A DNA stretch of 64,000 bases from Candidatus Promineifilum breve (GTDB lineage Bacteria; Chloroflexota; Anaerolineae; Promineifilales; Promineifilaceae). Positions 1-64,000 of this stretch are shown here, piece by piece (the stretch's first letter is position 1; each line of letters starts with the position of its first letter). The notes beneath the pieces were generated by a model. That model saw nothing but the letters and a program-made list of their open reading frames with translations. It made no database searches and was not told the origin of the DNA. The stretch is from the NCBI RefSeq assembly GCF_900066015.1, contig NZ_LN890656.1, positions 124,001 to 188,000 on the forward strand. The letters run 5' to 3'. The position numbers and the translations under genes were made by a program.

Positions 1-3000
1 AAGTAGTAGTAGTTGATGGTGCCGCCGGCGAACCACGGGTCGTAGGGCGGGAAGACGGTCGAGCGCATGACGGCCGTGAAGTAGGACAGATCCATCGGCT
101 TCTCGCCGCCCCAGATGACATCCCACACGTCGGGGTTGCCCAGGCGGATGAAGGCCATGAACAGGAACAGCCCCACGCCCACTAGCTCGATGAGCAGGAT
201 GTAGCTCGCCCGCTCCCGCAGGAAGGCCACCATCTCCGCCCGCCGCCGCAGGAAGATGGCCGCGCTGACCGCCACCAGTAGCACCAGCGCCAGGGCAATC
301 GTCCCCCGGCTGAAGGGCATGAACTTGATGCTGGCCGCCAGCCAGGGCAGATAGGCGATGATGAGCAGGGCCAGCACCCGCGCCAGGGCATAGCCCCGGT
401 CGGGCAGGCCGCGCAGGGCCACGAAGGCCAGCGGGAAGGCCGCCCAGCCCAGCAGCACCAGGGCGATCATCCAGACCACGGCCGCCAGCCACGGCCGCGT
501 CGAGAGCAGCCCGTCCACGGCGAAGACCTCGTGGAACGTGCCGCCCGCCCGTTGCAGCGCCGCCTCGTAATCGCTCAGCAGCAGGCCGCCGCGGGCCTTG
601 GTTGCCTCCAGCGGGTTCTGGACGACGACGTTGCTCAGATCGACGCTCTCCAGCAGCGCCCGCGTCCGCGCCGGGTCGTAGTTCGCCGTCTTGCGCAAAA
701 TCCACACCGGCGGGTGGTCGTAGACGCTGAACGCTTCCTCGGCCGCCAGCTCGCCCGGCGGCGGCCAGCCAATGGCCGGCGCGTCCCCCCAGGCCAGTTG
801 GGCGGTGGTGTCGCTGAACTGGAGCGGGCCGAGGCGGGTGTCACCGTGGAACTGGGCCACCAGCTCGAAGCCCAGTTCGCCGCTGAACAGGGCCTCGTAG
901 TAGCGGATCATCAGCGGGTAGGTCAGGGCCATGCGCGGCAGGTTCCACATGGCCCGCTGGCTGCTGAGCATGATGTAGTCGGCCTCGTCGAGCCAGGCGA
1001 TGACTTCCTCGCGTTTCTCGGCGCTGTCGGGGTGGGTCACCGGGCGCTGGCCGCCGGTCACTTCGGTGTAGTAGGCCCCGTAAGCGTTGCGGCCGCCGGT
1101 GCTCACCGGCAGCAGGTCGTCCCAATGCTCGTTGACCAGCAGGCTCGTGCCGGCGCGGATGGGGCCGCCGGGGCCGCCCTCGACCGTCAGGCGGGCCGGT
1201 TGGCCGCCGGGCAGGGGCAGCGGCGGCAGTTCGACGACGACCGTCCGCCGCTCGCCGTCGAGGGCCAGCACGGTTTCGGTCGCCGCGCCGTCGTTGAGGC
1301 GCACGCGGATGGTTTCGCTGTCTTCAATCGCCCCGTCCCCGTCGAAATCGGGGTCGCTGAGATAGTTGAAGCGCACGGCGCGGATGACGCCGTCGTTGGG
1401 CAGGGTGAAATCGAGGAAGAGGGGCACGCCGTTTTCCTCGAACAGCATGCCCTTGAGCGGCAGGTTCATTTCGGCCGTCGTGCCGTCGGGGGTGTCATAG
1501 AGCAGCGTCGCCCCGCTGGGCACGTTGTCGAATATCCACTCCGAGGCGGCGATGCGCGTCATCGGCTGGCGGTAGATGTTGGTGAACATGAGCGCCCAGA
1601 GGAGGCTGGGGGCGATGATGAGGGCGACTAATAGAGCGACGAGTAGGGGGTAGCGGGTGGCGGGTGGCGCGTGGCGGGTAGCGCGTGTGTCGCTCCCCTG
1701 CACCCCTGCTCCCCTGCTCCCCTGCTCCCCCGCGCCCCCGCGCCCCTGCGCGATAACCGCCTTCCGCCACAAGAAGACCACCGCCCACCCGGCCAACACA
1801 AACAGCGCCGGATAGAGCGGCAGGAAGTAGCGCACCGACTTGACCCAGCGCGTGCCCATATAAAGGAAGTAGGTCAGCGTCCAGAAGAGGGGGATGGCGT
1901 GGAGCATCCATTCAGGAGTGGACAGTGGGTAGTGGGCAGTGGGCTGACCACTGACCACTGACCACTGCCCACTGTCCGCGCTCCCCTGCTCCCCTGCTCC
2001 CCTGCTCCCCTGCTTTCCCGACAACGATCGCCACAATGCCCAAACCACCGCCCCCCACGCCACCACCCCCGCCACAAAGCCCGTGCCGTAGAGGATCATG
2101 TTGCTGAGCGGGAAGAGGATGGCCGGGCGGTCGGTCCATTGGATGGCCGGCGGGAAGAGGGCTTCGGGCGATTGCTGCCCCTGAATCTCGCGCATGTTGG
2201 CCAGGAATTGCGGGTTCAGGCCGATGATGGACTTGATGGCTACTTCGAGCGTGCCCGGCTCCTGGCCCGTCTCGTCCAGCGCCGTCTGCCGGGCCATGGC
2301 GGCGTCCATGAAGGCATAGGGCTGGGCGACGCGGAAGGTGAGGAGGGAGATGAGGGCGGCTAACGCAATGCCGAGGACGGCGAGATATGAGTGGCGGGTG
2401 GCGGGTGGCGAGTGGCGGGTGGCGGGGGGCTGACCACTGACCACTGACCACTGACCACTGTCTTCGCTCCCCTGCGCCTCTTCTCCCCCCTGCTCCCCTG
2501 CTCCCCTGCGCCCCTGCGCGCCAATCCTCTCCCGTGCCATCCAAATAACCGCACTCACGCCAATCACCAGCGCCAACGGCGCCATATTGATGCGCGAGGC
2601 CACGGCCAGGCCCAGGGCCACGCCGAACAGCACAAACCAGCGCCATTGGAAGCGCGGCGCGGCGTCGCCCAATCCGGCGGCGCGCACGGCGGCGTAGAGG
2701 GCCAGTGTGGTGAAGGCCGTGGCCCAGTTGTCCATCGTGAAGAAGTGGGCTTGCTGGATGGGCATGACCGCCAACCCCAGCAGCAGCGCCGCCAACAGCC
2801 CGGCCCAGCGCCCATAGAGCCGCCGGCCGATGAGGAAAGTGAGGAAGACCGACACCATATCGACCAGGGCCGACAGGAAGCGGCCGACCAACTGGATGCC
2901 GTCGTAGCTATCGTAGCGGTGCCCGCACCAGGCGGGCGGCACACCGGCCCGCGCCGTCGCCGCCTCGCACAGCCCGGCGACCCATTCGGCGGCATAACGC

Positions 3001-3320
3001 GTCACCGTCATGGGGAAGTTGCCATAGACGTAGAAGCTGCGGCCGACGTTATACGGGTTCAGCGTGGAGATCGACGTGCGGAAGTAGTCCAGCGGGTCAT
3101 CGACGCTGCGCAGCGTGCCGGCCAGGTCGGTCAGGAAGCGCTCGTCGGGGTGGAGATGGCTGCCGCTGTCCCAATTGAGGCCGGTGAAGCGCAGCCAGCC
3201 GGCCAGGGCCAGCACGCCCAGCAGTAACAATGCGAACCACAGCCCCGACCGGCCGGTGGGCGCGGTGGGGCCGGGCGGCGGTGGTTCCGTCGTGGGGGAG
3301 TCGTTGTCGATAGCAGTCAT
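1..3320 (-). CDS. DUF2298 'YYY'-type multi-pass membrane protein, C-terminus beyond window
   Basis: Reads leftwards from ATG 3320 through 1106 sense codons with no stop and runs off base 1. The N-terminal half resembles GT-C (PMT/ArnT-like) glycosyltransferases: one hydrophobic helix near residues 25-45, then an HPDER motif in the first loop, then many membrane segments. The last visible residues, INYYY at 1102-1106, are the hallmark of the YYY/DUF2298 family of Chloroflexi and archaea, so a fusion of the two is likely. It should sit in the cytoplasmic membrane and may handle lipid-linked sugars; the substrate is unknown. Three hydrophilic stretches (about residues 267-312, 435-470, 520-560) are pure intergenic-type repeat DNA read in frame between membrane helices. 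No clear SD precedes the ATG. Family call fairly firm, role inferred. Confidence 0.8.
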   Translation of the reverse strand, partial: MTAIDNDSPTTEPPPPGPTAPTGRSGLWFALLLLGVLALAGWLRFTGLNWDSGSHLHPDERFLTDLAGTLRSVDDPLDYFRTSISTLNPYNVGRSFYVYGNFPMTVTRYAAEWVAGLCEAATARAGVPPAWCGHRYDSYDGIQLVGRFLSALVDMVSVFLTFLIGRRLYGRWAGLLAALLLGLAVMPIQQAHFFTMDNWATAFTTLALYAAVRAAGLGDAAPRFQWRWFVLFGVALGLAVASRINMAPLALVIGVSAVIWMARERIGAQGRRGAGEQGGEEAQGSEDSGQWSVVSGQPPATRHSPPATRHSYLAVLGIALAALISLLTFRVAQPYAFMDAAMARQTALDETGQEPGTLEVAIKSIIGLNPQFLANMREIQGQQSPEALFPPAIQWTDRPAILFPLSNMILYGTGFVAGVVAWGAVVWALWRSLSGKQGSRGAGEQGSADSGQWSVVSGQPTAHYPLSTPEWMLHAIPLFWTLTYFLYMGTRWVKSVRYFLPLYPALFVLAGWAVVFLWRKAVIAQGRGGAGEQGSRGAGVQGSDTRATRHAPPATRYPLLVALLVALIIAPSLLWALMFTNIYRQPMTRIAASEWIFDNVPSGATLLYDTPDGTTAEMNLPLKGMLFEENGVPLFLDFTLPNDGVIRAVRFNYLSDPDFDGDGAIEDSETIRVRLNDGAATETVLALDGERRTVVVELPPLPLPGGQPARLTVEGGPGGPIRAGTSLLVNEHWDDLLPVSTGGRNAYGAYYTEVTGGQRPVTHPDSAEKREEVIAWLDEADYIMLSSQRAMWNLPRMALTYPLMIRYYEALFSGELGFELVAQFHGDTRLGPLQFSDTTAQLAWGDAPAIGWPPPGELAAEEAFSVYDHPPVWILRKTANYDPARTRALLESVDLSNVVVQNPLEATKARGGLLLSDYEAALQRAGGTFHEVFAVDGLLSTRPWLAAVVWMIALVLLGWAAFPLAFVALRGLPDRGYALARVLALLIIAYLPWLAASIKFMPFSRGTIALALVLLVAVSAAIFLRRRAEMVAFLRERASYILLIELVGVGLFLFMAFIRLGNPDVWDVIWGGEKPMDLSYFTAVMRSTVFPPYDPWFAGGTINYYY
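1642..1765. repeat. In-frame H2 + O8 repeat block inside DUF2298 gene
   Basis: Octamers of the AGCAGGGG type followed by the CCCGCCA-type heptamer strand, translated on the minus strand as glycine/glutamine/arginine-rich then TRHAPPATR-like peptide between two hydrophobic segments. No stop codon. Confidence 0.85.
1912..2014. repeat. In-frame O8 + H1 repeat block inside DUF2298 gene
   Basis: Minus-strand reading gives an O8 run (GEQGSR-like peptide), an H1 run (SGQWSVVSG) and then the complementary H1 arm (PTAHYPL). Frame is kept on both sides. Confidence 0.85.
2391..2520. repeat. In-frame O8 + H1 + H2 repeat block inside DUF2298 gene
   Basis: Four CAGTGGT units lie between an octamer run and a CCCGCCA heptamer run, all read in the gene's frame without a stop. 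Hydrophobic helices flank the block. Confidence 0.85.
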
Positions 3321-3448
3321 ACGGGTATGGTCGGCGCCCTCGGTTTCAGTGTGTAATCGCGTGTTTATACACGATTTCGGGTTGGGGCGCGTAGTGAATG
3401 GGGGTGTTTCTCATTACGAGACAAGGGCCGGTCTGGGGAAGAATGAAT

Positions 3449-3642
3449 GATTCACCACGGATTGACACGGATTCGACGGATTAAAACGGATAGCTCGATC
3501 CGTGTTAATCCGCGTTCATCCGTGTTATCCGTGTTCTATTCATTGATCCACATAGGATTGACACGGATTCGACGGGTTAAAACGGATAGCTCGATCCGTG
3601 TTCATCCGTGTTCATCCGTGTTATCCGTGTTCTATTCATTGA
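3449..3642. repeat. N1 9-mer repeat (ACGGATT family), duplicated
   Basis: Fills most of the 351-base gap between the Crp gene and the DUF2298 gene. Two near-identical about 90-base copies each consist of spaced ACGGATT motifs followed by the complementary ATCCGTG motifs, so each can fold into a hairpin. The rest of the gap (3321-3448) holds no recognisable feature. Confidence 0.8.
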
Positions 3643-3671
3643 TCTTCGTATCCAGGCGACTATCAGAGGGT

Positions 3672-4385
3672 TCACAGCTCACCCGGCACAACCAGCAGCG
3701 CCTCCAGCGCGGCGCGGTCGAGCACCGTCACCTGGCGGCCGGTGACCTGAATCCAGCCGGCGCGGCGGAAGCGGCCGAGGGCCTTGTTGATGCTGACGCG
3801 GGTGGCCCCGGTCATCTCGGCCAGGTCGGTCTGGGTCAGCGACAGGTCGATGATCGTGCCGTCGGCGGCGCGCCGGCCATACTGGTCGGCCAGATTGAGC
3901 AGCGTGCGCGCCAGCCGCCCCGGCAGGTCGAGGAAAAAGATGTCGGCCAGTTGCGTATTGAGGCGGCGAATGTGGCGGGCCAGCGTCTTGAGCACGTGGA
4001 GGGCGAACTCGGGGTTGTCGGTCAGATATTGGATGAACTCCTCGCGGTGGAGCGTCCACGTCTCGCTCGGTTCCAGGGTGATGGCCGTGGCCGAGCGCGG
4101 CGCGTCGTCGATGAGGGCCATCTCGCCGAAGAAGTCGCCGGGGCCGAGGATGGCCAGCACGACTTCCTGGCCGTCGCTGGTGGTGTGGCTGATCTTGATC
4201 TTGCCGCGGCTGATGAGATAGAGCAGCCCGCCGGGGTCGCCCAGGTGGAAGATGACCTGGCCGGGGCTGAAGCGGCGCGGCACGAGGGCCTTGGCCAGTG
4301 CGGCGACGTGGTCTTCCGGCAAATTGGCGAAAAAGGGCACGACCTGCAAGGCCTGCACGGCGTTACTATCCCGCGTTGTCGGCAT
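3672..4385 (-). CDS. Crp/Fnr-family transcriptional regulator
   Basis: 237 residues, usual length for the family. Residues about 15-130 form a cyclic-nucleotide-binding fold, with the phosphate-cassette-like stretch FGEMALIDDAPRSATA near 88-103 (the R-S-A-T-A end is typical of cAMP-binding members). A winged helix follows, with the recognition segment TQTDLAEMTGATRVSINKAL near 187-206. It lacks the N-terminal cysteines of oxygen-sensing FNR, so a nucleotide ligand is more likely. I chose ATG 4385 because AGGAGA lies a suitable distance upstream. A Crp-type palindrome lies far away before crtB (61262-61275), but a link to this regulator is only a guess. Confidence 0.9.
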   Translation of the reverse strand: MPTTRDSNAVQALQVVPFFANLPEDHVAALAKALVPRRFSPGQVIFHLGDPGGLLYLISRGKIKISHTTSDGQEVVLAILGPGDFFGEMALIDDAPRSATAITLEPSETWTLHREEFIQYLTDNPEFALHVLKTLARHIRRLNTQLADIFFLDLPGRLARTLLNLADQYGRRAADGTIIDLSLTQTDLAEMTGATRVSINKALGRFRRAGWIQVTGRQVTVLDRAALEALLVVPGEL

Positions 4386-4447
4386 CAACCCGTCTCCTCG
4401 TTAGCCTCAATTCCCTGGCTCCATTCTATCGGGTTTGTTACGAGCGG

Positions 4448-4523
4448 CAAGGCAGTGGTCAGCGGGTAGTGGGCAGTGGATAGTGGGCAGACTGTCCACT
4501 GCCCACTACCCACTACCCACTAT
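4448..4523. repeat. H1 heptamer hairpin (CAGTGGG / CCCACTG)
   Basis: Run of CAGTGGG-like heptamers followed by the complementary run, in the spacer after type IIG copy A and reaching its last codons. Could act as a terminator-like hairpin. Confidence 0.75.
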
Positions 4524-7500
4524 TCGTCATTATCTCCCACGCCGGTAGCCCATTGACAATCCCCACCGTCTCCACGCTAACAGCCACCACCTGCCCGATA
4601 AGGCGTACCACGTATTGCGGGTCATCGGCGCGGTTGGGGTCGTTGGTGATGCCGCTGCGCTTGTCGGTGGTCACGCGGTACTGGTCGATGACCCATTCCA
4701 GCGCCGAGCGGTTGCCCAGCCGGTAGTCGAACGCGGCCGCGGGGATGCCGCCCAGGGTCAGGAAGTCGTTGTAGACGATCTGCGTCCGGTCCTTGCTCAG
4801 GCGCATCTTTTCCACGCGCCAGTCCAGCGGTTGGTCAGGGTTCTCGATGCGCGTGAGGGGGTACTCCGGCTGCTGCTCGTAGTTCACGTGCAACGCGGCC
4901 AGCCGCGCCCCGGCCCGCACATAGGCCCAGAAGTCGCGGACGAAGGGGATGCGCGGCAATTCGCGCCGCAGATTGGCGGCGTAGGTCTGGCGGTAGGCGG
5001 GGTGGTGGAGCAGGGCGTAGACGTAGTGGAAGATGGCCCACTTGTCGATGGCTGAGTGGTCAGTGGCCGGTGGATAGTGGTCGGTCTGACCACTGACCAC
5101 TGACCACTGACCACTGTACACTTCCTGGAAGCGGGCCAGCGCCCAATCGGTGATGTTCTCGCGGCGGTTGCTGCCGTCTTCGTTGTAGGTGTAGAAGGGG
5201 AAGCATTGAGAATCACCTGTCAAATGTAGATCAGGGATGCTGTCGGTGACCAGACAGTGGAATGGTTTGGTGTTACCAAGTGTTCTCAGACATATTACAA
5301 GGTTTTCACTTTTCTGATGTGGAAATATTAGTGGAATACGCCCACGCCGATGGGTTAGCACTTTGTCAAAGAAAAGACTTTGCTTACAAAATGGCCGATA
5401 TAAGGCAAACCTGACTTTATCCTCGGCGAATTCTGCCTTTTCGTGTCGGAGCAATGCTTCGGTTAATCTGCTGCTCCATTTGATTTTTGTCTCATCATTT
5501 GTAATGAAATCGTCCGGCTTAGCGTTTCTATTGAGACGGTTATGCCACTTCTCTACGTCCCAATTGAATGTTTCAATAAAGTGGAGGATATTCTGCGAGA
5601 GGGCACTGCTATCGAAATTGTAAGCCCATGCGTCACGATTAGTGTTGGCTCCTAGGCTATAGAGCCAGAAAACACTTTCACTTTCAGCCAACTCGTTTGT
5701 TTTTGACGCCATAGTCCCTATTGGAATAAATGAACCAAATGATTCATCCATTCCTTCTGTAAGCCAATTGTAGTTTTCATCCGGAAACAGTTCACTCCAT
5801 TCAATATTTCTGTAATTGCCCTTGACGTCTAGAAACTCGTATTTTTCGCCCCTACGCCAGAACTCCTCAGTTCGTGCGTAAAATAATTTTCCACCTCCTT
5901 GATGTTCTTTACGCCGAATTAATATGGTAATACAAACCCCTACTTGGATCCCGAATACATTGTGAGTTGTCCCTGAAATCTTCGGATTTTTACGAACGTT
6001 TCCACCTAAGTCCATAACGTAGATCGAGTCAAAATCCTGTAAAAGATGCTTTCGCATTCCGTCAAATGCAATAGCCTCCAGAAAGCTGCTGTTGCTTACA
6101 TAGGCAATTACACCTTCCTCACCAATACGATCAGATGCCCATCTGAAAGCTTTCACATACGGGTCAGATAGATCGCTCTTATCAGTAGCATGAGAATCAT
6201 ATGCATATGTATCACTAACGGCGCGCCCCAGCATTTTATACACACGGTTTTTGTTATTATCATTCGCATTCACCTGCCCAGAGTTATAGGGCGGGTTGCC
6301 GATAATCACGAAAATCGGCGCTTGCCGCTGCCGTTCCACCCGTTCGGTATTCTCCGGCACAAAGAGGCGGAATTGCTGTTGCGGGTTATCCTTCTCGGCC
6401 AACTCAAACGTATCCACCAACGCGATCCCCTCAAACGGCTCATACTGCCCGGTCAATTCCACGTACTCGTGCTCGATGTTCATGCTGGCGATGTAGTAGG
6501 GCAGCAGCATGACCTCGTTGCAGAACAGTTCGGCGCGGTACTTCTGCTCCAGCCGGGTGCGGGGCATCTGGCGCATGACGCGCAGGATGAAGTTGCCCGT
6601 GCCCACGAACGGGTCGAGGATGGCCACGCCGTCGGCCGCCAGCCCGTCGGCCCGGCCGAATTCGCGCCGCAGGATGTCATCGACCGAGCGCACCATGAAA
6701 TCGACCACGGCCTGCGGCGTATAGACGATGCCGTGGGTGTCGGCCACCTTGACGCTGAAGCCCTGGAAGAACTGCTCGTAGACCGTATTGAGAAAGGTCT
6801 GCTTCTCGCGGTAATTGTCGATGGTGGCCGCCGTGGTCTCGATGGCCCCGTAGAAGCGATCGAGGCGGCCGAGGAAGGCCTCGCGGCTGAATGAGCGGCT
6901 GGTGAGGGCGGTGATGACCTTCTCGATCTCGTGGGCGATGACGTTGCGCTGGGCGAAGTCGGGATTGTTGAACACCTTGCGGAAGATGCGCTCGGTCAGC
7001 AGGTGCTGGATGAGCATCTCTTCCACGGCCGCCACGGAGATATTGGGGTTCACGGCCTGCCGGGCGACCTCGGCGAAGTCGTCGAAGGCGGCGGCGAAGC
7101 GTTTGTTCTCCTTGAGTTCCTTTTCGATGAGGCTCTTCAGGTTCAGGGCCAGCTCCGGCACTTTCACGCTGAACTCGGCCACGGCCCGATCCCACTGTTC
7201 GTAGTGGGGCGGCTCGTAGGCGAAGAACTCCTTGAGGATGCTGACCAGCCGCTCCGGGTCGGTCAGGTCCTCGTCGGCCGCTTCCTTGCCGTCCTGATAG
7301 AGGATGGCCCGCGTCGGCGATTGGAACAGGATGTTGTCGGTCGGGTAGCCCTTTTTGAACTTGGCCCGCGCTTCCTTGGGCAGGTCGTCGTCGGTGTCCT
7401 TGGCCTCCCACACGCCGTGGCGCAGGCCGAACGTGTCGACCAGGACGCCATCGAGGCGCAACTGGCTTTGCCCCTTGCGGGCCAACTGGTACTGCTCCTG

Positions 7501-7659
7501 GAGCGTCCAGCCGTGGGGCGCGGCGCAGGCCCGCAGCAGCGCGGCGAAGTGGGGAGCGACGGCCCCCTCGTGGAGCAGGCTCAACTGGCCGCTCTCGGCC
7601 ACGGCTTTGTAGAAGTTGGTGACGATCTTGTGGCTGGGTTTCAGGTTCAAATCGGGCAT
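4513..7659 (-). CDS. Type IIG-like single-chain restriction-modification enzyme, copy A
   Basis: 1048 residues. The N-terminal nuclease domain carries a PD-(D/E)xK-like site (LDGVLVD then WEAK, about residues 90-110), followed by a helical coupler. The N6-adenine methylase has motif I DPFVGTGNF (near 350) and motif IV NPPY (near 455). The C-terminal part looks like the type ISP target-recognition region. There is no helicase, so it should both methylate and cut on its own. Residues 1 to about 418 and about 818 to the end are almost identical to copy B at 50272-53502, while the middle is strongly diverged and AT-rich. An H1 repeat encodes about 22 extra residues near 848-870. ATG 7659 was chosen because homology to copy B begins there and TACAAT lies 7 bases upstream. 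Upstream codons are repeat DNA. Confidence 0.88.
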   Translation of the reverse strand: MPDLNLKPSHKIVTNFYKAVAESGQLSLLHEGAVAPHFAALLRACAAPHGWTLQEQYQLARKGQSQLRLDGVLVDTFGLRHGVWEAKDTDDDLPKEARAKFKKGYPTDNILFQSPTRAILYQDGKEAADEDLTDPERLVSILKEFFAYEPPHYEQWDRAVAEFSVKVPELALNLKSLIEKELKENKRFAAAFDDFAEVARQAVNPNISVAAVEEMLIQHLLTERIFRKVFNNPDFAQRNVIAHEIEKVITALTSRSFSREAFLGRLDRFYGAIETTAATIDNYREKQTFLNTVYEQFFQGFSVKVADTHGIVYTPQAVVDFMVRSVDDILRREFGRADGLAADGVAILDPFVGTGNFILRVMRQMPRTRLEQKYRAELFCNEVMLLPYYIASMNIEHEYVELTGQYEPFEGIALVDTFELAEKDNPQQQFRLFVPENTERVERQRQAPIFVIIGNPPYNSGQVNANDNNKNRVYKMLGRAVSDTYAYDSHATDKSDLSDPYVKAFRWASDRIGEEGVIAYVSNSSFLEAIAFDGMRKHLLQDFDSIYVMDLGGNVRKNPKISGTTHNVFGIQVGVCITILIRRKEHQGGGKLFYARTEEFWRRGEKYEFLDVKGNYRNIEWSELFPDENYNWLTEGMDESFGSFIPIGTMASKTNELAESESVFWLYSLGANTNRDAWAYNFDSSALSQNILHFIETFNWDVEKWHNRLNRNAKPDDFITNDETKIKWSSRLTEALLRHEKAEFAEDKVRFALYRPFCKQSLFFDKVLTHRRGRIPLIFPHQKSENLVICLRTLGNTKPFHCLVTDSIPDLHLTGDSQCFPFYTYNEDGSNRRENITDWALARFQEVYSGQWSVVSGQTDHYPPATDHSAIDKWAIFHYVYALLHHPAYRQTYAANLRRELPRIPFVRDFWAYVRAGARLAALHVNYEQQPEYPLTRIENPDQPLDWRVEKMRLSKDRTQIVYNDFLTLGGIPAAAFDYRLGNRSALEWVIDQYRVTTDKRSGITNDPNRADDPQYVVRLIGQVVAVSVETVGIVNGLPAWEIMTNSG
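5051..5116. repeat. In-frame H1 heptamer insert in type IIG copy A
   Basis: Encodes SGQWSVVSG plus a degenerate complementary arm between EVY and KWAIFHYVYALLHH. Copy B carries a quite different repeat at exactly this point. Confidence 0.9.
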
Positions 7660-7666
7660 GGGCGGT

Positions 7667-7672
7667 ATTGTA
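7667..7672 (-). promoter_or_regulatory. Putative leaderless -10 box of type IIG copy A
   Basis: TACAAT on the minus strand, 7 bases before ATG 7659, with no Shine-Dalgarno sequence. Identical in copy B. Confidence 0.5.
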
Positions 7673-7690
7673 CCGTCGGGGAAGAAGAAA

Positions 7691-7757
7691 GAGAACAGTG
7701 GGCAGTGGGCAGTGGACAGTCTGCCCACTGTCCACTACCCACTGCCCACTGCCCTCA
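7691..7757. repeat. H1 heptamer hairpin between type IIG gene and ABC operon
   Basis: CAGTGGG/CAGTGGA units followed by CCCACTG/TCCACTA units; long potential stem. Confidence 0.8.
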
Positions 7758-8777
7758 GATTATGCGGAACTGCCGCAGTATCCGCGTATTAATCACCCCC
7801 AGCGCCAGCGTCAGCCCCAGCAGCACGGCCAACTCCGGCGCGACGGCGGCCAACCCCGCATCGTAGACCACCACCTGCTTCAGCGCGTTGGCGGCGTAGT
7901 AGAGCGGCATCACGTAGGCCAGCTTGCCCAGCCCGAACGGGATGTTGTCCAGCGGGATCAGCCCGATGAACAACGCCTGCGGGATGACCACGACCGGGAT
8001 CAGTTGCACCATCTGGAACTCGTTGGCGGCCACGACCGACACCAGCAGGCCGATGCTGACCGCGGCCAGCGACATCAGCACCATGATCAGGATGGCCGGC
8101 AGCACGTTGTCGCCCACATTCAACCCCAGCACGGTGACGGCGAACAGCACCACCACCACCGATTGGATCGTCGCCAAAATGCCATAGGCGATGGTGTAGC
8201 CGGCGACGATGGCCCCGCGCCGGATGGGCGACAGGATGAAGCGCTCCAGCGTGCCCTGGGTGCGCTCGCGGATGAAGGCGATGCCGGCCAGCAGAAAGAC
8301 GAAGAAGAAGCTGATGTAGGCCAGCAGAATGTAGCCAAAGGAATCGAACAGCGTGGCTTCCGGGTCGCCGTAGAGAAAGACGAATTCGGGCCGCACGGCC
8401 GCGCCGCTCAAGGCGGCTTGCGCGTCCTGGAGCGCGGCCGACACGCCGGCGGCCACGCCCGCGTCCGGCTCCAGCAGGGTGACGACCAGCCGGTTGTCGT
8501 CGAAGGTGATGGCCGCGTCAATCGTGCCGTCGGCCAGGGCGTCGTTGGCCGTCGCCGCGTCGTAATCGGCCACGACGGCCGTCGAATCATCGATGGCCGC
8601 CGCCAGCCGTTGCAGCACGGGGTGGCCGGTGTCGATGGCGATGACCGGCGTCTGGGCGCTGCTGCTCAGCAGCACGTAGATCAGGCTCAAGATGAGCAGC
8701 GGGGCCACGAAGACCAGCCCCAGCAGCCGTTTGTCGTTGCGAATGCCGCGCAGGATGCGCTTGATGAGGACGATCAT
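7755..8777 (-). CDS. ABC-2 type transporter permease
   Basis: 340 residues in the usual ABC-2 layout: one N-terminal membrane helix (about 18-38), a large extracytoplasmic domain (about 40-165), then five or six hydrophobic segments. The RERTQGTLERFILSP stretch between helices is the conserved coupling region of DrrB/YhiP-type permeases. The start overlaps the stop of the ATPase gene by four bases (ATGA), so the two are translationally coupled and form one exporter. The substrate cannot be read from sequence; the adjacent divergent TetR regulator suggests a drug or other toxic compound. Confidence 0.88.
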   Translation of the reverse strand: MIVLIKRILRGIRNDKRLLGLVFVAPLLILSLIYVLLSSSAQTPVIAIDTGHPVLQRLAAAIDDSTAVVADYDAATANDALADGTIDAAITFDDNRLVVTLLEPDAGVAAGVSAALQDAQAALSGAAVRPEFVFLYGDPEATLFDSFGYILLAYISFFFVFLLAGIAFIRERTQGTLERFILSPIRRGAIVAGYTIAYGILATIQSVVVVLFAVTVLGLNVGDNVLPAILIMVLMSLAAVSIGLLVSVVAANEFQMVQLIPVVVIPQALFIGLIPLDNIPFGLGKLAYVMPLYYAANALKQVVVYDAGLAAVAPELAVLLGLTLALGVINTRILRQFRII

Positions 8778-9496
8778 GAGGTCATGCCTGCCTTGTTGTT
8801 GGTCTGGGCCAGGAAGAGGTTTTCGATGTTGCCGCGGCCGAGGGCGGTCAGTTCGGCGATCGTGCCGTGGGCGATGAGGCGGCCGTCGTGGATCAGCGCC
8901 GCCTGGTCGCAGTTGGCGATCTCGTCCATGACGTGGGTCGTCACCACCAGGGTGACGCCGGCCGCCCGCTGCCGGGCGAATTCGTCCCAGATGGCCCGCC
9001 GCAACACGGGGTCGATGCCGACCGTCGGCTCATCGAGCATGAGCAGGGCCGGGTCGTGGAGCAGGGCCACGGCCAGCGACAGCCGTTTTTTCATGCCGCC
9101 GGAGTAGTGCTGCACCAGTTTGCCGGCATCGGCCGTCAGCCCGACGAGGGCCAGCTTGGCGGCCACGGCGGCGCGCAGGCCATCGCCCCGCAGCCCGAAC
9201 AGCCCGCCGAAGAACGCCAGATTGTCGCCGCCGGAGATGTCGGTGTACAGGCCGTCGTTCTGGGGCATGAAGCCCATCTGGCGCAGGGCGGCGAAACTGG
9301 GGCTGCGCTGGCCGCCGACGAGCACCGTGCCGGCGTCGCACTCTTCCGCGCCGGTGATCAGGCGGATGAGCGTCGTCTTGCCCGCGCCGCTGGGGCCGAG
9401 CAGGCCGAATATTTGGCCGCGCGGGATGGTCAGGCTGATATTGTCCAGCACCTTCTGCCGGCCGAAACTTTTGCTGACAGCGTTGACTTCGATCAT
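8774..9496 (-). CDS. ABC transporter ATP-binding protein
   Basis: 240 residues. Walker A GPSGAGKTT (about 36-44), Q-loop MPQND, signature YSGGMKKRLS, Walker B LLMLDEPT and H-loop TTHVMDE are all present, so the subunit should hydrolyse ATP. It pairs with the ABC-2 permease that overlaps it downstream. ATG 9496 (MIEVNAVSK) was preferred over upstream codons because GAGG sits 8 bases before it. It is transcribed divergently from the TetR gene at 9603, and the 106-base gap between them probably holds the shared operator. Substrate unknown. Confidence 0.92.
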   Translation of the reverse strand: MIEVNAVSKSFGRQKVLDNISLTIPRGQIFGLLGPSGAGKTTLIRLITGAEECDAGTVLVGGQRSPSFAALRQMGFMPQNDGLYTDISGGDNLAFFGGLFGLRGDGLRAAVAAKLALVGLTADAGKLVQHYSGGMKKRLSLAVALLHDPALLMLDEPTVGIDPVLRRAIWDEFARQRAAGVTLVVTTHVMDEIANCDQAALIHDGRLIAHGTIAELTALGRGNIENLFLAQTNNKAGMTS

Positions 9497-9602
9497 AGAT
9501 AACCTCAACAATTATTCTGATATAGTAGCAAATGGCCCCGGTTTTCCAATGCACAGTGGGGGGCAATGTGTCCATTGGGGCACGCTGTTTAGGTGAGGAT
9601 TG

Positions 9603-10184
9603 ATGAGCATACAGTCGCCGGATTCTAAATACCGCCAGACGGAACGCGCCATCGAGCAGGCCTATCTGGCCCTGTGCCTGGAGCAGGGGCGGCTCGACGT
9701 CACCGTGTCGGAAGTGGTCAGCCGCGCCGGCATCGGCCGCAGCACGTTCTACCTGCATTTCAACGACGTGGATGGGCTGGCCGCCGCCATCCAGGAGCGG
9801 CTGCTGGCGACGGCCGAGGCACATTTGGCCCTCGCCTTCCCCGATGTGTTGGCTCATGGGCCAGAGGCGTTGCCGCGCTACTTCGATCCCGTGGCCCAGT
9901 TATTGGCGCAGAACCGCCGGGCCTTGCTGGTGTTCATGGGGCGCAACGGCAGCCCGGCGTTCATCTACCGGGTGAAGCAGAGGGGCAAGGTCTATCTGCG
10001 CCGCCTCTTCGCCGGGCGCGCCGACGAACGCACCGAGTACGTGATCGAGTACATGGTGTCGGCCGGGATGGGGCTGATCATCTACTGGCTGGAGGACGAC
10101 ATGGCCCTGCCGTATGAGACGTTGCTGGCCCTGCTGGGGACGATACTGTTCCGGGGGCCGTTGGCCGCCGGCTTTGCCCAGTGA
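9603..10184 (+). CDS. TetR/AcrR-family transcriptional regulator
   Basis: 193 residues. The N-terminal helix-turn-helix spans about residues 12-55, with the diagnostic VTVSEVVSRAGIGRSTFYLHF segment (recognition helix plus the F-Y-x-H-F end). The C-terminal helical domain would bind a ligand or dimerise. Start at ATG 9603 follows AGGTGAGG. It is divergent from the ABC exporter genes and most likely represses them until the exported compound binds. The ligand is unknown. Confidence 0.9.
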   Translation: MSIQSPDSKYRQTERAIEQAYLALCLEQGRLDVTVSEVVSRAGIGRSTFYLHFNDVDGLAAAIQERLLATAEAHLALAFPDVLAHGPEALPRYFDPVAQLLAQNRRALLVFMGRNGSPAFIYRVKQRGKVYLRRLFAGRADERTEYVIEYMVSAGMGLIIYWLEDDMALPYETLLALLGTILFRGPLAAGFAQ

Positions 10185-10198
10185 AAGAGGGGAAGGAA

Positions 10199-10360
10199 AC
10201 CACAGATTACACAGATTTCGCAGATTTAAGATTCTTCTTTAAATAATCTGCGAAATCTGCGTAATCTGCGGCTCGATCTCTTCTTCAATCTGTGCCATCT
10301 GTGTAATCTGTGGATTCTCTTCTCTTCATTCGTCATTCGTCATTCGTCATTCGTCATTAG
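10199..10360. repeat. N2 9-mer hairpin plus H4 heptamers between convergent genes
   Basis: Spaced ACAGATT/GCAGATT motifs followed by their complements, then four CATTCGT heptamers running up to the end of the glycosyltransferase gene. Well placed to stop transcription from both sides. Confidence 0.8.
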
Positions 10361-13300
10361 CAACAGCCGGTCAGCCGCCGGTTGGCCGTCCGGCCCCAGC
10401 AGCGGCCAGCGCGCACCGCTGGCCCGGTCATAGAGGCCGAATTGCAGCGTATAGGCGCCCGGCGGCAGGTCGGGCGGCAGGGGCAGGCGGGCCAGTTGCA
10501 GGAAGCGGTCGCCGGGCTGCCAGGTGTGGGGCGGGTAGCCGAGGCCATCGTCCTGGGCCACGATGGCCCCGTTGGCGTCGAGCAGGTGGACAAACATCGC
10601 CAGCGACAGGAAGCGCGCCGGGCCGGTCCGCCAACTGGTCAGCACGGTCAGCTCCGCGCCGGGGACGGCCGGGCCGGGTTCGATGCCGGTCAGCCACAGC
10701 GCCGGCGCGACGGCCGCGCCGGGTTCGCAGGCGCAGAAGGGGATGGGGTAGATGGGTGATGCCGTGGTGCTGCTCTCCGGCGGCAGGGTCAGGGCCGGGG
10801 TGGGCAGGGTGGGCCAGTTGGCGGTGGAGAGGTGGTAGAGGGAAAACAATCCTTTCGCATAGTCAGTTTGGGATGTGGGATGGGATTGGTTGGTGGTGGG
10901 GTTGGCTGTAACGGTTTGGCCGGTTGGGTTGGTTGCGGCCGTCGCGTTCGTTGCGGCTGGCGTCGCGGGTTGAAGCCATGCGGGTTGAGACACCGTGGGT
11001 TGAGGCCACGCGGGTTGAAGCCATGCGGGTTGAAGCCACGCGGGTTGAAGCCACGCGGGTTGAAGCCACGCGGGTTGAAACCCGCGGCTGGCAAACAAAA
11101 CCCGATAAATCGGGTTGAAGAGGGTTGCGCCACGGGGTGCGGTGTTGGCGATTGGGTTGGGAATGGGAGCGGCCGTCGGGGCCGCCATGTTCGTCGCACC
11201 CATCGCCGCGGGTTCAAACCCGCGGCTGGCAAACAAAACCCGATAAATCGGGTTGAAGAGGGTGGCGCCACGGGGTGCGGTGTTGGCGATTGGGTTGGGA
11301 ATGGGAGCGGCGGTCGCGGCCGTCGGGGCCGCCATGTTCGTCGCACCCATCGCCGCGGGTTGAAACCCGCGGCTGGCAAACAAAACCCGATGAATCGGGT
11401 TGAAGAGGGTTGCGCCACCGGGTGCGGCCCAACCAATTCGCTCATGCGCGGCGCGGGCAACCGGCTTCAGCCGGTTTTGTGTATCAGCGGCGGGATTCAT
11501 CCCGCCGTATGACGCGGTTATTCTATTCGTGTTCGAGACGACCGCGCTGCCTGTGGTTTCCCCATCAATCAACTCTAGCGCGGCACCGGCAACCGGCTTC
11601 AGCCGGTTTTGTGTATCAGCGGCGGGATTCATCCCGCCGTATGACGCGGTTGGGTTAACAAAATAATCAAGTGTCGCGTAGGGGTCAGGCAACCGGGAGA
11701 GACGTCGCTGGGAAACAGGCATACTCCGCTCCCGGTTGCCTGACCCCTCTTCGACCATGCCCAAAGAAGGCGAGGCGGCGGCGAGACAAGGCCCATTGTT
11801 TCCAGCTACGTCAACAACCACCAGAGGGCGAGGCGGCGGCGAGACAAGGCCCATCGTTTCCACCACGCCCATCGCCGCCAGAGGGCGAGGCGGCGGCGAG
11901 ACAAGGCCCATCGTTTCCACCACGTCTATCGCCGCCAGAGGGCGAGGCGGCGGCGAGACAAGGCCCATCGTTTCCACCACGCCCATTGCCACCAGAGGGC
12001 GAGGCGGCGGCGAGACAAGGCCCATCGTTTCCACCACGTCTATCGCCGCCAGAGGGCGAGGCGGCGGCGAGACAAGGTTCGTTGTTTCAACCACACCCAT
12101 CGCCGCCAGAGGGCGAGGCGGCGGCGAGACAAGGTTCGTTGTTTCAACCACACCCATCGCCGCCAGAGGGCGAGGCGGCGGCGAGACAAGGCCCATCGTT
12201 TCCACCACGCCCATCGCCGCCGCCTCGCCCCTACAACGCATCATTTCGCCGACATTCCCGCGCCCCTGCTCCCCTGCCCCCCCGCTCCCCTGCGCCTCTT
12301 CACCCACCCACGCCATCAACACCGGATCAATCCACCGGTCGGCGGTGACGATCAGCCACGCCTCATCGGCCCCGGCGGGCAGGGCCAGGGCCTGGGACGT
12401 ATCGACCCAGCGCCGGTCGATGGCCCGGTCGAGGCTGACGCTGACGATGTAGGGGTCTTCGTCCTCGATGTCGCGGCTGCTGATGACCACCGGGCGGCCG
12501 TCGGCGGCGTGCTCCAGGAAATCGGCCACGGCGGCGATCTCCCGGTTCAGGGGATGGACGTCGGCGAATTGCTCCGGCCAGACGTGGAACAGGTCGCGGA
12601 TGGTGGCCTGCGCCGTCAGAGCCAGCGCAGCCAGCACGACCAGCGCGGCGACCAGTGACAACGCGGCGACCCCACGAGCCGGCAGCCGGCGGGTGGCGAG
12701 CCAGGCCGATGTCTCGGCCGCCGCCACGGCGGCCAGAAAGAAGATGGGGAATTGCGCCGCCACCATGCGGTTGAAGTTGGGGGCGCTGATGGTGACCACC
12801 GTCGGCAGCAGGGCCACGACCAGCCACAGCAGCACGAAGGCGTAGGCCGGCCGCCGCCAGCGCCACACGGCCAGCGCCAGCCCGGCATAGAAGAACAAGC
12901 CCGTCCAGCGCGGCACGAAGAGCGGCCGGCCGGGCAGGTTGTACGATTTCAGCGGGTCGCCGGCCACGGTGAACACTTTGGCCGTGGCGACGAGATTGTC
13001 CAGCACCGGCCGCGGATTGCCGGCCAGCAGTTCGGTTAACGGCTCGATGGAGAAGGCGCGCTCGCCGACTTCCACCGGCGTGGCCCGGCTGAGCACCAGG
13101 ACGAGGGGCAGGGCTACGGCCGCGGCCGACACCCCCCACACCAGCCAGCCGCGCCGGTTGGCCCACGCTGAGCGCCGGTGACACAGCGCCAGATAGACCC
13201 CAAACCCGCCGAACAGCAGCGGCACAAAGCGCGCCGGCTGGTAGGTGTAGGCGGTTAGGCCGAGGAGGATGCCGGCGATGAGGAAGGGGAGGATAGTGGC

Positions 13301-13840
13301 GGGTGGCGGGTGGCGGGTGGCGAGTTCCGAAGCGTGACTCGCCACCCGCCACCCGCCACCCGCCGCGCGAAACGCCCACCAGAAAGCCCACGCCGCCAAC
13401 CCCAGCAGCAACGCCAACGAGATGTGGCGCACGCCGAAGCGGGCGGCCCACACCGGCCACATGGCGACGGCCAGCCAGGCGGCGGTCAGCAGCGCCGCCA
13501 TCCGGCCATGCAGCCGCCGGGCCAGGGCATAGCTAACGCCGATGAGGGCCAGGCCGAACAGGGCGGCCGTGGCCCGCAGCGCCAGCGGGTTATAGGCCAC
13601 CAGCCGCAACATGAGCGCCGCCGGGTAGTAGTAGAGCGCCTCGCGCCCCCAGCCCTCGGGCGTATAGATGAGGCGCGCGCCATGCAGCACGTCAAGGGCG
13701 ATTTTCAGGTCGATGGCCTCATCGAAGTGGAAGCCGGGGGGAACGTCGAGCAGCCGATAGAGGCGCAGGGCGGCGGCCACGAGCAGGATCGCCGTGAGCG
13801 CGATGAGTTCCAGGAGCAGCAGGCGGCGGGCGTCCTTCAT
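10340..13840 (-). CDS. GT-C (PMT/GT39-like) membrane glycosyltransferase with giant in-frame repeat insert
   Basis: 1166 residues. Residues 1 to about 500 are the membrane glycosyltransferase, with the loop motif FHFDEA near 38-43 (the acidic pair of GT-C enzymes) and about ten hydrophobic segments. Residues about 510-997 are encoded almost wholly by repeat DNA, including eight about 57-base units (19 residues such as MGVVETMGLVSPPPRPLAA), and stay open in one frame. The last about 165 residues resume as a plausible beta-sandwich domain (TVLTSWRTG.., YTLQFGLYD). A second small H2 insert lies near residues 156-182. ATG 13840 was chosen: it precedes the first membrane helix and has TAGAAT 8 bases upstream. 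Glycosyl donor and acceptor unknown; polyprenyl-phosphate sugar and protein or lipid are the family norm. Confidence 0.82.
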   Translation of the reverse strand: MKDARRLLLLELIALTAILLVAAALRLYRLLDVPPGFHFDEAIDLKIALDVLHGARLIYTPEGWGREALYYYPAALMLRLVAYNPLALRATAALFGLALIGVSYALARRLHGRMAALLTAAWLAVAMWPVWAARFGVRHISLALLLGLAAWAFWWAFRAAGGGWRVASHASELATRHPPPATILPFLIAGILLGLTAYTYQPARFVPLLFGGFGVYLALCHRRSAWANRRGWLVWGVSAAAVALPLVLVLSRATPVEVGERAFSIEPLTELLAGNPRPVLDNLVATAKVFTVAGDPLKSYNLPGRPLFVPRWTGLFFYAGLALAVWRWRRPAYAFVLLWLVVALLPTVVTISAPNFNRMVAAQFPIFFLAAVAAAETSAWLATRRLPARGVAALSLVAALVVLAALALTAQATIRDLFHVWPEQFADVHPLNREIAAVADFLEHAADGRPVVISSRDIEDEDPYIVSVSLDRAIDRRWVDTSQALALPAGADEAWLIVTADRWIDPVLMAWVGEEAQGSGGAGEQGRGNVGEMMRCRGEAAAMGVVETMGLVSPPPRPLAAMGVVETTNLVSPPPRPLAAMGVVETTNLVSPPPRPLAAIDVVETMGLVSPPPRPLVAMGVVETMGLVSPPPRPLAAIDVVETMGLVSPPPRPLAAMGVVETMGLVSPPPRPLVVVDVAGNNGPCLAAASPSLGMVEEGSGNRERSMPVSQRRLSRLPDPYATLDYFVNPTASYGGMNPAADTQNRLKPVAGAALELIDGETTGSAVVSNTNRITASYGGMNPAADTQNRLKPVARAAHERIGWAAPGGATLFNPIHRVLFASRGFQPAAMGATNMAAPTAATAAPIPNPIANTAPRGATLFNPIYRVLFASRGFEPAAMGATNMAAPTAAPIPNPIANTAPRGATLFNPIYRVLFASRGFQPAWLQPAWLQPAWLQPAWLQPAWPQPTVSQPAWLQPATPAATNATAATNPTGQTVTANPTTNQSHPTSQTDYAKGLFSLYHLSTANWPTLPTPALTLPPESSTTASPIYPIPFCACEPGAAVAPALWLTGIEPGPAVPGAELTVLTSWRTGPARFLSLAMFVHLLDANGAIVAQDDGLGYPPHTWQPGDRFLQLARLPLPPDLPPGAYTLQFGLYDRASGARWPLLGPDGQPAADRLLLMTNDE
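10850..12310. repeat. 1.46-kb mosaic of at least five repeat families inside a CDS
   Basis: Read leftwards: O8 octamers; eight copies of a 57-base P3-containing unit (about 11775-12230), the last degenerate; a P2 palindrome (about 11690-11755); two P4 units (TASYGGMNPAADTQNRLKP); three units starting GATLFNPI; and about six 15-base units (WLQPA). All in the glycosyltransferase frame. Confidence 0.88.
13293..13372. repeat. In-frame H2 heptamer hairpin in glycosyltransferase gene
   Basis: GGCGGGT run, short loop, then complementary CCCGCCA run; encodes GGGWRVA..ATRHPPPA between two membrane segments. Confidence 0.85.
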
Positions 13841-13848
13841 TAGATTGG

Positions 13849-13854
13849 ATTCTA
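13849..13854 (-). promoter_or_regulatory. Putative leaderless -10 box of the glycosyltransferase gene
   Basis: TAGAAT 8 bases before ATG 13840; no SD. Confidence 0.5.
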
Positions 13855-13983
13855 GCATGGCCGCGCGGACTTAGAAACTCGGTTTCCATGAGCATCTTTG
13901 CACCGATGGCCCGCCTTTGCTACCCTTGCACTACGTTGGGCCGCTCCGCGCGGGCGGCCGAAAATAGAGAAGGATGTGAAACC

Positions 13984-14766
13984 ATGAACAAACGACCCAT
14001 AATCGGCGCGGCGACGGCCGCGTTTTTGTTGTCCCTGTTGCTGCTCATCGGTTGCGGCGGCGCGGCCGAGGAAGAGCCGGCGGTGACGCTCCCGGCGGCG
14101 GCCGGCGTGGCCGCCCAGCCGACGAAGCCGCCCCCGGTGGTGGCCGCTAACACTGCCCCGGCGGCAACGGCCCCGGCCACCGCCGCCAGCGCGACTGACG
14201 CTCCCGCCGACGCCCCGGCCGATGATGCACCCCAACTGCCGACGGCCATCCCCACCGTGGCCCCGACCGACATTCCGCCCACGGCCATCCCCACGGCCAC
14301 GGCCACCGCCGCGCCCACGGCCGTGCCGCCCACCGCCCGGCCGGTGGTTCAGCCGACAGCCGTGCCGCCCACCGCCGTGCCACCCACGGCCGCGCCGCAG
14401 ATCGGGGCCAACGGTCTGGTGGCCTCCCATTTTGCCATCCAGGAGCGCGCCCAACTGACCGTCAATGGCGATGTGTGGTTCGAGTTCAACATCGCCAACT
14501 CGACCAGCGGCGACGTGGCCTTTGACGCGCTGGGGGTGATGCCCAAAAAGGACGGCGTCGACCGCAAGGAGTGGTACCAGCACAGCTACGGCGGCAACAA
14601 TGACATCATCCCGCGCAGTGGCCTGACCTGGGACGACCACATCAACCTGCCCGAGGCGGGCAACTACACCTTGCGCATGGTCGTCTGCTTTGACGGCCCG
14701 GCCTGCCTGGCCCAGACCGGGACGTGGCATACGTTGTCGCCGGAGATTGCGGTCACAATAAAATAG
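13984..14766 (+). CDS. Secreted lipoprotein with proline/threonine/alanine-rich linker
   Basis: 260 residues. The start at 13984 follows an AGAAGGA ribosome-binding site. A signal peptide (NKRP, then a hydrophobic run) ends in the lipobox LLIGC, so it should be anchored on the outer face of the membrane. Residues about 30-140 are a low-complexity linker of APT/PTA/PPTA repeats. Residues about 140-260 form a compact domain with two cysteines (VVCFDGPAC) that looks like an immunoglobulin-type fold (VWFEFNIANSTSGDVAFDALGV). Ligand or partner unknown. It probably displays the C-terminal domain away from the cell surface. Confidence 0.75.
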   Translation: MNKRPIIGAATAAFLLSLLLLIGCGGAAEEEPAVTLPAAAGVAAQPTKPPPVVAANTAPAATAPATAASATDAPADAPADDAPQLPTAIPTVAPTDIPPTAIPTATATAAPTAVPPTARPVVQPTAVPPTAVPPTAAPQIGANGLVASHFAIQERAQLTVNGDVWFEFNIANSTSGDVAFDALGVMPKKDGVDRKEWYQHSYGGNNDIIPRSGLTWDDHINLPEAGNYTLRMVVCFDGPACLAQTGTWHTLSPEIAVTIK

Positions 14767-14823
14767 TGGCGAGTGGCGGGTGGCGGGTGCATTCTTCACC
14801 CGCCACCCGCCACCCGCCACCCT
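14766..14823. repeat. H2 heptamer hairpin (GGCGGGT)
   Basis: Starts at the lipoprotein stop codon: three to four GGCGGGT-like units, a short loop, and the complementary run. Confidence 0.82.
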
Positions 14824-14846
14824 CTTGCTTTTCCCCACCTTTCCGC

Positions 14847-14852
14847 TAGATT
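14847..14852 (+). promoter_or_regulatory. Putative leaderless -10 box of the aminotransferase gene
   Basis: TAGATT 8 bases before ATG 14861; no SD. Confidence 0.5.
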
Positions 14853-14860
14853 CCCCCTCC

Positions 14861-15781
14861 ATGACCACCTTCCAACTCTTCGCCGTCGAGGATGCCGGGC
14901 CGCGGCCGTTGCCCGTGCCGGCCGACGCCATACAATTCGCCGATCTCTATCGCGGGCTGCCGTTGGGCGTCTACGATGCCTTTCGCACCTTCGAGCACAA
15001 CAAGTTCCTCTATCTGGGCCGCCATCTGGCGCGGACGGAGCGGTCGATGGCCCTGCTGGGCTGGCAATACGCGCTGAACCGGCCGCGGCTGTTGCAGGCG
15101 CTGCATGGCCTGGTGTCGGCCGCGCCGTGGCCGGAGCTGCGCGTGCGCATCGACATCCTGGCCGAGCCGGCGGCCTTCGCGCCCGGCGGGTTGGCGCGGG
15201 AGCTCATCGCCCTGCAACCGTTCACGCCGCCGCCGGCCGACCTGTATGAGCGCGGCGTGGCCGTCGATTTCGCCGCCGATCTGCGGCGCGACACCCCGCT
15301 GGCCAAGACGGCCGAGTTCGCGGCGCGGCGGCCGTTGGGCGGCGGGCTGAGGATGATGGAACAGACCGCAGACGACAGACCGCCGACCACGGACAGCATC
15401 ATGCCGCCGGCCGTCGTTCCCTACGAATACCTGTTGCTCGACGAGCACCGCCGCATCCTGGAAGGGTCGGGCACGAACTTCTGGGCGGCGCGCGATGGGG
15501 TGGTCTATACGGCGGGGGAGGGGGTGCTGGAGGGCATCACCCGCGAGATATTGCTGCGGCTCATCCCGGAGTTGGGCATCGAGGTGCGGCTGGAGGCGGT
15601 CGGCGCGGACGAGATCGCCACGCTCGACGAGGCGGCGCTCAGTGGCTCGTCGCGGGCGTTGTTGCCGGTGGTCAGCGTCGCCGGGCAGCCGGTGGGGGAT
15701 GGGCGGCCGGGGCCGATCATGCGGCGGATTCTCGATGCATATAATTTGTTTGTGGCTGAGAACGTGCGGGCGGCGATTTGA
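14861..15781 (+). CDS. Class IV (branched-chain/aminodeoxychorismate-lyase type) PLP enzyme
   Basis: 306 residues, normal for fold-type IV PLP enzymes (IlvE, PabC, D-alanine transaminase). The likely PLP lysine is in LAKTAEFAARR (near residue 150). The cofactor-phosphate region is LDEHRRILEGSGTNFW followed by VLEGITREILL. Which member it is cannot be settled from sequence. Position just upstream of pyrE suggests biosynthesis but proves nothing. An H5 heptamer stretch adds about 15-20 residues (QTADDRPPTTDS) between the lysine region and LEGSGTN. ATG 14861 was chosen because upstream codons are H2 repeat and a TANNNT box precedes it. Confidence 0.82.
   Translation: MTTFQLFAVEDAGPRPLPVPADAIQFADLYRGLPLGVYDAFRTFEHNKFLYLGRHLARTERSMALLGWQYALNRPRLLQALHGLVSAAPWPELRVRIDILAEPAAFAPGGLARELIALQPFTPPPADLYERGVAVDFAADLRRDTPLAKTAEFAARRPLGGGLRMMEQTADDRPPTTDSIMPPAVVPYEYLLLDEHRRILEGSGTNFWAARDGVVYTAGEGVLEGITREILLRLIPELGIEVRLEAVGADEIATLDEAALSGSSRALLPVVSVAGQPVGDGRPGPIMRRILDAYNLFVAENVRAAI
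15363..15400. repeat. In-frame H5 heptamer stretch in aminotransferase gene
   Basis: Five imperfect ACCGCTG-register heptamers (ACCGCAG, ACGACAG, ACCGCCG, ACCACGG, ACAGCAT). The same family is intergenic at 40198-40280. Confidence 0.6.
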
Positions 15782-15957
15782 GGGGAGAGCAGGGGGGCAG
15801 GGGGGCAGGGGGGCGAAACGCGGAAACCGGAACCCTCTCCTAACCTCTCCCGGGGGAGAGGGACAAGAGCAGGGAGGCCCTCTCCTAACCTCTCCCGGGG
15901 GGAGAGGGACAAGAGCCGCGCTCCCCTGCTCCCCTGCCCCCCTGCTCCCCTGCGCAT
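15782..15957. repeat. O8 octamer array flanking P5 elements
   Basis: GGGGCAGG/GGAGCAGG run, two copies of a CCCTCTCC..GGGAGAGGG element, then the complementary CTCCCCTG run; one large potential hairpin between the aminotransferase gene and pyrE. Confidence 0.8.
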
Positions 15958-15979
15958 TTTCCTTTCCCCCACAACTTGC

Positions 15980-15985
15980 TAAAAT
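15980..15985 (+). promoter_or_regulatory. Putative leaderless -10 box of pyrE
   Basis: TAAAAT 6 bases before ATG 15992; no SD. Confidence 0.5.
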
Positions 15986-15991
15986 AACCCC

Positions 15992-16588
15992 ATGCCCACC
16001 GCCATAGTAGACCTCATTCTGACCCTCCACGACATCGGCGCGGTGCAGTTCGGGCGGTTCCGGCTGCACAGCGGGCGCGAATCGCGCATCTATATCGATT
16101 TGCGGGTGCTGGTGTCCTATCCGGCGGCTCTGCGCCAGGCCACGGCCGCCTATCGCACCGTGCTCGATGACCTGCCCTTCGACCTGCTGGCGGCCACGCC
16201 GCTGGCCGGGCTGCCCATCGGCACGGCGTTGTGCCTCGATATGGATCGGCCGCTCATCTACCCGCGCAAGACGGCCAAGAGCTATGGCACGGGCAAGAAC
16301 ATCGAGGGGCGCTGGTCAATCGGCCAGACGGCGGTGGTCATCGACGATCTGATCACCTCCGGCGATAGCCTGCTGGAGACCATCGCCACGATCAAGGCCG
16401 CCGGGCTGAAGGTCCACGACGCCGTGGTGCTCATCGACCGCGAGCAGGGCGGGCGCGAATTGCTGGCCGAGCAGGGCTACCGGCTGCAAGCGGTGACGAC
16501 GCTGCGGGGGATGCTGGATACGCTGGTCGAGCAGGCCCGCCTGTCGCCCCGCCAGCGGGATGAAGTGTTGGCATCGTTGACAGGGTAG
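15992..16588 (+). CDS. pyrE: Orotate phosphoribosyltransferase
   Basis: 198 residues, typical PyrE length. The PRPP-binding loop VVIDDLITSGDSL lies at about 115-127. Other PyrE features are FRLHSGRESRIYIDLR near the N-terminus and the flexible-loop lysines in YPRKTAKSYGTGKNIEG. It converts orotate and PRPP to OMP in pyrimidine synthesis, in the cytosol. No other pyr gene is nearby. PRTase identity is firm; the orotate assignment rests on the N-terminal pattern and length. Confidence 0.88.
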   Translation: MPTAIVDLILTLHDIGAVQFGRFRLHSGRESRIYIDLRVLVSYPAALRQATAAYRTVLDDLPFDLLAATPLAGLPIGTALCLDMDRPLIYPRKTAKSYGTGKNIEGRWSIGQTAVVIDDLITSGDSLLETIATIKAAGLKVHDAVVLIDREQGGRELLAEQGYRLQAVTTLRGMLDTLVEQARLSPRQRDEVLASLTG

Positions 16589-16662
16589 TTGGGCCGTTTT
16601 GGGATTTTCAATCTGATCAGTTCGGCCGGTGAACAGCCGGCCCCATCAGTAGTAGGAGTGCG

Positions 16663-19413
16663 ATGAGCGATAATATTACCCGTAGTACCGCGCACAACGT
16701 GTTGCGCATGGAGAAGAACCCGCTGGAAGTTATGTTCAAGCCGCGCAGCGTGGCCGTGGTGGGGGCCACCGAGCGGCCGGGCAGCGTGGCCCGCACCATC
16801 CTGTGGAACCTGATCTCGACTTCGTTCGGCGGCACCATCTTCCCGGTGAATCCCAAGTACAACAGCATCCTGGGCATCAAGGCTTACCCCAGCATCGGCG
16901 ACATCCCCGACCCGGTCGATCTGGCGGTCATCGTGACCCCCGCGCCCAGCGTGCCGGCCATCATCGAGGAGTGCGTGGCCGCCGGCTGCCATGCGGCGAT
17001 CATCATCTCGGCCGGCTTCAAGGAGACCGGCCCCGCGGGCGCGGCGCTGGAGCAGGAAATCCTGAAGATCGCCCGGCGCGGCAACATGCGCATCATCGGC
17101 CCCAACTGCCTGGGGGTGATGAACCCCATCACCGGGCTGAATGCCACCTTCGCCAGCACCATGGCCCGCCCCGGCTCGGTGGGCTTCATCAGCCAATCGG
17201 GCGCGCTGCTGACGGCCATCCTCGACTGGAGCTTCGCCGAGAACGTCGGCTTCAGCGCCTTCGTGTCCATCGGCTCGATGCTCGACGTGGGCTGGGGCGA
17301 CCTGATCTATTATCTGGGCGACGACCCCAACACGAAGGCCATCGTCATGTACATGGAGTCGATCGGCGACGCGCGCTCCTTCCTGTCGGCCGCCCGCGAG
17401 GTGGCCCTGACCAAGCCGATCATCGTCATCAAGCCGGGGCGCACCGAAGAGGCGGCCAAGGCGGCGGCGTCCCACACCGGCTCGTTGACCGGCGGCGACG
17501 AGGTGCTGGCCGCCGCGTTCCGTCGCAGCGGCGTGTTGCGTGTCGATAGCATCTCCGACCTGTTCAACATGGCCGAGGTGCTGAGCAAGCAGCCCCGGCC
17601 GCGCGGCCCGCGCCTCAGCATCGTGACCAATGCCGGCGGCCCCGGCGTGCTGGCGACCGACGCGCTGATCACCAACGGCGGCCAACTGGCCCCCATCTCC
17701 GACGAGGCGATGGCCGCCTATAACAAGCTGCTGCCCGCGCCCTGGAGCCACAACAACCCCATCGACATCCTGGGCGACGCCGACGCCGGCCGCTATGCCG
17801 AATCGATCAAGATCGCCATCAACGACCACGACAGCGACGGCACGCTGGTCATCCTGACGCCGCAGGCCATGACCAACCCGACCGAGACGGCCCGCGCCCT
17901 GGTCGACCAGTTCGCCCGCCCAGCCGGCCACGTCTACGGCAAGCCGATTCTCGCCAGTTGGATGGGCGGCCCGGAAGTGAGCAGCGGCAAGGACATGCTC
18001 AACAAGGCCAACATTCCCACCTTCGACTACCCCGACACGGCGGCGCGCATCTTCAACTATATGTGGCGCTACCAGCGGCGGCTGACGGCCCTCTACCAGA
18101 CGCCGGAGATGGCCCAGGACTTCGGCGAGACGGGCTTCAAGCATTACCTGATCAAGGAGATGCTGGAGCAGATTCGGGCCACCGGTCGCACCATTCTGAC
18201 CGAGTACGAATCGAAGCAGGTGCTGGAAGCCTACGACATTCCCACCACGCCCACGCGGCTGGCCGGCAGCGCCGACGAAGCCGCGGCCATCGCCGCCGAG
18301 ATCGGCTTCCCGGTGGTCGTGAAGCTCAATTCGGAGACCATCACCCACAAGACCGACGTGGGCGGCGTGCGGCTCGACCTGACCAACGCCGACGAGGTGC
18401 GCAACGCCTTCCTGACGATGGAGAAGGCCGTGGCCGAGAAGTATAGCCCGCGCGATTTCCTGGGCGTCACGGTGCAGCCGATGTTGCGCCTGCATGACGG
18501 CTACGAACTGATCCTGGGTTCCAGCCCCGACCCGCAGTTTGGGCCGGTGGTGCTGTTCGGCACGGGCGGCACGCTGGTGGAGGTGTTCAAGGATCGCGCC
18601 TTGGCCATCCCGCCGCTGAACACGACACTGGCCCGGCTGACGATGACGCGCACCAAGATCTATGAGGCGCTGAAGGGCGTGCGCGGCCGGCCGCCGGTCG
18701 ATCTGGCCGAGCTGGACAAGATTTTCGTGCGCTTCAGCCAGTTGGTGATCGAGCAGCGCTGGATCAAAGAGATCGACATTAACCCGCTGTTCGCCAGCCA
18801 CGAGCAGCTGATCGCCCTCGACGGCCGCGTGGTTCTCTACGAGCCGGAGGTGACCGAAGATCAGTTGCCGCGCCTGGCGATTCGCCCCTACCCGACGAAC
18901 TACGTGAAGCAGTTCAACAACAAGGGCGGCGAGGCGTTTGTGCTGCGGCCGATTCGCCCCGAGGACGAGCCGAAGATGGTGCAGTTCCACGAGAAGCTGT
19001 CGGAGCAGAGCGTCTATCTGCGCTACTTCCGGGCCTTCAAGTTGGATCAGCGCGTGGAGCACGAGCGGCTGACGCGCATCTGCTACGTCGATTACGACCG
19101 CACCATCGCCCTGGTGGTGGAACACACCGACCCGGCCACGGCCGAGACGGCCATCGTGGCCGTGGCCCGTCTGACACGGCTGCCCAACCCGGAGGAGGCC
19201 GAGTTCGCCATGCTGGTGCGCGACGACTTCCAGGGGCGCGGCGTGGGCACGCAACTGCTGCAAAACCTGCTCGACTTCGGCCGCGACGAGGGCATCAAGC
19301 GCGTGGTGGCCTTCATGCTGCCGGAGAACCGGGGGATGATTGAGATTAGCGAGAAGCTGGGGTTTGCGATGGGAAGGGAGGATGAGATGGTGAAGGCGGT
19401 GAAGGAACTTTAA
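16663..19413 (+). CDS. ADP-forming acyl-CoA synthetase fused to GNAT acetyltransferase (Pat-like)
   Basis: 916 residues. A CoA-binding Rossmann domain (about 25-155; [12 protein letters not shown]) is followed by a succinyl-CoA-ligase-like domain with the phospho-histidine loop [11 protein letters not shown] (near 275) and an ATP-grasp domain (about 495-720; [20 protein letters not shown]). A C-terminal GNAT domain lies at about 740-916 with the acetyl-CoA loop [13 protein letters not shown]. This order matches bacterial protein acetyltransferase Pat. Here the ligase part keeps its catalytic histidine, so it may make acetyl-CoA with ATP, acetylate proteins, or both. AGGAG precedes ATG 16663. 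A paralogue without GNAT lies at 40270-42411. Confidence 0.92.
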
Positions 19414-19483
19414 GCAGTGGGCAGTGGGCAGTGGGCAGTGGGCAGTGGGCAGTGGGCAGTGGGCAGTGGGCAGTGGGCAGTGG
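19414..19483 (+). repeat. Ten perfect tandem GCAGTGG heptamers (H1)
   Basis: Ten uninterrupted 7-base copies begin right after the stop codon of the preceding gene. A hexamer run (CTGTCG)n and a degenerate complementary arm (to about 19570) follow. Confidence 0.95.
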
Positions 19484-19581
19484 GTCGCAATCGCTGTCGC
19501 TGTCGCTGTCGCAATCGTTCTTTGGCAGGTCAGTGGGCCGAGATGACTGCCGACTGACCACTGTCCACTTTTTGGCGGTGA

Positions 19582-19836
19582 ATGTATATGCACCACATAA
19601 TCGCTATCAACTTATTGGGCGGGTATTCGCTTGAAGTGGAATTCTCGGACGGATTGAGAAAGGTCATTGACCTGACGCCCTATATCGGCGAGGGCATCTC
19701 GGCCGCGCTGCTGGACGAAGCCTATTTTCGACAGGTCGCAATCGAGAGCGGCGGCGGGTTGGCCTGGCCCAACGGGTATGATTTCTGTCCGAATTTTCTT
19801 TATAGCGATGTGGGGTCGTTGGCGTTGGCTGTTTAG
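19582..19836 (+). CDS. Small DUF2442-domain protein
   Basis: 84 residues from ATG 19582; ATG 19588 (MHHIIAINLLGGY) is an equally good start. The pattern GYSLEVEFSDGLRKVIDLTPYIG..LDEAYFRQVAIESGGGLAWPNGYDFCPNFLY is that of DUF2442 proteins, small soluble proteins often found beside toxin-antitoxin or nuclease genes; no activity is established. Its TAG stop (19834-19836) is formed by the first bases of a P1 palindrome, so the native C-terminus may have been altered. Confidence 0.75.
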   Translation: MYMHHIIAINLLGGYSLEVEFSDGLRKVIDLTPYIGEGISAALLDEAYFRQVAIESGGGLAWPNGYDFCPNFLYSDVGSLALAV

Positions 19837-19869
19837 AAACCGAGTTTCTGCGGAGAAATTCGGTTTCTA
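19834..19869. repeat. P1 palindrome forming the stop codons of two convergent genes
   Basis: 36-base imperfect palindrome TAGAAACCGAG..TTCGGTTTCTA. Its left TAG ends the DUF2442 gene; its right CTA (TAG on the minus strand) ends the helicase remnant. Confidence 0.9.
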
Positions 19870-20883
19870 CACCCGATACCGCTCCTCCTCGGCCACATTC
19901 TCAAAAATCTGCTCATATTCCGCTACCCGCAACACGGTATCGAAGCCGCCCACGTACTGCTCGCCGGCGTGTTTGTTGATGCCGGTGTATTCCAGGCTGC
20001 TATCCTCGTAGCGCTTGAATTTGAAGACGGCGTCATTCATCAAGCTGCTGTTGAAGAGGTTCAGGCTGACCAGCAGTTCAAAGTCCTTCACGCCCAGGCC
20101 GGTCACCTTCTTGAACAGCCCCGGCTCCAGTTGGGTGATGACGTCGCGCAGCGTGTGCTCGCGGTAATCGGTCAGGTACATGAATACCGGCACGCGGGTG
20201 GCGAACTTGATCAGCTTTTCCTGAATTTGTTTGCGCAGGCCCTTGGCTTTCTTTTCGTCCTCGGTCAGTTGCGTTTTCTCTTTCTCGCTCACTTCCCGGT
20301 CGTTGGCTTCCTTGCGCGCCTTCTTCACCGCTTCCGATTTGTTGATGATCGTCTCAATGTCCTGATTGAGACTGCGGAACCCCTCGATGCTCATCAGCGC
20401 GTCGAGGGCGGCCTTGTTTTCCATCAGCCGCTTGAGCGTGGCGTTGTCCACGTTGACCAGCAGGGCGCTCTCCCAGCGGCGGGCCAGCAGCGTGGCCGTG
20501 GTGCCGCTCATGGCCATGTCCAATATGCCGGCGGCGTCGATGCGCTTCATGCTGCTGCCGTCGTAGGCCAGCACGGGCAGGAAGCTGATGAACTCAGTGA
20601 CCTTGTTCTCGGGGCTGGTGGTCTCGTCCACGTTCAGGCGGCAGCTATAGTCGGCGATCTGGCGCAGGGCGCGGTTGGGGGCGAAGTCGAAGACGTAGCA
20701 CTCCTGCTTGATGATCGTCTCCGCGTGGGGCGATTGGCCGTCGGGGTTGCGCACCGTCCACGGCGACTGCACCCGGAAGGCGGCCTGGAAATAGGTCTCC
20801 GGCGTGGACAGGTTGCGCAGCATGAAGATGCCCGTCCACGGCCGCACCGTGACACGGGTAACTGAAATCATCTGTATGCTCAA
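19867..20883 (-). pseudogene. C-terminal remnant of a restriction-system helicase
   Basis: 338 codons remain open. The start of homology, VTVRPWTGIFMLRNL then ETYFQAAFRVQSPW, reads like helicase motifs V-VI (Q..R) of the large DEAD-box helicases found in R-M operons. The domains with Walker A and the DEAD box are absent. The rest (FMYLTDYREHTLRDVI, GVKDFELLVSLNLFNS, FKRYEDSSLEYTGINKH) is the conserved tail of that group. GC-rich codon use stops abruptly at about 20860, where the AT-rich Dcm cassette begins. The N-terminal piece of a methylase from the same kind of operon lies on the other side (24163-24474). Most likely non-functional. Confidence 0.72.
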
Positions 20884-21185
20884 TGGAAATTATGTGCTAA
20901 TATCAGTTCAGTCGTAATTGGTTATACCAATGACCGGACGCGAAACATGAATCCAAGTGACGTGCAAATTCTGCTCTATTCTGTATAGGCCATGCATAGT
21001 GAAAACACATGTAGTGGCTTTATTTATCATGTACTGGTTTTGACTGATGACTGCACGCTGTTCATATTTGAAGAAGCGATTTCTTTTGAGCAGACAGGGT
21101 TTTTTTGCAGGTAAAATATCCTACATCTGTTCCGGTGGTTGAGTAAAAAGATTATTAATAGTTGTCAACGGGAATGATTCCTCGT
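20884..21185. other. AT-rich gap upstream of the Dcm-type methylase
   Basis: 302 bases with composition unlike the rest of the window and none of its repeat families. It presumably holds the cassette promoter, but I could not place -35/-10 boxes convincingly, and I see no C-protein gene. Confidence 0.5.
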
Positions 21186-22301
21186 ATGAGCGAAACAACA
21201 ACGGTTTATTCAGGCGACCACATGGCCGGATTTACTTTTATAGATCTATTCGCCGGTATCGGAGGCATGAGACTTGGTTTTGAGTCAGTAGGTGGAAAGT
21301 GTATTTTTACAAGTGAGTGGAACAAGTACGCAAACGAAACCTACCTAGCGAATTTCAAGGTTGATCATGAAATAGCAGGTGATATTACCCGCTTAGACGT
21401 TGAAGCTATTCCAACACACGATGTGTTGTTGGCAGGATTTCCTTGTCAACCGTTCTCAATTGCCGGAGTATCAAAAAAAAATGCTCTGGGTATGCCCCAC
21501 GGATTTGAATGCGAAACACAAGGCACTCTATTTTTCGATATCGAACGAATAATTGAATATCACAAACCCTCTGCCTTTCTTCTGGAGAATGTAAAAAACC
21601 TGACAAGCCACGACAAAGGAAGAACATTTCGGGTCATTGTTCAAACTTTGCGGGATAAATTGGGCTACTCGCTTTCATGGCGAGTAATAAACGCCAAGGG
21701 GTATCTCCCCCAGAACAGAGAACGCATTTTCATTCTTGGCATGAGAGAGGATCGTGGTTTAAGACTTGAGAATATGAATATCATAGGTCCAATGGATGGC
21801 CCATATCTCGCTTCCATCCTGCATCCAGAGGACGGTTCAGAACAGGCAGAGCCACCTTATACTGAAGGTGATAAGGCCAAGGTAGCTGATAAGTACACTC
21901 TATCTGCCCATTTATGGGAATATTTACAGGCTTATGCCAGTAAGCACAAGTCTCAAGGCCACGGCTTTGGATATGGTCTGGTGGGTCCTGAAGATACGGC
22001 GCGCACACTGTCGGCCCGGTATTATAAAGATGGATCAGAAATTCTTATTAAACAGGAGCAGGGTCGCCCAAGACGCCTGACGCCGAGAGAATGTGCCCGG
22101 CTAATGGGTTTTGATGTATTTGGAGAGTCATGTTTTAAAATCCCGGTTTCTGATACACAGGCATATCGACAGTTTGGTAATTCGGTGGCTGTACCTGTGG
22201 TGAGGGAAATTGCCAATTTTATGAAACCGTGGTTAGTAGACAGTAATTACCAGTATGCCTCGGACGGACAACGACGACTGGTAATCCATGAAAAGGCCTG
22301 A
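21186..22301 (+). CDS. Dcm/EcoRII-type DNA (cytosine-5) methyltransferase
   Basis: 371 residues from ATG 21186 (ATG 21222 or upstream codons are possible). The C5-methylase motifs occur in order: I DLFAGIGG (about 20-27), [10 protein letters not shown] (about 84-91, catalytic Cys), [29 protein letters not shown]. The recognition and C-terminal region ([36 protein letters not shown]) closely recalls E. coli Dcm, which methylates the second C of CCWGG. The two downstream genes (Vsr, and an enzyme of a CCWGG-cutting family) support that specificity. It is AT-rich against GC-rich neighbours, implying recent transfer. Confidence 0.93.
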
Positions 22302-22304
22302 AAG

Positions 22305-22766
22305 ATGCCGGACATTGTTACCAAAGAAACCCGTAGTCGCATGATGTCGGGAATTCGTGGTAAGGATACAAAACCCGAAATATTAATAAGGCGAAGTCTG
22401 CATGCGATGGGGTTCCGATACAAGCTTCATGATGCGAAATTGCCGGGTAAACCAGATCTAGTGTTTCCTAAATATCGCGCAGTTATCTTTGTTAATGGAT
22501 GCTTCTGGCATGGACATGACTGTTATCTTTTCAAGTGGCCATCCACGCGCCAGGAATTCTGGGCTAATAAGATTGGCCGTACCGTCGAAAGGGATAAGGA
22601 AAACAATGTCGCACTGATGAACGCCGGCTGGCGCGTTTTACGAATATGGGAGTGCGCGATTAAGGGGAGGGGGAGGCTTCCTCTGGATATAATAGCCAAG
22701 GAAGCAGCCGAATGGCTGATGTCTTCGGAAAAAATTATCGAAATCAAAGGAAAATTGTCGACGTGA
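22305..22766 (+). CDS. vsr: Very-short-patch repair endonuclease (T:G mismatch)
   Basis: 153 residues, the usual Vsr length. Typical blocks: VTKETRSRMMSGIRGKDTKPE at the N-terminus, GKPDLVFPKYRAVIFVNGCF (catalytic Asp), FWHGHDC (the two histidines) and AGWRVLRIWECAI. Vsr nicks beside T opposite G left when 5-methylcytosine deaminates in CTWGG, so it guards the methylase's own sites from mutation. It starts three bases after the methylase stop and is surely co-transcribed. Confidence 0.95.
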   Translation: MPDIVTKETRSRMMSGIRGKDTKPEILIRRSLHAMGFRYKLHDAKLPGKPDLVFPKYRAVIFVNGCFWHGHDCYLFKWPSTRQEFWANKIGRTVERDKENNVALMNAGWRVLRIWECAIKGRGRLPLDIIAKEAAEWLMSSEKIIEIKGKLST

Positions 22767-22812
22767 TCTCTTGAATGAAGCTTAACAACAATATAGACCA
22801 GAAATTATTACC

Positions 22813-24114
22813 ATGAGCATTACCGATTACGATCAGTTGATCCATCTTTTCCGTAACGCGGGTGTTGTCCGCCTTTACATTAAGCGGCTTTCTCCAAACG
22901 ATAATTCAAAGAACCAGATTTATCTGGGCTCTGATTTCCAAACACTAAATATCTTGCCTCATCGTACACCTGTACGCGAAAAAGATAATTTCAAGGCTCA
23001 CCTGAACCTTGAATGGTTAGATGAATCAGGTAATTTGAATAAAGCCCCTACAGCTCAACTTATACTGTACCCCCAATACCCTGAGGTAAGAATGTCGGGA
23101 TTTCTGAAGGGAGCTGCTAACGCTCCAAACAGACTGTTGACCTCTCGGGATGAAGGTCGTGTCATGTTTCTGGGGGTGGCTGCTAGCGACAAGATTATTG
23201 GTTATGTAATCGACAGGGATAATCCAATATCGTCAGTAATCGCCCGATTGATTGATACAAACTCGGCTGGTGTTTTCACTGAAATATTTATTGGTGAAAC
23301 AAATCTCCGGGAATTGCTTCTAAAATTGGCAGAGATATACCGAAAAGGCTGGATTGATTCAAAAAGACTGAATTCAAATGGCAATGCAGTCCCATGCAAC
23401 GCACCAAATTGTGGCGGTTATACCCTTGAGGCAGAACTCGGTGTTACACCAAATGGGTATCCCCTGCCGGATTACCTTGACTTCGAGATCAAGCAATATG
23501 GTGTGAATAACTTTGAATCCATGAAACCTCTTTCTCCATTAACACTGATGACACCTGAGCCAACAGGTGGATATTACGTAGATATGGGCGTAGAGGCGTT
23601 TGTCCGAAAATACGGTTACACAGATAAAATGGGCAGACCAGATCGTTTAAACTTTGGTGGAATACATACAATAGGTAAAAGGACAGACATCACTGGCCTG
23701 ACCCTAAACCTGAAGGGCTACAACTCGGTCAAAGGTAATTTCGATCCCGATAATGGAGGTATTGTTCTGGAAGACGATCAGGGTCGAATTGCCGCCCTAT
23801 GGAATTTTTCGTCCTTAATGGAGCACTGGACAATCAAACATGCTCGGGCAGGTTACATTCCCTCAATGGCGAGAACTGAACTGGCCAAACAATACTCTTA
23901 TGGCCCCATAATATCTTTGGGATTGGGAACCGATTTCAAGCTGTTTCTGGATGCAATAGCTGTTGGACACATATATTACGATCCTGGGATCAAGGTAGAA
24001 AACATCTCCTCAGACCATCCAAAAACAAAACGCCGGAGTCAGTTCAGAATACGGATAAGCTCACTTTATACCCTTTACAGGTCATGGCAGGAATATAATC
24101 TTGCCGTGTTGTAG
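22813..24114 (+). CDS. EcoRII-N/MvaI-like fusion restriction endonuclease (UbaLAI-type), probable CCWGG cutter
   Basis: 433 residues in two parts. Residues about 1-170 (LYIKRLSPNDNSKNQIYL, FKAHLNLEWLDESG, PEVRMSGFLKG) resemble the B3-like effector-binding domain of EcoRII. Residues about 190-433 match the monomeric MvaI/BcnI nucleases: GGYTLEAELGV, then D220..E225-x-K227 (DYLDFEIK). The D-to-E spacing of 5 and E-x-K equal MvaI D50/E55/K57. This architecture is known from the type IIE enzyme UbaLAI. It should cut unmethylated CCWGG, with a second site as activator. Third gene of the methylase-Vsr-nuclease cassette; AT-rich. The specificity is inferred from relatives. Confidence 0.85.
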   Translation: MSITDYDQLIHLFRNAGVVRLYIKRLSPNDNSKNQIYLGSDFQTLNILPHRTPVREKDNFKAHLNLEWLDESGNLNKAPTAQLILYPQYPEVRMSGFLKGAANAPNRLLTSRDEGRVMFLGVAASDKIIGYVIDRDNPISSVIARLIDTNSAGVFTEIFIGETNLRELLLKLAEIYRKGWIDSKRLNSNGNAVPCNAPNCGGYTLEAELGVTPNGYPLPDYLDFEIKQYGVNNFESMKPLSPLTLMTPEPTGGYYVDMGVEAFVRKYGYTDKMGRPDRLNFGGIHTIGKRTDITGLTLNLKGYNSVKGNFDPDNGGIVLEDDQGRIAALWNFSSLMEHWTIKHARAGYIPSMARTELAKQYSYGPIISLGLGTDFKLFLDAIAVGHIYYDPGIKVENISSDHPKTKRRSQFRIRISSLYTLYRSWQEYNLAVL

Positions 24115-24162
24115 TCTTAGCATTCCTTAAACCGCCCGTCAATGCCCCAGCAGTCGCACTAG

Positions 24163-24474
24163 TCACTCGGTGACTTTGTCCTCCAGGATGTCGATGCCAT
24201 AGATCGACGCCACGGCCAGCACGGCGTACCGCTCATATTCCAGCCGGCTCTTGCGATAGCGCTCGGCCACCACGCGCAGCTTGCGCTCCAGGATTTCGGC
24301 CAGGAAATTGCCCGTGCCGCAGGCCGGTTCCAGAAAGCGGGCGTCGATGCGTTCGGTCTCCTGGCGCACCAGGTCGAGCATGGCGTTGACCTCGCGCGCG
24401 CCGGTGTAGACCTCGCCATGATCGACGACTCGTTTTTTGGAGACGACTTGCTTTTCCGGTGGCTTGGAATCCAT
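24163..24474 (-). pseudogene. N-terminal remnant of an Eco57I-like N6-adenine methylase
   Basis: 103 codons. GEVYTGAREVNAMLDLV, then motif I FLEPACGTGNFLAEIL (about 47-62), then YAVLAVASIYGIDILEDKVTE, where homology stops at a TGA. Motif IV (NPPY) and the recognition domain are missing, so it cannot methylate. GC-rich like the host. It lies on the same strand as the helicase remnant at 19867-20883, and together they look like the two ends of one R-M operon whose middle was replaced by the Dcm cassette. Confidence 0.75.
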
Positions 24475-25190
24475 TGCGCCCGATTACCGCCCAGCATAAT
24501 GATAGCGCCGCCGGCTTTCTGGGCAACTTACGATCCTTCGCGAAACCGAGTTTTTTCTGGCGATCTCTTGATCGCCAAACTCGGTTTCTTTCCGCCAGCC
24601 ACCCGCCACCCGCCACCCGCCACCCACCACCCACCGCCGAAGAGGGGTCAGGCAACCGAGAGAGGAAGTCACAGGTTTCCCGGCGACGCCTCTCCCGGTT
24701 GCCTGACCCCTACAATGGGGCGCACGTCTGGCCGATCGTAGGGGCGAGGTGACGGCGAATAACCGAGTCAAAACATAGAACGTTGTCTCGCCGTCGCCTC
24801 GCCCTCTTCGCCCCGGAGGGCCAGGCAACCGGGAGAGGAGGCTAAGGTTATCGGCCGACGCCCTTCCCGGTTGCCTGGCCCCTACACCTGGGTTATCGGC
24901 ATTTATTTGTCAAAACGCATGAACCCGCCGGCGGCCGAACGCCACCGCGCCACAACGCCATCGCGCGACCCGTGTCCCCCGGTGGGTTGGAAACCCACCG
25001 CTGCCACACAAAGTACGTTAAAACGCACTGAAGAGGCGCCCCCCCCCCCCGGCAACCGGCTTTAGCCGGGTTTTGTGTGGCAGCGGCGGGTTTCAACCCG
25101 CCGGCCCCTCCGGCGACCGGCCGCCACCGCGCCATCGCGCCACCCGCCACCCGCCACCCGCAACGTGTTCGCCAAATTCGTTTTCCCCCA
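24475..25190. repeat. Dense repeat cluster (P1, H2, P2 x2, P3, P4 x2) without genes
   Basis: Gene-free stretch up to the fur-like promoter. It holds a P1 variant (about 24540-24590), H2 heptamers (about 24597-24633), P2 palindromes (about 24650-24715 and 24815-24890), a P3 palindrome (about 24735-24805), P4 elements (about 24975-25035 and 25050-25110), a run of 12 C (25039-25050) and more H2 units. Confidence 0.8.
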
Positions 25191-25220
25191 TTGACAAACC
25201 ACCCCTCTGTCAATTACAAT
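25191..25220 (+). promoter_or_regulatory. Sigma-70-type promoter of the Fur-family gene
   Basis: Perfect TTGACA (25191-25196), 18-base spacer, TACAAT (25215-25220). Confidence 0.75.
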
Positions 25221-25241
25221 ACCCTTGTAACTGCAACTCGT

Positions 25242-25253
25242 TCGCAATTGCGA
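25242..25253. promoter_or_regulatory. Perfect 12-bp palindrome, candidate metalloregulator operator
   Basis: TCGCAATTGCGA between the promoter and the Fur-family start codon; plausible autoregulatory site. Confidence 0.4.
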
Positions 25254-25268
25254 CCCATTAGACACCCC

Positions 25269-25712
25269 ATGACCCACACCACCCACGACCTCGCCGCCGT
25301 CGTCCACCGCAGCGGCCACAAGCTGACCCCGCAGCGGCAGATCATCCTCGACACGTTGTGCGAGATGGGCGGGCACGTGACCGTGGCGGCGCTGTATGAG
25401 CGGGTCCACGGCCGCTATCCGGCCATCGACCGCTCCACCGTCTACCGCGCGCTGGATTTTTTCGGCGAGTTGGGGCTGGTCAGCGCGGCGACGATTGGCG
25501 GGGCGGCCGTCTATGAGATCGCCGGCGCGACGGCCGCGGGCGACGACGCGGCCCACCACCATCTGGTGTGCCTGGGCTGCGGCCACATCGACCACGCGCC
25601 GGGCGAGGCGTTCGTGGCCTTCGCCGCGCACCTTCAAGCTGCCCATGGCTTCGCCGCCGACGTGTCGCGCCTGACCATCGAGGGCCTCTGCCGTGAATGC
25701 AATGGGGAGTAG
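25269..25712 (+). CDS. Fur-family metalloregulator (Fur/Zur/Nur type)
   Basis: 147 residues. The winged helix spans about residues 10-85 (KLTPQRQIILDTL..IDRSTVYRALDFFGELGLV). The C-terminal metal-binding half has HHHLVCLGCGHIDH, with a structural-zinc CxxC and a histidine cluster, but the last pair is reduced to CREC near the end. It precedes a CbiMQO importer, so it probably senses the metal that importer carries (Zn, Ni or Co). The metal cannot be told from sequence. The start is ATG 25269, 49 bases after the -10 box. Confidence 0.88.
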   Translation: MTHTTHDLAAVVHRSGHKLTPQRQIILDTLCEMGGHVTVAALYERVHGRYPAIDRSTVYRALDFFGELGLVSAATIGGAAVYEIAGATAAGDDAAHHHLVCLGCGHIDHAPGEAFVAFAAHLQAAHGFAADVSRLTIEGLCRECNGE

Positions 25713-25794
25713 TGGACAGTGGACAGTGGGCAGTGGGCAGTGGACAGACTGCCCACTGCCCACTGCCCACTATCCACTATCCACTATCCACTAA
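25709..25794. repeat. H1 heptamer hairpin between regulator and cbiM
   Basis: CAGTGGA/CAGTGGG run then CCCACTG/TCCACTA run; begins at the stop codon of the regulator. Confidence 0.82.
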
Positions 25795-25811
25795 TCAAAA
25801 GGAGAACCGAA

Positions 25812-26759
25812 ATGCCCATCTTGCCCGCGACTATTTTGCTCCATATCCCCGACGGCTTCCTCCACGTCCTGGTGTCGGCCGTCTGTTGGGCCATCACCCT
25901 CATCGTCCTGGGGCTGGCCGTGAACAACACCCGGCGCGAGCTGGACGAGCGGCTGGTGCCGCTGGCGGGCATCATGGCCGCCTTCATCTTCGCCGCCCAG
26001 ATGCTCAACTTCCCGGTGGCCGGCGGCACGTCGGGCCACTTCGTCGGCGCGGCGCTGGCCTTCATCGTGCTGGGGCCGTGGCTGGGGCTGTTGGCCATGA
26101 GCGCCGTCATCGCCGTGCAGGCCCTGCTGTTCCAGGACGGCGGGCTGGTGGTCATGGGGGCCAATATTTTGGTCATGGGCATCGTGCCCGGCTTTGTGGC
26201 GTTGGCCGTCTACCGCTGGGCGGGCGGGCGCGAGGCGTCGGCCGCGCGGCGCAATCTGGTGACCGGGGCGGCGGCCTGGCTGTCGGTCATGGTGGCCGCG
26301 CTGGCCGTGGCCCTGCTGCTGGCCTTCAGCGGCACGAGCGCGTTGGGCGTGGTGCTGCCGGCCATGCTGGGCGTCCATGCCCTCATCGGCCTGGGCGAGG
26401 CGCTCATCACCGTGGCCGCGCTCAGCTTCATCCGCGTCGCCCGGCCGGAACTGCTGGATGAGCGGGCGGCCGTGGGGCGGGGCGGTTGGGTCGTCGGCGG
26501 GCTGGCCGTGGCCCTGCTGCTGGTGCTGGCCGCGCCCTTCGCCTCCGGCCATCCCGACGGGCTGGAGTGGGTGGCCGAATCGGCCGGCTTCCTCGGCACG
26601 GCCCAGGACGCGCCCTACACCATTCTGCCCGACTACACCGTGCCCTTCCTGGGCGATTCGGGGCTATCGACCATCGTCGCCGGGGTGGTGGGGGTGCTGC
26701 TGGTGGCCGGTCTGGTGACCCTCGCCGCCCGTGCCCTGCGCCGCCGCGAATTAGCTTAA
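25812..26759 (+). CDS. cbiM: CbiM-type substrate-binding (S) component of an ECF metal importer, fused PDGLE domain
   Basis: 315 residues. Residues about 1-225 are CbiM/NikM: LHIPDGFLHVL, AGGTSGHFVGAAL (the metal-binding His) and LLFQDGGLVVMGANILVMG. The C-terminus contains SGHPDGLEWVAE, the PDGLE/CbiN-like domain, followed by a last membrane helix. Odd: in known CbiM/NikM the metal is held by the free N-terminal Met-His, but here nine residues (MPILPATIL) precede the LHIPDGF motif. The ATG at 25812 has a perfect AAGGAG at good spacing, so the extension looks real. An internal TTG would give MLHIPDGF. Confidence 0.9.
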   Translation: MPILPATILLHIPDGFLHVLVSAVCWAITLIVLGLAVNNTRRELDERLVPLAGIMAAFIFAAQMLNFPVAGGTSGHFVGAALAFIVLGPWLGLLAMSAVIAVQALLFQDGGLVVMGANILVMGIVPGFVALAVYRWAGGREASAARRNLVTGAAAWLSVMVAALAVALLLAFSGTSALGVVLPAMLGVHALIGLGEALITVAALSFIRVARPELLDERAAVGRGGWVVGGLAVALLLVLAAPFASGHPDGLEWVAESAGFLGTAQDAPYTILPDYTVPFLGDSGLSTIVAGVVGVLLVAGLVTLAARALRRRELA

Positions 26760-26832
26760 GAAGTGGGCAGTGGACAGTGGGCAGTGCGCAGCACTGCCCA
26801 CTGACCACTGCCCACTGACCACTGCCCACTAT
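26760..26832. repeat. H1 heptamer hairpin between cbiM and cbiQ
   Basis: The complementary CCCACTG arm runs directly into the cbiQ ATG at 26831, leaving no room for an SD. Confidence 0.82.
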
Positions 26833-27610
26833 GAACGCTACTTCGTTCGACCGCTATTTGGCGCGGGCCAGTGTTGTCCATCGCCTCGACCCACGGGTCA
26901 AGGTCGTGGTGGCGCTGGCCTTCATCGCCGGCGTGGCCCTGTTGCCCGATGGGGCCTGGGCGGTCTATGGCGCGGCCGTGGCGTTGGTGCTGGCCGTGGC
27001 CGTGGCCGCGCGGCTGTCGCCGTGGCTGGTGGTGCGGCGGTCGCTGGTGGGGTTGCCCTTCCTGCTGGCGGCGGTCACGGTGTTGTTCATCCCCGGCCGG
27101 ATCGTGCTGGCCGGGCCGTGGGGGCTGGACGTGAGCGATGCCGGGCTGCTCCGCTTCGGCAGCATTGTCGGCCGCAGCCTTATCTCGCTCAGCGCGGCCG
27201 TGCTGCTGACGGCCACGACGCGCTTCCCCGACGTGCTCCACGCCCTGCGCCATCTGCGCGTGCCGGCCGTGCTGGTGGCGATCATCGCCTTCATGTACCG
27301 CTATCTGTTCGTGCTGGTGGAGGAGGTGGAGCGGCTCTTGCGGGCGCGGGCCTCGCGCAGCGCCCGGCCGGTGGGTGGGGGGGGCGGCGGGTCGTTGGGC
27401 TGGCGGGCGGGCGTGGCCGGGCACATGGCCGGGCAACTGCTGTTGCGCAGCCTGGATCGCAGCGACCGGGTCTACGCCGCCATGCAGGCCCGCGGCTATC
27501 GCGGCGAACTGCTGACGCTGGCCCCCCACGCCATGCGGGCGGTTGATTGGTTGGCGCTGGGTGGCGGGTTGGTCGTGGTAGTCCTGCTGCAACTCGTGGC
27601 GCGAATCTAA
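26831..27610 (+). CDS. cbiQ: CbiQ-type transmembrane (T) component of ECF metal importer
   Basis: 259 residues. The family start HRLDPRVKVVVALAF is followed by five to six membrane segments. The coupling motifs with the conserved Ala-Arg are LLRARASRSARP (about 172-183) and MQARGYRG (about 217-224), which contact the ATPase. It links CbiM to CbiO. A run of eight G inside the gene (about 27378-27385, coding a glycine string) is a slippage risk. No SD is visible, because repeat DNA abuts the ATG. Confidence 0.9.
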   Translation: MNATSFDRYLARASVVHRLDPRVKVVVALAFIAGVALLPDGAWAVYGAAVALVLAVAVAARLSPWLVVRRSLVGLPFLLAAVTVLFIPGRIVLAGPWGLDVSDAGLLRFGSIVGRSLISLSAAVLLTATTRFPDVLHALRHLRVPAVLVAIIAFMYRYLFVLVEEVERLLRARASRSARPVGGGGGGSLGWRAGVAGHMAGQLLLRSLDRSDRVYAAMQARGYRGELLTLAPHAMRAVDWLALGGGLVVVVLLQLVARI

Positions 27611-27639
27611 GCAGAGGTTGAATGCTCCAGAATAAGAAA

Positions 27640-27890
27640 TTAAACACGGATGGGACACGGATTAAACGGATTTTACGGATTGAATCTTCTCTATCCGATC
27701 TATCCGTTAGAACCGCGTTTTGTTGGGATAAGGAATTAAACACGGATGGGACACGGATCAAACGGATTTTACGGATTGAATCTTCTCTATCCGTTTAATC
27801 CGTCTAATCCGTGACCTATCCGTGTTTAATTCTTTCTCTATCCGTTTGATCCGTCTAATCCGTGACCTATCCGTGTTTAATTCTTCAGTG
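27640..27890. repeat. N1 9-mer repeats, about 85-base unit in two to three copies
   Basis: AATTAAACACGG..ACGGATT units with complementary ATCCGTTTAATCCGT arms fill the 288-base gap between cbiQ and cbiO. Confidence 0.82.
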
Positions 27891-27898
27891 AGGATGCC

Positions 27899-28663
27899 AT
27901 GCCCGTAGTCCACCCCGAACAAACGGCCCGCCCGGCCCACCCGCCGCTGCCCCCGGCGCTGGTCGAGATCGACGACCTGCGCTACAGCTACCCCGACGGC
28001 CAGCCGGCGCTGCTGGGCGTCAGCCTGCGCATTGCCCCCGGCGAAAAGGTGGCCCTCGTTGGGCCGAACGGCGCGGGCAAGAGCACGCTGCTGCTGCACC
28101 TCAACGGCATCCTCGGCGGGCCGGAGTCCCCCTTGCGCGTCTGCGGCCTGCCGCCGACCAAGAAGAACCTGCCGGTCATCCGCGGCCTCGTCGGGCTGGT
28201 GTTCCAGAACCCCGACGACCAACTCTTCTCGCCCACGGTGCTGGAGGACGTGGCCTTTGGGCCGCTCCACATGGGGCTGGCCGAGGCCGAGGTGCGCCGC
28301 CGGGCCGCCCTGGCGCTGGCGCAGGTGGGCATGGCCGGCTTCGAGGAGCGCCTGCCGCACCATTTGAGCATCGGCCAGAAGAAGCGCATCGCCATTGCCA
28401 CGGTGCTGGCGATGTCGGCCGAGCTGCTGGCCCTCGACGAGCCGACGGCCGGGCTGGACCCGCGCGGGCGGCGGCAGCTCATCGACCTGCTGCGCGCCCT
28501 GCCCCAGACGCTGCTGGTGAGCACCCACGACATGGCCCTGGTGCGCGACATCTTCCCGCGCACGATTATTATGGATGGCGGGCGCGTCGTGGCTGATGGG
28601 GCGACGGGCGAGTTGTTGCGCGATGCCGGCCTGTTGGCGGCGCATGGGTTGGAAGTGCCGTAG
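27899..28663 (+). CDS. cbiO: CbiO-type ATP-binding (A) component of ECF metal importer
   Basis: 254 residues. Walker A GPNGAGKST (about 55-63), the ECF-type Q-loop QNPDDQLFSPTV, signature LSIGQKKRIAIA, Walker B LLALDEPTAGLDP and H-loop STHDMALV are intact. It powers the CbiMQ transporter; metal (Co, Ni or Zn) undetermined. GAGGATG stands before ATG 27899. Large repeats separate it from cbiQ, but the three genes are on one strand with no other gene between. Confidence 0.92.
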   Translation: MPVVHPEQTARPAHPPLPPALVEIDDLRYSYPDGQPALLGVSLRIAPGEKVALVGPNGAGKSTLLLHLNGILGGPESPLRVCGLPPTKKNLPVIRGLVGLVFQNPDDQLFSPTVLEDVAFGPLHMGLAEAEVRRRAALALAQVGMAGFEERLPHHLSIGQKKRIAIATVLAMSAELLALDEPTAGLDPRGRRQLIDLLRALPQTLLVSTHDMALVRDIFPRTIIMDGGRVVADGATGELLRDAGLLAAHGLEVP

Positions 28664-28669
28664 CTGGGA

Positions 28670-28746
28670 AACCGGGTTTTTTCTTGAAAACCCGGTTTCT
28701 GTCCACGAAGATAGAAACCGAGTTTTCAAGAAAAACTCGGTTTCGG
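28670..28746. repeat. Two P1 palindromes in tandem after cbiO
   Basis: GAAACCGGGTTTTTTC..ACCCGGTTTC and TAGAAACCGAG..ACTCGGTTTC, seven bases beyond the cbiO stop; likely terminator-like hairpins. Confidence 0.85.
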
Positions 28747-28846
28747 GGGAGGGGCGCGGCCTAATTGCTTGTCGCCACAAGCCAAAATATGGATGAGCAT
28801 CGGCTAAGATAGTGAATCCAGCCTAGAGAGGGTGACTTATGTCCGG

Positions 28847-28875
28847 TTGAAACGGCGCGCCGCGCGGGCTATACT
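28847..28875 (+). promoter_or_regulatory. Sigma-70-type promoter of the kinase/regulator operon
   Basis: TTGAAA (28847-28852), exactly 17 bases, TATACT (28870-28875); leaves a leader of about 75 bases. Confidence 0.7.
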
Positions 28876-28957
28876 TATATTGTCCGCGTTGCGCGTACCC
28901 TTCATCAGACGCGCCTGACGCCTTTCCCCGGCGTTTGCGGGCCGCAGGAAGTTGACT

Positions 28958-30211
28958 TTGGAAAATCAAATAGAACTTCCAGCCACATTACAACGACGGA
29001 CGATCCTGGCGCTCAATAAGTTCGGCCAGGTGGTCACATCCAGCCTCAAGTTGGAAGACGTTTTGGCGCGCATCCTGGACGAAGTGACGGCACTGCTGAA
29101 CGCCGAGGGCGTGGCCATCCTGATGCCCGACGGGGACGATCTCAAATTCGTGGCAGTCTGTGGCGAGGGCGCGGCCCATCTGAAGGGGCGCACCATGCCC
29201 GGCGATAGCGGCGTCGTCGGCCACGTGATGCAGACCGGCGAGGCGGTGTGGCTGAACCCGCAGGGCAGCAACGCCGCCGGCCTGTCGATCTACCGCATCA
29301 TCGAGCGAGCGAGCGAATTCCACAGCGAATCGCTGCTGGCCGCGCCGCTCTTGCAGGGCGACCGGCCCATCGGCGTGCTGGAGGCGGCCCACAGCCGGGC
29401 CGACGGCCTGACCCCCGACGACCTGCCGGTGCTGGTGGCCGCGGCCAACTGGGCGGCCATCGCCATCTCCAACGCCCAATTGCACGAGCAGGCCCAAACG
29501 CTGCGCGAGCAACAGGCGCTATTGGAAGAGCGGGCCCGCCTGGCCCGCGAGCTGCATGACGCCGTCACCCAGTCGCTCTACAGCATGTCGGTGCTGGCCG
29601 GGGCGTGGCGGCGGCAAATCGAGGCCGGGCAGTTGCAGCCCCAGCCGGAGCATATCGCCGAGTTGGGCCAGTTGGCCCAGTTCGCGCTGCGCGAGGTGCG
29701 GCTGCTCATCTACGAACTGCGGCCGACGGAACTGGAAGAAGAGGGGCTGCTGGGCGCGCTCTACCGGCGGCTGGAGGCGGTGGAGCAGCGGGCCGGCATT
29801 TCGGCCCGGCTCATCGTCACCGACGAGGCCGGCCGCCCCTACCCCCTGCCCAGCGACGGCCGCGCGGCCATGGTCGATTTCGACCGGCTGACACCGGCGC
29901 TGGAGCATGGCCTCTATCGTATCGTGCAGGAGGCGCTGAACAATGCCGTCAAGCACAGCGGGGCCACGGCCGTAGCCGTCCACGTCCGGCTGGGCGGCTC
30001 CACGTTGTCATTGGACATCGAGGACAACGGCCGCGGCTTCGAGGCCGACCCGACGCCGCGCGGCAGCGGCTTCGGCCTGACCAGCATGAAAGAGCGCGCC
30101 CGGCAATTGGGCGGCTATCTGTCTATCGTGTCGTCGCCGTCAGGCGGCACGACGATTCGGGTTGCGGACATCCCCTACCGGGCGTCCGCGACCGAGGAGA
30201 AACAACCATGA
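28958..30211 (+). CDS. GAF-domain sensor histidine kinase (NarX/DesK type)
   Basis: 417 residues. A GAF domain (about 20-165) is followed by a HisKA_3 dimerisation domain with the phospho-histidine in ARLARELHDAVTQSLY (about 192-207). The HATPase has IEDNGRGFE and GSGFGLTSMKERA. There are no membrane segments, so it senses a cytosolic signal (redox, light or small molecule through GAF; none can be named). I prefer TTG 28958 to TTG 28952 because GGAAG is then six bases away. It overlaps the response regulator by four bases, its obvious partner. Confidence 0.88.
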   Translation: MENQIELPATLQRRTILALNKFGQVVTSSLKLEDVLARILDEVTALLNAEGVAILMPDGDDLKFVAVCGEGAAHLKGRTMPGDSGVVGHVMQTGEAVWLNPQGSNAAGLSIYRIIERASEFHSESLLAAPLLQGDRPIGVLEAAHSRADGLTPDDLPVLVAAANWAAIAISNAQLHEQAQTLREQQALLEERARLARELHDAVTQSLYSMSVLAGAWRRQIEAGQLQPQPEHIAELGQLAQFALREVRLLIYELRPTELEEEGLLGALYRRLEAVEQRAGISARLIVTDEAGRPYPLPSDGRAAMVDFDRLTPALEHGLYRIVQEALNNAVKHSGATAVAVHVRLGGSTLSLDIEDNGRGFEADPTPRGSGFGLTSMKERARQLGGYLSIVSSPSGGTTIRVADIPYRASATEEKQP

Positions 30212-30987
30212 TGACCGTGAGCACCCCATCCCCCTTCTATTCCCGCCCGCCCAAGCGCATCGACGTGCTGATTGCCGATGACCATGCCATTGTGCGCCGC
30301 GGTCTGCGCACGCTCATCGCCGGCGAGCCGGACATGGACGTGGCCGGCGAGGCGACCGACGGCTACGAGGTCGTCGATCGCGCCCGCGCCCTGAACCCGG
30401 ACGTGATCCTGCTCGATCTGGTGATGCCCGGCCAGAGCGGGCTGGAGGCCATCAGCCAGATCAAGGGCGACAACCCCGACGCCCGCGTGCTGGTGCTGAC
30501 CAGCTTCGGCGACAATGAGCGCGTCTTTGCCGCCATTCGCGCCGGGGCGTCGGGCTATCTGCTGAAGGACGCCTCGCCCGAGCAACTGTTGCAGGCCATC
30601 CACGATGTGCACGGCGGCGAGTCCCACCTGCACCCGACCATCGCCCTGAAGATGCTGCGCGAACTGGACAACCCGGTGGTGACGGCCGCCAACCGGCCGC
30701 TGACCGACGACCCGCTGACCGAGCGCGAGGTGGAGGTGCTGCGGCTGGTGGCCCAGGGGTTGAGCAATCAGGAGATCGCCAAGACGCTGACCATCAGTGA
30801 GCGCACCGTGGGCAACCACATCGGCAGCATCTTGCGCAAGCTGCATCTGGCGAACCGGACGCAGGCGGCGCTCTATGCCCTGCGGCGCGGTCTGGTCGAT
30901 ATCAACAGCGCCCCGGTCGAGTTCGTGGAAGAGCTACCGGCCGAGGAGATGGCGACCGAGGAAGAGGAAATCGCGGACGAGGAGTAG
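30208..30987 (+). CDS. NarL/FixJ-family response regulator
   Basis: 259 residues. Receiver domain about 15-135 with phospho-acceptor aspartate in VILLDLVMPG, the acidic pair ADDH near the start and the lysine in YLLKDASPEQL. LuxR-type helix-turn-helix about 172-235 (LTEREVEVLRLVAQGLSNQEIAKTLTISERTVGNHI). An unusual acidic tail (EEMATEEEEIADEE) ends the protein. ATG overlaps the kinase stop (ATGA), so the two are made together. Confidence 0.92.
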   Translation: MMTVSTPSPFYSRPPKRIDVLIADDHAIVRRGLRTLIAGEPDMDVAGEATDGYEVVDRARALNPDVILLDLVMPGQSGLEAISQIKGDNPDARVLVLTSFGDNERVFAAIRAGASGYLLKDASPEQLLQAIHDVHGGESHLHPTIALKMLRELDNPVVTAANRPLTDDPLTEREVEVLRLVAQGLSNQEIAKTLTISERTVGNHIGSILRKLHLANRTQAALYALRRGLVDINSAPVEFVEELPAEEMATEEEEIADEE

Positions 30988-31151
30988 CCTGACCCGCCCC
31001 GTTTTCATTTGTGCCAACCCCCATATCCGGCTAAACTTGCCCCCAACAAGCCGCTCCATCCGGCGGCGGCGCGCGGGAACGAGGGCCGGTCATGGCCGCG
31101 TCCATGACCGTAGCCACGCCGCCCGCCACCAATCGCAAGGATTACAGATTC

Positions 31152-32816
31152 ATGGCTAAGCCCGTCATTCTAATACTGGACGACGAACCCCAGGTCCTGA
31201 ACGCCGTCGGCCGCGACCTGCGCGCCCATTTTCGTAGCGACTACCGCATTGTCAGTTCCGGGGCCGGCCGGGAAGCCCTCGACGCGCTGCGCCAACTGAA
31301 GCAGCGCGGCACGCCGGTGGCCCTGCTGTTGGTCGATCAGCGCATGCCGGAAATGACCGGCGTCGAATTTCTGACCGAGGCCCAGAAGCTCTTCCCCGAC
31401 GCGCGCAAGGTGCTGCTGACGGCCTACGCCGACACCGAGGCGGCCATCGCCAGCATCAACAAGATCGGCCTCGATTACTATCTGATGAAGCCCTGGGACC
31501 CGCCGGAGGAGAACCTTTTCCCGATCCTCGATGACCTGCTGGGCGACTGGTGGGCCACCACGCCGCTGCCGTTCGAGGGCATCCGTGTGGCCGGCACGCT
31601 GTGGTCGTCCACGTCGCACAACGTCAAGGATTTCCTGGCCCGCAACCGCATCCCGTACCAATGGCTCGACATCGAGAAGGACGCCCAGACGCGGACGCTG
31701 GTGGAGGCGCTGTTCACCGAGGGCAGCATCCATCTGCCGGTGCTGTTCTTCCCCGACGGCTCGTCGCTCATCGACCCGCCGCTGTCGGATTTGGCGCTGA
31801 AGGCCGGGTTGCAAACGGTGGCGACCGCACCGTTCTATGATCTGATCATCATCGGCGGCGGGCCGGCCGGGTTGGGCGCGGCCGTCTATGGCGCGTCGGA
31901 GGGCCTCAAGACGGTGATGATCGAGCGCGAGGCCACCGGCGGGCAGGCCGGCACCAGCTCGCGCATCGAGAACTACCTCGGCTTCCCCAAGGGGCTCACC
32001 GGCTCCGACCTGGCGACGCGGGCCGTGGCCCAGGCGCGGCGGCTGGGCGCGGAAATCCTGACCGCCCGCGAGGTCGTCGGCGTGCGCGTCGAAGACCCCT
32101 ACCGCTACGTGCAACTCAATGACGGCACGGAGCTGGGCTGCCACGCGCTGGTGGTGGCCGCCGGCGTGACGACGCAGAAGCTGAACGCGCCGGGCGTGGA
32201 GCGGCTGACCGGCGCGGGCATCTATTACGGCGCGGCGCTGACCGAGGCGGCCAGCTACCGCGACGAGACGATGTGCGTCGTCGGCGGGGCCAATTCGGCC
32301 GGGCAGGGGGCCATGTTCTTCGCCCGCTACGCCTCGAAGGTCAACATGCTCGTGCGCGCTTCGTCGCTGACCAAGAGCATGTCGCAATACCTGATCGATC
32401 AGATCGCCGGGATGCCCAACATCGACGTGCTGACCCGCCACACGGTGGAAGAGGCCCACGGCGAAAACCAGTTGCAGGCCATCACCGTGCTCAATCACGA
32501 CACGGGCGAGACGCGCCGCATTGAGACGCGGGCGCTGTTCCTGTTCATCGGCGCGGTGCCTCATAGCGAATGCGTGGCGGGCATCGTGGAGCGCAACACC
32601 GCCGGCTTCATCCTGACCGGCCCCGACCTGATGATCAACGGCCAGCGGCCGAAGGGCTGGAAGCTCCAGCGCGACCCGTTCCTGCTGGAGACGAGCGTGC
32701 CCGGCATCTTCGCCGCCGGCGACGTGCGCCAGGGGGCTACCCGCCGCGTGGCCGCCGCCGTGGGCGAGGGGGCGAATGTGGTCAGTCAGGTGCATCAGTA
32801 CCTACGAACGGTTTAG
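31152..32816 (+). CDS. Response-regulator receiver / thioredoxin-reductase-like flavoprotein fusion
   Basis: 554 residues. Receiver domain about 1-125 (DDEP, LLVDQRMPEMTG with the aspartate, LMKPWDP). A glutaredoxin-like domain follows at about 135-220 (GTLWSSTSHNVKDFLARNRIPYQWLDIEKD). Then comes a thioredoxin-reductase-like FAD/NADPH unit with GGGPAGLGAAVYGASEGL, GGQAGTSSRIENYLGFP, CVVGGANSAGQGAMFFA and GIFAAGDVRQG. The family is known as a fusion. Missing here: the glutaredoxin CxxC and the reductase CxxC (GIYYGAALTEAASY stands where GxxxCATC is expected), so a dithiol relay is not possible. The start at ATG 31152 follows AAGGA. It may report redox state to the upstream two-component pair. 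Confidence 0.88.
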   Translation: MAKPVILILDDEPQVLNAVGRDLRAHFRSDYRIVSSGAGREALDALRQLKQRGTPVALLLVDQRMPEMTGVEFLTEAQKLFPDARKVLLTAYADTEAAIASINKIGLDYYLMKPWDPPEENLFPILDDLLGDWWATTPLPFEGIRVAGTLWSSTSHNVKDFLARNRIPYQWLDIEKDAQTRTLVEALFTEGSIHLPVLFFPDGSSLIDPPLSDLALKAGLQTVATAPFYDLIIIGGGPAGLGAAVYGASEGLKTVMIEREATGGQAGTSSRIENYLGFPKGLTGSDLATRAVAQARRLGAEILTAREVVGVRVEDPYRYVQLNDGTELGCHALVVAAGVTTQKLNAPGVERLTGAGIYYGAALTEAASYRDETMCVVGGANSAGQGAMFFARYASKVNMLVRASSLTKSMSQYLIDQIAGMPNIDVLTRHTVEEAHGENQLQAITVLNHDTGETRRIETRALFLFIGAVPHSECVAGIVERNTAGFILTGPDLMINGQRPKGWKLQRDPFLLETSVPGIFAAGDVRQGATRRVAAAVGEGANVVSQVHQYLRTV

Positions 32817-32817
32817 G

Positions 32818-32918
32818 AAGAAGGGCAGGGGTGCGGGGGAGCAGGGGAGCAGGGGAGCAGGGGAGAACGCTTCACCCCTGCTCCCCTGCCCCCCTGCTCC
32901 CCTGCTCTCTAACCCAAC
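32818..32918. repeat. O8 octamer hairpin (AGCAGGGG)
   Basis: GGAGCAGG run, short loop, CTCCCCTG run, between the flavoprotein and MFS genes. Confidence 0.82.
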
Positions 32919-32924
32919 CCTACA

Positions 32925-34139
32925 ATGAAGCGCCTCCCCCCCAACATCTGGCTCATGACCGCGGCCAGCTTCCTGACCGACGTGTCCAGCGATATGGTCA
33001 ACAACCTCGTGCCGCTGTTTCTGGCCAATGTGCTGGGGGCGGGCACGGCGACTATCGGGCTGGTGGAGGGCATCGCCGAATCGACCGGCAGCTTCATCAA
33101 GCTGCTGTCCGGCTGGTGGTCGGATCGGGTGGTCAGCCGCAAGCCGCCGACGGTCATCGGCTATGGCGTGTCGGCCTTGTCCAAGCCGCTGCTGGCCCTG
33201 GCCGGGAGTTGGTCGGGCGTGCTGGCCGTGCGCTTCGCCGACCGGCTGGGCAAGGGCATCCGCACCGCGCCGCGCGACGCGCTGCTGGCCGATAGCGCCC
33301 CGGCCGAGACGCGCGGGCTGGCCTTCGGCGTCCACCGCGCCGGCGACAGTCTGGGGGCGGTGGTGGGGCTGGCCCTGGCGCTGGTCATCGTGCGGCTGGC
33401 GCAGGGGGACGCCCTGACCCTCTCGGCGGCCACGTTCCGGCGCATCGCGCTGGCGAGCGCCGTGCCCGGCCTGCTGGCGGTGCTGACGCTCATGGTCGGT
33501 CTGCGCGAAGTGCGCCGCGCCGCCCCGGCCGCCAACCGGCCGTTGCTCGGCTCCTTCCGGGCCATGCCCGCCGCTTATCGCCGCTATCTGCTCATCGTCG
33601 GGCTGTTCACGCTGGGCAATTCGGCCGACGCCTTCATCATCCTGCGGGCCCAGGAGCGGGGCCTCAGCGTCGTGGGCATATTAGCCATGCTGCTGGCCTT
33701 CAACCTGGTCTATTCGCTGGTGGCCGGGCCGGCCGGGGCGCTGTCGGACAAGGTGGGGCGGCCGCGCCTCATCCTGGCCGGCTGGGCGGTCTACGCGCTC
33801 ATCTATCTGGGGCTGGCCCTGGCCGGGGCGGGCTGGCAGATCGTGGCCCTGTTCATCGTCTATGGCCTCTATCACGGCCTGGTGGAGGGCAACGCGCGGG
33901 CCTACGTGGCCGATCTGGCCGGGGCCGAGGCGCGCGGCGCGGCCTATGGGCTGTATCATGCCGTGGTCGGGCTGCTGACGCTGCCGGCCAGCCTCATCGC
34001 CGGGCTGTTGTGGCAAGGGGTGGGCGGCTGGGCGGGCTTCGGCCCATCCGCGCCGTTCTGGTTTGGCGCGGGGCTGGCGGGGTTGGCGGCGGGGCTGTTG
34101 GCGGCCGAAACGCGGCGCGGGCGGGCGGAGGCGGGGTGA
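32925..34139 (+). CDS. Major facilitator superfamily transporter
   Basis: 404 residues with about twelve hydrophobic segments. FLTDVSSDMVNNLVPLFLA at the N-terminus and DRLGKGIRTAPRDALLAD after helix 4 are hallmarks of a widespread but poorly characterised MFS group. SDKVGRPRLILAGW after helix 8 is the second-half copy of the MFS loop motif. Substrate unknown. The start codon follows the O8 repeat directly with no SD, and TACAAT overlaps the ATG. Confidence 0.85.
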   Translation: MKRLPPNIWLMTAASFLTDVSSDMVNNLVPLFLANVLGAGTATIGLVEGIAESTGSFIKLLSGWWSDRVVSRKPPTVIGYGVSALSKPLLALAGSWSGVLAVRFADRLGKGIRTAPRDALLADSAPAETRGLAFGVHRAGDSLGAVVGLALALVIVRLAQGDALTLSAATFRRIALASAVPGLLAVLTLMVGLREVRRAAPAANRPLLGSFRAMPAAYRRYLLIVGLFTLGNSADAFIILRAQERGLSVVGILAMLLAFNLVYSLVAGPAGALSDKVGRPRLILAGWAVYALIYLGLALAGAGWQIVALFIVYGLYHGLVEGNARAYVADLAGAEARGAAYGLYHAVVGLLTLPASLIAGLLWQGVGGWAGFGPSAPFWFGAGLAGLAAGLLAAETRRGRAEAG

Positions 34140-34196
34140 ATCAATTACAATTGCGGCTCGTCCGGCTGATGTTAGCGGTGGGCGATGGAGAGTAGT

Positions 34197-35594
34197 ATGC
34201 TTCAACGAGAATGGAGTAAGGGGCGGGGGCGGCGCATCCGGGTGGCGGGCAGGCTGTTGCCATTGGTGGCGTTGGGGTGGGCTGCGGCGGCGCTGGCTGC
34301 CGGCATGTTGTTCATCCCCGGCGGCGAGGGGGACGGCCCATCGCTCAACGCCGCCGTCTCGGCCGATGGGCGCTACGTGGCCTTCGCCTCCGACGCCGCC
34401 AATCTGGTGTCCGATGACGACAACGGGCTGCGCGACGTTTTCCTCCACGACACCCAGACCGGCGACACGGTTCGCATCTCGGTGGCCCACGACGGCAACG
34501 ACGCCGATGACGCTTCCGACTGGCCGTCGATCTCGGCCGACGGCCGGTACGTGGCCTATCAATCGTTCGCCTCGAATCTGCTGCTCATCGACAACAACAT
34601 GGAGCCGGACATCTTCGTCTATGACCGGCAGACGGGGGCCACGACGCGGGCCTCGCTGACCTCTGAGGGCAATCCGGCGGCGGGCGCGTCGTTTGAGCCG
34701 GCCATCTCGGCCGATGGGCGCTTCGTGGCCTTCGCCTCCACAGCCATCAACCTCGACCCGGCCGACGACGACCCGGCCTATGACGTGTTCCTCCACGACC
34801 GGCAGACGGGGGACACGGAACTGATCTCCTTCGACGCGGCCGAGGAGCGGGGCGTGGGCTTTGCCGGAGCGCCGGCGCTGTCGGCCGACGGCCGCCTGGT
34901 GGCCTTCTCCTCCGGTTCGCCCGACCTCGTGCCCAACGACGACAACGGCCTGGAGGACATCTTCGTCCGCGACCGGCAGACGGGGCAGACCGCGCGCGTG
35001 TCGGTTGATGCCAACGGGGCGGAGGCCGACGGCGATTCCTACGAGCCGTCCCTCTCGGCCGACGGCCGCTATGTCGCCTTCTGGAGCTATGCCGCCAATC
35101 TGGTCGGCTCCGACACCGGCGGCTGGGCCGGCGTCTACGTCCACGACCGGCAGACGGGCGACATTACGTTGGCCTCGCGGGCCGGGGAGGACGGTGTGGC
35201 CGATGGCGACTCGTTCCGGCCGCGGCTGTCGGCCGATGGGCGCTACGTCGTCTTCGAGTCGGAGGCGACCAACCTGACGGGCACACCGGACACGAATCAG
35301 GTGGCCGACGTGGTGATCCATGACCGGCAGACGGGTGGGACGGCGTTGGCGTCGGTCGGCGCGGCCGGGCCGGGCGACGGCGAATCGTTGCGCCCGGCCC
35401 TCTCGGCCGATGGCGGCCACGTCGCTTTCCACTCCGACGCGGCCAATCTGGTGGCCGATGACGGCAACGGCGTGGGCGACGTCTTCCTGCGCCACCGGGC
35501 GGCGGGGACAACGGCGCGGGTATCGCTGGCCGCGGCCGAGGCCGAGCCGCCGGATGAGATGGTGTACCTTAGTTTTGTGGTTGCGTTGGATTAG
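34197..35594 (+). CDS. Exported seven-bladed PD40/WD40-like beta-propeller protein
   Basis: 465 residues. Start ATG 34197 was chosen because GGAG lies six bases upstream. A signal-like segment (RRIRVAGRLLPLVALGWAAAALAAG) is followed by seven repeats built around SADGRYVAFAS and DVFLHDRQTGDT, as in TolB-type PD40 propellers. Such proteins are usually extracytoplasmic binding scaffolds; partner unknown. Acidic D/N-rich loops (DDDNGL, DDDPAYD) could bind calcium. The blades are similar at DNA level, which hints at internal duplication. Confidence 0.85.
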   Translation: MLQREWSKGRGRRIRVAGRLLPLVALGWAAAALAAGMLFIPGGEGDGPSLNAAVSADGRYVAFASDAANLVSDDDNGLRDVFLHDTQTGDTVRISVAHDGNDADDASDWPSISADGRYVAYQSFASNLLLIDNNMEPDIFVYDRQTGATTRASLTSEGNPAAGASFEPAISADGRFVAFASTAINLDPADDDPAYDVFLHDRQTGDTELISFDAAEERGVGFAGAPALSADGRLVAFSSGSPDLVPNDDNGLEDIFVRDRQTGQTARVSVDANGAEADGDSYEPSLSADGRYVAFWSYAANLVGSDTGGWAGVYVHDRQTGDITLASRAGEDGVADGDSFRPRLSADGRYVVFESEATNLTGTPDTNQVADVVIHDRQTGGTALASVGAAGPGDGESLRPALSADGGHVAFHSDAANLVADDGNGVGDVFLRHRAAGTTARVSLAAAEAEPPDEMVYLSFVVALD

Positions 35595-35599
35595 GGGGA

Positions 35600-35762
35600 A
35601 TTGGCTACGGATGGGGACGGACGGGACGGATTTAGGGTTTTGCAGTAATACATTGGGAACACAGAGCACACAGAGGAGTCACAGAGATTCACATTGCCGG
35701 CGCCGCTTCAACCGGCTTCAGCCGGGTTTTGTGTAGCAGCCGCGGGTTTGAACCCGCGCTTA
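35600..35762. repeat. N1/N2-type fragments and a P4 palindromic element
   Basis: Short ACGGA-type and CACAGAG-type repeats, then P4 (GGCTTCAGCCGGGTTTTG and CGCGGGTTTGAACCCGCG) ending 12 bases before the lipoprotein ATG. Confidence 0.75.
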
Positions 35763-35773
35763 CAGGAGTACCG

Positions 35774-36373
35774 ATGATAAAAGTACGTTTTTGTCTGCTG
35801 GTACTGATGACAATCCTCCTGTTCGGCCTGGCCGCCTGCACCGAGGGGGTAGACGACGCGAGCCAACCGGCAGCGACGGCCGCGTTAACCCGCCCGCCCG
35901 CCGCGCCATCGCTCAGCCCTTCGCCGACGGCCTTCCAGCAATTCAGTTACGACAAATTTATCGACGCGCTCGGCCAATTGGATCGGCGTTTGCGAGTTGA
36001 GCAAGAGGCGACTTACGCCGGCTACTGCCTGCCGCAGCCGGGGCGGCGCGAGGCCATCCTTGCCTTCACCGCCGACGCCGAGAACATGGCCCGCACCTAT
36101 CTGGAGGGGCAACCTCTGGCGGTCTACGTCAGCGTCAGCGACAGGGCGGCCGACTACCCGGTGGCCGTGCTCAACGCCGCCGTGCCGGTGGAGACCGAGC
36201 GCCTCTTCAAGATGGGCTTCGACGTCATGGGCTGGACGGATGATTGCCTCAACCGCGTTGTCCTGACGGTGATTGCGCCGGCCGAGGTGGAGGCCGCCCT
36301 GGTCGCCGCCGGTGAATCGTTGCCGCCCTATGTCGAACTGGTGGCTGGGTCGATGGTCACGCCGGAGTCGTAA
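35774..36373 (+). CDS. Small secreted lipoprotein of unknown function
   Basis: 199 residues. AGGAG precedes ATG 35774. The signal peptide ends in the lipobox GLAAC, followed by a short proline/alanine-rich spacer. The domain at about 60-199 has two cysteines (GYCLPQPG, WTDDCLNR) that could form a disulfide. No family recognised. It is the last gene before the STAND protein but separated from it by a repeat-filled gap. Confidence 0.7.
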   Translation: MIKVRFCLLVLMTILLFGLAACTEGVDDASQPAATAALTRPPAAPSLSPSPTAFQQFSYDKFIDALGQLDRRLRVEQEATYAGYCLPQPGRREAILAFTADAENMARTYLEGQPLAVYVSVSDRAADYPVAVLNAAVPVETERLFKMGFDVMGWTDDCLNRVVLTVIAPAEVEAALVAAGESLPPYVELVAGSMVTPES

Positions 36374-36535
36374 GAATTGGCTACGGATGGGGACGGGCGG
36401 GACGGAATATTTCGCATAGTGAATCTGTGAAATCTGTCTCTACCTGGTTGTAATATTTCTCCATTTGCCACGGACAGGACCGATTTCTTCGCTGTGTAAA
36501 TCCGTGAAATCTGTGTGCATCCGTGTTGGATTCAT
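36374..36535. repeat. N1/N2 9-mer repeats upstream of the STAND gene
   Basis: Degenerate ATCCGTG / TCTGTGAAATC units; a TATACT hexamer at 36542-36547 just beyond them may be the -10 box of the next gene. Confidence 0.65.
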
Positions 36536-36579
36536 TTGCGCTATACTATAGATAGCCTGTTCGCCATCGATCTTAGCCA

Positions 36580-39500
36580 ATGCCTGAACCCGATCCCTCA
36601 GCCGATCTAGACCTGCGGATTCGCCTCGCCGCCGACCGTATCCTGCGCGCCGTCACCCTGCGGCGACAGGCCAAGGTCGTCATACTGGCTTCGGCGGCGT
36701 TGTCCATCGTCGCCGCCGTCCGGCCCGATGTGCTGCCGCCCGACCTGGTCGTTCTCAAGGAACTGCTTAACGTGGGGGCCATCAACACTCTGCTCAAGGA
36801 CGTGGCCGGCGGCGCTAAGCTGACCGATGAAGAGATCGCCGCGCGGATGGAGGGGGCACTACCCCTGGACCGGCTGGATGAATTGTTGGTTGGCCAGAAT
36901 GATTTGCTGCGCGCTCTTACCCGCCAGCACGCCCGGCTGCAGGAAATGTTGCAACTGCAAGCCGACGACGCCCAAGCCAGCGCACGCCTGCAAGACGGTT
37001 TTGACGCGCTAACCCAGCTGATCGAGGCTCGGCTATTGCCGCTCCTGAATGTGCAAACGCCGCCGCCCGTCCCCGTCCAACTTCCCCCGGCGGCCACCCA
37101 CTTCACCGGCCGCGCCCCCGAACTGGCCGCCCTGCTGGCCGCGCTCCAACCCGGCCGCGTCGTCACCCTCTACGGCCCCGGCGGCATCGGCAAGACGGCA
37201 CTGGCCGCCGAGGCATTGCGGGCGCTGCTGGCCGAGCAGAACCCTCCCCCAACCCCTCCCGAGGGGAGGGGGGCCGGACTCCCTCTCCCTCCGGGAGAGG
37301 GCCGGGGAGAGGGTCAGGGCGAGGCCGCGCTCCCTCTCCCCTTGGGAGAGGGTTGGGGAGAGGGTCTTCCTCCCCGCTTCCCCGGCGGCGTCCTCTTCCA
37401 CACCTTCTACGGCCGCCCCGCCGCCGCCGAAGCCGCCGCCGACTTCGCTCGCGCTTATGGCCTCGACCCCAACCCCGACCCCTTCGCCGCCCTCGGCGCG
37501 GCCCTGCGCGGCCGGGTGGCGTTGCTCATCCTCGACGGCGCGGAGGAGGCCGACGACCTCCACCAGCTATTGGCCCGGCGCGACCGCTGCGGCGTGCTCA
37601 TCACCAGCCGGAAGCGGGCTGACGTGGTGGACGTGGGCATTGAGGTCGAGCGGCTGCCGTTGGATAAGGCGCTGGCGTTGTTGTGGGTGATGGCGCATCC
37701 CGCGGGCCCTTTTCCCGCGCCAGACCCTCTCCCCGCGCCAGATCCTCTCGCCGCGCCAGACCCTCTCCCCAACCCTCTCCCGGAGGGAGAGGGAGCCGGA
37801 GCGTGGGAAGGGTTGGGGGAGGGCGAGGCCGCGCGGGAGATCTGCGAACTGGTGGGCAACCTGCCGCTGGCCTTGCGGCTGGCCGGGGCCTATCTGTTCC
37901 AACACGACGAGAAACCGGCTGAGTATCGGGCCTGGCTGCGGGCCTCGCGGCTGGCGGCGCTGGACTTCGGCCAACGGCGGGCCGACAGCGTGCCCATCCT
38001 GATGGCCAAGTCCGTGGCCCAATTGAGCGACGCGGGCCGGGCGGCGCTGGGCGTGGCCGGCTGCCTGGCTCTGGCCCCGTTCGACGCCGCGCCTGTAGCC
38101 GCCGCGCTGGGGCAATCACCCAAAGATAAAACACCAGATATTGTGAGGCGAATAGTGGCACGCGTTCGCGGAGAATCAAATCCTCGTCTCTATACCGAGC
38201 GAGAGGTGGTCGGTGCCTTAGGCGAACTGGTCAACTACGAACTGCTGCGCCGCCCGGCCGAACGGTACGAGACAACCCACGCCCTGGTCTACGCCTACGC
38301 CCGCGACCGGCTGCCTGTAGAGCCGCCCGCGCTGCGGCGGCTGGGGGAATATTACGCCGCGCTGGCCGAAGCCGAGAGCGCCAAGGGCCTGCCCGGCTAC
38401 CAACGGCTAAGCGCGGAACGCGCCCATATCCTGGCCGTGCTGCCCCGGCTGGCGGCGGCCGAGGAATGGGCCACGGCTAACCAGCTGGTCTGGGCGGTGC
38501 AATCGTGGCTAGGCATTCAGGGCTACCCGCGCGACCGGATCGCGGCGCTGGAGGTGGGGCTGGCCGCGGCGCGGGCGCTGGGGTGGCGCGCGGATGAAGG
38601 CGCTCACCTGACCCATCTGGGCCTAGCCTACGCCGACCTAGGGCAGGTAGAGCGGGCCATCGAGCAGTACGAGGCGGCGCTGGCCGTGGCCCGTGAGATC
38701 GGCGACCGGCGCATGGAAGGGAGCGTTCTAGGGAACCTAGGCCTGGCCTACGCCGACCTGGGGCAGGTGGAGCGGGCTATCGAATTGTACGAGGCGGCGC
38801 TGGCCGTGGCCCGCGAGATCGGCGACCGGCGCGGCGAGGGGAACCACCTGGGCAACTTGGGCATCGCCTATAAGAACCTGGGGCAGGTCGAGCAGGCCAT
38901 CGAATTGTACGAGGCGGCGCTGGCCGTGGCCCGCGAGATCGGCGACCGGCGCGGCGAGGGGAACCGGCTGGGTAACCTGGGCAACGCCTACGCCGACCTG
39001 GGGCAGGTGGAGCGGGCCATCGAATTCTACGAGGCGGCGCTGGCCGTTGCCCGCGAGATCGGCGACCGGCGTAATGAAGGACTCTGGTTGGGCAACCTGG
39101 GCAACGCCTACCGCAACCTGGGGCAGGTGGAGCGGGCGCTCTCATTCCACGAGGCGGCGCTGGCCGTGGCCCGCGAGGTCGGCGACCGGCGCGGCGAGGG
39201 GACGCACCTGGGCAACCTGGGCATCGCCTATAAGAACCTGGGGCAGGTGGAGCGGGCCATCGAATTCTACGAGGCAGCGCTGGCCGTGGCTCGCGAGATC
39301 GGCGACCGGCGCGGTGAGGGGAACCACCTGGGCAACCTGGGCATCGCCTACGCCGACCTGGGGCAGGTGGCGCGGGCCATCGAATTGTACGAGGCGGCGC
39401 TGGCCGTGGCCCGCGAGATCGGCGACCGGCGCGGCGAGGGGAACCGTCTGGGCAACCTGGGCATCGCCTATAAGAACCAAGGGCAGGTGGAGCGGGCCAT

Positions 39501-39846
39501 CGAACTGTACGACGCGGCGCTGGCCGTGGCCCGCGAGATCGGCGACCGGCGTGGCGAGGGGAACCACCTGGGCAACCTGGGCAACGCCTACCGCAACCTG
39601 GGGCAGGTGGAGCGGGCCATCGAACAGTACGAGGCGGCGCTGGCCGTAGCCCGCGAGATCGGCGACCGGCGCGGCGAGGGGAACCACCTGTACAATCGCG
39701 CGTTGGCGCTGGAGCAGTTGGCGCGGCCGGACGAGGCGATCGAATCGATGGCCGCCGCGTTGGCTGTCTTTGAATCCATCGATGCCCCAACCGTCGCCGC
39801 CCAAGCCCGCGAGGAATTGGCCCGCCTGCGCGGCGCGGCCGGTTGA
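36580..39846 (+). CDS. STAND NTPase (NB-ARC-like) with C-terminal TPR array
   Basis: 1088 residues. The N-terminal about 160 residues are helical with a hydrophobic patch (VVILASAALSIVAAV) and are not a domain I recognise. The NTPase starts with HFTGRAPELAALL and P-loop YGPGGIGKTALA (about 197-208); VALLILDGAEE is Walker B and VLITSRKRAD is sensor 1. A winged-helix region follows, then nine 40-residue TPRs (about 688-1047) that are almost identical. Two P5 repeat stretches (about 220-265 and 375-413) are translated in frame inside the NTPase. Such proteins act as ligand-triggered switches; in multicellular bacteria they are proposed to work in immunity or self-recognition. No separate effector gene is adjacent. 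Confidence 0.88.
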   Translation: MPEPDPSADLDLRIRLAADRILRAVTLRRQAKVVILASAALSIVAAVRPDVLPPDLVVLKELLNVGAINTLLKDVAGGAKLTDEEIAARMEGALPLDRLDELLVGQNDLLRALTRQHARLQEMLQLQADDAQASARLQDGFDALTQLIEARLLPLLNVQTPPPVPVQLPPAATHFTGRAPELAALLAALQPGRVVTLYGPGGIGKTALAAEALRALLAEQNPPPTPPEGRGAGLPLPPGEGRGEGQGEAALPLPLGEGWGEGLPPRFPGGVLFHTFYGRPAAAEAAADFARAYGLDPNPDPFAALGAALRGRVALLILDGAEEADDLHQLLARRDRCGVLITSRKRADVVDVGIEVERLPLDKALALLWVMAHPAGPFPAPDPLPAPDPLAAPDPLPNPLPEGEGAGAWEGLGEGEAAREICELVGNLPLALRLAGAYLFQHDEKPAEYRAWLRASRLAALDFGQRRADSVPILMAKSVAQLSDAGRAALGVAGCLALAPFDAAPVAAALGQSPKDKTPDIVRRIVARVRGESNPRLYTEREVVGALGELVNYELLRRPAERYETTHALVYAYARDRLPVEPPALRRLGEYYAALAEAESAKGLPGYQRLSAERAHILAVLPRLAAAEEWATANQLVWAVQSWLGIQGYPRDRIAALEVGLAAARALGWRADEGAHLTHLGLAYADLGQVERAIEQYEAALAVAREIGDRRMEGSVLGNLGLAYADLGQVERAIELYEAALAVAREIGDRRGEGNHLGNLGIAYKNLGQVEQAIELYEAALAVAREIGDRRGEGNRLGNLGNAYADLGQVERAIEFYEAALAVAREIGDRRNEGLWLGNLGNAYRNLGQVERALSFHEAALAVAREVGDRRGEGTHLGNLGIAYKNLGQVERAIEFYEAALAVAREIGDRRGEGNHLGNLGIAYADLGQVARAIELYEAALAVAREIGDRRGEGNRLGNLGIAYKNQGQVERAIELYDAALAVAREIGDRRGEGNHLGNLGNAYRNLGQVERAIEQYEAALAVAREIGDRRGEGNHLYNRALALEQLARPDEAIESMAAALAVFESIDAPTVAAQAREELARLRGAAG
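37240..37375. repeat. In-frame P5 repeats in the STAND gene (first)
   Basis: CCCTCTCCCTCCGGGAGAGG-type units encode GLPLPPGEGRGEG and LPLPLGEGWGEG between the P-loop region and the next core strand. The same element is intergenic at 15830-15910. Confidence 0.85.
37705..37822. repeat. In-frame P5 repeats in the STAND gene (second)
   Basis: Codes for PAPDPLPAPDPLAAPDPL then PNPLPEGEGAG; frame kept. Confidence 0.82.
38641..39720 (+). repeat. Nine tandem 120-bp units encoding TPRs
   Basis: Exact 120-base periodicity. Units differ mainly at AYADL / AYKNL / AYRNL, at the residue after GQVERAIE (L, F or Q) and at GNHL / GNRL / THL, in mosaic order. Confidence 0.95.
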
Positions 39847-39879
39847 TGGTTGGCCGCGGCCCTCTTCGGTCACGGTCGA

Positions 39880-40269
39880 AGAAGGGTCAGGCAACCGGGA
39901 GAGAAGTCCGTCCGTTTCCCGGCGACACCTATCCCGGTTGCCAGACCCCTACAATGGGGCGCGCGTCTGGCCGATCGTAGGGGCTAGGCGGCGGCGATAG
40001 GTGTCGCATGAAACAATAGGTCTCGTCTCGCCGCCGCCTCGCCCCTTCTTCGCGCCACCGCCGTCGAAGAAGGGGCGAGGCAACCGGGAGAGAAAGCCGC
40101 CCGTTTCCCAACGACACCCATCCCGCTTACCTGCCCCCTACCCCGGTGACGGGTCAAGGATTTATCTTTGCGTCTTTGCGCCTTTGCGTTTTTCTTTTCT
40201 GCGGTCAGCGGTCGGCCGTCAGCGGTCTTCCTTTGCGTCTTCGCGCCTTTGCGTTTTTCTTTTCGGCCG
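39880..40269. repeat. Gene-free repeat cluster (P2 x2, P3, octamers, H5)
   Basis: P2 palindromes at about 39885-39955 and 40065-40140, a P3 palindrome at about 39975-40060, CTTTGCGT/CTTTGCGC octamers at about 40165-40260, and CAGCGGTC heptamers on both sides. Confidence 0.8.
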
Positions 40270-42411
40270 TCAGCGGTCGTCCCCCAACCGCGCCCGCGCA
40301 TCCACCGCATACGCCCCCTGCCCCTCCGGCAACACCCGCACCGGGTTTAGCTCGATCTCCGACAGCTCGGGGAAGTCGGCCGCCAGTTGCCCCAGGCGGC
40401 GAATGATGCCCAGGATGGCCGCGCGGTCGGCCGGGGGCAGGTTGCGGAAGCCGGCCAACCGCCGCCCGGCCCAGGTGCTCGCCAGCAGCCCGGCCGCCTC
40501 GCCCTCGCTGACCGGGGCCAGGCAGAACTCCACGTCGCGCAGCCCCTCGACCTCCACGCCGCCGGAGCCGAACATGACCACCGGCCCGAACTGCGGGTCC
40601 TGCACCGCGCCGACGATGACCTCCTGGCCGAAGGTGATCATGCGCTGGACGTAGACGCCATCGACGCGGGCGGCAGGCGCGGCGGCGCGGGCGTTGCTCA
40701 GGATGGCGGCGAAGCCCTGCTCGACCGCGTCCGGCTCGACCAGATTGAGCAGCACGCCGCCGGCCTCGGTCTTGTGGACGATGTCGGGCGAGGCGACCTT
40801 GAGCGCCACCGGGAAGCCCAGTTGCCAGGCCAGATCGACCGCCTCGTCGGCCGTCGTCGCCAGGGCCACCCGCGGCGTGGGGATGCCATAGGCGGCCAGC
40901 AGGCTATCGACGACCTCGTAGGGCAGGAAGTCGGCCGCGTCGCCGGCGGCGGCGCGATAGGCGTCCAGCGCGGCGCGGGCCTCGTCGGGGCGGGTGTCGG
41001 TCAGGGGCGGCCGAACAATGTCGCCGGCATCGGCCCGCATCCGCTCGGCTCGTTCGGTCAGCACGGCCAGGGCCGAGGCGGCGCGCTCCGGGAAGCGGTA
41101 CTCCGGCACGTGGGCGGCGCGGAAATATTCGACCGCCTCCTGGATCATGCGCTCGCCCATGAGGGCGATGACCACCGGCTTGTTGGCGGCGAAGATGTTC
41201 GGGATGAGGGCGCGGGCCACGCCGCCGGCCGACTCCATCGGCGGCGGCGGCAGGATGACCATGACGCTATGGACGCCGGGGTCATCGAGCAGGATGCGCA
41301 GCGATTCGACGTACTGCCCGGCGGTGGCCGCGGCCAGCATATCGACCGGGTTGCGCACGCTGGCGTCGGGCGGCAGGGCGGCGCGCAGGGCGGCTTCGGT
41401 CTCCGGGCGCAGCGCGGCGAGGCGCAGGCCGTGGCTCTCCAGCGCGTCGGCGGCGGTGACGCCCGGCCCGCCGGCGTTGGTCAGCACGGCCACCTCCGGC
41501 CCGGCCGGCAGCGGACACCAGGCCAGGGCTTTGGCCCAGTCGAATAGCTCCTCGACCGTGTTGGCGCGGATGACCCCGGCGCGGCGGAAGGCGGCGTTGA
41601 AGGCGCTCTCGGCCCCGGCCAGCGCGCCGGTGTGGCTGGCGACGGCGCGCCGGCCGGAGGAGTAGCGGCCGACCTTGAGGGCGATGACCGGCTTGTGGCG
41701 GGTCACCTCGCGGGCGGTGCGCACGAAGCGGCGGCCGTCGTCGATGCCCTCCAGGTAGAGGGTGATGACTTTGGTGTGCGGGTCGGCGGCCACGGCGGCC
41801 AGCGTGTCCGTCTCGCGCACGTCGATCTGGTTGCCGAGGCTGATGAGATGGGACAGGCCGAAGCCCTGGCCGCGGGCCCAGTCGATGACGGCGGCGCAGA
41901 TGGCCCCGGAGTGGGACAGGAAGGCCACGTCGCCGGGCGTGGGGCCGGGCGGCGGCAGGAAGGTGGTGTCCAGCGGGCGGTGGGTGTTGATGAGGCCGAC
42001 ACAGTTGGGGCCGATGAGGCGGATGGCGTGTTCGCGGGCCACGCGCAGGCACTCCTGCTCCAGCGCCGCGCCGGCGGGGCCGGTCTCGCGGAAGCCGCCG
42101 GAGGCGATGATGGCGGCGCGGATGCCCCGGCGGCCGACGGCGGCCAGCGTCTCGGCCACCTGCGGCGCGGGGACGATGATGACCGCCAGATCGACCGGGT
42201 CGGGCACGTCGGCGATGGTCGGGTAGATAGGGCGCTCCAGCAGGCGGCCGCCGCGCGGGTTAACGAAGTGGATGGCGCCAGGGTAGCCGCTCTGGGCCAG
42301 GTTGCGGGCCACACCGAAGCCGAGCTTGGTGGGGGCGGTGCTGGCTCCAATGACGGCGATGCCGGTGGGATCGAAAAACGGGCGTAATGTAGGATCGATT
42401 GGGAGGCTCAC
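40270..42411 (-). CDS. ADP-forming acetyl/acyl-CoA synthetase, fused alpha-beta
   Basis: 713 residues from GTG 42411. CoA-binding domain (GIAVIGASTAPTKLG), ligase domain with phospho-histidine loop VASHTGALAGAE (near 255), hinge, and C-terminal ATP-grasp (FPVALKVASPDIVHKTEAGGV). It catalyses reversible acyl-CoA + ADP + Pi to acid + ATP, giving ATP in fermentation or activating acids. Unlike the paralogue at 16663-19413 it lacks a GNAT domain. The GTG is preferred over an upstream GTG at 42447 because two overlapping TACAAT boxes lie between them and the family begins here. The last codons run into H5-type repeat. Confidence 0.9.
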   Translation of the reverse strand: MSLPIDPTLRPFFDPTGIAVIGASTAPTKLGFGVARNLAQSGYPGAIHFVNPRGGRLLERPIYPTIADVPDPVDLAVIIVPAPQVAETLAAVGRRGIRAAIIASGGFRETGPAGAALEQECLRVAREHAIRLIGPNCVGLINTHRPLDTTFLPPPGPTPGDVAFLSHSGAICAAVIDWARGQGFGLSHLISLGNQIDVRETDTLAAVAADPHTKVITLYLEGIDDGRRFVRTAREVTRHKPVIALKVGRYSSGRRAVASHTGALAGAESAFNAAFRRAGVIRANTVEELFDWAKALAWCPLPAGPEVAVLTNAGGPGVTAADALESHGLRLAALRPETEAALRAALPPDASVRNPVDMLAAATAGQYVESLRILLDDPGVHSVMVILPPPPMESAGGVARALIPNIFAANKPVVIALMGERMIQEAVEYFRAAHVPEYRFPERAASALAVLTERAERMRADAGDIVRPPLTDTRPDEARAALDAYRAAAGDAADFLPYEVVDSLLAAYGIPTPRVALATTADEAVDLAWQLGFPVALKVASPDIVHKTEAGGVLLNLVEPDAVEQGFAAILSNARAAAPAARVDGVYVQRMITFGQEVIVGAVQDPQFGPVVMFGSGGVEVEGLRDVEFCLAPVSEGEAAGLLASTWAGRRLAGFRNLPPADRAAILGIIRRLGQLAADFPELSEIELNPVRVLPEGQGAYAVDARARLGDDR

Positions 42412-42419
42412 GGGATTGT

Positions 42420-42425
42420 ATTGTA
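42420..42425 (-). promoter_or_regulatory. Putative leaderless -10 box of the acyl-CoA synthetase gene
   Basis: TACAAT 8 bases before GTG 42411; a second TACAAT overlaps it (42415-42420). Confidence 0.45.
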
Positions 42426-42449
42426 GTGGATTTGGGGCGGTTGTCACGG

Positions 42450-42556
42450 GAAGGCGGGGGAGCAGGGGAGCAGGGGGGCAGGGGAGCGGGGGAGAGAATT
42501 CTCAAGGGCCGCTCTCCCTGCTCCCCTGCTCCCTTTCTCCCCTGCTCCCCTGCGCT
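42450..42556. repeat. O8 octamer hairpin after arsC
   Basis: GGAGCAGG run and complementary CTCCCCTG run between arsC and the CoA synthetase gene. Confidence 0.82.
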
Positions 42557-42964
42557 TCACGCGGTCATTTGCTCCAGCAAGAGAGGTATCTCCCGCGCGA
42601 TGGCGTCACGGACGGCGCGGAAGTCGGCCATGTCGCCGGTGCGGGCCGGGTCGGGGAAGCTGTGGTGGACGCGGCGGCCCAGGCCCAGCCAGAGCGGGCA
42701 CTCCTCGGCCGCCGCATCGCAGACCGTCACCACCACGTCGAAGGCCACGTCGCGGAACTCGTCGGCCAGCTTGGAGCGGCCGGCGTGGTGGATGCCGATC
42801 TCGGCCAGCGCGGCCATAGCCAACGGATGCACGTAGCCCGCGGGAACCGTCCCGGCGCTGACCGCCTGCCACCGGTCGCCCAGCCGGGCGTTGACGATGG
42901 CCTCGGCCAGTTGGGAGCGGCAGGAGTTGCCGGTGCACAGGAACAGGACTTGTCGTTTCGTCAT
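42557..42964 (-). CDS. arsC: Arsenate reductase, low-molecular-weight phosphatase type
   Basis: 135 residues. P-loop CTGNSCRSQ (about 9-17; the CX5R motif with nucleophilic Cys) and the later cysteine in VVTVCDAAAEECPLW match thioredoxin-linked ArsC, followed by the general-acid region FPDPAR. Reduces arsenate to arsenite. Last gene of the minus-strand arsRDAC cluster, 46 bases after arsA. ATG 42964 is preferred (AAGGA upstream; MTKRQVLFLC is the family start) over an in-frame GTG 21 bases earlier. Confidence 0.93.
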   Translation of the reverse strand: MTKRQVLFLCTGNSCRSQLAEAIVNARLGDRWQAVSAGTVPAGYVHPLAMAALAEIGIHHAGRSKLADEFRDVAFDVVVTVCDAAAEECPLWLGLGRRVHHSFPDPARTGDMADFRAVRDAIAREIPLLLEQMTA

Positions 42965-43010
42965 CTTGGGAATCCTTCTATTCACACTGGTTGACTGGCG
43001 AATTTAGCCT

Positions 43011-44894
43011 CTAGGCAGGAATACGCTCTGTGGCGTAGATCGTTTCGCCTAATTGAGTCAGCAGGGCAATCCCTCGCGCTTCGTGGGGCAAGAGGGGCAC
43101 GCGCAGTATGGGGGTCGGAAAGCGCGCGGCGATTTCCGCCAGGTAATGTTGCTGCATGGTATAGCGCGCGGCGGCGTAGGACGTGGTGGCCTCGAGCGGG
43201 GAGATCATGAAGTTGGCGACGACCAACCCGGGCTGGATGCCCAGGGTCTTTAGCTCCTCAGTCGCGCGATAGGCCTCGACAATGGGCGTCGCTTCGGGAA
43301 CCATGACGAAAGCGAACGTGCTTCGCCTCGGATCGCGCATCATGGCGATCACCTGCCCGAACCGTTGCTTGGCCACGTCATCGGCCGCGGCCGTATCGAC
43401 CGAAGCAAAGGCTTTCACTTCGATCTGCTTGCTCCAGGCGACCGGCAGCTCCAGCATGCGCAGCGTGTGACCGGTCGGCGCGGTGTCGAAGACAATGACG
43501 TCCCACGTATCGCCGGCCGCGTACTCAATAAAGCGGTCGAAGGCGGCGATCTCTTCGGTGCAGGGCGACTCCAGCTCTTCGGCGATCACCTGGATGGCCG
43601 AATCGGGCCGGCCGCGCTGCCGGGCGTCGTCCAGAATGCGCGTTTTGTATTCGGCCGCCGCCGCCTTGGGATCGATGTTGGCTGCCCATAGGTTGGTAAC
43701 GCCATCGATGCGGGCCACCTGATCGCCGACGGCTACGCCCAGCACGTCACCCAGATGGGCTGCCGGGTCAGTCGTCAGCAGCAAGGTCCGGTAGCCGGCG
43801 CGCGCCAGCCAGACGGCCGTGGTGCAGGAGAGCACTGTCTTGCCCACGCCGCCTTTGCCGGCGAAAAATAGCACCCGCCCGTCCACGTCGGGCGTTATAA
43901 GCGCAAGGATGTCGTCGGGGTCGAACCGACCGGGCGGGATGGTCTGATAGTTGGCCGGAGTTGCGCTGCGATGGTCTGTTCGCGCCATCGGCGCGGGGCG
44001 CGGAGAGCCGTCGAACAGCAAGTGCGCCACAAGACGCAACGATTCGACGCCCTTTATCTCGCGGTCAAGAAGGAACATCCGGCGGGCCGGCAGGCACAAC
44101 TCATGGGCGATCTGGGCCAGATAATCCGCCTGCATCGTTCGCCGCCCGGCGAAGAGAGTATTGCCCTCGGCCGCTTCGGTCGGGATGATGCCGTTGATGA
44201 TAAGTTGGTGCGTCTGGATGCCCAGCTTTTCCAACTCGCCGATAGCCCGCCTGGTTTCCTTGATCGATGTCGCCTCAGGTTGCAGGACAAAGATGAAGGT
44301 TGTCTGTTGCGCCCGGCGCAGGGTGAGCATGGCTCGCTCGTATTTGTGCTTGGCGTCCTGGATGGCCGCCGCTGGGCCGATGCACGTCTGGCCGCTGCCC
44401 TGTTCGGCGGCCGCGATGCTCTGCGTCCACTCCGTGGGCAGTTCCAGCAGGCGAATGGTGTGGCCGGTGGGGGCGGTGTCGAAGATGATGGTATCGAAGC
44501 GGGGCGGCGTGCCGGCCGGTGGTGGCTCCAGGAAATCGACAAAGCGGTCGAAGGCGGCGACTTCGGACGTACACGGCCCGCTCATCTGCTCTTCCATGAC
44601 GGCCAGCAGTTCGGCGGGAAAGGCCTCGCGCAGGGGTGTCATGGCCCGGTCGATGTAATCGGCGGTGGCCCGGTCACCGTCGATCTCCATCGCCCACAGA
44701 TTGGGCACGCCGGCGATGGCGGTGATGTGGTGGCCGATCGGTTGTTCGAAGACATCGGCCAGATTGGCGGCCGGGTCGGTGGTGATAATCAGGGTGCGCC
44801 GGCCGTCATCTGCCTGACGCACAGCCGTGGCACAGGCCATGCTGGTCTTGCCCACGCCGCCCTTGCCGGAGAAGAAGACGAATTGGGGGGTCAT
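43011..44894 (-). CDS. arsA: Arsenite-stimulated ATPase, tandem two-domain ArsA
   Basis: 627 residues with two homologous halves. Each has a P-loop (FFSGKGGVGKTSMA near 8-21; FFAGKGGVGKTVLS near 345), an ITTDPAA switch segment and the DTAPTGHT signature (about 148-155 and 460). Cysteines in GPCTSE and SPCTEE are where E. coli ArsA has metalloid ligands. It should load arsenite onto an ArsB-type pump, yet no pump gene lies in this cluster. ATG overlaps the arsD stop by four bases. Confidence 0.93.
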   Translation of the reverse strand: MTPQFVFFSGKGGVGKTSMACATAVRQADDGRRTLIITTDPAANLADVFEQPIGHHITAIAGVPNLWAMEIDGDRATADYIDRAMTPLREAFPAELLAVMEEQMSGPCTSEVAAFDRFVDFLEPPPAGTPPRFDTIIFDTAPTGHTIRLLELPTEWTQSIAAAEQGSGQTCIGPAAAIQDAKHKYERAMLTLRRAQQTTFIFVLQPEATSIKETRRAIGELEKLGIQTHQLIINGIIPTEAAEGNTLFAGRRTMQADYLAQIAHELCLPARRMFLLDREIKGVESLRLVAHLLFDGSPRPAPMARTDHRSATPANYQTIPPGRFDPDDILALITPDVDGRVLFFAGKGGVGKTVLSCTTAVWLARAGYRTLLLTTDPAAHLGDVLGVAVGDQVARIDGVTNLWAANIDPKAAAAEYKTRILDDARQRGRPDSAIQVIAEELESPCTEEIAAFDRFIEYAAGDTWDVIVFDTAPTGHTLRMLELPVAWSKQIEVKAFASVDTAAADDVAKQRFGQVIAMMRDPRRSTFAFVMVPEATPIVEAYRATEELKTLGIQPGLVVANFMISPLEATTSYAAARYTMQQHYLAEIAARFPTPILRVPLLPHEARGIALLTQLGETIYATERIPA

Positions 44895-45268
44895 TGGCCG
44901 CCAACCTCGGTCAGGCTGACCTGGATCTCGTCCCGAGTGGGGTAAGCGCCGGCTTTGATGACGCGCCCGCGCACGACCGTGATGGGCAGCGCGTCCACCT
45001 TATTCTCGCGCACCAGGCGCAGGACGGCGGGGTTGCTCATGAAATGCTTGGGGTGGGAACCGATCTGGTAGCGGGCCACCCGCAGCCCTTGGCCCTGAAA
45101 CGCCTGGATCATCTCGTTCACGTCCAGTAGGGTCTGATCAAGCGTCGGCCCACACAGGCCGGTGGGGCAGCACATCGGCGGGTCGAAAAATTCGATGTCG
45201 ATGGCGGTCTTGTTCATCGACGGAGCCGGATCGGCATCGTTCACGTCTATAGTTATGAAATCAGTCAT
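44891..45268 (-). CDS. arsD: Arsenite metallochaperone/co-repressor ArsD
   Basis: 125 residues. FFDPPMCCPTGLCGPTLD carries the three conserved cysteines (CC....C) that bind As(III) and hand it to ArsA. The rest (GLRVARYQIGSHPKHFMSNPAVLRLV, ALPITVVRGRVIKAGAYPTRDE) is the ArsD thioredoxin-like fold. ATG 45268 has GAGGTGA seven bases upstream, giving a 17-residue extension before the usual MNKTAIDIEFFDP start. It overlaps arsA and surely works with it. Confidence 0.93.
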   Translation of the reverse strand: MTDFITIDVNDADPAPSMNKTAIDIEFFDPPMCCPTGLCGPTLDQTLLDVNEMIQAFQGQGLRVARYQIGSHPKHFMSNPAVLRLVRENKVDALPITVVRGRVIKAGAYPTRDEIQVSLTEVGGQ

Positions 45269-45302
45269 TGTTATTCACCTCAATTAGCAATGCCCGCGCC
45301 AA

Positions 45303-45689
45303 TCAGGCCGCGGTGGGAATATCGGTCAGGCGCAATAGCGCCCCTTTCGGCCCGCAGGTGGGGCGACGCGGTTGCAGGCGTTCCGGGTTGAAGAAGCCGC
45401 CGAATAGCGCGTTGAGTTCCCGCAAGACATTTTCATCGATGGAATAGTAGACCCAACGGCCATCGCCGGCGTCGCGCTCCATCGCCACCAGGCCGGCTTC
45501 GCGCAGCACGCGCATGTGATGGGAGATAAGGTTGGGCGTCATGTCGAGATGCTCGCCTAATTCGCAGTTGCAATGCACTCCGGCCATCAGGAGATTGACG
45601 ATTGCCAGACGTTTCGGCTCGGCCATTATCTTCAGCCATTGGCTCAGGGAGAGAAAATCAATTGAGGGTTGTGAGGTCATATCTTGCAC
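45303..45689 (-). CDS. arsR: ArsR-family arsenic-responsive repressor
   Basis: 128 residues. Winged helix about 15-95 (LKIMAEPKRLAIVNLLMAG, MTPNLISHHMRVLREAGLV, GRWVYYSI). The As(III) site is VHCNCELGE (Cys-x-Cys at the start of the recognition region), with a further cysteine in RRPTCGPKG. First gene of arsRDAC. GTG 45689 lies six bases after a TATTTT box; ATG 45680 is an alternative. A 9-bp inverted repeat just upstream is its likely operator. Confidence 0.9.
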   Translation of the reverse strand: MQDMTSQPSIDFLSLSQWLKIMAEPKRLAIVNLLMAGVHCNCELGEHLDMTPNLISHHMRVLREAGLVAMERDAGDGRWVYYSIDENVLRELNALFGGFFNPERLQPRRPTCGPKGALLRLTDIPTAA

Positions 45690-45695
45690 TCATTC

Positions 45696-45701
45696 AAAAT
45701 A
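45696..45701 (-). promoter_or_regulatory. Putative leaderless -10 box of arsR
   Basis: TATTTT six bases before GTG 45689. Confidence 0.4.
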
Positions 45702-45702
45702 G

Positions 45703-45726
45703 ATAGTTCAACGACAATTGAACTAT
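45703..45726. promoter_or_regulatory. ArsR operator candidate
   Basis: Perfect inverted repeat ATAGTTCAA - 6 bases - TTGAACTAT, directly upstream of the arsR -10 box. Position and length fit ArsR-family operators. Confidence 0.75.
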
Positions 45727-45793
45727 TATTAGTATACCCGACAGGCCGATTCACTTCAAGGAGATCAGGCGTTGGAATGTCACGCGAACCCCA

Positions 45794-45805
45794 TGACAAA
45801 TGTCA
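45794..45805. promoter_or_regulatory. FNR/Crp-like dyad upstream of the ABC exporter promoter
   Basis: TGACAAATGTCA, perfect 12-bp palindrome about 80 bases before the -10 box. Confidence 0.3.
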
Positions 45806-45876
45806 CGATTCCGCGGCCGTCCGCCGTCAATTCCCCTCCCCACTGATAACTACTTTACACTTGCACGAAACTTTTG

Positions 45877-45885
45877 TGCTATAAT
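45877..45885 (+). promoter_or_regulatory. Extended -10 promoter of the ABC exporter operon
   Basis: TGCTATAAT, consensus TATAAT with the TG extension. Confidence 0.6.
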
Positions 45886-46152
45886 TCCCTAGTTACATCC
45901 AAAAGTTCATTCATTTTTGACAGACGCTGCAACCACACCGAGGTTGATGGCAGACCTTTAGTGTTGTGCGTGAGGTGCGGCTATGAGAATGTTCCTCTGA
46001 CATACCCCCGGCTCCGGCCACCCTTTGTCCTCATCCGCTGACCCAGCGGAACGGTTCGCTTTGCCGCGAATCGCTTGTTTTACCCGTTATTGGATCCATC
46101 ACCGGATCGTTCGCCCGACCGCCTGTTTGGCTGTCTTACGCGAGGCGTCACC

Positions 46153-47985
46153 ATGTCGAAAGAGTTTGATCTGAAGTCCACACTGTCAAAGTATCGTATC
46201 GTCGGTATCTGGCGGATGCTCAAAGGGTATCAGCTGATCTACGTCAGCGCGTTCATCTGCATCGGCCTGGCCGCGCTGGCGCAGACGATCTTCTATTACC
46301 TCTTGCGCTATTACACCGACGAAGTGCTGGGCCGGCCGGAAGCGAGCGGCCGTCTGGTGTGGGTCGCCGCCGGGTTCATCGGGCTGGCGCTGTTCCAGGG
46401 GGTGTTCACCTTCATGGGCGGCCGTTGGGCGGCCAAGACCTCGGAGAGCGTCATCCGCCGCCTGCGCGATTACCTCTACGACCACATCCAGCGCCTGACG
46501 TTCGCCTACCACGACAAGACGCCCACCGGCGATCTGATCCAGCGTTCCACCTCGGACGTGGACACCCTGCGCCGCTTCTATGGCGAGGAGTCGATGGGCC
46601 TCGGCCGCATCCTGTTCCTGTTTCTGGTCAACTTCGCGGCCTTGCTGACACTCAACGTGCGGCTGGCCCTCATCTCGGTCATCGTCGTGCCGCTGATCAT
46701 TTTCATCTCGATCTTCTTCTTCAAGAAGATCGGCCAGCGCTACGAGATTTTCCAGGAAGAGGAAGCCAAGCTCTCGACGACGCTCCAGGAGAACCTGTCC
46801 GGCGTGCGCGTGGTGCGGGCCTTTGCCCGGCAGGAGTTCGAGAAGGACAAATTCGAGGTGACCAACATGGGGCGCTACATCAGCGGCCGCAAGCTGCTGA
46901 TGCTCCACGCCATCTATTGGCCGTCAACCGACCTTATCGTCGGCGCGCAACTGGTCATCGGCTACGCCGTGGGGGCCACCATGGCCATCAACGGCACGAT
47001 CACCGTGGGCACGTTCCTGGCCTACATGGGGATGCTGACCTGGATCATGTGGCCCATCCGCAACATCGGCCGCCTCATCGTGCAGATGTCGATGGCCCTG
47101 GTGTCGTTCGACCGCGTGGCCGAGATTATCCGCGTCGATCGCGAGCCGCTCGATCAGGGAACCCACGTGCCCGCTGGGCGGCTGCGCGGCGACGTGGTCT
47201 TCGACAACGTGCGCTTCGCCTATGCCGAGGATATGCCGGTGCTCAACGGCATCAGTTTCCATTTGCCGGCGGGCCAGGCGGTGGCCCTCATCGGCTCCAC
47301 CGGCTCGGGCAAAACGTCGCTGGTGAACCTGTTGCCGCGCTTCTATGAGTACGAGGGCAGCATCAAGATCGACGGCGTGGAACTGCGCGACTACACCCGC
47401 CGCTATCTGCGCGAGCAGATCGGCATCGTCTTGCAGGAGCCGTTCCTGTTCTCGCGGACGATCAAGGAGAACATCAAGTACGGCGTCCACCGCGAGGTGA
47501 CCGACGACGAAGTGTTCCGCGCCTGCGAGGCGGCGGCCATCCACGACGTGCTGAAGGGCTTCCCCGAGGGGTACGAGACGATGGTCGGCGAGAAGGGCGT
47601 GACGCTATCGGGCGGGCAGAAGCAGCGGGCCACGCTGGCCCGCACCCTGCTGAAGGACCCGGCCATCCTGATCCTCGACGACGCTACCTCGTCGGTCGAT
47701 TCGGAGACGGAAGGGGCCATCCGCGACGCGCTGGAAGAGCTGATCCCCGGCCGGACGACGTTCATCATCGCCCACCGTATCCAGAGCGTCATGGCCGCCG
47801 ATATGATCCTGGTGCTGGAGAAGGGGGCCATCGTTCAGCACGGCACGCACGACGAACTGCTGGCCCAGACGGACGGCATGTACCGCCGCATCTACGACCT
47901 GCAATCGCAGATTGAGGATGAGTTGGAACAGGATTTGGCGACCGTAGTGGCGGGTGGCGAGTTGCAGGTGGCGAGTGGTGGGTAG
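46153..47985 (+). CDS. ABC exporter half-transporter with degenerate catalytic site
   Basis: 610 residues: six-helix membrane domain (about 30-320), then the ATPase. Walker A GSTGSGKTS, signature LSGGQKQR and H-loop AHRIQ are present, but Walker B reads ILILDDATSSVD, with Asp where the catalytic Glu belongs. This is the pattern of the inactive-site subunit of heterodimeric exporters such as TM287/288. Partner: the next gene. Substrate could be a drug, lipid or peptide. Start ATG 46153 follows GAGGCG. The last about 15 residues (VVAGGELQVASGG) are read from an H2 repeat, which supplies the stop. Confidence 0.92.
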   Translation: MSKEFDLKSTLSKYRIVGIWRMLKGYQLIYVSAFICIGLAALAQTIFYYLLRYYTDEVLGRPEASGRLVWVAAGFIGLALFQGVFTFMGGRWAAKTSESVIRRLRDYLYDHIQRLTFAYHDKTPTGDLIQRSTSDVDTLRRFYGEESMGLGRILFLFLVNFAALLTLNVRLALISVIVVPLIIFISIFFFKKIGQRYEIFQEEEAKLSTTLQENLSGVRVVRAFARQEFEKDKFEVTNMGRYISGRKLLMLHAIYWPSTDLIVGAQLVIGYAVGATMAINGTITVGTFLAYMGMLTWIMWPIRNIGRLIVQMSMALVSFDRVAEIIRVDREPLDQGTHVPAGRLRGDVVFDNVRFAYAEDMPVLNGISFHLPAGQAVALIGSTGSGKTSLVNLLPRFYEYEGSIKIDGVELRDYTRRYLREQIGIVLQEPFLFSRTIKENIKYGVHREVTDDEVFRACEAAAIHDVLKGFPEGYETMVGEKGVTLSGGQKQRATLARTLLKDPAILILDDATSSVDSETEGAIRDALEELIPGRTTFIIAHRIQSVMAADMILVLEKGAIVQHGTHDELLAQTDGMYRRIYDLQSQIEDELEQDLATVVAGGELQVASGG

Positions 47986-48082
47986 CGGGTGGCGGGTGGC
48001 GGGTGGCGGGTTAAGAACGCGCCACCCGCTACCCGCCACCCGCCACCCGCTCAATCTGTGAAATCTGTGCAATCTGTGGATT
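47945..48082. repeat. H2 heptamer hairpin plus N2 9-mers between ABC genes
   Basis: GGCGGGT run begins inside the 3' end of the first ABC gene, followed by the CCCGCCA arm and AATCTGTG-type units. Confidence 0.85.
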
Positions 48083-48097
48083 CTCTTCGAGGCAGAC

Positions 48098-49891
48098 ATG
48101 GACGATTTTTCTTTTGAGGAAGAAGACTTCTCGACCAAGATAACGACCGGCACGGTGCGGCGCATCCTGTTACAGGTGGTGCCCTACTGGCCGATGGCCG
48201 TCGGCTTTCTGATGCTGGTGGTGCTCATCACCATCGCCGACTCCATCTTCACCTACTTCGGCAAGCAGTTGGTCGATAACGCCATCATCCCCGGCGACAC
48301 CGACGCGCTGCGGTCGATTCTGACCAACTACGCTATCCTGAGCGTCATCTCGGCCGGCATCGTCTTCGGCTTCATCTTCATCACCGCCCTGCTGGGCGAG
48401 AAGGTGCGCTACAATCTGCGCCGCCAGCTTTTTGCCCATCTGCAAAAGCTGTCGTTCAGCTACTTCGACAAGACGGCCGTGGGCTGGATCATGTCGCGCG
48501 TCACCTCGGACACGGAGCGCATCGCCGACCTGGTGACGTGGGGGCTGCTCGACATCACCTGGGGCATGACCAGCCTGGTGGTGGCCGCGGCCTTCATGCT
48601 GACCATCAACTGGCGCATGGCCATCCTGGTCATCCTGACCATCCCGGTGCTCATCGGCGTGGCGATCTTCTTCCGGCGGCTCATCCTGGTGCAGTTCCGC
48701 GAGGTGCGGCGGATCAATTCGCAGATCACCGGGGCCTATAACGAGAACATCCAGGGCGTGCGCGTCACCAAGTCGCTGGCCCGCGAGGATCAGGATTTGC
48801 GCGATTTCAAGGGCCTCACCCGGATGATGTTCGATGCATCCTACCGGGCCAACGTGCTGTCGGCGATGTTCCTGCCCGCCGTGCAGCTGATCAGCGCCAT
48901 CGGCGTGGCGTTGGTCATCTGGTATGGCGGCATTCTGTCGCTGCGCGGCGAGACGACCGTGGGCCAGATTCAGGCCTTCATCGGCTACGTCACCTTCATG
49001 ATCTGGCCGGTGCAGGAGATGGCCCGCGTCTTCGCCCAGATGCAGCAATCGGTCGCCAGCGGCGAGCGCGTCTTCTCGCTCATGGACGCCGTGCCCGACG
49101 TGCAGGACAAGCCCGGCGCGCTGGAAACGGCCCATCTGGCCGGCGACATCGTTTTCGACGACGTGACCTTCTACTACGAGAGCGGCAAGCACGTGCTCGA
49201 CAACTTCAACCTGCGCGTGCGGCCGGGCGAGACCATCGCCCTCGTCGGCCCCACGGGCGGCGGCAAATCGACCATCGTCAATCTGCTGTGCCGCTTCTAC
49301 GAGCCGAAAGAGGGGCGCATCCTGTTTGGCGACCATGATTACACTGACCTGACGCAGCACGCCATCCAGAGCCGCATCGGCATGGTCTTGCAGACGCCGC
49401 ACCTGTTCAGCGGCACGATTCGCGACAATCTGCGCTACGGCCGCCTGAACGCCACCGACGACGAACTGGTGGACGCCGCCCGTCTGGCCGGGGCGCATGA
49501 CTTCATCGTGACGCTGGAGAACGGCTACGACGAGCAGGTGGGCGAGGGCGGCAGCAAGCTGTCGGTGGGGCAGAAGCAGCTCATCAGTCTGGCGCGGGCC
49601 ATCCTGGCCGACCCCGACCTGTTCATCATGGACGAGGCCACCAGCTCGGTCGATACGCTGACCGAGGCGCTCATCCAGCGCGGCATGGAGCAGATGATGG
49701 CCGGGCGCACCAGTTTCGTCATCGCCCACCGGCTGAGCACCATCCGCCGCGCCAGCCGCATCCTGGTCATCGAGGGCGGCGTCATCGCCGAGCAGGGCAC
49801 GCACGCCGAACTCATCCGCGCCCGCGGCCACTACTATAATCTCTATACGCGGCAGTTTAGGCGGGAGAGGGAAGTGGCGCTGGGGTTGTAA
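48098..49891 (+). CDS. ABC exporter half-transporter with canonical catalytic site
   Basis: 597 residues: membrane domain (about 30-325) and ATPase. Walker A GPTGGGKST, Walker B LFIMDEATSSVD with catalytic Glu, H-loop AHRLST. Its signature is LSVGQKQL instead of LSGGQ. In a head-to-tail dimer with the upstream subunit this gives one good site (this Walker A/B with the partner LSGGQ) and one poor site. GAGG precedes ATG 48098. Same operon as the upstream gene. Confidence 0.92.
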   Translation: MDDFSFEEEDFSTKITTGTVRRILLQVVPYWPMAVGFLMLVVLITIADSIFTYFGKQLVDNAIIPGDTDALRSILTNYAILSVISAGIVFGFIFITALLGEKVRYNLRRQLFAHLQKLSFSYFDKTAVGWIMSRVTSDTERIADLVTWGLLDITWGMTSLVVAAAFMLTINWRMAILVILTIPVLIGVAIFFRRLILVQFREVRRINSQITGAYNENIQGVRVTKSLAREDQDLRDFKGLTRMMFDASYRANVLSAMFLPAVQLISAIGVALVIWYGGILSLRGETTVGQIQAFIGYVTFMIWPVQEMARVFAQMQQSVASGERVFSLMDAVPDVQDKPGALETAHLAGDIVFDDVTFYYESGKHVLDNFNLRVRPGETIALVGPTGGGKSTIVNLLCRFYEPKEGRILFGDHDYTDLTQHAIQSRIGMVLQTPHLFSGTIRDNLRYGRLNATDDELVDAARLAGAHDFIVTLENGYDEQVGEGGSKLSVGQKQLISLARAILADPDLFIMDEATSSVDTLTEALIQRGMEQMMAGRTSFVIAHRLSTIRRASRILVIEGGVIAEQGTHAELIRARGHYYNLYTRQFRREREVALGL

Positions 49892-50280
49892 TGACGAATG
49901 ACGAATGACGAATGACGAATTAAGAGAGGTGCTAGGTGCTAGGTGCTAGGTGCTAGGTGCTAGGTGCTAGGTGCTAGGGAAGAGCGCGTTCTTCCCTAGA
50001 ACCTAGCACCTAAAACCTAAAACCTAGTACCCAATTTGCCGTTGAAGATGAGAAGTGTCGCCTAGCTGACAGACGGCGAGATCTGTTTTGTTGTACGATG
50101 CAGATGGTTTTAGGTTCTGGGGGCCGAGTTCCAGGGCTAGGGGCCACGGCGGAAGAAAAGAGATTCCGCCGCTCCCCGAAACCTGGGGCCTAAAACCAAT
50201 TCATTATAATCCGCGAAATCCGTGGATTTCCCCCTCTTCATTCGTAATTCCTAATTCCTAATTCGTAATTCCTAATTCGT
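49892..50280. repeat. H4 and H3 heptamer arrays, gene-free
   Basis: Four GACGAAT units right after the ABC stop (49892-49922), about seven GGTGCTA units (about 49927-49978) with a complementary arm AACCTAGCACC, a looser inverted pair (50105-50205), then ATTCCTA/ATTCGTA units reaching the end of type IIG copy B. Confidence 0.85.
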
Positions 50281-53200
50281 CATTATCTCCCACGCCGGTA
50301 GACCGTTGACAATCCCCACCGTCGCCACGCTAACGGCCACCACCTGCCCAATGAGGCGCACGATGTATTGCGGGTCGTCGGCGCGGTTGGGGTCGTTGGT
50401 AATGCCGCTGCGCTTGTCGGTGGTCACGCGGTACTGGTCGATGACCCACTCCAGGGCCGAGCGGTTGCCCAGCCGGTAGTCGAACGCGGCGGCGGGGATG
50501 CCGCCCAGGGTCAGGAAGTCGTTGTAGACGATCTGCGTCCGGTCCTTGCTCAGGCGCATCTTTTCCACACGCCAGTCCAGCGGTTGGTCGGGGTTCTCCA
50601 GGCGGGTCAGGGGGTACTCCGGCTGCTGTTCGTAGTTCACGTGCAACTCGGCCAGCCGCGCCCCGGCCCGCGCATAGGCCCAGAAGTCGCGGACGAAGGG
50701 GATGCGCGGCAATTCGCGCCGCAGATTGGCGGCGTAGGTCTGGCGGTAGGCGGGGTGGTGGAGCAGGGCGTAGACGTAGTGGAAGATGTCCCATTTGGTA
50801 ATCCCCCCGCCCGAAACCGGGTTTTTTCTTGAAAACCCGGTTTCTTGTCTTGGGTCTGTTCCCCGGCTTGGGTCTGTTTCCCGGCCTGGGTTTGTTCCCG
50901 GCTCTGGGTCGGCTGTTGGGAGAGAAACCGAGTTTTCAAGAAAAAACTCGGTTTCGGGCGGGTCGCCATACACTTCCCGGAAGCGGGCCAGCGCCCAATC
51001 GGTGATGTTCTCGCGGCGGTTGCTGCCGTCTTCGTTGTAGGTGTAGAAGGGGAAGCATTGAATTTTCTCAAAGGCGAGGTCAAGCGAAACAATACTTCTT
51101 ACTGCAAGAACACCAAAATCCTTTCGGTTTCCACGCCCTGGGACACATATAGCAATGTTCTCTTGCTCAGTCTCTAAGTTTGGAAAGTAACCAGCCAACT
51201 GACCTGGAGCATCTATCAGTAAGCGGTCATAATAAAGTTGGCTCTTCACGAACGGGCGGTAGAGCGAATTGCGAATTTTATTTACAGCAAAGTCAGCACG
51301 CTTACCCTTTTCAAGCTTTCCTAAAAGCATTGAAGACCATTTAGTGCTTCGATCATCTCTTGATAAAGATTCAATAGCTGGTTTTGGGCGTCCCAGTTCT
51401 ATCCAACGACTTAATTCCATGTTGTAAGTTTGCGAGAACTGAGCTACCTGCTTCAATAGCTTTGTTTCATCGAATTGATAAACCCAATCGTCGCGATTAG
51501 TCGACACACCTAGTGAAAAAGTTCTGAAAACCGAGTTTGCACTTGATGGGCTGGTAAGCTTCTCTCCGAGAGAAAGGAAATCATCGAACTCAATTTTCAT
51601 CCCACTTGTAAGCCAATTTCCTTTTTGATCAGGTGTGATTATTGACCACTCAACGCCAAATACTGACCCTTTGTCGTCAAGAAAGTGACATTTTTCTTCC
51701 CTTCGCCACTCCTCTCCAGTCGAGGCGTAATATATCTGAGCTTTACGCGGCAAAATATTCTTACCATTTCTAATAAGCACACTTATACAAACTCCTACTT
51801 GAATTCCAAAGACATTATGCGTCGTGCCTGACAGTCTTGGATTCTGTCTTACATTTCCTCCTAAATCCAAGATATAGAGTTCATCGAAGTCGTTAGAGAG
51901 AGCATGTCGCATACCGTCAAAAGAGAAATCCCGAAGAAAGCTATTGTTTGTTACAAAAGATATTACTCCTTCATCTCCCAGCCGGTCAGATGCCCATCGA
52001 AATGCCTTAACGTATGGATCATTGAGTTTAATTAATAGTGAGGCGTTTGAGAGCTTGCTGTAGGTCTCCGATACTCGTTTCCCGATTACTGGATAGGTTC
52101 TATTCTTGTTGTTATCGTTTTCGTTAAGTTGTGCGGCGTTATACGGCGGATTCCCAATAATCACAAAAATCGGCGCATCCTTCTGCCGCTGCACCCGCTG
52201 CGTGTTCTCCTTGGCGAAGAGCGACGGCTGCCGCCCCTCGGCCAATTCAAACGTATCCACCAAGGCGATCCCCTCAAACGGCTCATACTGCCCGGTCAAC
52301 TCCACGTACTCGTGCTCGATATTCATGCTGGCGATGTAGTAGGGCAGCAGCATGACCTCGTTGCAGAACAGTTCGGCGCGGTACTTCTGCTCCAGCCGGG
52401 TGCGGGGCATCTGGCGCATGACGCGCAGGATGAAGTTGCCCGTGCCCACGAACGGGTCGAGGATGGCCACGCCGTCGGCCGCCAGCCCGTCGGCCCGGCC
52501 GAATTCGCGCCGCAGGATGTCATCGACCGAGCGCACCATGAAATCGACCACGGCCTGCGGGGTATAGACGATGCCGTGGGTGTCGGCCACCTTGACGCTG
52601 AAGCCCTGGAAGAACTGCTCGTAGACGGTGTTGAGGAAGGTCTGCTTCTCGCGGTAGTTGTCGATGGTGGCCGCCGTGGCTTCGATGGCCCCGTAGAAGC
52701 GGTCGAGGCGGCCGAGGAACGCCTCGCGGCTGAACGAACGGCTGGTGAGGGCGGTGATGACCTTCTCGATCTCGTGGGCGATGACGTTGCGCTGGGCGAA
52801 GTCGGGATTGTTGAACACCTTGCGGAAGATGCGCTCGGTCAGCAGGTGCTGGATGAGCATCTCTTCCACGGCCGCCACGGAGATATTGGGGTTCACGGCC
52901 TGCCGGGCGACCTCGGCGAAGTCGTCGAAGGCGGCGGCGAAGCGTTTGTTCTCCTTGAGTTCCTTTTCGATGAGGCTCTTCAGGTTCAGGGCCAGCTCCG
53001 GCACTTTCACGCTGAACTCGGCCACGGCCCGATCCCACTGTTCGTAGTGGGGCGGCTCGTAGGCGAAGAACTCCTTGAGGATGCTGACCAGCCGTTCCGG
53101 GTCAGTCAAATCCTCGTCGGCCGCTTCCTTGCCGTCCTGATAGAGGATGGCCCGCGTCGGCGATTGGAACAGGATGTTGTCGGTCGGGTAGCCCTTTTTG

Positions 53201-53502
53201 AACTTGGCCCGCGCTTCCTTGGGCAGGTCGTCGTCGGTGTCCTTGGCCTCCCACACGCCGTGGCGCAGGCCGAACGTGTCGACCAGGACGCCATCGAGGC
53301 GCAACTGGCTTTGCCCCTTGCGGGCCAACTGGTACTGCTCCTGGAGCGTCCAGCCGTGGGGCGCGGCGCAGGCCCGCAGCAGCGCGGCGAAGTGGGGAGC
53401 GACGGCCCCCTCGTGGAGCAGGCTCAACTGGCCGCTCTCGGCCACGGCTTTGTAGAAATTGGTGACGATCTTGTGGCTGGGTTTCAGGTTCAATACGGGC
53501 AT
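50272..53502 (-). CDS. Type IIG-like single-chain restriction-modification enzyme, copy B
   Basis: 1076 residues, paralogue of copy A (4513-7659) in the same orientation about 46 kb away. The nuclease domain (WEAK motif), coupler and methylase motif I DPFVGTGNF are near-identical to copy A, as are the last about 175 residues. From about residue 420 to 815 (NPPYNAAQ plus the recognition region) the two proteins are only moderately alike and this DNA is AT-rich, so they should recognise different sites. A 56-residue repeat-encoded insert (two P1 palindromes with 18-base tandem units between) sits near 846-901, where copy A has an H1 insert. ATG 53502 has TACAAT seven bases upstream. Confidence 0.88.
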   Translation of the reverse strand: MPVLNLKPSHKIVTNFYKAVAESGQLSLLHEGAVAPHFAALLRACAAPHGWTLQEQYQLARKGQSQLRLDGVLVDTFGLRHGVWEAKDTDDDLPKEARAKFKKGYPTDNILFQSPTRAILYQDGKEAADEDLTDPERLVSILKEFFAYEPPHYEQWDRAVAEFSVKVPELALNLKSLIEKELKENKRFAAAFDDFAEVARQAVNPNISVAAVEEMLIQHLLTERIFRKVFNNPDFAQRNVIAHEIEKVITALTSRSFSREAFLGRLDRFYGAIEATAATIDNYREKQTFLNTVYEQFFQGFSVKVADTHGIVYTPQAVVDFMVRSVDDILRREFGRADGLAADGVAILDPFVGTGNFILRVMRQMPRTRLEQKYRAELFCNEVMLLPYYIASMNIEHEYVELTGQYEPFEGIALVDTFELAEGRQPSLFAKENTQRVQRQKDAPIFVIIGNPPYNAAQLNENDNNKNRTYPVIGKRVSETYSKLSNASLLIKLNDPYVKAFRWASDRLGDEGVISFVTNNSFLRDFSFDGMRHALSNDFDELYILDLGGNVRQNPRLSGTTHNVFGIQVGVCISVLIRNGKNILPRKAQIYYASTGEEWRREEKCHFLDDKGSVFGVEWSIITPDQKGNWLTSGMKIEFDDFLSLGEKLTSPSSANSVFRTFSLGVSTNRDDWVYQFDETKLLKQVAQFSQTYNMELSRWIELGRPKPAIESLSRDDRSTKWSSMLLGKLEKGKRADFAVNKIRNSLYRPFVKSQLYYDRLLIDAPGQLAGYFPNLETEQENIAICVPGRGNRKDFGVLAVRSIVSLDLAFEKIQCFPFYTYNEDGSNRRENITDWALARFREVYGDPPETEFFLENSVSLPTADPEPGTNPGRETDPSRGTDPRQETGFSRKNPVSGGGITKWDIFHYVYALLHHPAYRQTYAANLRRELPRIPFVRDFWAYARAGARLAELHVNYEQQPEYPLTRLENPDQPLDWRVEKMRLSKDRTQIVYNDFLTLGGIPAAAFDYRLGNRSALEWVIDQYRVTTDKRSGITNDPNRADDPQYIVRLIGQVVAVSVATVGIVNGLPAWEIMTN
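50801..50967. repeat. In-frame P1-tandem-P1 insert in type IIG copy B
   Basis: P1 at about 50813-50845 and 50930-50957 flank three to four CTTGGGTCTGTTTCCCGG-like 18-base units. Codes ETEFFLENSVS..SRKNPVS without a stop. Confidence 0.9.
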
Positions 53503-53509
53503 GGGCGGT

Positions 53510-53515
53510 ATTGTA
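53510..53515 (-). promoter_or_regulatory. Putative leaderless -10 box of type IIG copy B
   Basis: TACAAT seven bases before ATG 53502, identical to copy A. Confidence 0.5.
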
Positions 53516-53532
53516 CCGTCGGGGAAGAAAAG

Positions 53533-53626
53533 AGAAACCACAGATTACGCAGATTTCACAGATTGAAGGTAGTGGGTAGTAGGCAGTGCACAGTCTGCCC
53601 ACTGTCTACTGCCCACTATCCACTAA
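53533..53626. repeat. N2 9-mers and H1 heptamer hairpin between hicA and type IIG copy B
   Basis: CACAGATTACGCAGATT units, then CAGTGCACAG..CCCACTG-type heptamers in both orientations. Confidence 0.78.
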
Positions 53627-53627
53627 T

Positions 53628-53855
53628 TCAATTCAATAGACTTAACAGGTCTTCAACGGTCAGATCGGCGTCGCGTAGTATCTTGCGCAACAGTCCACGG
53701 CCGATGTCCTGGCTGCCATGCATGGGAACGGTGACGACGCGGCCGTCAGGATGGCGCAGTCGGACGTGGCTGCCTTTCTGGCGCACAGTCTCGAAGCCGG
53801 CCGCGCGCAGGGCATCGATCACCTCACGCGAGCGAAGAATAGGCAATTGGGGCAT
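53628..53855 (-). CDS. hicA: HicA-type mRNA interferase toxin
   Basis: 75 residues. The dsRBD-like HicA fold is clear: SREVIDALRAAGFETVRQKGSHVRLRHPDGRVVTVPMH, with the catalytic histidine in GSH (about residue 30), then GRGLLRKILRDADL. HicA cuts mRNA when free of its antitoxin. Its ATG overlaps the TGA of the antitoxin gene by one base. The order antitoxin-toxin is the reverse of the common hicA-hicB order. Confidence 0.9.
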   Translation of the reverse strand: MPQLPILRSREVIDALRAAGFETVRQKGSHVRLRHPDGRVVTVPMHGSQDIGRGLLRKILRDADLTVEDLLSLLN

Positions 53856-54073
53856 CAGAACAGTAGTTTTTGAATGCCGACGAATTCGGGCAACTGGCCT
53901 AAATCGTCTTGATCCTCAAGGCAAAGTTCGATCACTTCGCGCATATTGACCAGCAATTCATCCAGCGTTCGCCCCTGGCTATAGCAAGCTCGCAGTTGGG
54001 GCGCTTCGCCCACGAAGAATCCGTCCTCGTCGCGCTCGATGACAATGTAGATTTCCCGTCGCGTATCGTCCAT
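53855..54073 (-). CDS. hicB: HicB-type antitoxin
   Basis: 72 residues. The partial RNase H-like HicB fold: YIVIERDEDGFFVGEAPQLRACYSQGRTLDELLVNMREVIELCLED. No C-terminal DNA-binding domain is present, so autoregulation must rely on another surface or partner. ATG 54073 follows GGAG. It neutralises the overlapping HicA. The pair lies directly upstream of type IIG copy B on the same strand. Confidence 0.88.
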   Translation of the reverse strand: MDDTRREIYIVIERDEDGFFVGEAPQLRACYSQGRTLDELLVNMREVIELCLEDQDDLGQLPEFVGIQKLLF

Positions 54074-54132
54074 AATCACTCCCATCGGCTGCCCCTATAT
54101 CCACCGATGATACCACGAGTTTGGTTACGCTT

Positions 54133-55374
54133 CTAACCCACCAATTGGGCGCGAGCCAACTGTAGGGCCGCGGCCACGCTCGCTTCATCGGCCGCGGGGC
54201 CGCCACCCTGGGCCAGTGTGGGCCGCCCGCCGCCGCGCCCGCCCAACGCCGCCAGCGCGGGCTTGATCAGCGCGGCCATATCGCTCTGAGCGGCCATATC
54301 GCCCGGTGCATCGGCCGAGCGGGCGAAGACCAGATGCGACCGCTCCCCGGCCAGCCCCAGTAAGGCGATAACGGTGTCTTCACCATCCACGCCATCGGCC
54401 ACCAACGCCGCCGCCAGCCGCCCCAACTCGTCGGGCGCGCGCCCCACGAAGACCCGTGCCACCAGCCGCGCCGTGCCCAATGGCTCGGCCGCGGCCAATA
54501 ATTGTGCGGCCTCATAACCCAGCAGCGCCTCGTCCTTCTGCCGCAGGGCGTGGGCCAGCGCCCGCGCCTCCTCGCGCAGCCGGTCGATGGCCGCCGGCAG
54601 TTCGGACGCGCCGGTGGTCAGCGTGGCGCTCAATTGGCGGGTCAGGTCGTGCTTGGCCCGGTAATCGGCCAGCGCCCGCCCGCCGCAGACGAACTCGACC
54701 CGCGTCGTGGCCCCCCGCCGCTCGGTCTTGATGATCTTGATCAGCCCCACCTCGCCGGTGCGGGCCACGTGGGTTCCGCCGCAGGCCGTCAGGTCGAAGC
54801 CGGCGATGTCGATGAGGCGCAGCAGGCCGTCGCGGCCGGGCGGCGTCTTGCGCAGCGGCAGCCCCGCCGCCTCGGCCGCCGCGACGAAGCGCGCGCTCAC
54901 CGGCCGGTCGTCGCGGATGACCTCGTTGGCGAGCGTCTCGGCGGCGTCAAGTTCGGCCGCGCTCAGATCGGCCCGGTCGAGGTCGATGGTCACTGACTGT
55001 TGGCTGAGGTGGAAGCCGACCGTCTCGGCCTCGGCGACGCGGATGAAGGCCGCCGACAGGATATGCTGGCCGGTGTGGTGCTCCATGTGGTCGCGGCGGC
55101 GGTCGCGGTCGATGCTCGCCGCCACCGGGCCGGGGCCGAGCGGCCGGTCGAGGATGAGCCAAATGGCGTCGCCCTCGCCCTCAACGACGTCGAGGACACG
55201 GGCCACGGTATCCCCCCGGCGCAGGTGGCCGGTGTCGTGGGGCTGGCCGCCGCTGGTGGGGTAGAAGTAGCTGTGGTCGAGGCCGGCGGCGGGGCGGCCG
55301 TCCACCGTCTCCACGGCGATGATCGTCGCCTCAAATTCAAGGGTATAGCTATCGGTATAGTAAGCGCGGGTCAT
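54133..55374 (-). CDS. AlaX-type alanyl-tRNA editing protein (long form with DHHA1)
   Basis: 413 residues. Begins with the editing-domain pattern YFYPTSGGQPHDTGHL. Zinc ligands are in HMEHHTGQHILSAAF (HxxxH, about 93-107) and CGGTHVARTGEVG (Cys and His). After a coiled helical stretch comes a DHHA1-type tail (LALGG..GGRPTLAQGGG-like, seen as AALGGRGGGRPTLAQGG). It hydrolyses Ser- or Gly-tRNA(Ala) in trans. No aminoacylation domain, so it is not AlaRS. Start ATG 55374; no good SD. Confidence 0.9.
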   Translation of the reverse strand: MTRAYYTDSYTLEFEATIIAVETVDGRPAAGLDHSYFYPTSGGQPHDTGHLRRGDTVARVLDVVEGEGDAIWLILDRPLGPGPVAASIDRDRRRDHMEHHTGQHILSAAFIRVAEAETVGFHLSQQSVTIDLDRADLSAAELDAAETLANEVIRDDRPVSARFVAAAEAAGLPLRKTPPGRDGLLRLIDIAGFDLTACGGTHVARTGEVGLIKIIKTERRGATTRVEFVCGGRALADYRAKHDLTRQLSATLTTGASELPAAIDRLREEARALAHALRQKDEALLGYEAAQLLAAAEPLGTARLVARVFVGRAPDELGRLAAALVADGVDGEDTVIALLGLAGERSHLVFARSADAPGDMAAQSDMAALIKPALAALGGRGGGRPTLAQGGGPAADEASVAAALQLARAQLVG

Positions 55375-55381
55375 GGGGGAT

Positions 55382-55491
55382 TAGTGGGTAGTGGGTAGTG
55401 GGTAGTGGGCAGTGGGCAGTGGGCAGTTGACTGTCCACTGCCCACTACCCACTACCCACTGCTTGAAATCTGTGTAATCTGTGGTTTCTCT
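55382..55491. repeat. H1 heptamer hairpin and N2 units between kinase and AlaX genes
   Basis: Seven or so GTGGGTA/GTGGGCA heptamers, then complementary CCCACTA units, then TCTGTGTAATCTGTGG. Confidence 0.82.
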
Positions 55492-55493
55492 TC

Positions 55494-56600
55494 CTACGCC
55501 TGCGGCAGCGTCAGGTTAAACCGCGCCCCGCCGCCCGGCGCGTCATCGACCCAGATGCGGCCGCCGTGGGCCTCCACCGCCAACCGGCAGAAGGCCAGCC
55601 CCAGCCCCAGCCCCTTCGATGAGCCGTCGCTCTTGACGCGCCGGAACTTGTCGAAGATGACCTCGCGGAACTCGCGGGGGATGCCCGCGCCCCGGTCGCT
55701 GACGGCCACCAGCACCATGCCGTCGCCGATGGTGTGGGCATCGACGGTGATCGTCTCGCCGTCGGCGCTGTACTTCAGGGCGTTGTCGAACAGGTTCAGC
55801 AGCACGCGGCTGATGACGGCCGGCTCCACGAACAGGTCGGGCAGGGCGGCGGGCACGCGGGACTCCAGGCCCACACCGCGCCGGGTGAAGCTCGGCTCCT
55901 CGATGTCGTAAGCCTCGGCCACCAGTTGGGCCAGGGGCACGGCCGATTGCCGGCCCACCGGCTGGCCCGCCTCCAGGCGGTTGATGTCCATCAGCGAGGC
56001 GATGAGGCGTTGCAGTTGGCCGCTGCTGCGCGAGGCGATGTCGAGCAGGCTGAGCATCATCTCGTCCGGCTGGGCGCCATCGACCTGCATCCGCAGTAGT
56101 TCCAGGGTGGAGATGACGTTGCCCAGCGGGCTTTGCAGGTCATGGAGCAGCATGGCGATGAGGTCTTCGCGCAGCGCGTCCAATTCGACGCGGCTGGAGA
56201 TGTCGTGGTAGATCCATTGCCACGTCCCCTCGCGGCCGGGGGTCAGGCGGCGGGCGCGCACCTCGACGTTGAGCGTCACCTGGCGCGGCCGGCCCTCGTG
56301 GATGCGCCCGGCCACGACGCGGCTCTGGAAGCTCATCGAGCCGGGGCCGGTCAGCTTGTTCACGTCGGGCAGCGGCTCGGCCGGGTGGTGCAGGTCGCGG
56401 ATGTTGATCTGCGGGAAGGAGCGGCGGTCGATGCCGAAGAAGTTGAGCGCCTGGCGGTTGCCGTCGAGGATGCGGCCGCGGTAGTCGGTCAGCAGGATGG
56501 GGTCGAAGCCCTCGGCGAAGACGTGGCGAAAGCGGGCGTCAGCGTTGAGGGCCACGCCGGTGTGGTCTAGATGGGGGAGGGGGGCGGTTTCGCTGCTCAC
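55494..56600 (-). CDS. PAS-domain sensor histidine kinase
   Basis: 368 residues. PAS domain about 20-135 (RFRHVFAEGFDPILLTDYRGRILDGNRQALNFFG). HisKA with phospho-histidine in LLHDLQSPLGNVIS (about 152-165). HATPase with NLFDNALKYS, VSDRGAGIP and SKGLGLGLAFCRLAVEAHGG. No membrane helices, so the input is cytosolic. No response regulator is adjacent, so it is an orphan. Start is GTG 56600. Confidence 0.9.
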   Translation of the reverse strand: MSSETAPLPHLDHTGVALNADARFRHVFAEGFDPILLTDYRGRILDGNRQALNFFGIDRRSFPQINIRDLHHPAEPLPDVNKLTGPGSMSFQSRVVAGRIHEGRPRQVTLNVEVRARRLTPGREGTWQWIYHDISSRVELDALREDLIAMLLHDLQSPLGNVISTLELLRMQVDGAQPDEMMLSLLDIASRSSGQLQRLIASLMDINRLEAGQPVGRQSAVPLAQLVAEAYDIEEPSFTRRGVGLESRVPAALPDLFVEPAVISRVLLNLFDNALKYSADGETITVDAHTIGDGMVLVAVSDRGAGIPREFREVIFDKFRRVKSDGSSKGLGLGLAFCRLAVEAHGGRIWVDDAPGGGARFNLTLPQA

Positions 56601-56611
56601 AGTTGTTGCTT

Positions 56612-56770
56612 AAGAATTGGCTACGGATGAAGACGGATGATACGGATTTAAGATTTGGTTACGGATGAAGACGAAGTTTACGGATACATTATATGGCTGT
56701 GCCTACGAATGTTACCAGAGCCTGACTCGTTATTCTTAATCCGTTTTTTCCGTTTGAATCAGTAGCCAAA
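56612..56770. repeat. N1 9-mer repeats between tsaD and the PAS kinase gene
   Basis: Two GGCTACGGATGAAGACGGAT-type units and a complementary AATCCGTTTTTTCCG arm. Confidence 0.7.
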
Positions 56771-56779
56771 TCTTCCCTA

Positions 56780-57787
56780 CTATACCAGTTGCAAGCTAGG
56801 CGTCACATCCAAATCAAGCCCATCGCGCCGGCCGCGGCTGAAGTGGAAGTGGGCCGCCGCGCCGATCATGGCCGCGTTGTCGGTGCAGAGGGCCATGGGC
56901 GGCACGCGCACGGGCACGGCCACCCGCTCGGCCATCAGCCGGCGCAGGGCGCGGTTAGCCGACACCCCGCCGGCGACGTGGACGGCCGTGGCTCCGAACT
57001 CGACGGCGGCGGCGGCCGTCTTCTCCACCAATGAATCGACCACGGCGGCCTGGAAGCCGGCGGCCAGGTCGGCCACGGGCATGACCGCCGGCGAATGGTA
57101 CTGGCTGGTCTGGCGCATGACGGCCGTCTTCAGGCCGCTGAAGCTGAAATCATAGCCGTGGCCGGCGTCCATGACCGCGCGGGGGAAGCGGAAGGTGGTC
57201 GGGTTGCCCTTGTCCGAGGCGTGGTCGATGGCCGGGCCGCCGGGGTAGGGCAGGCCCAGCAAGCGGCCCACCTTGTCGAAGGCCTCGCCGGCGGCGTCGT
57301 CGAGCGTGGCCCCCAGCAGCCGGTAGCGGCCGTGGTCGGTCATCAGGTACAGGTCGGTGTGGCCGCCGCTGACCACCAGCGTGATGAGCGGGAAGCGGAT
57401 TTCGGGCGCGTCGGGCGTCAGCCACAGCGAATAGATGTGGCCCTCGATGTGGTTGATGCCCAGCAGCGGCAGGTTGCGCGCCACGGCCAGCCCCTTGGCC
57501 ATGTTCATGCCCACCAGCAGCGAGCCGACCAGCCCCGGCCCGCGCGTCACGGCCACGCAGTCGAGGTCGTCGAAGCCGAGGTGGGCATCATGCATGGCCT
57601 GATCGACGACGGCGTGGATGACCTCCACGTGGCGGCGCGAGGCCACCTCGGGGAACACGCCGCCGAAGCGGGCGTGGAGTTCGGTCTGCGAGGCGACGAC
57701 GTTGCTCAGGATGGTGACGCCGTCGGCGATGACGGCGGCGGCCGTTTCGTCGCAGGAGGTTTCGATGGCGAGGATGCGAGTATTCAT
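56780..57787 (-). CDS. tsaD: tRNA N6-adenosine threonylcarbamoyltransferase
   Basis: 335 residues, normal TsaD length. ASKHA fold with LAIETSCDETAAAVI at the N-terminus, FPEVASRRHVEVIHAV (iron-binding His pair, HxxxH), NHIEGHIYSLWL, LVVSGGHTDLYLM and a C-terminal VAGGVSANRALRRLM. It puts the threonylcarbamoyl group on A37 of ANN-decoding tRNAs; essential in most bacteria. Partner genes tsaB and tsaE are not in the window. ATG 57787 has TACTGT seven bases upstream. Confidence 0.96.
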   Translation of the reverse strand: MNTRILAIETSCDETAAAVIADGVTILSNVVASQTELHARFGGVFPEVASRRHVEVIHAVVDQAMHDAHLGFDDLDCVAVTRGPGLVGSLLVGMNMAKGLAVARNLPLLGINHIEGHIYSLWLTPDAPEIRFPLITLVVSGGHTDLYLMTDHGRYRLLGATLDDAAGEAFDKVGRLLGLPYPGGPAIDHASDKGNPTTFRFPRAVMDAGHGYDFSFSGLKTAVMRQTSQYHSPAVMPVADLAAGFQAAVVDSLVEKTAAAAVEFGATAVHVAGGVSANRALRRLMAERVAVPVRVPPMALCTDNAAMIGAAAHFHFSRGRRDGLDLDVTPSLQLV

Positions 57788-57794
57788 AATGAAG

Positions 57795-57800
57795 ACAGTA
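57795..57800 (-). promoter_or_regulatory. Putative leaderless -10 box of tsaD
   Basis: TACTGT seven bases before ATG 57787, in the 14-base gap after the preceding gene. Confidence 0.4.
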
Positions 57801-57801
57801 A

Positions 57802-58020
57802 TTAAACGGCGACGGGGATCAGCTTGTAAACGCGGCCAAGTTTCGCCGCCGCTTCAATATCGCCCTGTCGCAACGCCTGGCGCACGTCATCGAGCTTGTA
57901 GGCATCCAGCAACGACAGGTAGGGCGACCATTCGTCATCGGTAATGATCAGGGCCACGTCAACCTCGGCTACGTATTCGCCCTCGTGTACCAGTTTGGCG
58001 CGTACCAGAGTTTGCTCCAT
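57802..58020 (-). CDS. Small hypothetical protein
   Basis: 72 residues from ATG 58020. Composition is normal and the sequence looks like a compact soluble domain (EQTLVRAKLVHEGEYVAEV, then DEWSPYLSLLDAYKLDDVR, QALRQGDIEAAAKLGRVYKL). I believe I have seen similar short proteins in cyanobacteria and Chloroflexi but cannot name the family or activity. The reading frame extends further upstream into a P1 palindrome, but TATCAT six bases before 58020 and the coding bias favour this start. Confidence 0.6.
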   Translation of the reverse strand: MEQTLVRAKLVHEGEYVAEVDVALIITDDEWSPYLSLLDAYKLDDVRQALRQGDIEAAAKLGRVYKLIPVAV

Positions 58021-58026
58021 GCCGCG

Positions 58027-58032
58027 ATGATA
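58027..58032 (-). promoter_or_regulatory. Putative leaderless -10 box of the small hypothetical gene
   Basis: TATCAT six bases before ATG 58020. Confidence 0.4.
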
Positions 58033-58083
58033 GTGAATGTCGGCAATTACGTCAAAGGGATCGAGGAATAAGGTGTCGGGAAA

Positions 58084-58119
58084 TAGAAACCGAGTTTTCA
58101 AGAAAAAACTCGGTTTCTA
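58084..58119. repeat. P1 palindrome supplying the stop codon of the glutaredoxin-like gene
   Basis: TAGAAACCGAG..ACTCGGTTTCTA; its right CTA (58117-58119) is the TAG of the minus-strand gene. Confidence 0.9.
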
Positions 58120-58389
58120 GGGCTGCACTACATACCCCGCGCGGCCCAACACCTCGGTCAACTCCTCATCCGTCGGCTCAGTCAGGATGGTCTTGAGCCG
58201 CCCGTCGCCGAAGACCAGCGTGGGCGTACTGCGATAGCCGCCGTTGATGAAGATGACGAAGCGCTCGGCGTCGGGGTCGCGCTCCAGGATTACCTCGCGG
58301 AAGGGGATGTTCCAGGCGCGCAGGCGGTCGATGACGTGGTCGGTGTCGTCGCAGTCGTTGGCGCCGTAGAGGGTAAGGGGGGTGGGCAT
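58117..58389 (-). CDS. Glutaredoxin-like protein with atypical CDDT active site
   Basis: 90 residues from ATG 58389. Glutaredoxin fold: LTLYGANDCDDTDHVIDRLRAWNIPFREVIL, the cis-proline in STPTLVFGDG, and a helix at the end. Where CPYC or CGFS stands in active glutaredoxins this has Cys-Asp-Asp-Thr, so a monothiol reaction is conceivable but the usual proline or glycine is missing. Similar proteins in actinobacteria (mycoredoxins) keep CxxC. The stop codon comes from a P1 palindrome. Confidence 0.8.
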   Translation of the reverse strand: MPTPLTLYGANDCDDTDHVIDRLRAWNIPFREVILERDPDAERFVIFINGGYRSTPTLVFGDGRLKTILTEPTDEELTEVLGRAGYVVQP

Positions 58390-58423
58390 GGTGGACACGC
58401 GGTGATTGTTTCTCGGCGGCATT

Positions 58424-58456
58424 AGAAACCGAGTTTTCAAGAAAAAACTCGGTTTC
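58424..58456. repeat. P1 palindrome between typA and the glutaredoxin-like gene
   Basis: TAGAAACCGAG..ACTCGGTTTC, six bases beyond the typA stop. Confidence 0.9.
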
Positions 58457-58461
58457 GGGGG

Positions 58462-60297
<1,836 letters not shown>

Positions 60298-60323
60298 GTA
60301 TTTCTATTCTTCTTTCTGCGCCG

Positions 60324-60349
60324 AAAAAGCCCGGCGGGTGGCCGGGCTT
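60324..60349 (-). terminator. Rho-independent terminator of the Uma2-family gene
   Basis: Perfect 9-bp stem AAGCCCGGC / GCCGGGCTT with a 5-base loop; followed on the minus strand by a short T run. One of the few ordinary terminators in the window. Confidence 0.75.
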
Positions 60350-60421
60350 GTCTATTGGTATAGGTCAGTCTGAAACCGGACTGGATTTTACGCGGAATTG
60401 TGGGAAAACGCAACCCCCGTA

Positions 60422-61114
60422 TCAGGCCAGCAACCGCGCCATCTCGCGATAGACGGCCCGCAACTCGTCGCTCAGCCCCGGCGCGTCGGCCAGCAGCCCG
60501 GCCACGATGCGCTCGGCATCGGGTAGCTCGGCTTGCCATAGCCAGGCGACCTTGAGCCGAAAGCCGGGCAGGACGGCCGAGGTGAACACGCCGTTGTCGT
60601 CCAGCGGCGCGGCGGCAAACCGGCCGGCGTCGTCGCGGACGTAGAAGTCGGCCTGTTGCTGGTGGGCGCGCGGGTCGATGAGCCAGTATTCGCTGACGCC
60701 GGCCCTCTCGTATTCCAGGAACTTGTCTACCCGGTCGATGGTAACGCTGCCGGGCGAGACGACCTCGACGACCAGATCGGGGCCGCCCTCGAAGCGGCGC
60801 TCGGTCAGTTGCCCCAGCCGCTCCCGACCGATAAACAGCACGTCCGGTTCGCGCGCCGGGCCGTCGGGCCACAGCCTTACCTCGAACGGCGCGTCGAAAA
60901 CACGCCCCAATCTTAATCGGTTCACGTACAGGCGGAGGAGGGCTTCAATGTAGGAGGCGACATCCTGGTGTATTTGCGTTGCCGGCATATGTCTGATGAT
61001 TTCTCCGTCCACCCATTCCACAATGCGGCCGTCGTCGGGCAGAGCGAGATATTCCGCATAGGATAGATCCTTGCGCTTTGTTCGCCGGCGGTCAGGGGCG
61101 GGCATTGTTGTCAT
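60422..61114 (-). CDS. Uma2-family (DUF820) putative endonuclease-fold protein
   Basis: 230 residues. PD-(D/E)xK fold typical of Uma2 proteins, which are abundant in cyanobacteria and Chloroflexi: YLALPDDGRIVEWVDGEIIRHMPA, REPDVLFI (catalytic Asp), PDLVVEVVSPGS (the E-x-V variant), KFLEYERAGVSEYWLIDP. Activity in vivo is unknown. ATG 61114 has TAGAAT six bases upstream. A clear terminator follows the gene. Confidence 0.9.
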   Translation of the reverse strand: MTTMPAPDRRRTKRKDLSYAEYLALPDDGRIVEWVDGEIIRHMPATQIHQDVASYIEALLRLYVNRLRLGRVFDAPFEVRLWPDGPAREPDVLFIGRERLGQLTERRFEGGPDLVVEVVSPGSVTIDRVDKFLEYERAGVSEYWLIDPRAHQQQADFYVRDDAGRFAAAPLDDNGVFTSAVLPGFRLKVAWLWQAELPDAERIVAGLLADAPGLSDELRAVYREMARLLA

Positions 61115-61120
61115 GACTCT

Positions 61121-61126
61121 ATTCTA
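61121..61126 (-). promoter_or_regulatory. Putative leaderless -10 box of the Uma2-family gene
   Basis: TAGAAT six bases before ATG 61114. Confidence 0.5.
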
Positions 61127-61261
61127 GCACAGTTCAGCCCATCGGGAGCGGGAAGACAAGGTTCGCTTCCCCAGGAAACTACTATTTCCGACACGGAGAA
61201 GCAGGCGGCATTTGTCATGCTAAAAACAGGTGAAAGTGACTAGCCCTGTCATAACAAACAG

Positions 61262-61275
61262 GTGATGTTTATCAC
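61262..61275. promoter_or_regulatory. Crp/Fnr-type operator candidate upstream of crtB
   Basis: GTGATGTTTATCAC: half-sites GTGA-N6-TCAC with Crp spacing. AACAGGTGA occurs here and again about 30 bases upstream. TTGAAC (61280) and TTATTT (about 61303) may be the promoter. Confidence 0.5.
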
Positions 61276-61352
61276 TTATATTGAACTAGGGTCTGATCTA
61301 TGCTTATTTTTGGCCGCTTGGTTCCGCGTTAATTTGGGTTGAGTAAGCTCCC

Positions 61353-62264
61353 ATGACCAACGCCCCCGCCTCTCTCCCTTTGCCATTGCCGACTGCGCGC
61401 GATGCGGCGCCGTTGGCCGCCGCCATCACCCGCGCCGCCAGCGCTCAGAGCTACTACACCATCCGCCTGCTGGCCGACCGCGACCGGACGGCCGACGCCT
61501 ATCGCGCCTATGCCTACTTTCGCTGGGCCGACGACCGCGTCGATGACCCCACGACCGCGCCGGCCGACCGGCTGGCTTTCCTCAACCGGCAGCGTGCCTT
61601 GCTGGAGGCCGGTTATCGCGGCCGGATGCCGGGCGACCTGTGCCCCGAAGAGCAATTGCTGGCCGAGCTGATCGCCGGCGACGACGAGGCCAATAGCGGG
61701 CTGCAAACCTATCTGCGCCACATGATGGCCGTGATGGCCTTCGACGTGGCGCGACGCGGCCGGCTCATCAGCGCCGCCGAGCTGGCCGAGTACGAGCGGC
61801 TGCTGGCGACGGCGGTCATGGAGGCCCTGCTGCACTTCATCGGCCACGGCAGCGACGCGCCGGTGAATGAGGCGCGCTACGCCGCCGTGCGCGGGGCGTG
61901 TGTCGTCCACATGCTGCGCGATCTGGTCGAGGACGTGGGCAATGGGTATGTCAATGTGCCGGCGGAGTATCTGGCGGCGCGGGGGGTGACGGTCATCGAC
62001 CCCGACGACCCGGCTATCCGTGACTGGGCGCGGCGGCGGGTGGCGCTGGCCCGCGATTGTTTCCGCGAGGGTCGGGCCTACATCGGCCAATTGCGGAACC
62101 GGCGGCTGCGGCTGGCCGGTTACGCCTACGTGGCCCGCTTCGAGTACGTGGCCCGCCTCATCGAACGCGACGGCTACCGGCTGCGGGCCGAGTACCCGGA
62201 GCGCAAGTCGGCCGCGTCGGCGCTATGGCTGGCCGGGCGGACGTTATCGTCGTTGTTTCAGTGA
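61353..62264 (+). CDS. crtB: Phytoene/squalene synthase family protein
   Basis: 303 residues. Both aspartate-rich Mg-binding motifs are present: FRWADDRVDD (about 50-59) and MLRDLVEDVGNGY (about 188-200), with the preceding SYYTIRLL. It joins two prenyl diphosphates head to head. The adjacent crtI suggests phytoene (C40) or dehydrosqualene (C30); length cannot decide. Probably regulated through the Crp-type palindrome 78 bases upstream. Confidence 0.9.
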   Translation: MTNAPASLPLPLPTARDAAPLAAAITRAASAQSYYTIRLLADRDRTADAYRAYAYFRWADDRVDDPTTAPADRLAFLNRQRALLEAGYRGRMPGDLCPEEQLLAELIAGDDEANSGLQTYLRHMMAVMAFDVARRGRLISAAELAEYERLLATAVMEALLHFIGHGSDAPVNEARYAAVRGACVVHMLRDLVEDVGNGYVNVPAEYLAARGVTVIDPDDPAIRDWARRRVALARDCFREGRAYIGQLRNRRLRLAGYAYVARFEYVARLIERDGYRLRAEYPERKSAASALWLAGRTLSSLFQ

Positions 62265-62275
62265 TCAAGCAGATT

Positions 62276-62398
62276 GTTACACAGAGATCACAGAGGATCA
62301 CAGAGGAAATGGAGAAATGGGTTATTTTGACGTTCAATCTTACCCTCTCCGTGCTCTCTGTGTCCCTCCGTGTCCTCTGTGTAACCTCTTCATTACGG
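62276..62398. repeat. N2-like CACAGAGG repeats between crtB and crtI
   Basis: ATCACAGAGG units followed by complementary CTCTGTGT / CCTCTGTGT units; potential hairpin ending just before crtI. Confidence 0.75.
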
Positions 62399-62406
62399 GG
62401 TAAATC

Positions 62407-63936
62407 ATGAGTAAACATACCGCCATCGTCATCGGTGCGGGCATCGGCGGCATTGTGGCCGCCACCCATCTGGCCCAGCACGGCCTGCGCGTCACGGTCA
62501 TCGAGAAGAACAGCCGCGCCGGCGGCCGCTGCGACCGCCTCAGCCGCGACGGCCACCATTTCGACACCGGCCCGACGCTGCTGGTCATGCCCCTGCTCTA
62601 CGATGCCGAGTTCGCCGCGCTGGGGGCCGACATGGGCCAACTGCTCGACCTGCGGCGCATTGACCCGACCTACCACCTGGTGTTCGACGACGGCCGCCAG
62701 TTGGCGCTGACCTCGAATATGGACGACATGCGCGAGCAACTGGAGGCCATCGAGCCGGGGGCGTATGATGCTTTCCGGCGCTATCTGGAAGAGGGCGACC
62801 GCCACTACCACGTGGGCACGGCCAAGCTACTCTCGCGCGATTTCCGCACCTTCGGCGACTTCTTCAACCTCGACAACCTGCCCCTCATCTACCAGTTAAA
62901 GCCCTTCGCCCGCCACTATGACCACATGGCCGACTACTTCCAAAGCCCGCGGCTGAAGGCGGCCTTCACCTTCCAGGACGTCTACATGGGTCTCAGCCCC
63001 TTCGAGGCCCCGGCCACCTTCTCCATGATGCCCTATAGCGAGCTGGCCCACGGCGTCTGGTATCCCCAGGGTGGCATGTACGCCATCGTCGAGGCCATGA
63101 TGGGGCTGGCCCATGACGCCGGGGTGGAATTCATCTTCGATACCGAGGTGAAGCAGATCACCATCGTTGACGACCGGGCGCGGGGGGTGGTGCTGGAGGA
63201 CGGCGAAACACTGGGGGCCGACGTGGTGCTGGCGAACGCCGACCTGCCCTACGTCTACCGCGAACTGCTGCCGCCGGACGGGCTGGCCCAAAAGCTGAAC
63301 AACAAGCGCTACTCCTGCTCGACCATCAGCTTCTTCTGGGGCGTCGATTGCGAGTGCGTCCTGCCGCCGCACACGCTCTTTCTGGCCGAGGATTACCGCG
63401 AGAACTTCGTCAGCATCATCCGCGATCTGACCATGCCGGTCAATCCCAGCGTCTACATCCATGCCCCGGCCCGGCTCGACCCGGCCATGGCCCCGCCGGA
63501 CGAGGACACGCTGATCGCCGTCGTGCCTGTCGGCCACCTGTCGGAGACGCGGACGCAGGATTGGGGCGAGATGCGCGACCGGGCGCGCGACCACGTTTTT
63601 CGCCGTCTGGCCCTGCTGGGCATCACCGACCTGCAAGACCACATCAAGTTCGAGATGTCGTTCAACCCGCTGTCCTGGCGCAAGCGGTATAACCTGGTGA
63701 AAGGCTCGACCCACGGCCTATGCCACAACCTGACCCAGTTGGCCTACTTCCGGCCCGGCAACCGCCACCCGGACTACGACAACCTCTACTTCGTGGGGGC
63801 CAGCACCCACCCCGGCACCGGCCTGCCCACGGCGATGGTCTCCGGCCGGCTGGTGGCCCGGCGTATTACCGAGGAGATGGGTATCTACCAGTTCGGCCGT
63901 CGGCGGGAGAGTAAGCCGGTTGCGGCGCTGATCTAG
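62407..63936 (+). CDS. crtI: CrtI-type carotenoid desaturase
   Basis: 509 residues, usual CrtI length. FAD dinucleotide fold VIGAGIGGIVAATHLAQHG (about 8-26), second strand EKNSRAGGRC, GVWYPQGGMYAIVEAM in the substrate domain, and the C-terminal family signature FVGASTHPGTGLPTAMVSG. It dehydrogenates phytoene or dehydrosqualene. Pairs with crtB upstream; no further carotenoid gene before the window ends. Confidence 0.92.
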   Translation: MSKHTAIVIGAGIGGIVAATHLAQHGLRVTVIEKNSRAGGRCDRLSRDGHHFDTGPTLLVMPLLYDAEFAALGADMGQLLDLRRIDPTYHLVFDDGRQLALTSNMDDMREQLEAIEPGAYDAFRRYLEEGDRHYHVGTAKLLSRDFRTFGDFFNLDNLPLIYQLKPFARHYDHMADYFQSPRLKAAFTFQDVYMGLSPFEAPATFSMMPYSELAHGVWYPQGGMYAIVEAMMGLAHDAGVEFIFDTEVKQITIVDDRARGVVLEDGETLGADVVLANADLPYVYRELLPPDGLAQKLNNKRYSCSTISFFWGVDCECVLPPHTLFLAEDYRENFVSIIRDLTMPVNPSVYIHAPARLDPAMAPPDEDTLIAVVPVGHLSETRTQDWGEMRDRARDHVFRRLALLGITDLQDHIKFEMSFNPLSWRKRYNLVKGSTHGLCHNLTQLAYFRPGNRHPDYDNLYFVGASTHPGTGLPTAMVSGRLVARRITEEMGIYQFGRRRESKPVAALI

Positions 63937-63949
63937 GCGCATCGGGAAC

Positions 63950-64000
63950 AGGTTCTAGGTTTTAGGTGCTAGGTGCTAGGGGAAGAGCGCTCTTCCCTAG
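63950..64000. repeat. H3 heptamers (GGTGCTA) running off the window
   Basis: TTCTAGGTTTTAGGTGCTAGG followed by a GAAGAGCGCTCTTCC palindromic loop and the start of the complementary arm. Confidence 0.8.

What the first reader, a model, noticed from the sequence alone, without database searches (positions are those of the whole stretch)
10850..12310. A 1.46-kb patchwork of five repeat families is kept in frame inside a glycosyltransferase
About 490 codons between the membrane domain and the C-terminal beta-rich domain are built from O8 octamers, eight 57-base units, a P2 palindrome, P4 elements and 15-base WLQPA units, all families that are intergenic elsewhere in this window. The reading frame survives throughout and the known domain resumes after it. 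This looks like a platform where repeats accumulate under selection for an open frame, producing a new low-complexity extracytoplasmic linker.
Basis: seen in the sequence. Interest (0 to 1): 0.8.

Follow-up and report, generated by a model that had tools for sequence, protein, structure and literature searches.

The report
Junk-DNA repeats stacked inside an enzyme
In a Chloroflexota bacterium, 1.4 kb of normally intergenic repeat DNA (hairpin elements plus short tandem repeats) sits in frame inside one loop of a membrane sugar transferase, and smaller repeat patches sit in loops of housekeeping enzymes, so 'junk' repeats become protein loops here as they are known to in Rickettsia, but on a larger scale.

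Summary
The 1172-codon frame (10340-13858, minus strand) is open, and codons 522-998 (window 10865-12295) are repeat-derived DNA absent from full-length homologues. Those are 691-699 aa and join the flanks directly. The 15-nt WLQPA array occurs nowhere else in the stretches examined.

The open frame is not chance: every other frame has 4-16 stops, and 0 of 192 frames in real repeat-bearing regions stay open over 933 nt. Every tandem period in the insert is a multiple of three. Residue-level selection is not visible.

The insert lies in a loop of the predicted extracytoplasmic alpha/beta domain, before its last strand. It is not an isolated case. MurE, MiaB and a MoaD-MoaE fusion carry in-frame repeat inserts that congeners lack or replace, and about 2.4% of sampled genes hold 7/8-mer patches.

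Best reading: Rickettsia-type colonisation of permissive loops by intergenic repeats, extreme in size and layering. Any benefit is unproven. Array length rests on one assembly.

The parts
10340..13858 (-). host gene: GT-C-fold membrane glycosyltransferase-like protein, 1172 aa
   Evidence: ORF; homologue model resembles AglB and ArnT; weak PMT_2 and TIGR04154 hits below cut-off
12296..13858 (-). membrane domain plus most of the extracytoplasmic alpha/beta domain (codons 1-521)
   Evidence: 46-53% identical to full-length homologues L029, L032, L034
10865..12295 (-). repeat-derived insert, codons 522-998 (477 codons)
   Evidence: absent from homologues of 691-699 aa; the only open frame of six
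12254..12295 (-). O8 octamer patch (AQGSGGAGEQGRGN)
   Evidence: TRF 12263-12293; many other copies in the genome, in and between genes
11653..12253 (+). single E1 element (GTAG-tagged double hairpin with imperfect terminal inverted repeats), internally expanded; outer limits approximate
   Evidence: alignment of about 35 genomic copies
11676..11755 (+).
   Evidence: inverted repeat I5; fold z -6.5
11765..12221 (+). eight 57-nt units: left arm plus loop of E1 hairpin 2, one copy in nearly all other E1 elements
   Evidence: TRF; alignment; closing arm at 12214-12232
11587..11651 (+). E2 double hairpin, copy 1 (P4)
11455..11512 (+). E2 double hairpin, copy 2 (132-nt period with copy 1)
11354..11415 (-). 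E2 double hairpin, copy 3 (opposite orientation)
11207..11268 (-). E2 double hairpin, copy 4
11069..11130 (-). E2 double hairpin, copy 5
10964..11087 (-). 15-nt (QPAWL) tandem array, likely a local expansion of an E2 hairpin arm
   Evidence: TRF; no match in the other own-genome stretches searched
10865..10963 (-). non-repeated Thr/Asn/Ala-rich end of the insert
   Evidence: no repeat match (query 10851-10964)
10343..10864 (-). last strand of the alpha/beta domain and C-terminal beta domain
   Evidence: 40-43% identical to homologues
13296..13364 (-). heptamer (GTGGCGG/CGCCACC) inverted-repeat patch in a loop between membrane helices of the same gene
   Evidence: TRF; inverted repeat I2; alignments

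Best explanation
The insert is the product of in-frame colonisation of a permissive protein loop by the genome's own intergenic repeats, followed by in-place amplification. Inferred steps: octamer DNA, E2 (REP-like) hairpins and one E1 hairpin element entered a surface loop of the extracytoplasmic alpha/beta domain; E2 was probably moved by the IS200-type Y1 transposase that it flanks on the same replicon. Parts of these elements were then duplicated in tandem, and at each step only changes that kept the frame open survived, because the C-terminal strand and beta domain are still needed. Shown: the repeat families and their genomic copies, the uninterrupted flanks in homologues, the open frame, periods in multiples of three, and the same phenomenon in MurE, MiaB and MoaD-MoaE. 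Inferred: the order of events, mobility of E1 and E2, expression, and that the insert is mostly tolerated rather than useful.
For: Homologues join the two flanks through a loop of about 10 residues. The homologue model places that loop (residues 510-522) between helix 504-509 and strand 523-529. E1 and E2 have dozens of other genomic copies, nearly all outside genes. An IS200-like Y1 transposase at C2:284376-284717 is flanked on both sides by E2 hairpins. The open frame is far from chance. In-gene tandem periods over 8 are multiples of three in 43 of 47 cases against 14 of 26 between genes, Fisher p = 6e-4. Parallel cases: MurE carries a 56-aa E2 insert and a 37-aa octamer/heptamer insert, and a congener has a different octamer insert at the same second site; MiaB, 82-86% identical across the genus, has an octamer insert, and MoaD-MoaE has a 39-nt triplicate in its linker.
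Against: No transcript or peptide data. The nearest orthologues in the genus are truncated by contig ends, so the age of the insert is unknown. Mobility of E1 and E2 is inferred from structure and from the neighbouring transposase; target-site duplications were not established. Some openness is intrinsic to the elements: single E1 copies are open in 29% and E2 cores in 54% of frames.
Confidence: 0.75

Rival explanations
1. Adaptive length-variable segment: the tandem 57-, 138- and 15-nt arrays act like a bacterial VNTR that tunes a surface-exposed loop of the transferase, and selection favours the insert itself.
For: Three different tandem expansions in one loop, all frame-preserving; domain predicted extracytoplasmic.
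Against: No bias of unit differences to third codon positions; codon usage not coding-like; similar patches lie in cytoplasmic enzymes of unrelated function such as MurE, MiaB, glycyl-tRNA synthetase and ParB, which argues for general tolerance.
Confidence: 0.1
2. Decaying gene: the insert disrupted the transferase and the frame is open only because the event is recent.
For: Tandem units are still about 91-97% alike; many paralogues exist that could make the gene dispensable.
Against: Several separate insertion and expansion events with no stop or frameshift; both flanks keep strong coding bias (0.42 and 0.37) and a conserved C-terminal domain; the same process is seen in essential genes.
Confidence: 0.1
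3. Assembly artefact: copy number or joining of repeats at this place is wrong.
For: Repeats of this kind break short-read assemblies; in congener G007 the contig ends, with adapter-like sequence, just before the C-terminal domain.
Against: The genome is in three contigs; the junctions are in frame, which a misassembly would preserve only by luck; equivalent smaller inserts in MurE, MiaB and MoaD-MoaE are too short to be assembly problems.
Confidence: 0.05

Closest known systems
Rickettsia palindromic elements (RPE; Ogata 2000, 2002, as described in the review PMC10969869)
   Same: Short palindromic repeats inserted in frame into unrelated, likely functional proteins; same families also occur between genes
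   Different: Different repeat families and phylum; RPEs are about 150 bp, here stacked and amplified to 1431 nt, mixed with octamer arrays
GTAG-tagged REPs / BIMEs and their RAYT transposases, including intragenic REPs (PMC3733652)
   Same: E1 starts GTAGGGG and ends CCCCTAC; E2 is a double hairpin that flanks a Y1 transposase gene; GTAG repeats are reported in Chloroflexi; intragenic copies are known
   Different: The paper gives REP-encoded regions of 43-82 aa as its larger cases, against 477 here; the transposase scores as IS200, below the REP-transposase cut-off
Enterobacterial RU elements found intragenically (PMC2759123)
   Same: MITE-like repeats with open frames inside annotated genes
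   Different: Described as units of 103-168 bp; no stacking or tandem growth of this kind is mentioned in the abstract read
Heptanucleotide short tandem repeats (STRRs) of cyanobacteria (from my own knowledge; not read here)
   Same: Abundant 7-mer arrays like the GCCACCC, CACTGAC and ATTCGTA families here
   Different: Recalled as mainly intergenic; here also in frame in about 2% of sampled genes together with octamers
GT-C glycosyltransferases ArnT and AglB (host protein)
   Same: Predicted fold of the uninterrupted homologue
   Different: Extra C-terminal beta domain and the repeat insert; sequence hits to PMT_2 and TIGR04154 are below cut-off

Membership tests
In-frame intragenic palindromic repeats (RPE-like phenomenon) | same element family present between genes in many copies | tested here: met
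In-frame intragenic palindromic repeats (RPE-like phenomenon) | element in frame inside a conserved gene, absent from homologues | tested here: met
   GT; MurE
In-frame intragenic palindromic repeats (RPE-like phenomenon) | protein made with the element translated | not testable with these tools
   needs proteomics
Rickettsia RPE / CGTC repeat families | CGTC terminal tag and sequence similarity to RPEs | not tested
   E1 carries GTAG-type ends instead; no RPE sequences were compared
GTAG-tagged REP (E1) | palindrome tagged by GTAG at one end, often as inverted dimers | tested here: met
   GTAGGGG...CCCCTAC ends around two hairpins in aligned copies
GTAG-tagged REP (E1) | associated RAYT gene flanked by the same repeat | tested here: not met
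   none of the three Y1_Tnp loci is flanked by E1
REP/RAYT unit (E2) | tyrosine transposase gene flanked by the repeat | tested here: met
   Y1_Tnp at L088:1930-2430 with E2 at 1495-1924 and 2535-2641
REP/RAYT unit (E2) | transposase belongs to the RAYT subgroup | tested here: inconclusive
   NF033573 IS200 85.5 bits over cut-off 55; NF047646 REP transposase 29.1 bits under cut-off 80
MITE (E1) | terminal inverted repeats | tested here: met
   imperfect: TTAACAAAATAAT..GTAGGGG against TTAACAAATTAATGCGGTGTAGGGG
MITE (E1) | target-site duplication | not tested
   ends too variable between copies to define
GT-C glycosyltransferase (host protein) | GT-C membrane fold | tested here: met
   Foldseek AglB 7e9s E 2e-10, ArnT 5f15 E 1e-9, with modest TM-scores
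PMT_2 Pfam family (host protein) | score above the curated cut-off | tested here: not met
   PMT_2 16.1 bits under cut-off 26.1

The most novel reading that the evidence does not exclude
In Promineifilum, intergenic repeats of three unrelated kinds (E1, E2 and 7/8-mer arrays) are a standing, genome-wide source of new protein loops and linkers. They enter housekeeping proteins, grow in codon multiples, and some become functional segments; the 477-codon insert of this transferase is the most advanced case.
Probability: 0.25. Interest if true: 0.75.

Novelty: new variant of a known kind. Interest (0 to 1): 0.55.

Why it matters
In-frame insertion of small palindromic repeats into proteins is known mainly from Rickettsia and from scattered REP cases. 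This genome shows it in a Chloroflexota lineage, with unrelated repeat classes stacked in one loop and amplified to 477 codons. The same process is visible in essential enzymes whose uninterrupted versions exist in species of the same genus. That gives a natural series (no insert, one insert, a different insert at the same site, a stacked and amplified insert) in which the growth of new protein segments from non-coding DNA can be followed and tested.

Tried and rejected
Five independent families: rejected after aligning genomic copies. Openness as a trivial effect of high GC: rejected, although single elements are often open. Orthologues in the genus to date the insert: both close ones end at contig ends (G005 at residue ~390, G007 at adapter-like sequence before the C-terminal domain). 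The first protein alignment misplaced the C-terminal part; it was redone with the flanks joined. E1-specific transposase: none of the three Y1_Tnp loci has E1 nearby. Codon-position test on the 57-nt units: no evidence for residue-level selection. Literature: no Chloroflexota report of stacked in-frame repeats found in the held library; the Ogata 2002 paper is not held, so RPE details come from PMC10969869 and PMC3733652.

Full report
What was checked. The window is C2:124001-188000 of a 5.03-Mb, three-contig genome. A same-genus genome (G005) holds a contig of the same length and match as a record named Promineifilum sp. SSF11, so the host is a Promineifilum-type Chloroflexota bacterium. The finding lies in a 1172-codon frame on the minus strand, 10340-13858.

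The host protein. Sequence profiles barely recognise it: PMT_2 and an archaeal STT3 model score below their cut-offs. Full-length homologues of 691-699 aa exist in other genera of the family. A model of one (L029, mean pLDDT 83.5) resembles the GT-C enzymes AglB and ArnT. After the membrane helices comes a small alpha/beta domain (about residues 440-530) and then a beta domain. In GT-C enzymes of this type the soluble part is extracytoplasmic (established knowledge), so the same is inferred here.

The empty site. When the flanks of the window protein are aligned with homologues, AWVGEE (codon 521) is followed almost directly by the strand LFSLYHLSTANW (homologue: FWHIPTKPITQTTEFAVYPFQQPNW). 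Identity is 46-53% before and 40-43% after the site. In the model the site is the loop 510-522 between helix 504-509 and strand 523-529. The insert is therefore codons 522-998, window 10865-12295, 1431 nt. It breaks a domain just before its last strand; it is not a spacer between two domains.

What the insert is made of. Genome searches and alignment of the copies show that the '57-base units' and the 'P2 palindrome' are parts of one element, E1. It has an outer imperfect inverted repeat, the end GTAGGGG, a first hairpin (GGGTCAGGCAACCGGGA / TCCCGGTTGCCTGACCC), a second hairpin (GGGGCGAGGCGGCGGCGA / TCGCCGCCGCCTCGCCCC), and the end CCCCTAC. About 35 copies exist, most on the 1.0-Mb contig C2. 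Nearly all have one second hairpin; in this gene its left arm and loop occur eight times, followed by the normal closing arm and right end. 'P4' and the 138-nt repeats are copies of one double-hairpin element, E2 (AACCGGCTTCAGCCGG(G)TT...GCGGGTTTGAACCCGC), with dozens of genomic copies. The 15-nt array was not found elsewhere in the stretches searched and probably grew from an E2 arm (inference). The octamer GCTCCCCT is common in and between genes.

How E2 may move. An IS200-like Y1 transposase gene at C2:284376-284717 has E2 hairpins on both sides, the arrangement described for REP elements and RAYT transposases (PMC3733652). It scores above the IS200 cut-off and below the REP-transposase cut-off, so its subgroup is open. 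No transposase could be linked to E1.

Is the open frame more than chance? Over the insert the coding frame has no stop; the others have 10, 14, 4, 16 and 5. With duplicate units removed (933 nt) the others still have 9, 10, 4, 8 and 4; a first-order Markov null gives P(open) about 0.004, and none of 192 frames in real repeat-bearing stretches is open over that length. Single elements are often open (E1 29%, E2 54% of frames), so they are easy to read through one at a time, but the stack is not open by luck. All tandem periods in the insert (57, 15, 132, 138, 147) are multiples of three. Arrays of the same elements outside the gene mostly have periods such as 86, 97, 98, 188 and 190. In the sampled DNA, in-gene arrays of period over 8 are multiples of three in 43 of 47 cases against 14 of 26 between genes. 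There is no sign of constraint on the residues: unit differences fall 5:5:1 on codon positions 3:2:1, and codon usage of the insert is neutral (-0.02) while both flanks look coding (0.42, 0.37).

It is not an isolated case. MurE (TIGR01085 396 bits) on contig C1 carries a 56-aa E2-derived insert and a 37-aa octamer/heptamer insert, both missing from four congeners; a fifth congener has its own, different octamer-derived insert at the second site. MiaB, 82-86% identical across the genus, has an octamer insert at a variable inter-domain site where the nearest relative has another octamer-like stretch. A MoaD-MoaE fusion has a 39-nt triplicate in its linker that congeners lack. In a systematic 464-kb sample, 9 of 377 predicted genes (2.4%) hold internal 7/8-mer patches: 17 patches inside genes against 46 between genes, although 87% of the DNA is predicted coding. 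Hosts include a glycyl-tRNA synthetase fusion, ParB, a type ISP methylase and a second GT-like protein with several patches. So genes are strongly avoided, but loops and linkers that tolerate extra residues are repeatedly used. The gene prediction behind these counts is a simple codon-usage script, so the numbers are approximate.

Interpretation and limits. The simplest account is entry of repeat DNA into tolerant loops, tandem growth, and removal of every variant that breaks the frame. This works like the Rickettsia palindromic elements (PMC10969869) and the intragenic GTAG/CGTC REPs (PMC3733652), where the larger REP-encoded regions reported are 43-82 aa. It is a larger variant of that known kind: different elements, three classes stacked, tandem growth to 477 codons. 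Not shown: translation, mobility of E1, order of events, benefit to the cell, age (congeneric orthologues are truncated at contig ends), and the exact array length, which rests on one assembly.

Noticed in passing
L084:650-2563 (G000:C1:2194800-2197900): MurE with two in-frame repeat inserts (56-aa E2, 37-aa octamer/heptamer); a congener (G001) has an independent octamer insert at the same second site.
   Followed up: yes
L113:17591-19021 and L118:10806-11693: MiaB with an octamer insert between UPF0004 and radical-SAM domains, and a MoaD-MoaE fusion with a 39-nt triplicate (PPLPPGEGWGEG) in its linker, lacking or different in congeners.
   Followed up: yes
window:3-3320: Second GT-like/DUF2298 gene carrying several separate in-frame octamer and heptamer patches (AGEQGSRGAG, ATRHSPPATRH, SGQWSVVSGQ).
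   Followed up: partly
window:4516-7728: Type ISP restriction-modification enzyme with an in-frame heptamer patch (YSGQWSVVSGQTDH).
   Followed up: partly
G000 contigs C1 (3.99 Mb) and C2 (1.00 Mb): E1 and E2 copies are several-fold denser on the 1.0-Mb contig C2 than on C1, so the smaller contig carries most of the hairpin-repeat load.
   Followed up: partly
L088:1495-2641 (about C2:283794-284940): IS200-like Y1 transposase gene bracketed by arrays of E2 hairpins, a REP/RAYT-like unit.
   Followed up: partly
L028:3550-4875 and L030:4887-6242: Homologues in other species carry different heptamer-like peptides in loops (ELGIRNDELGIRNEE; TVHRLPFTVHRLPITV), suggesting the process is wider than this species.
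   Followed up: no
L036:1930-2135 (G007:C285): Contig end contains Nextera adapter-like sequence just upstream of the C-terminal domain of the closest orthologue.
   Followed up: no
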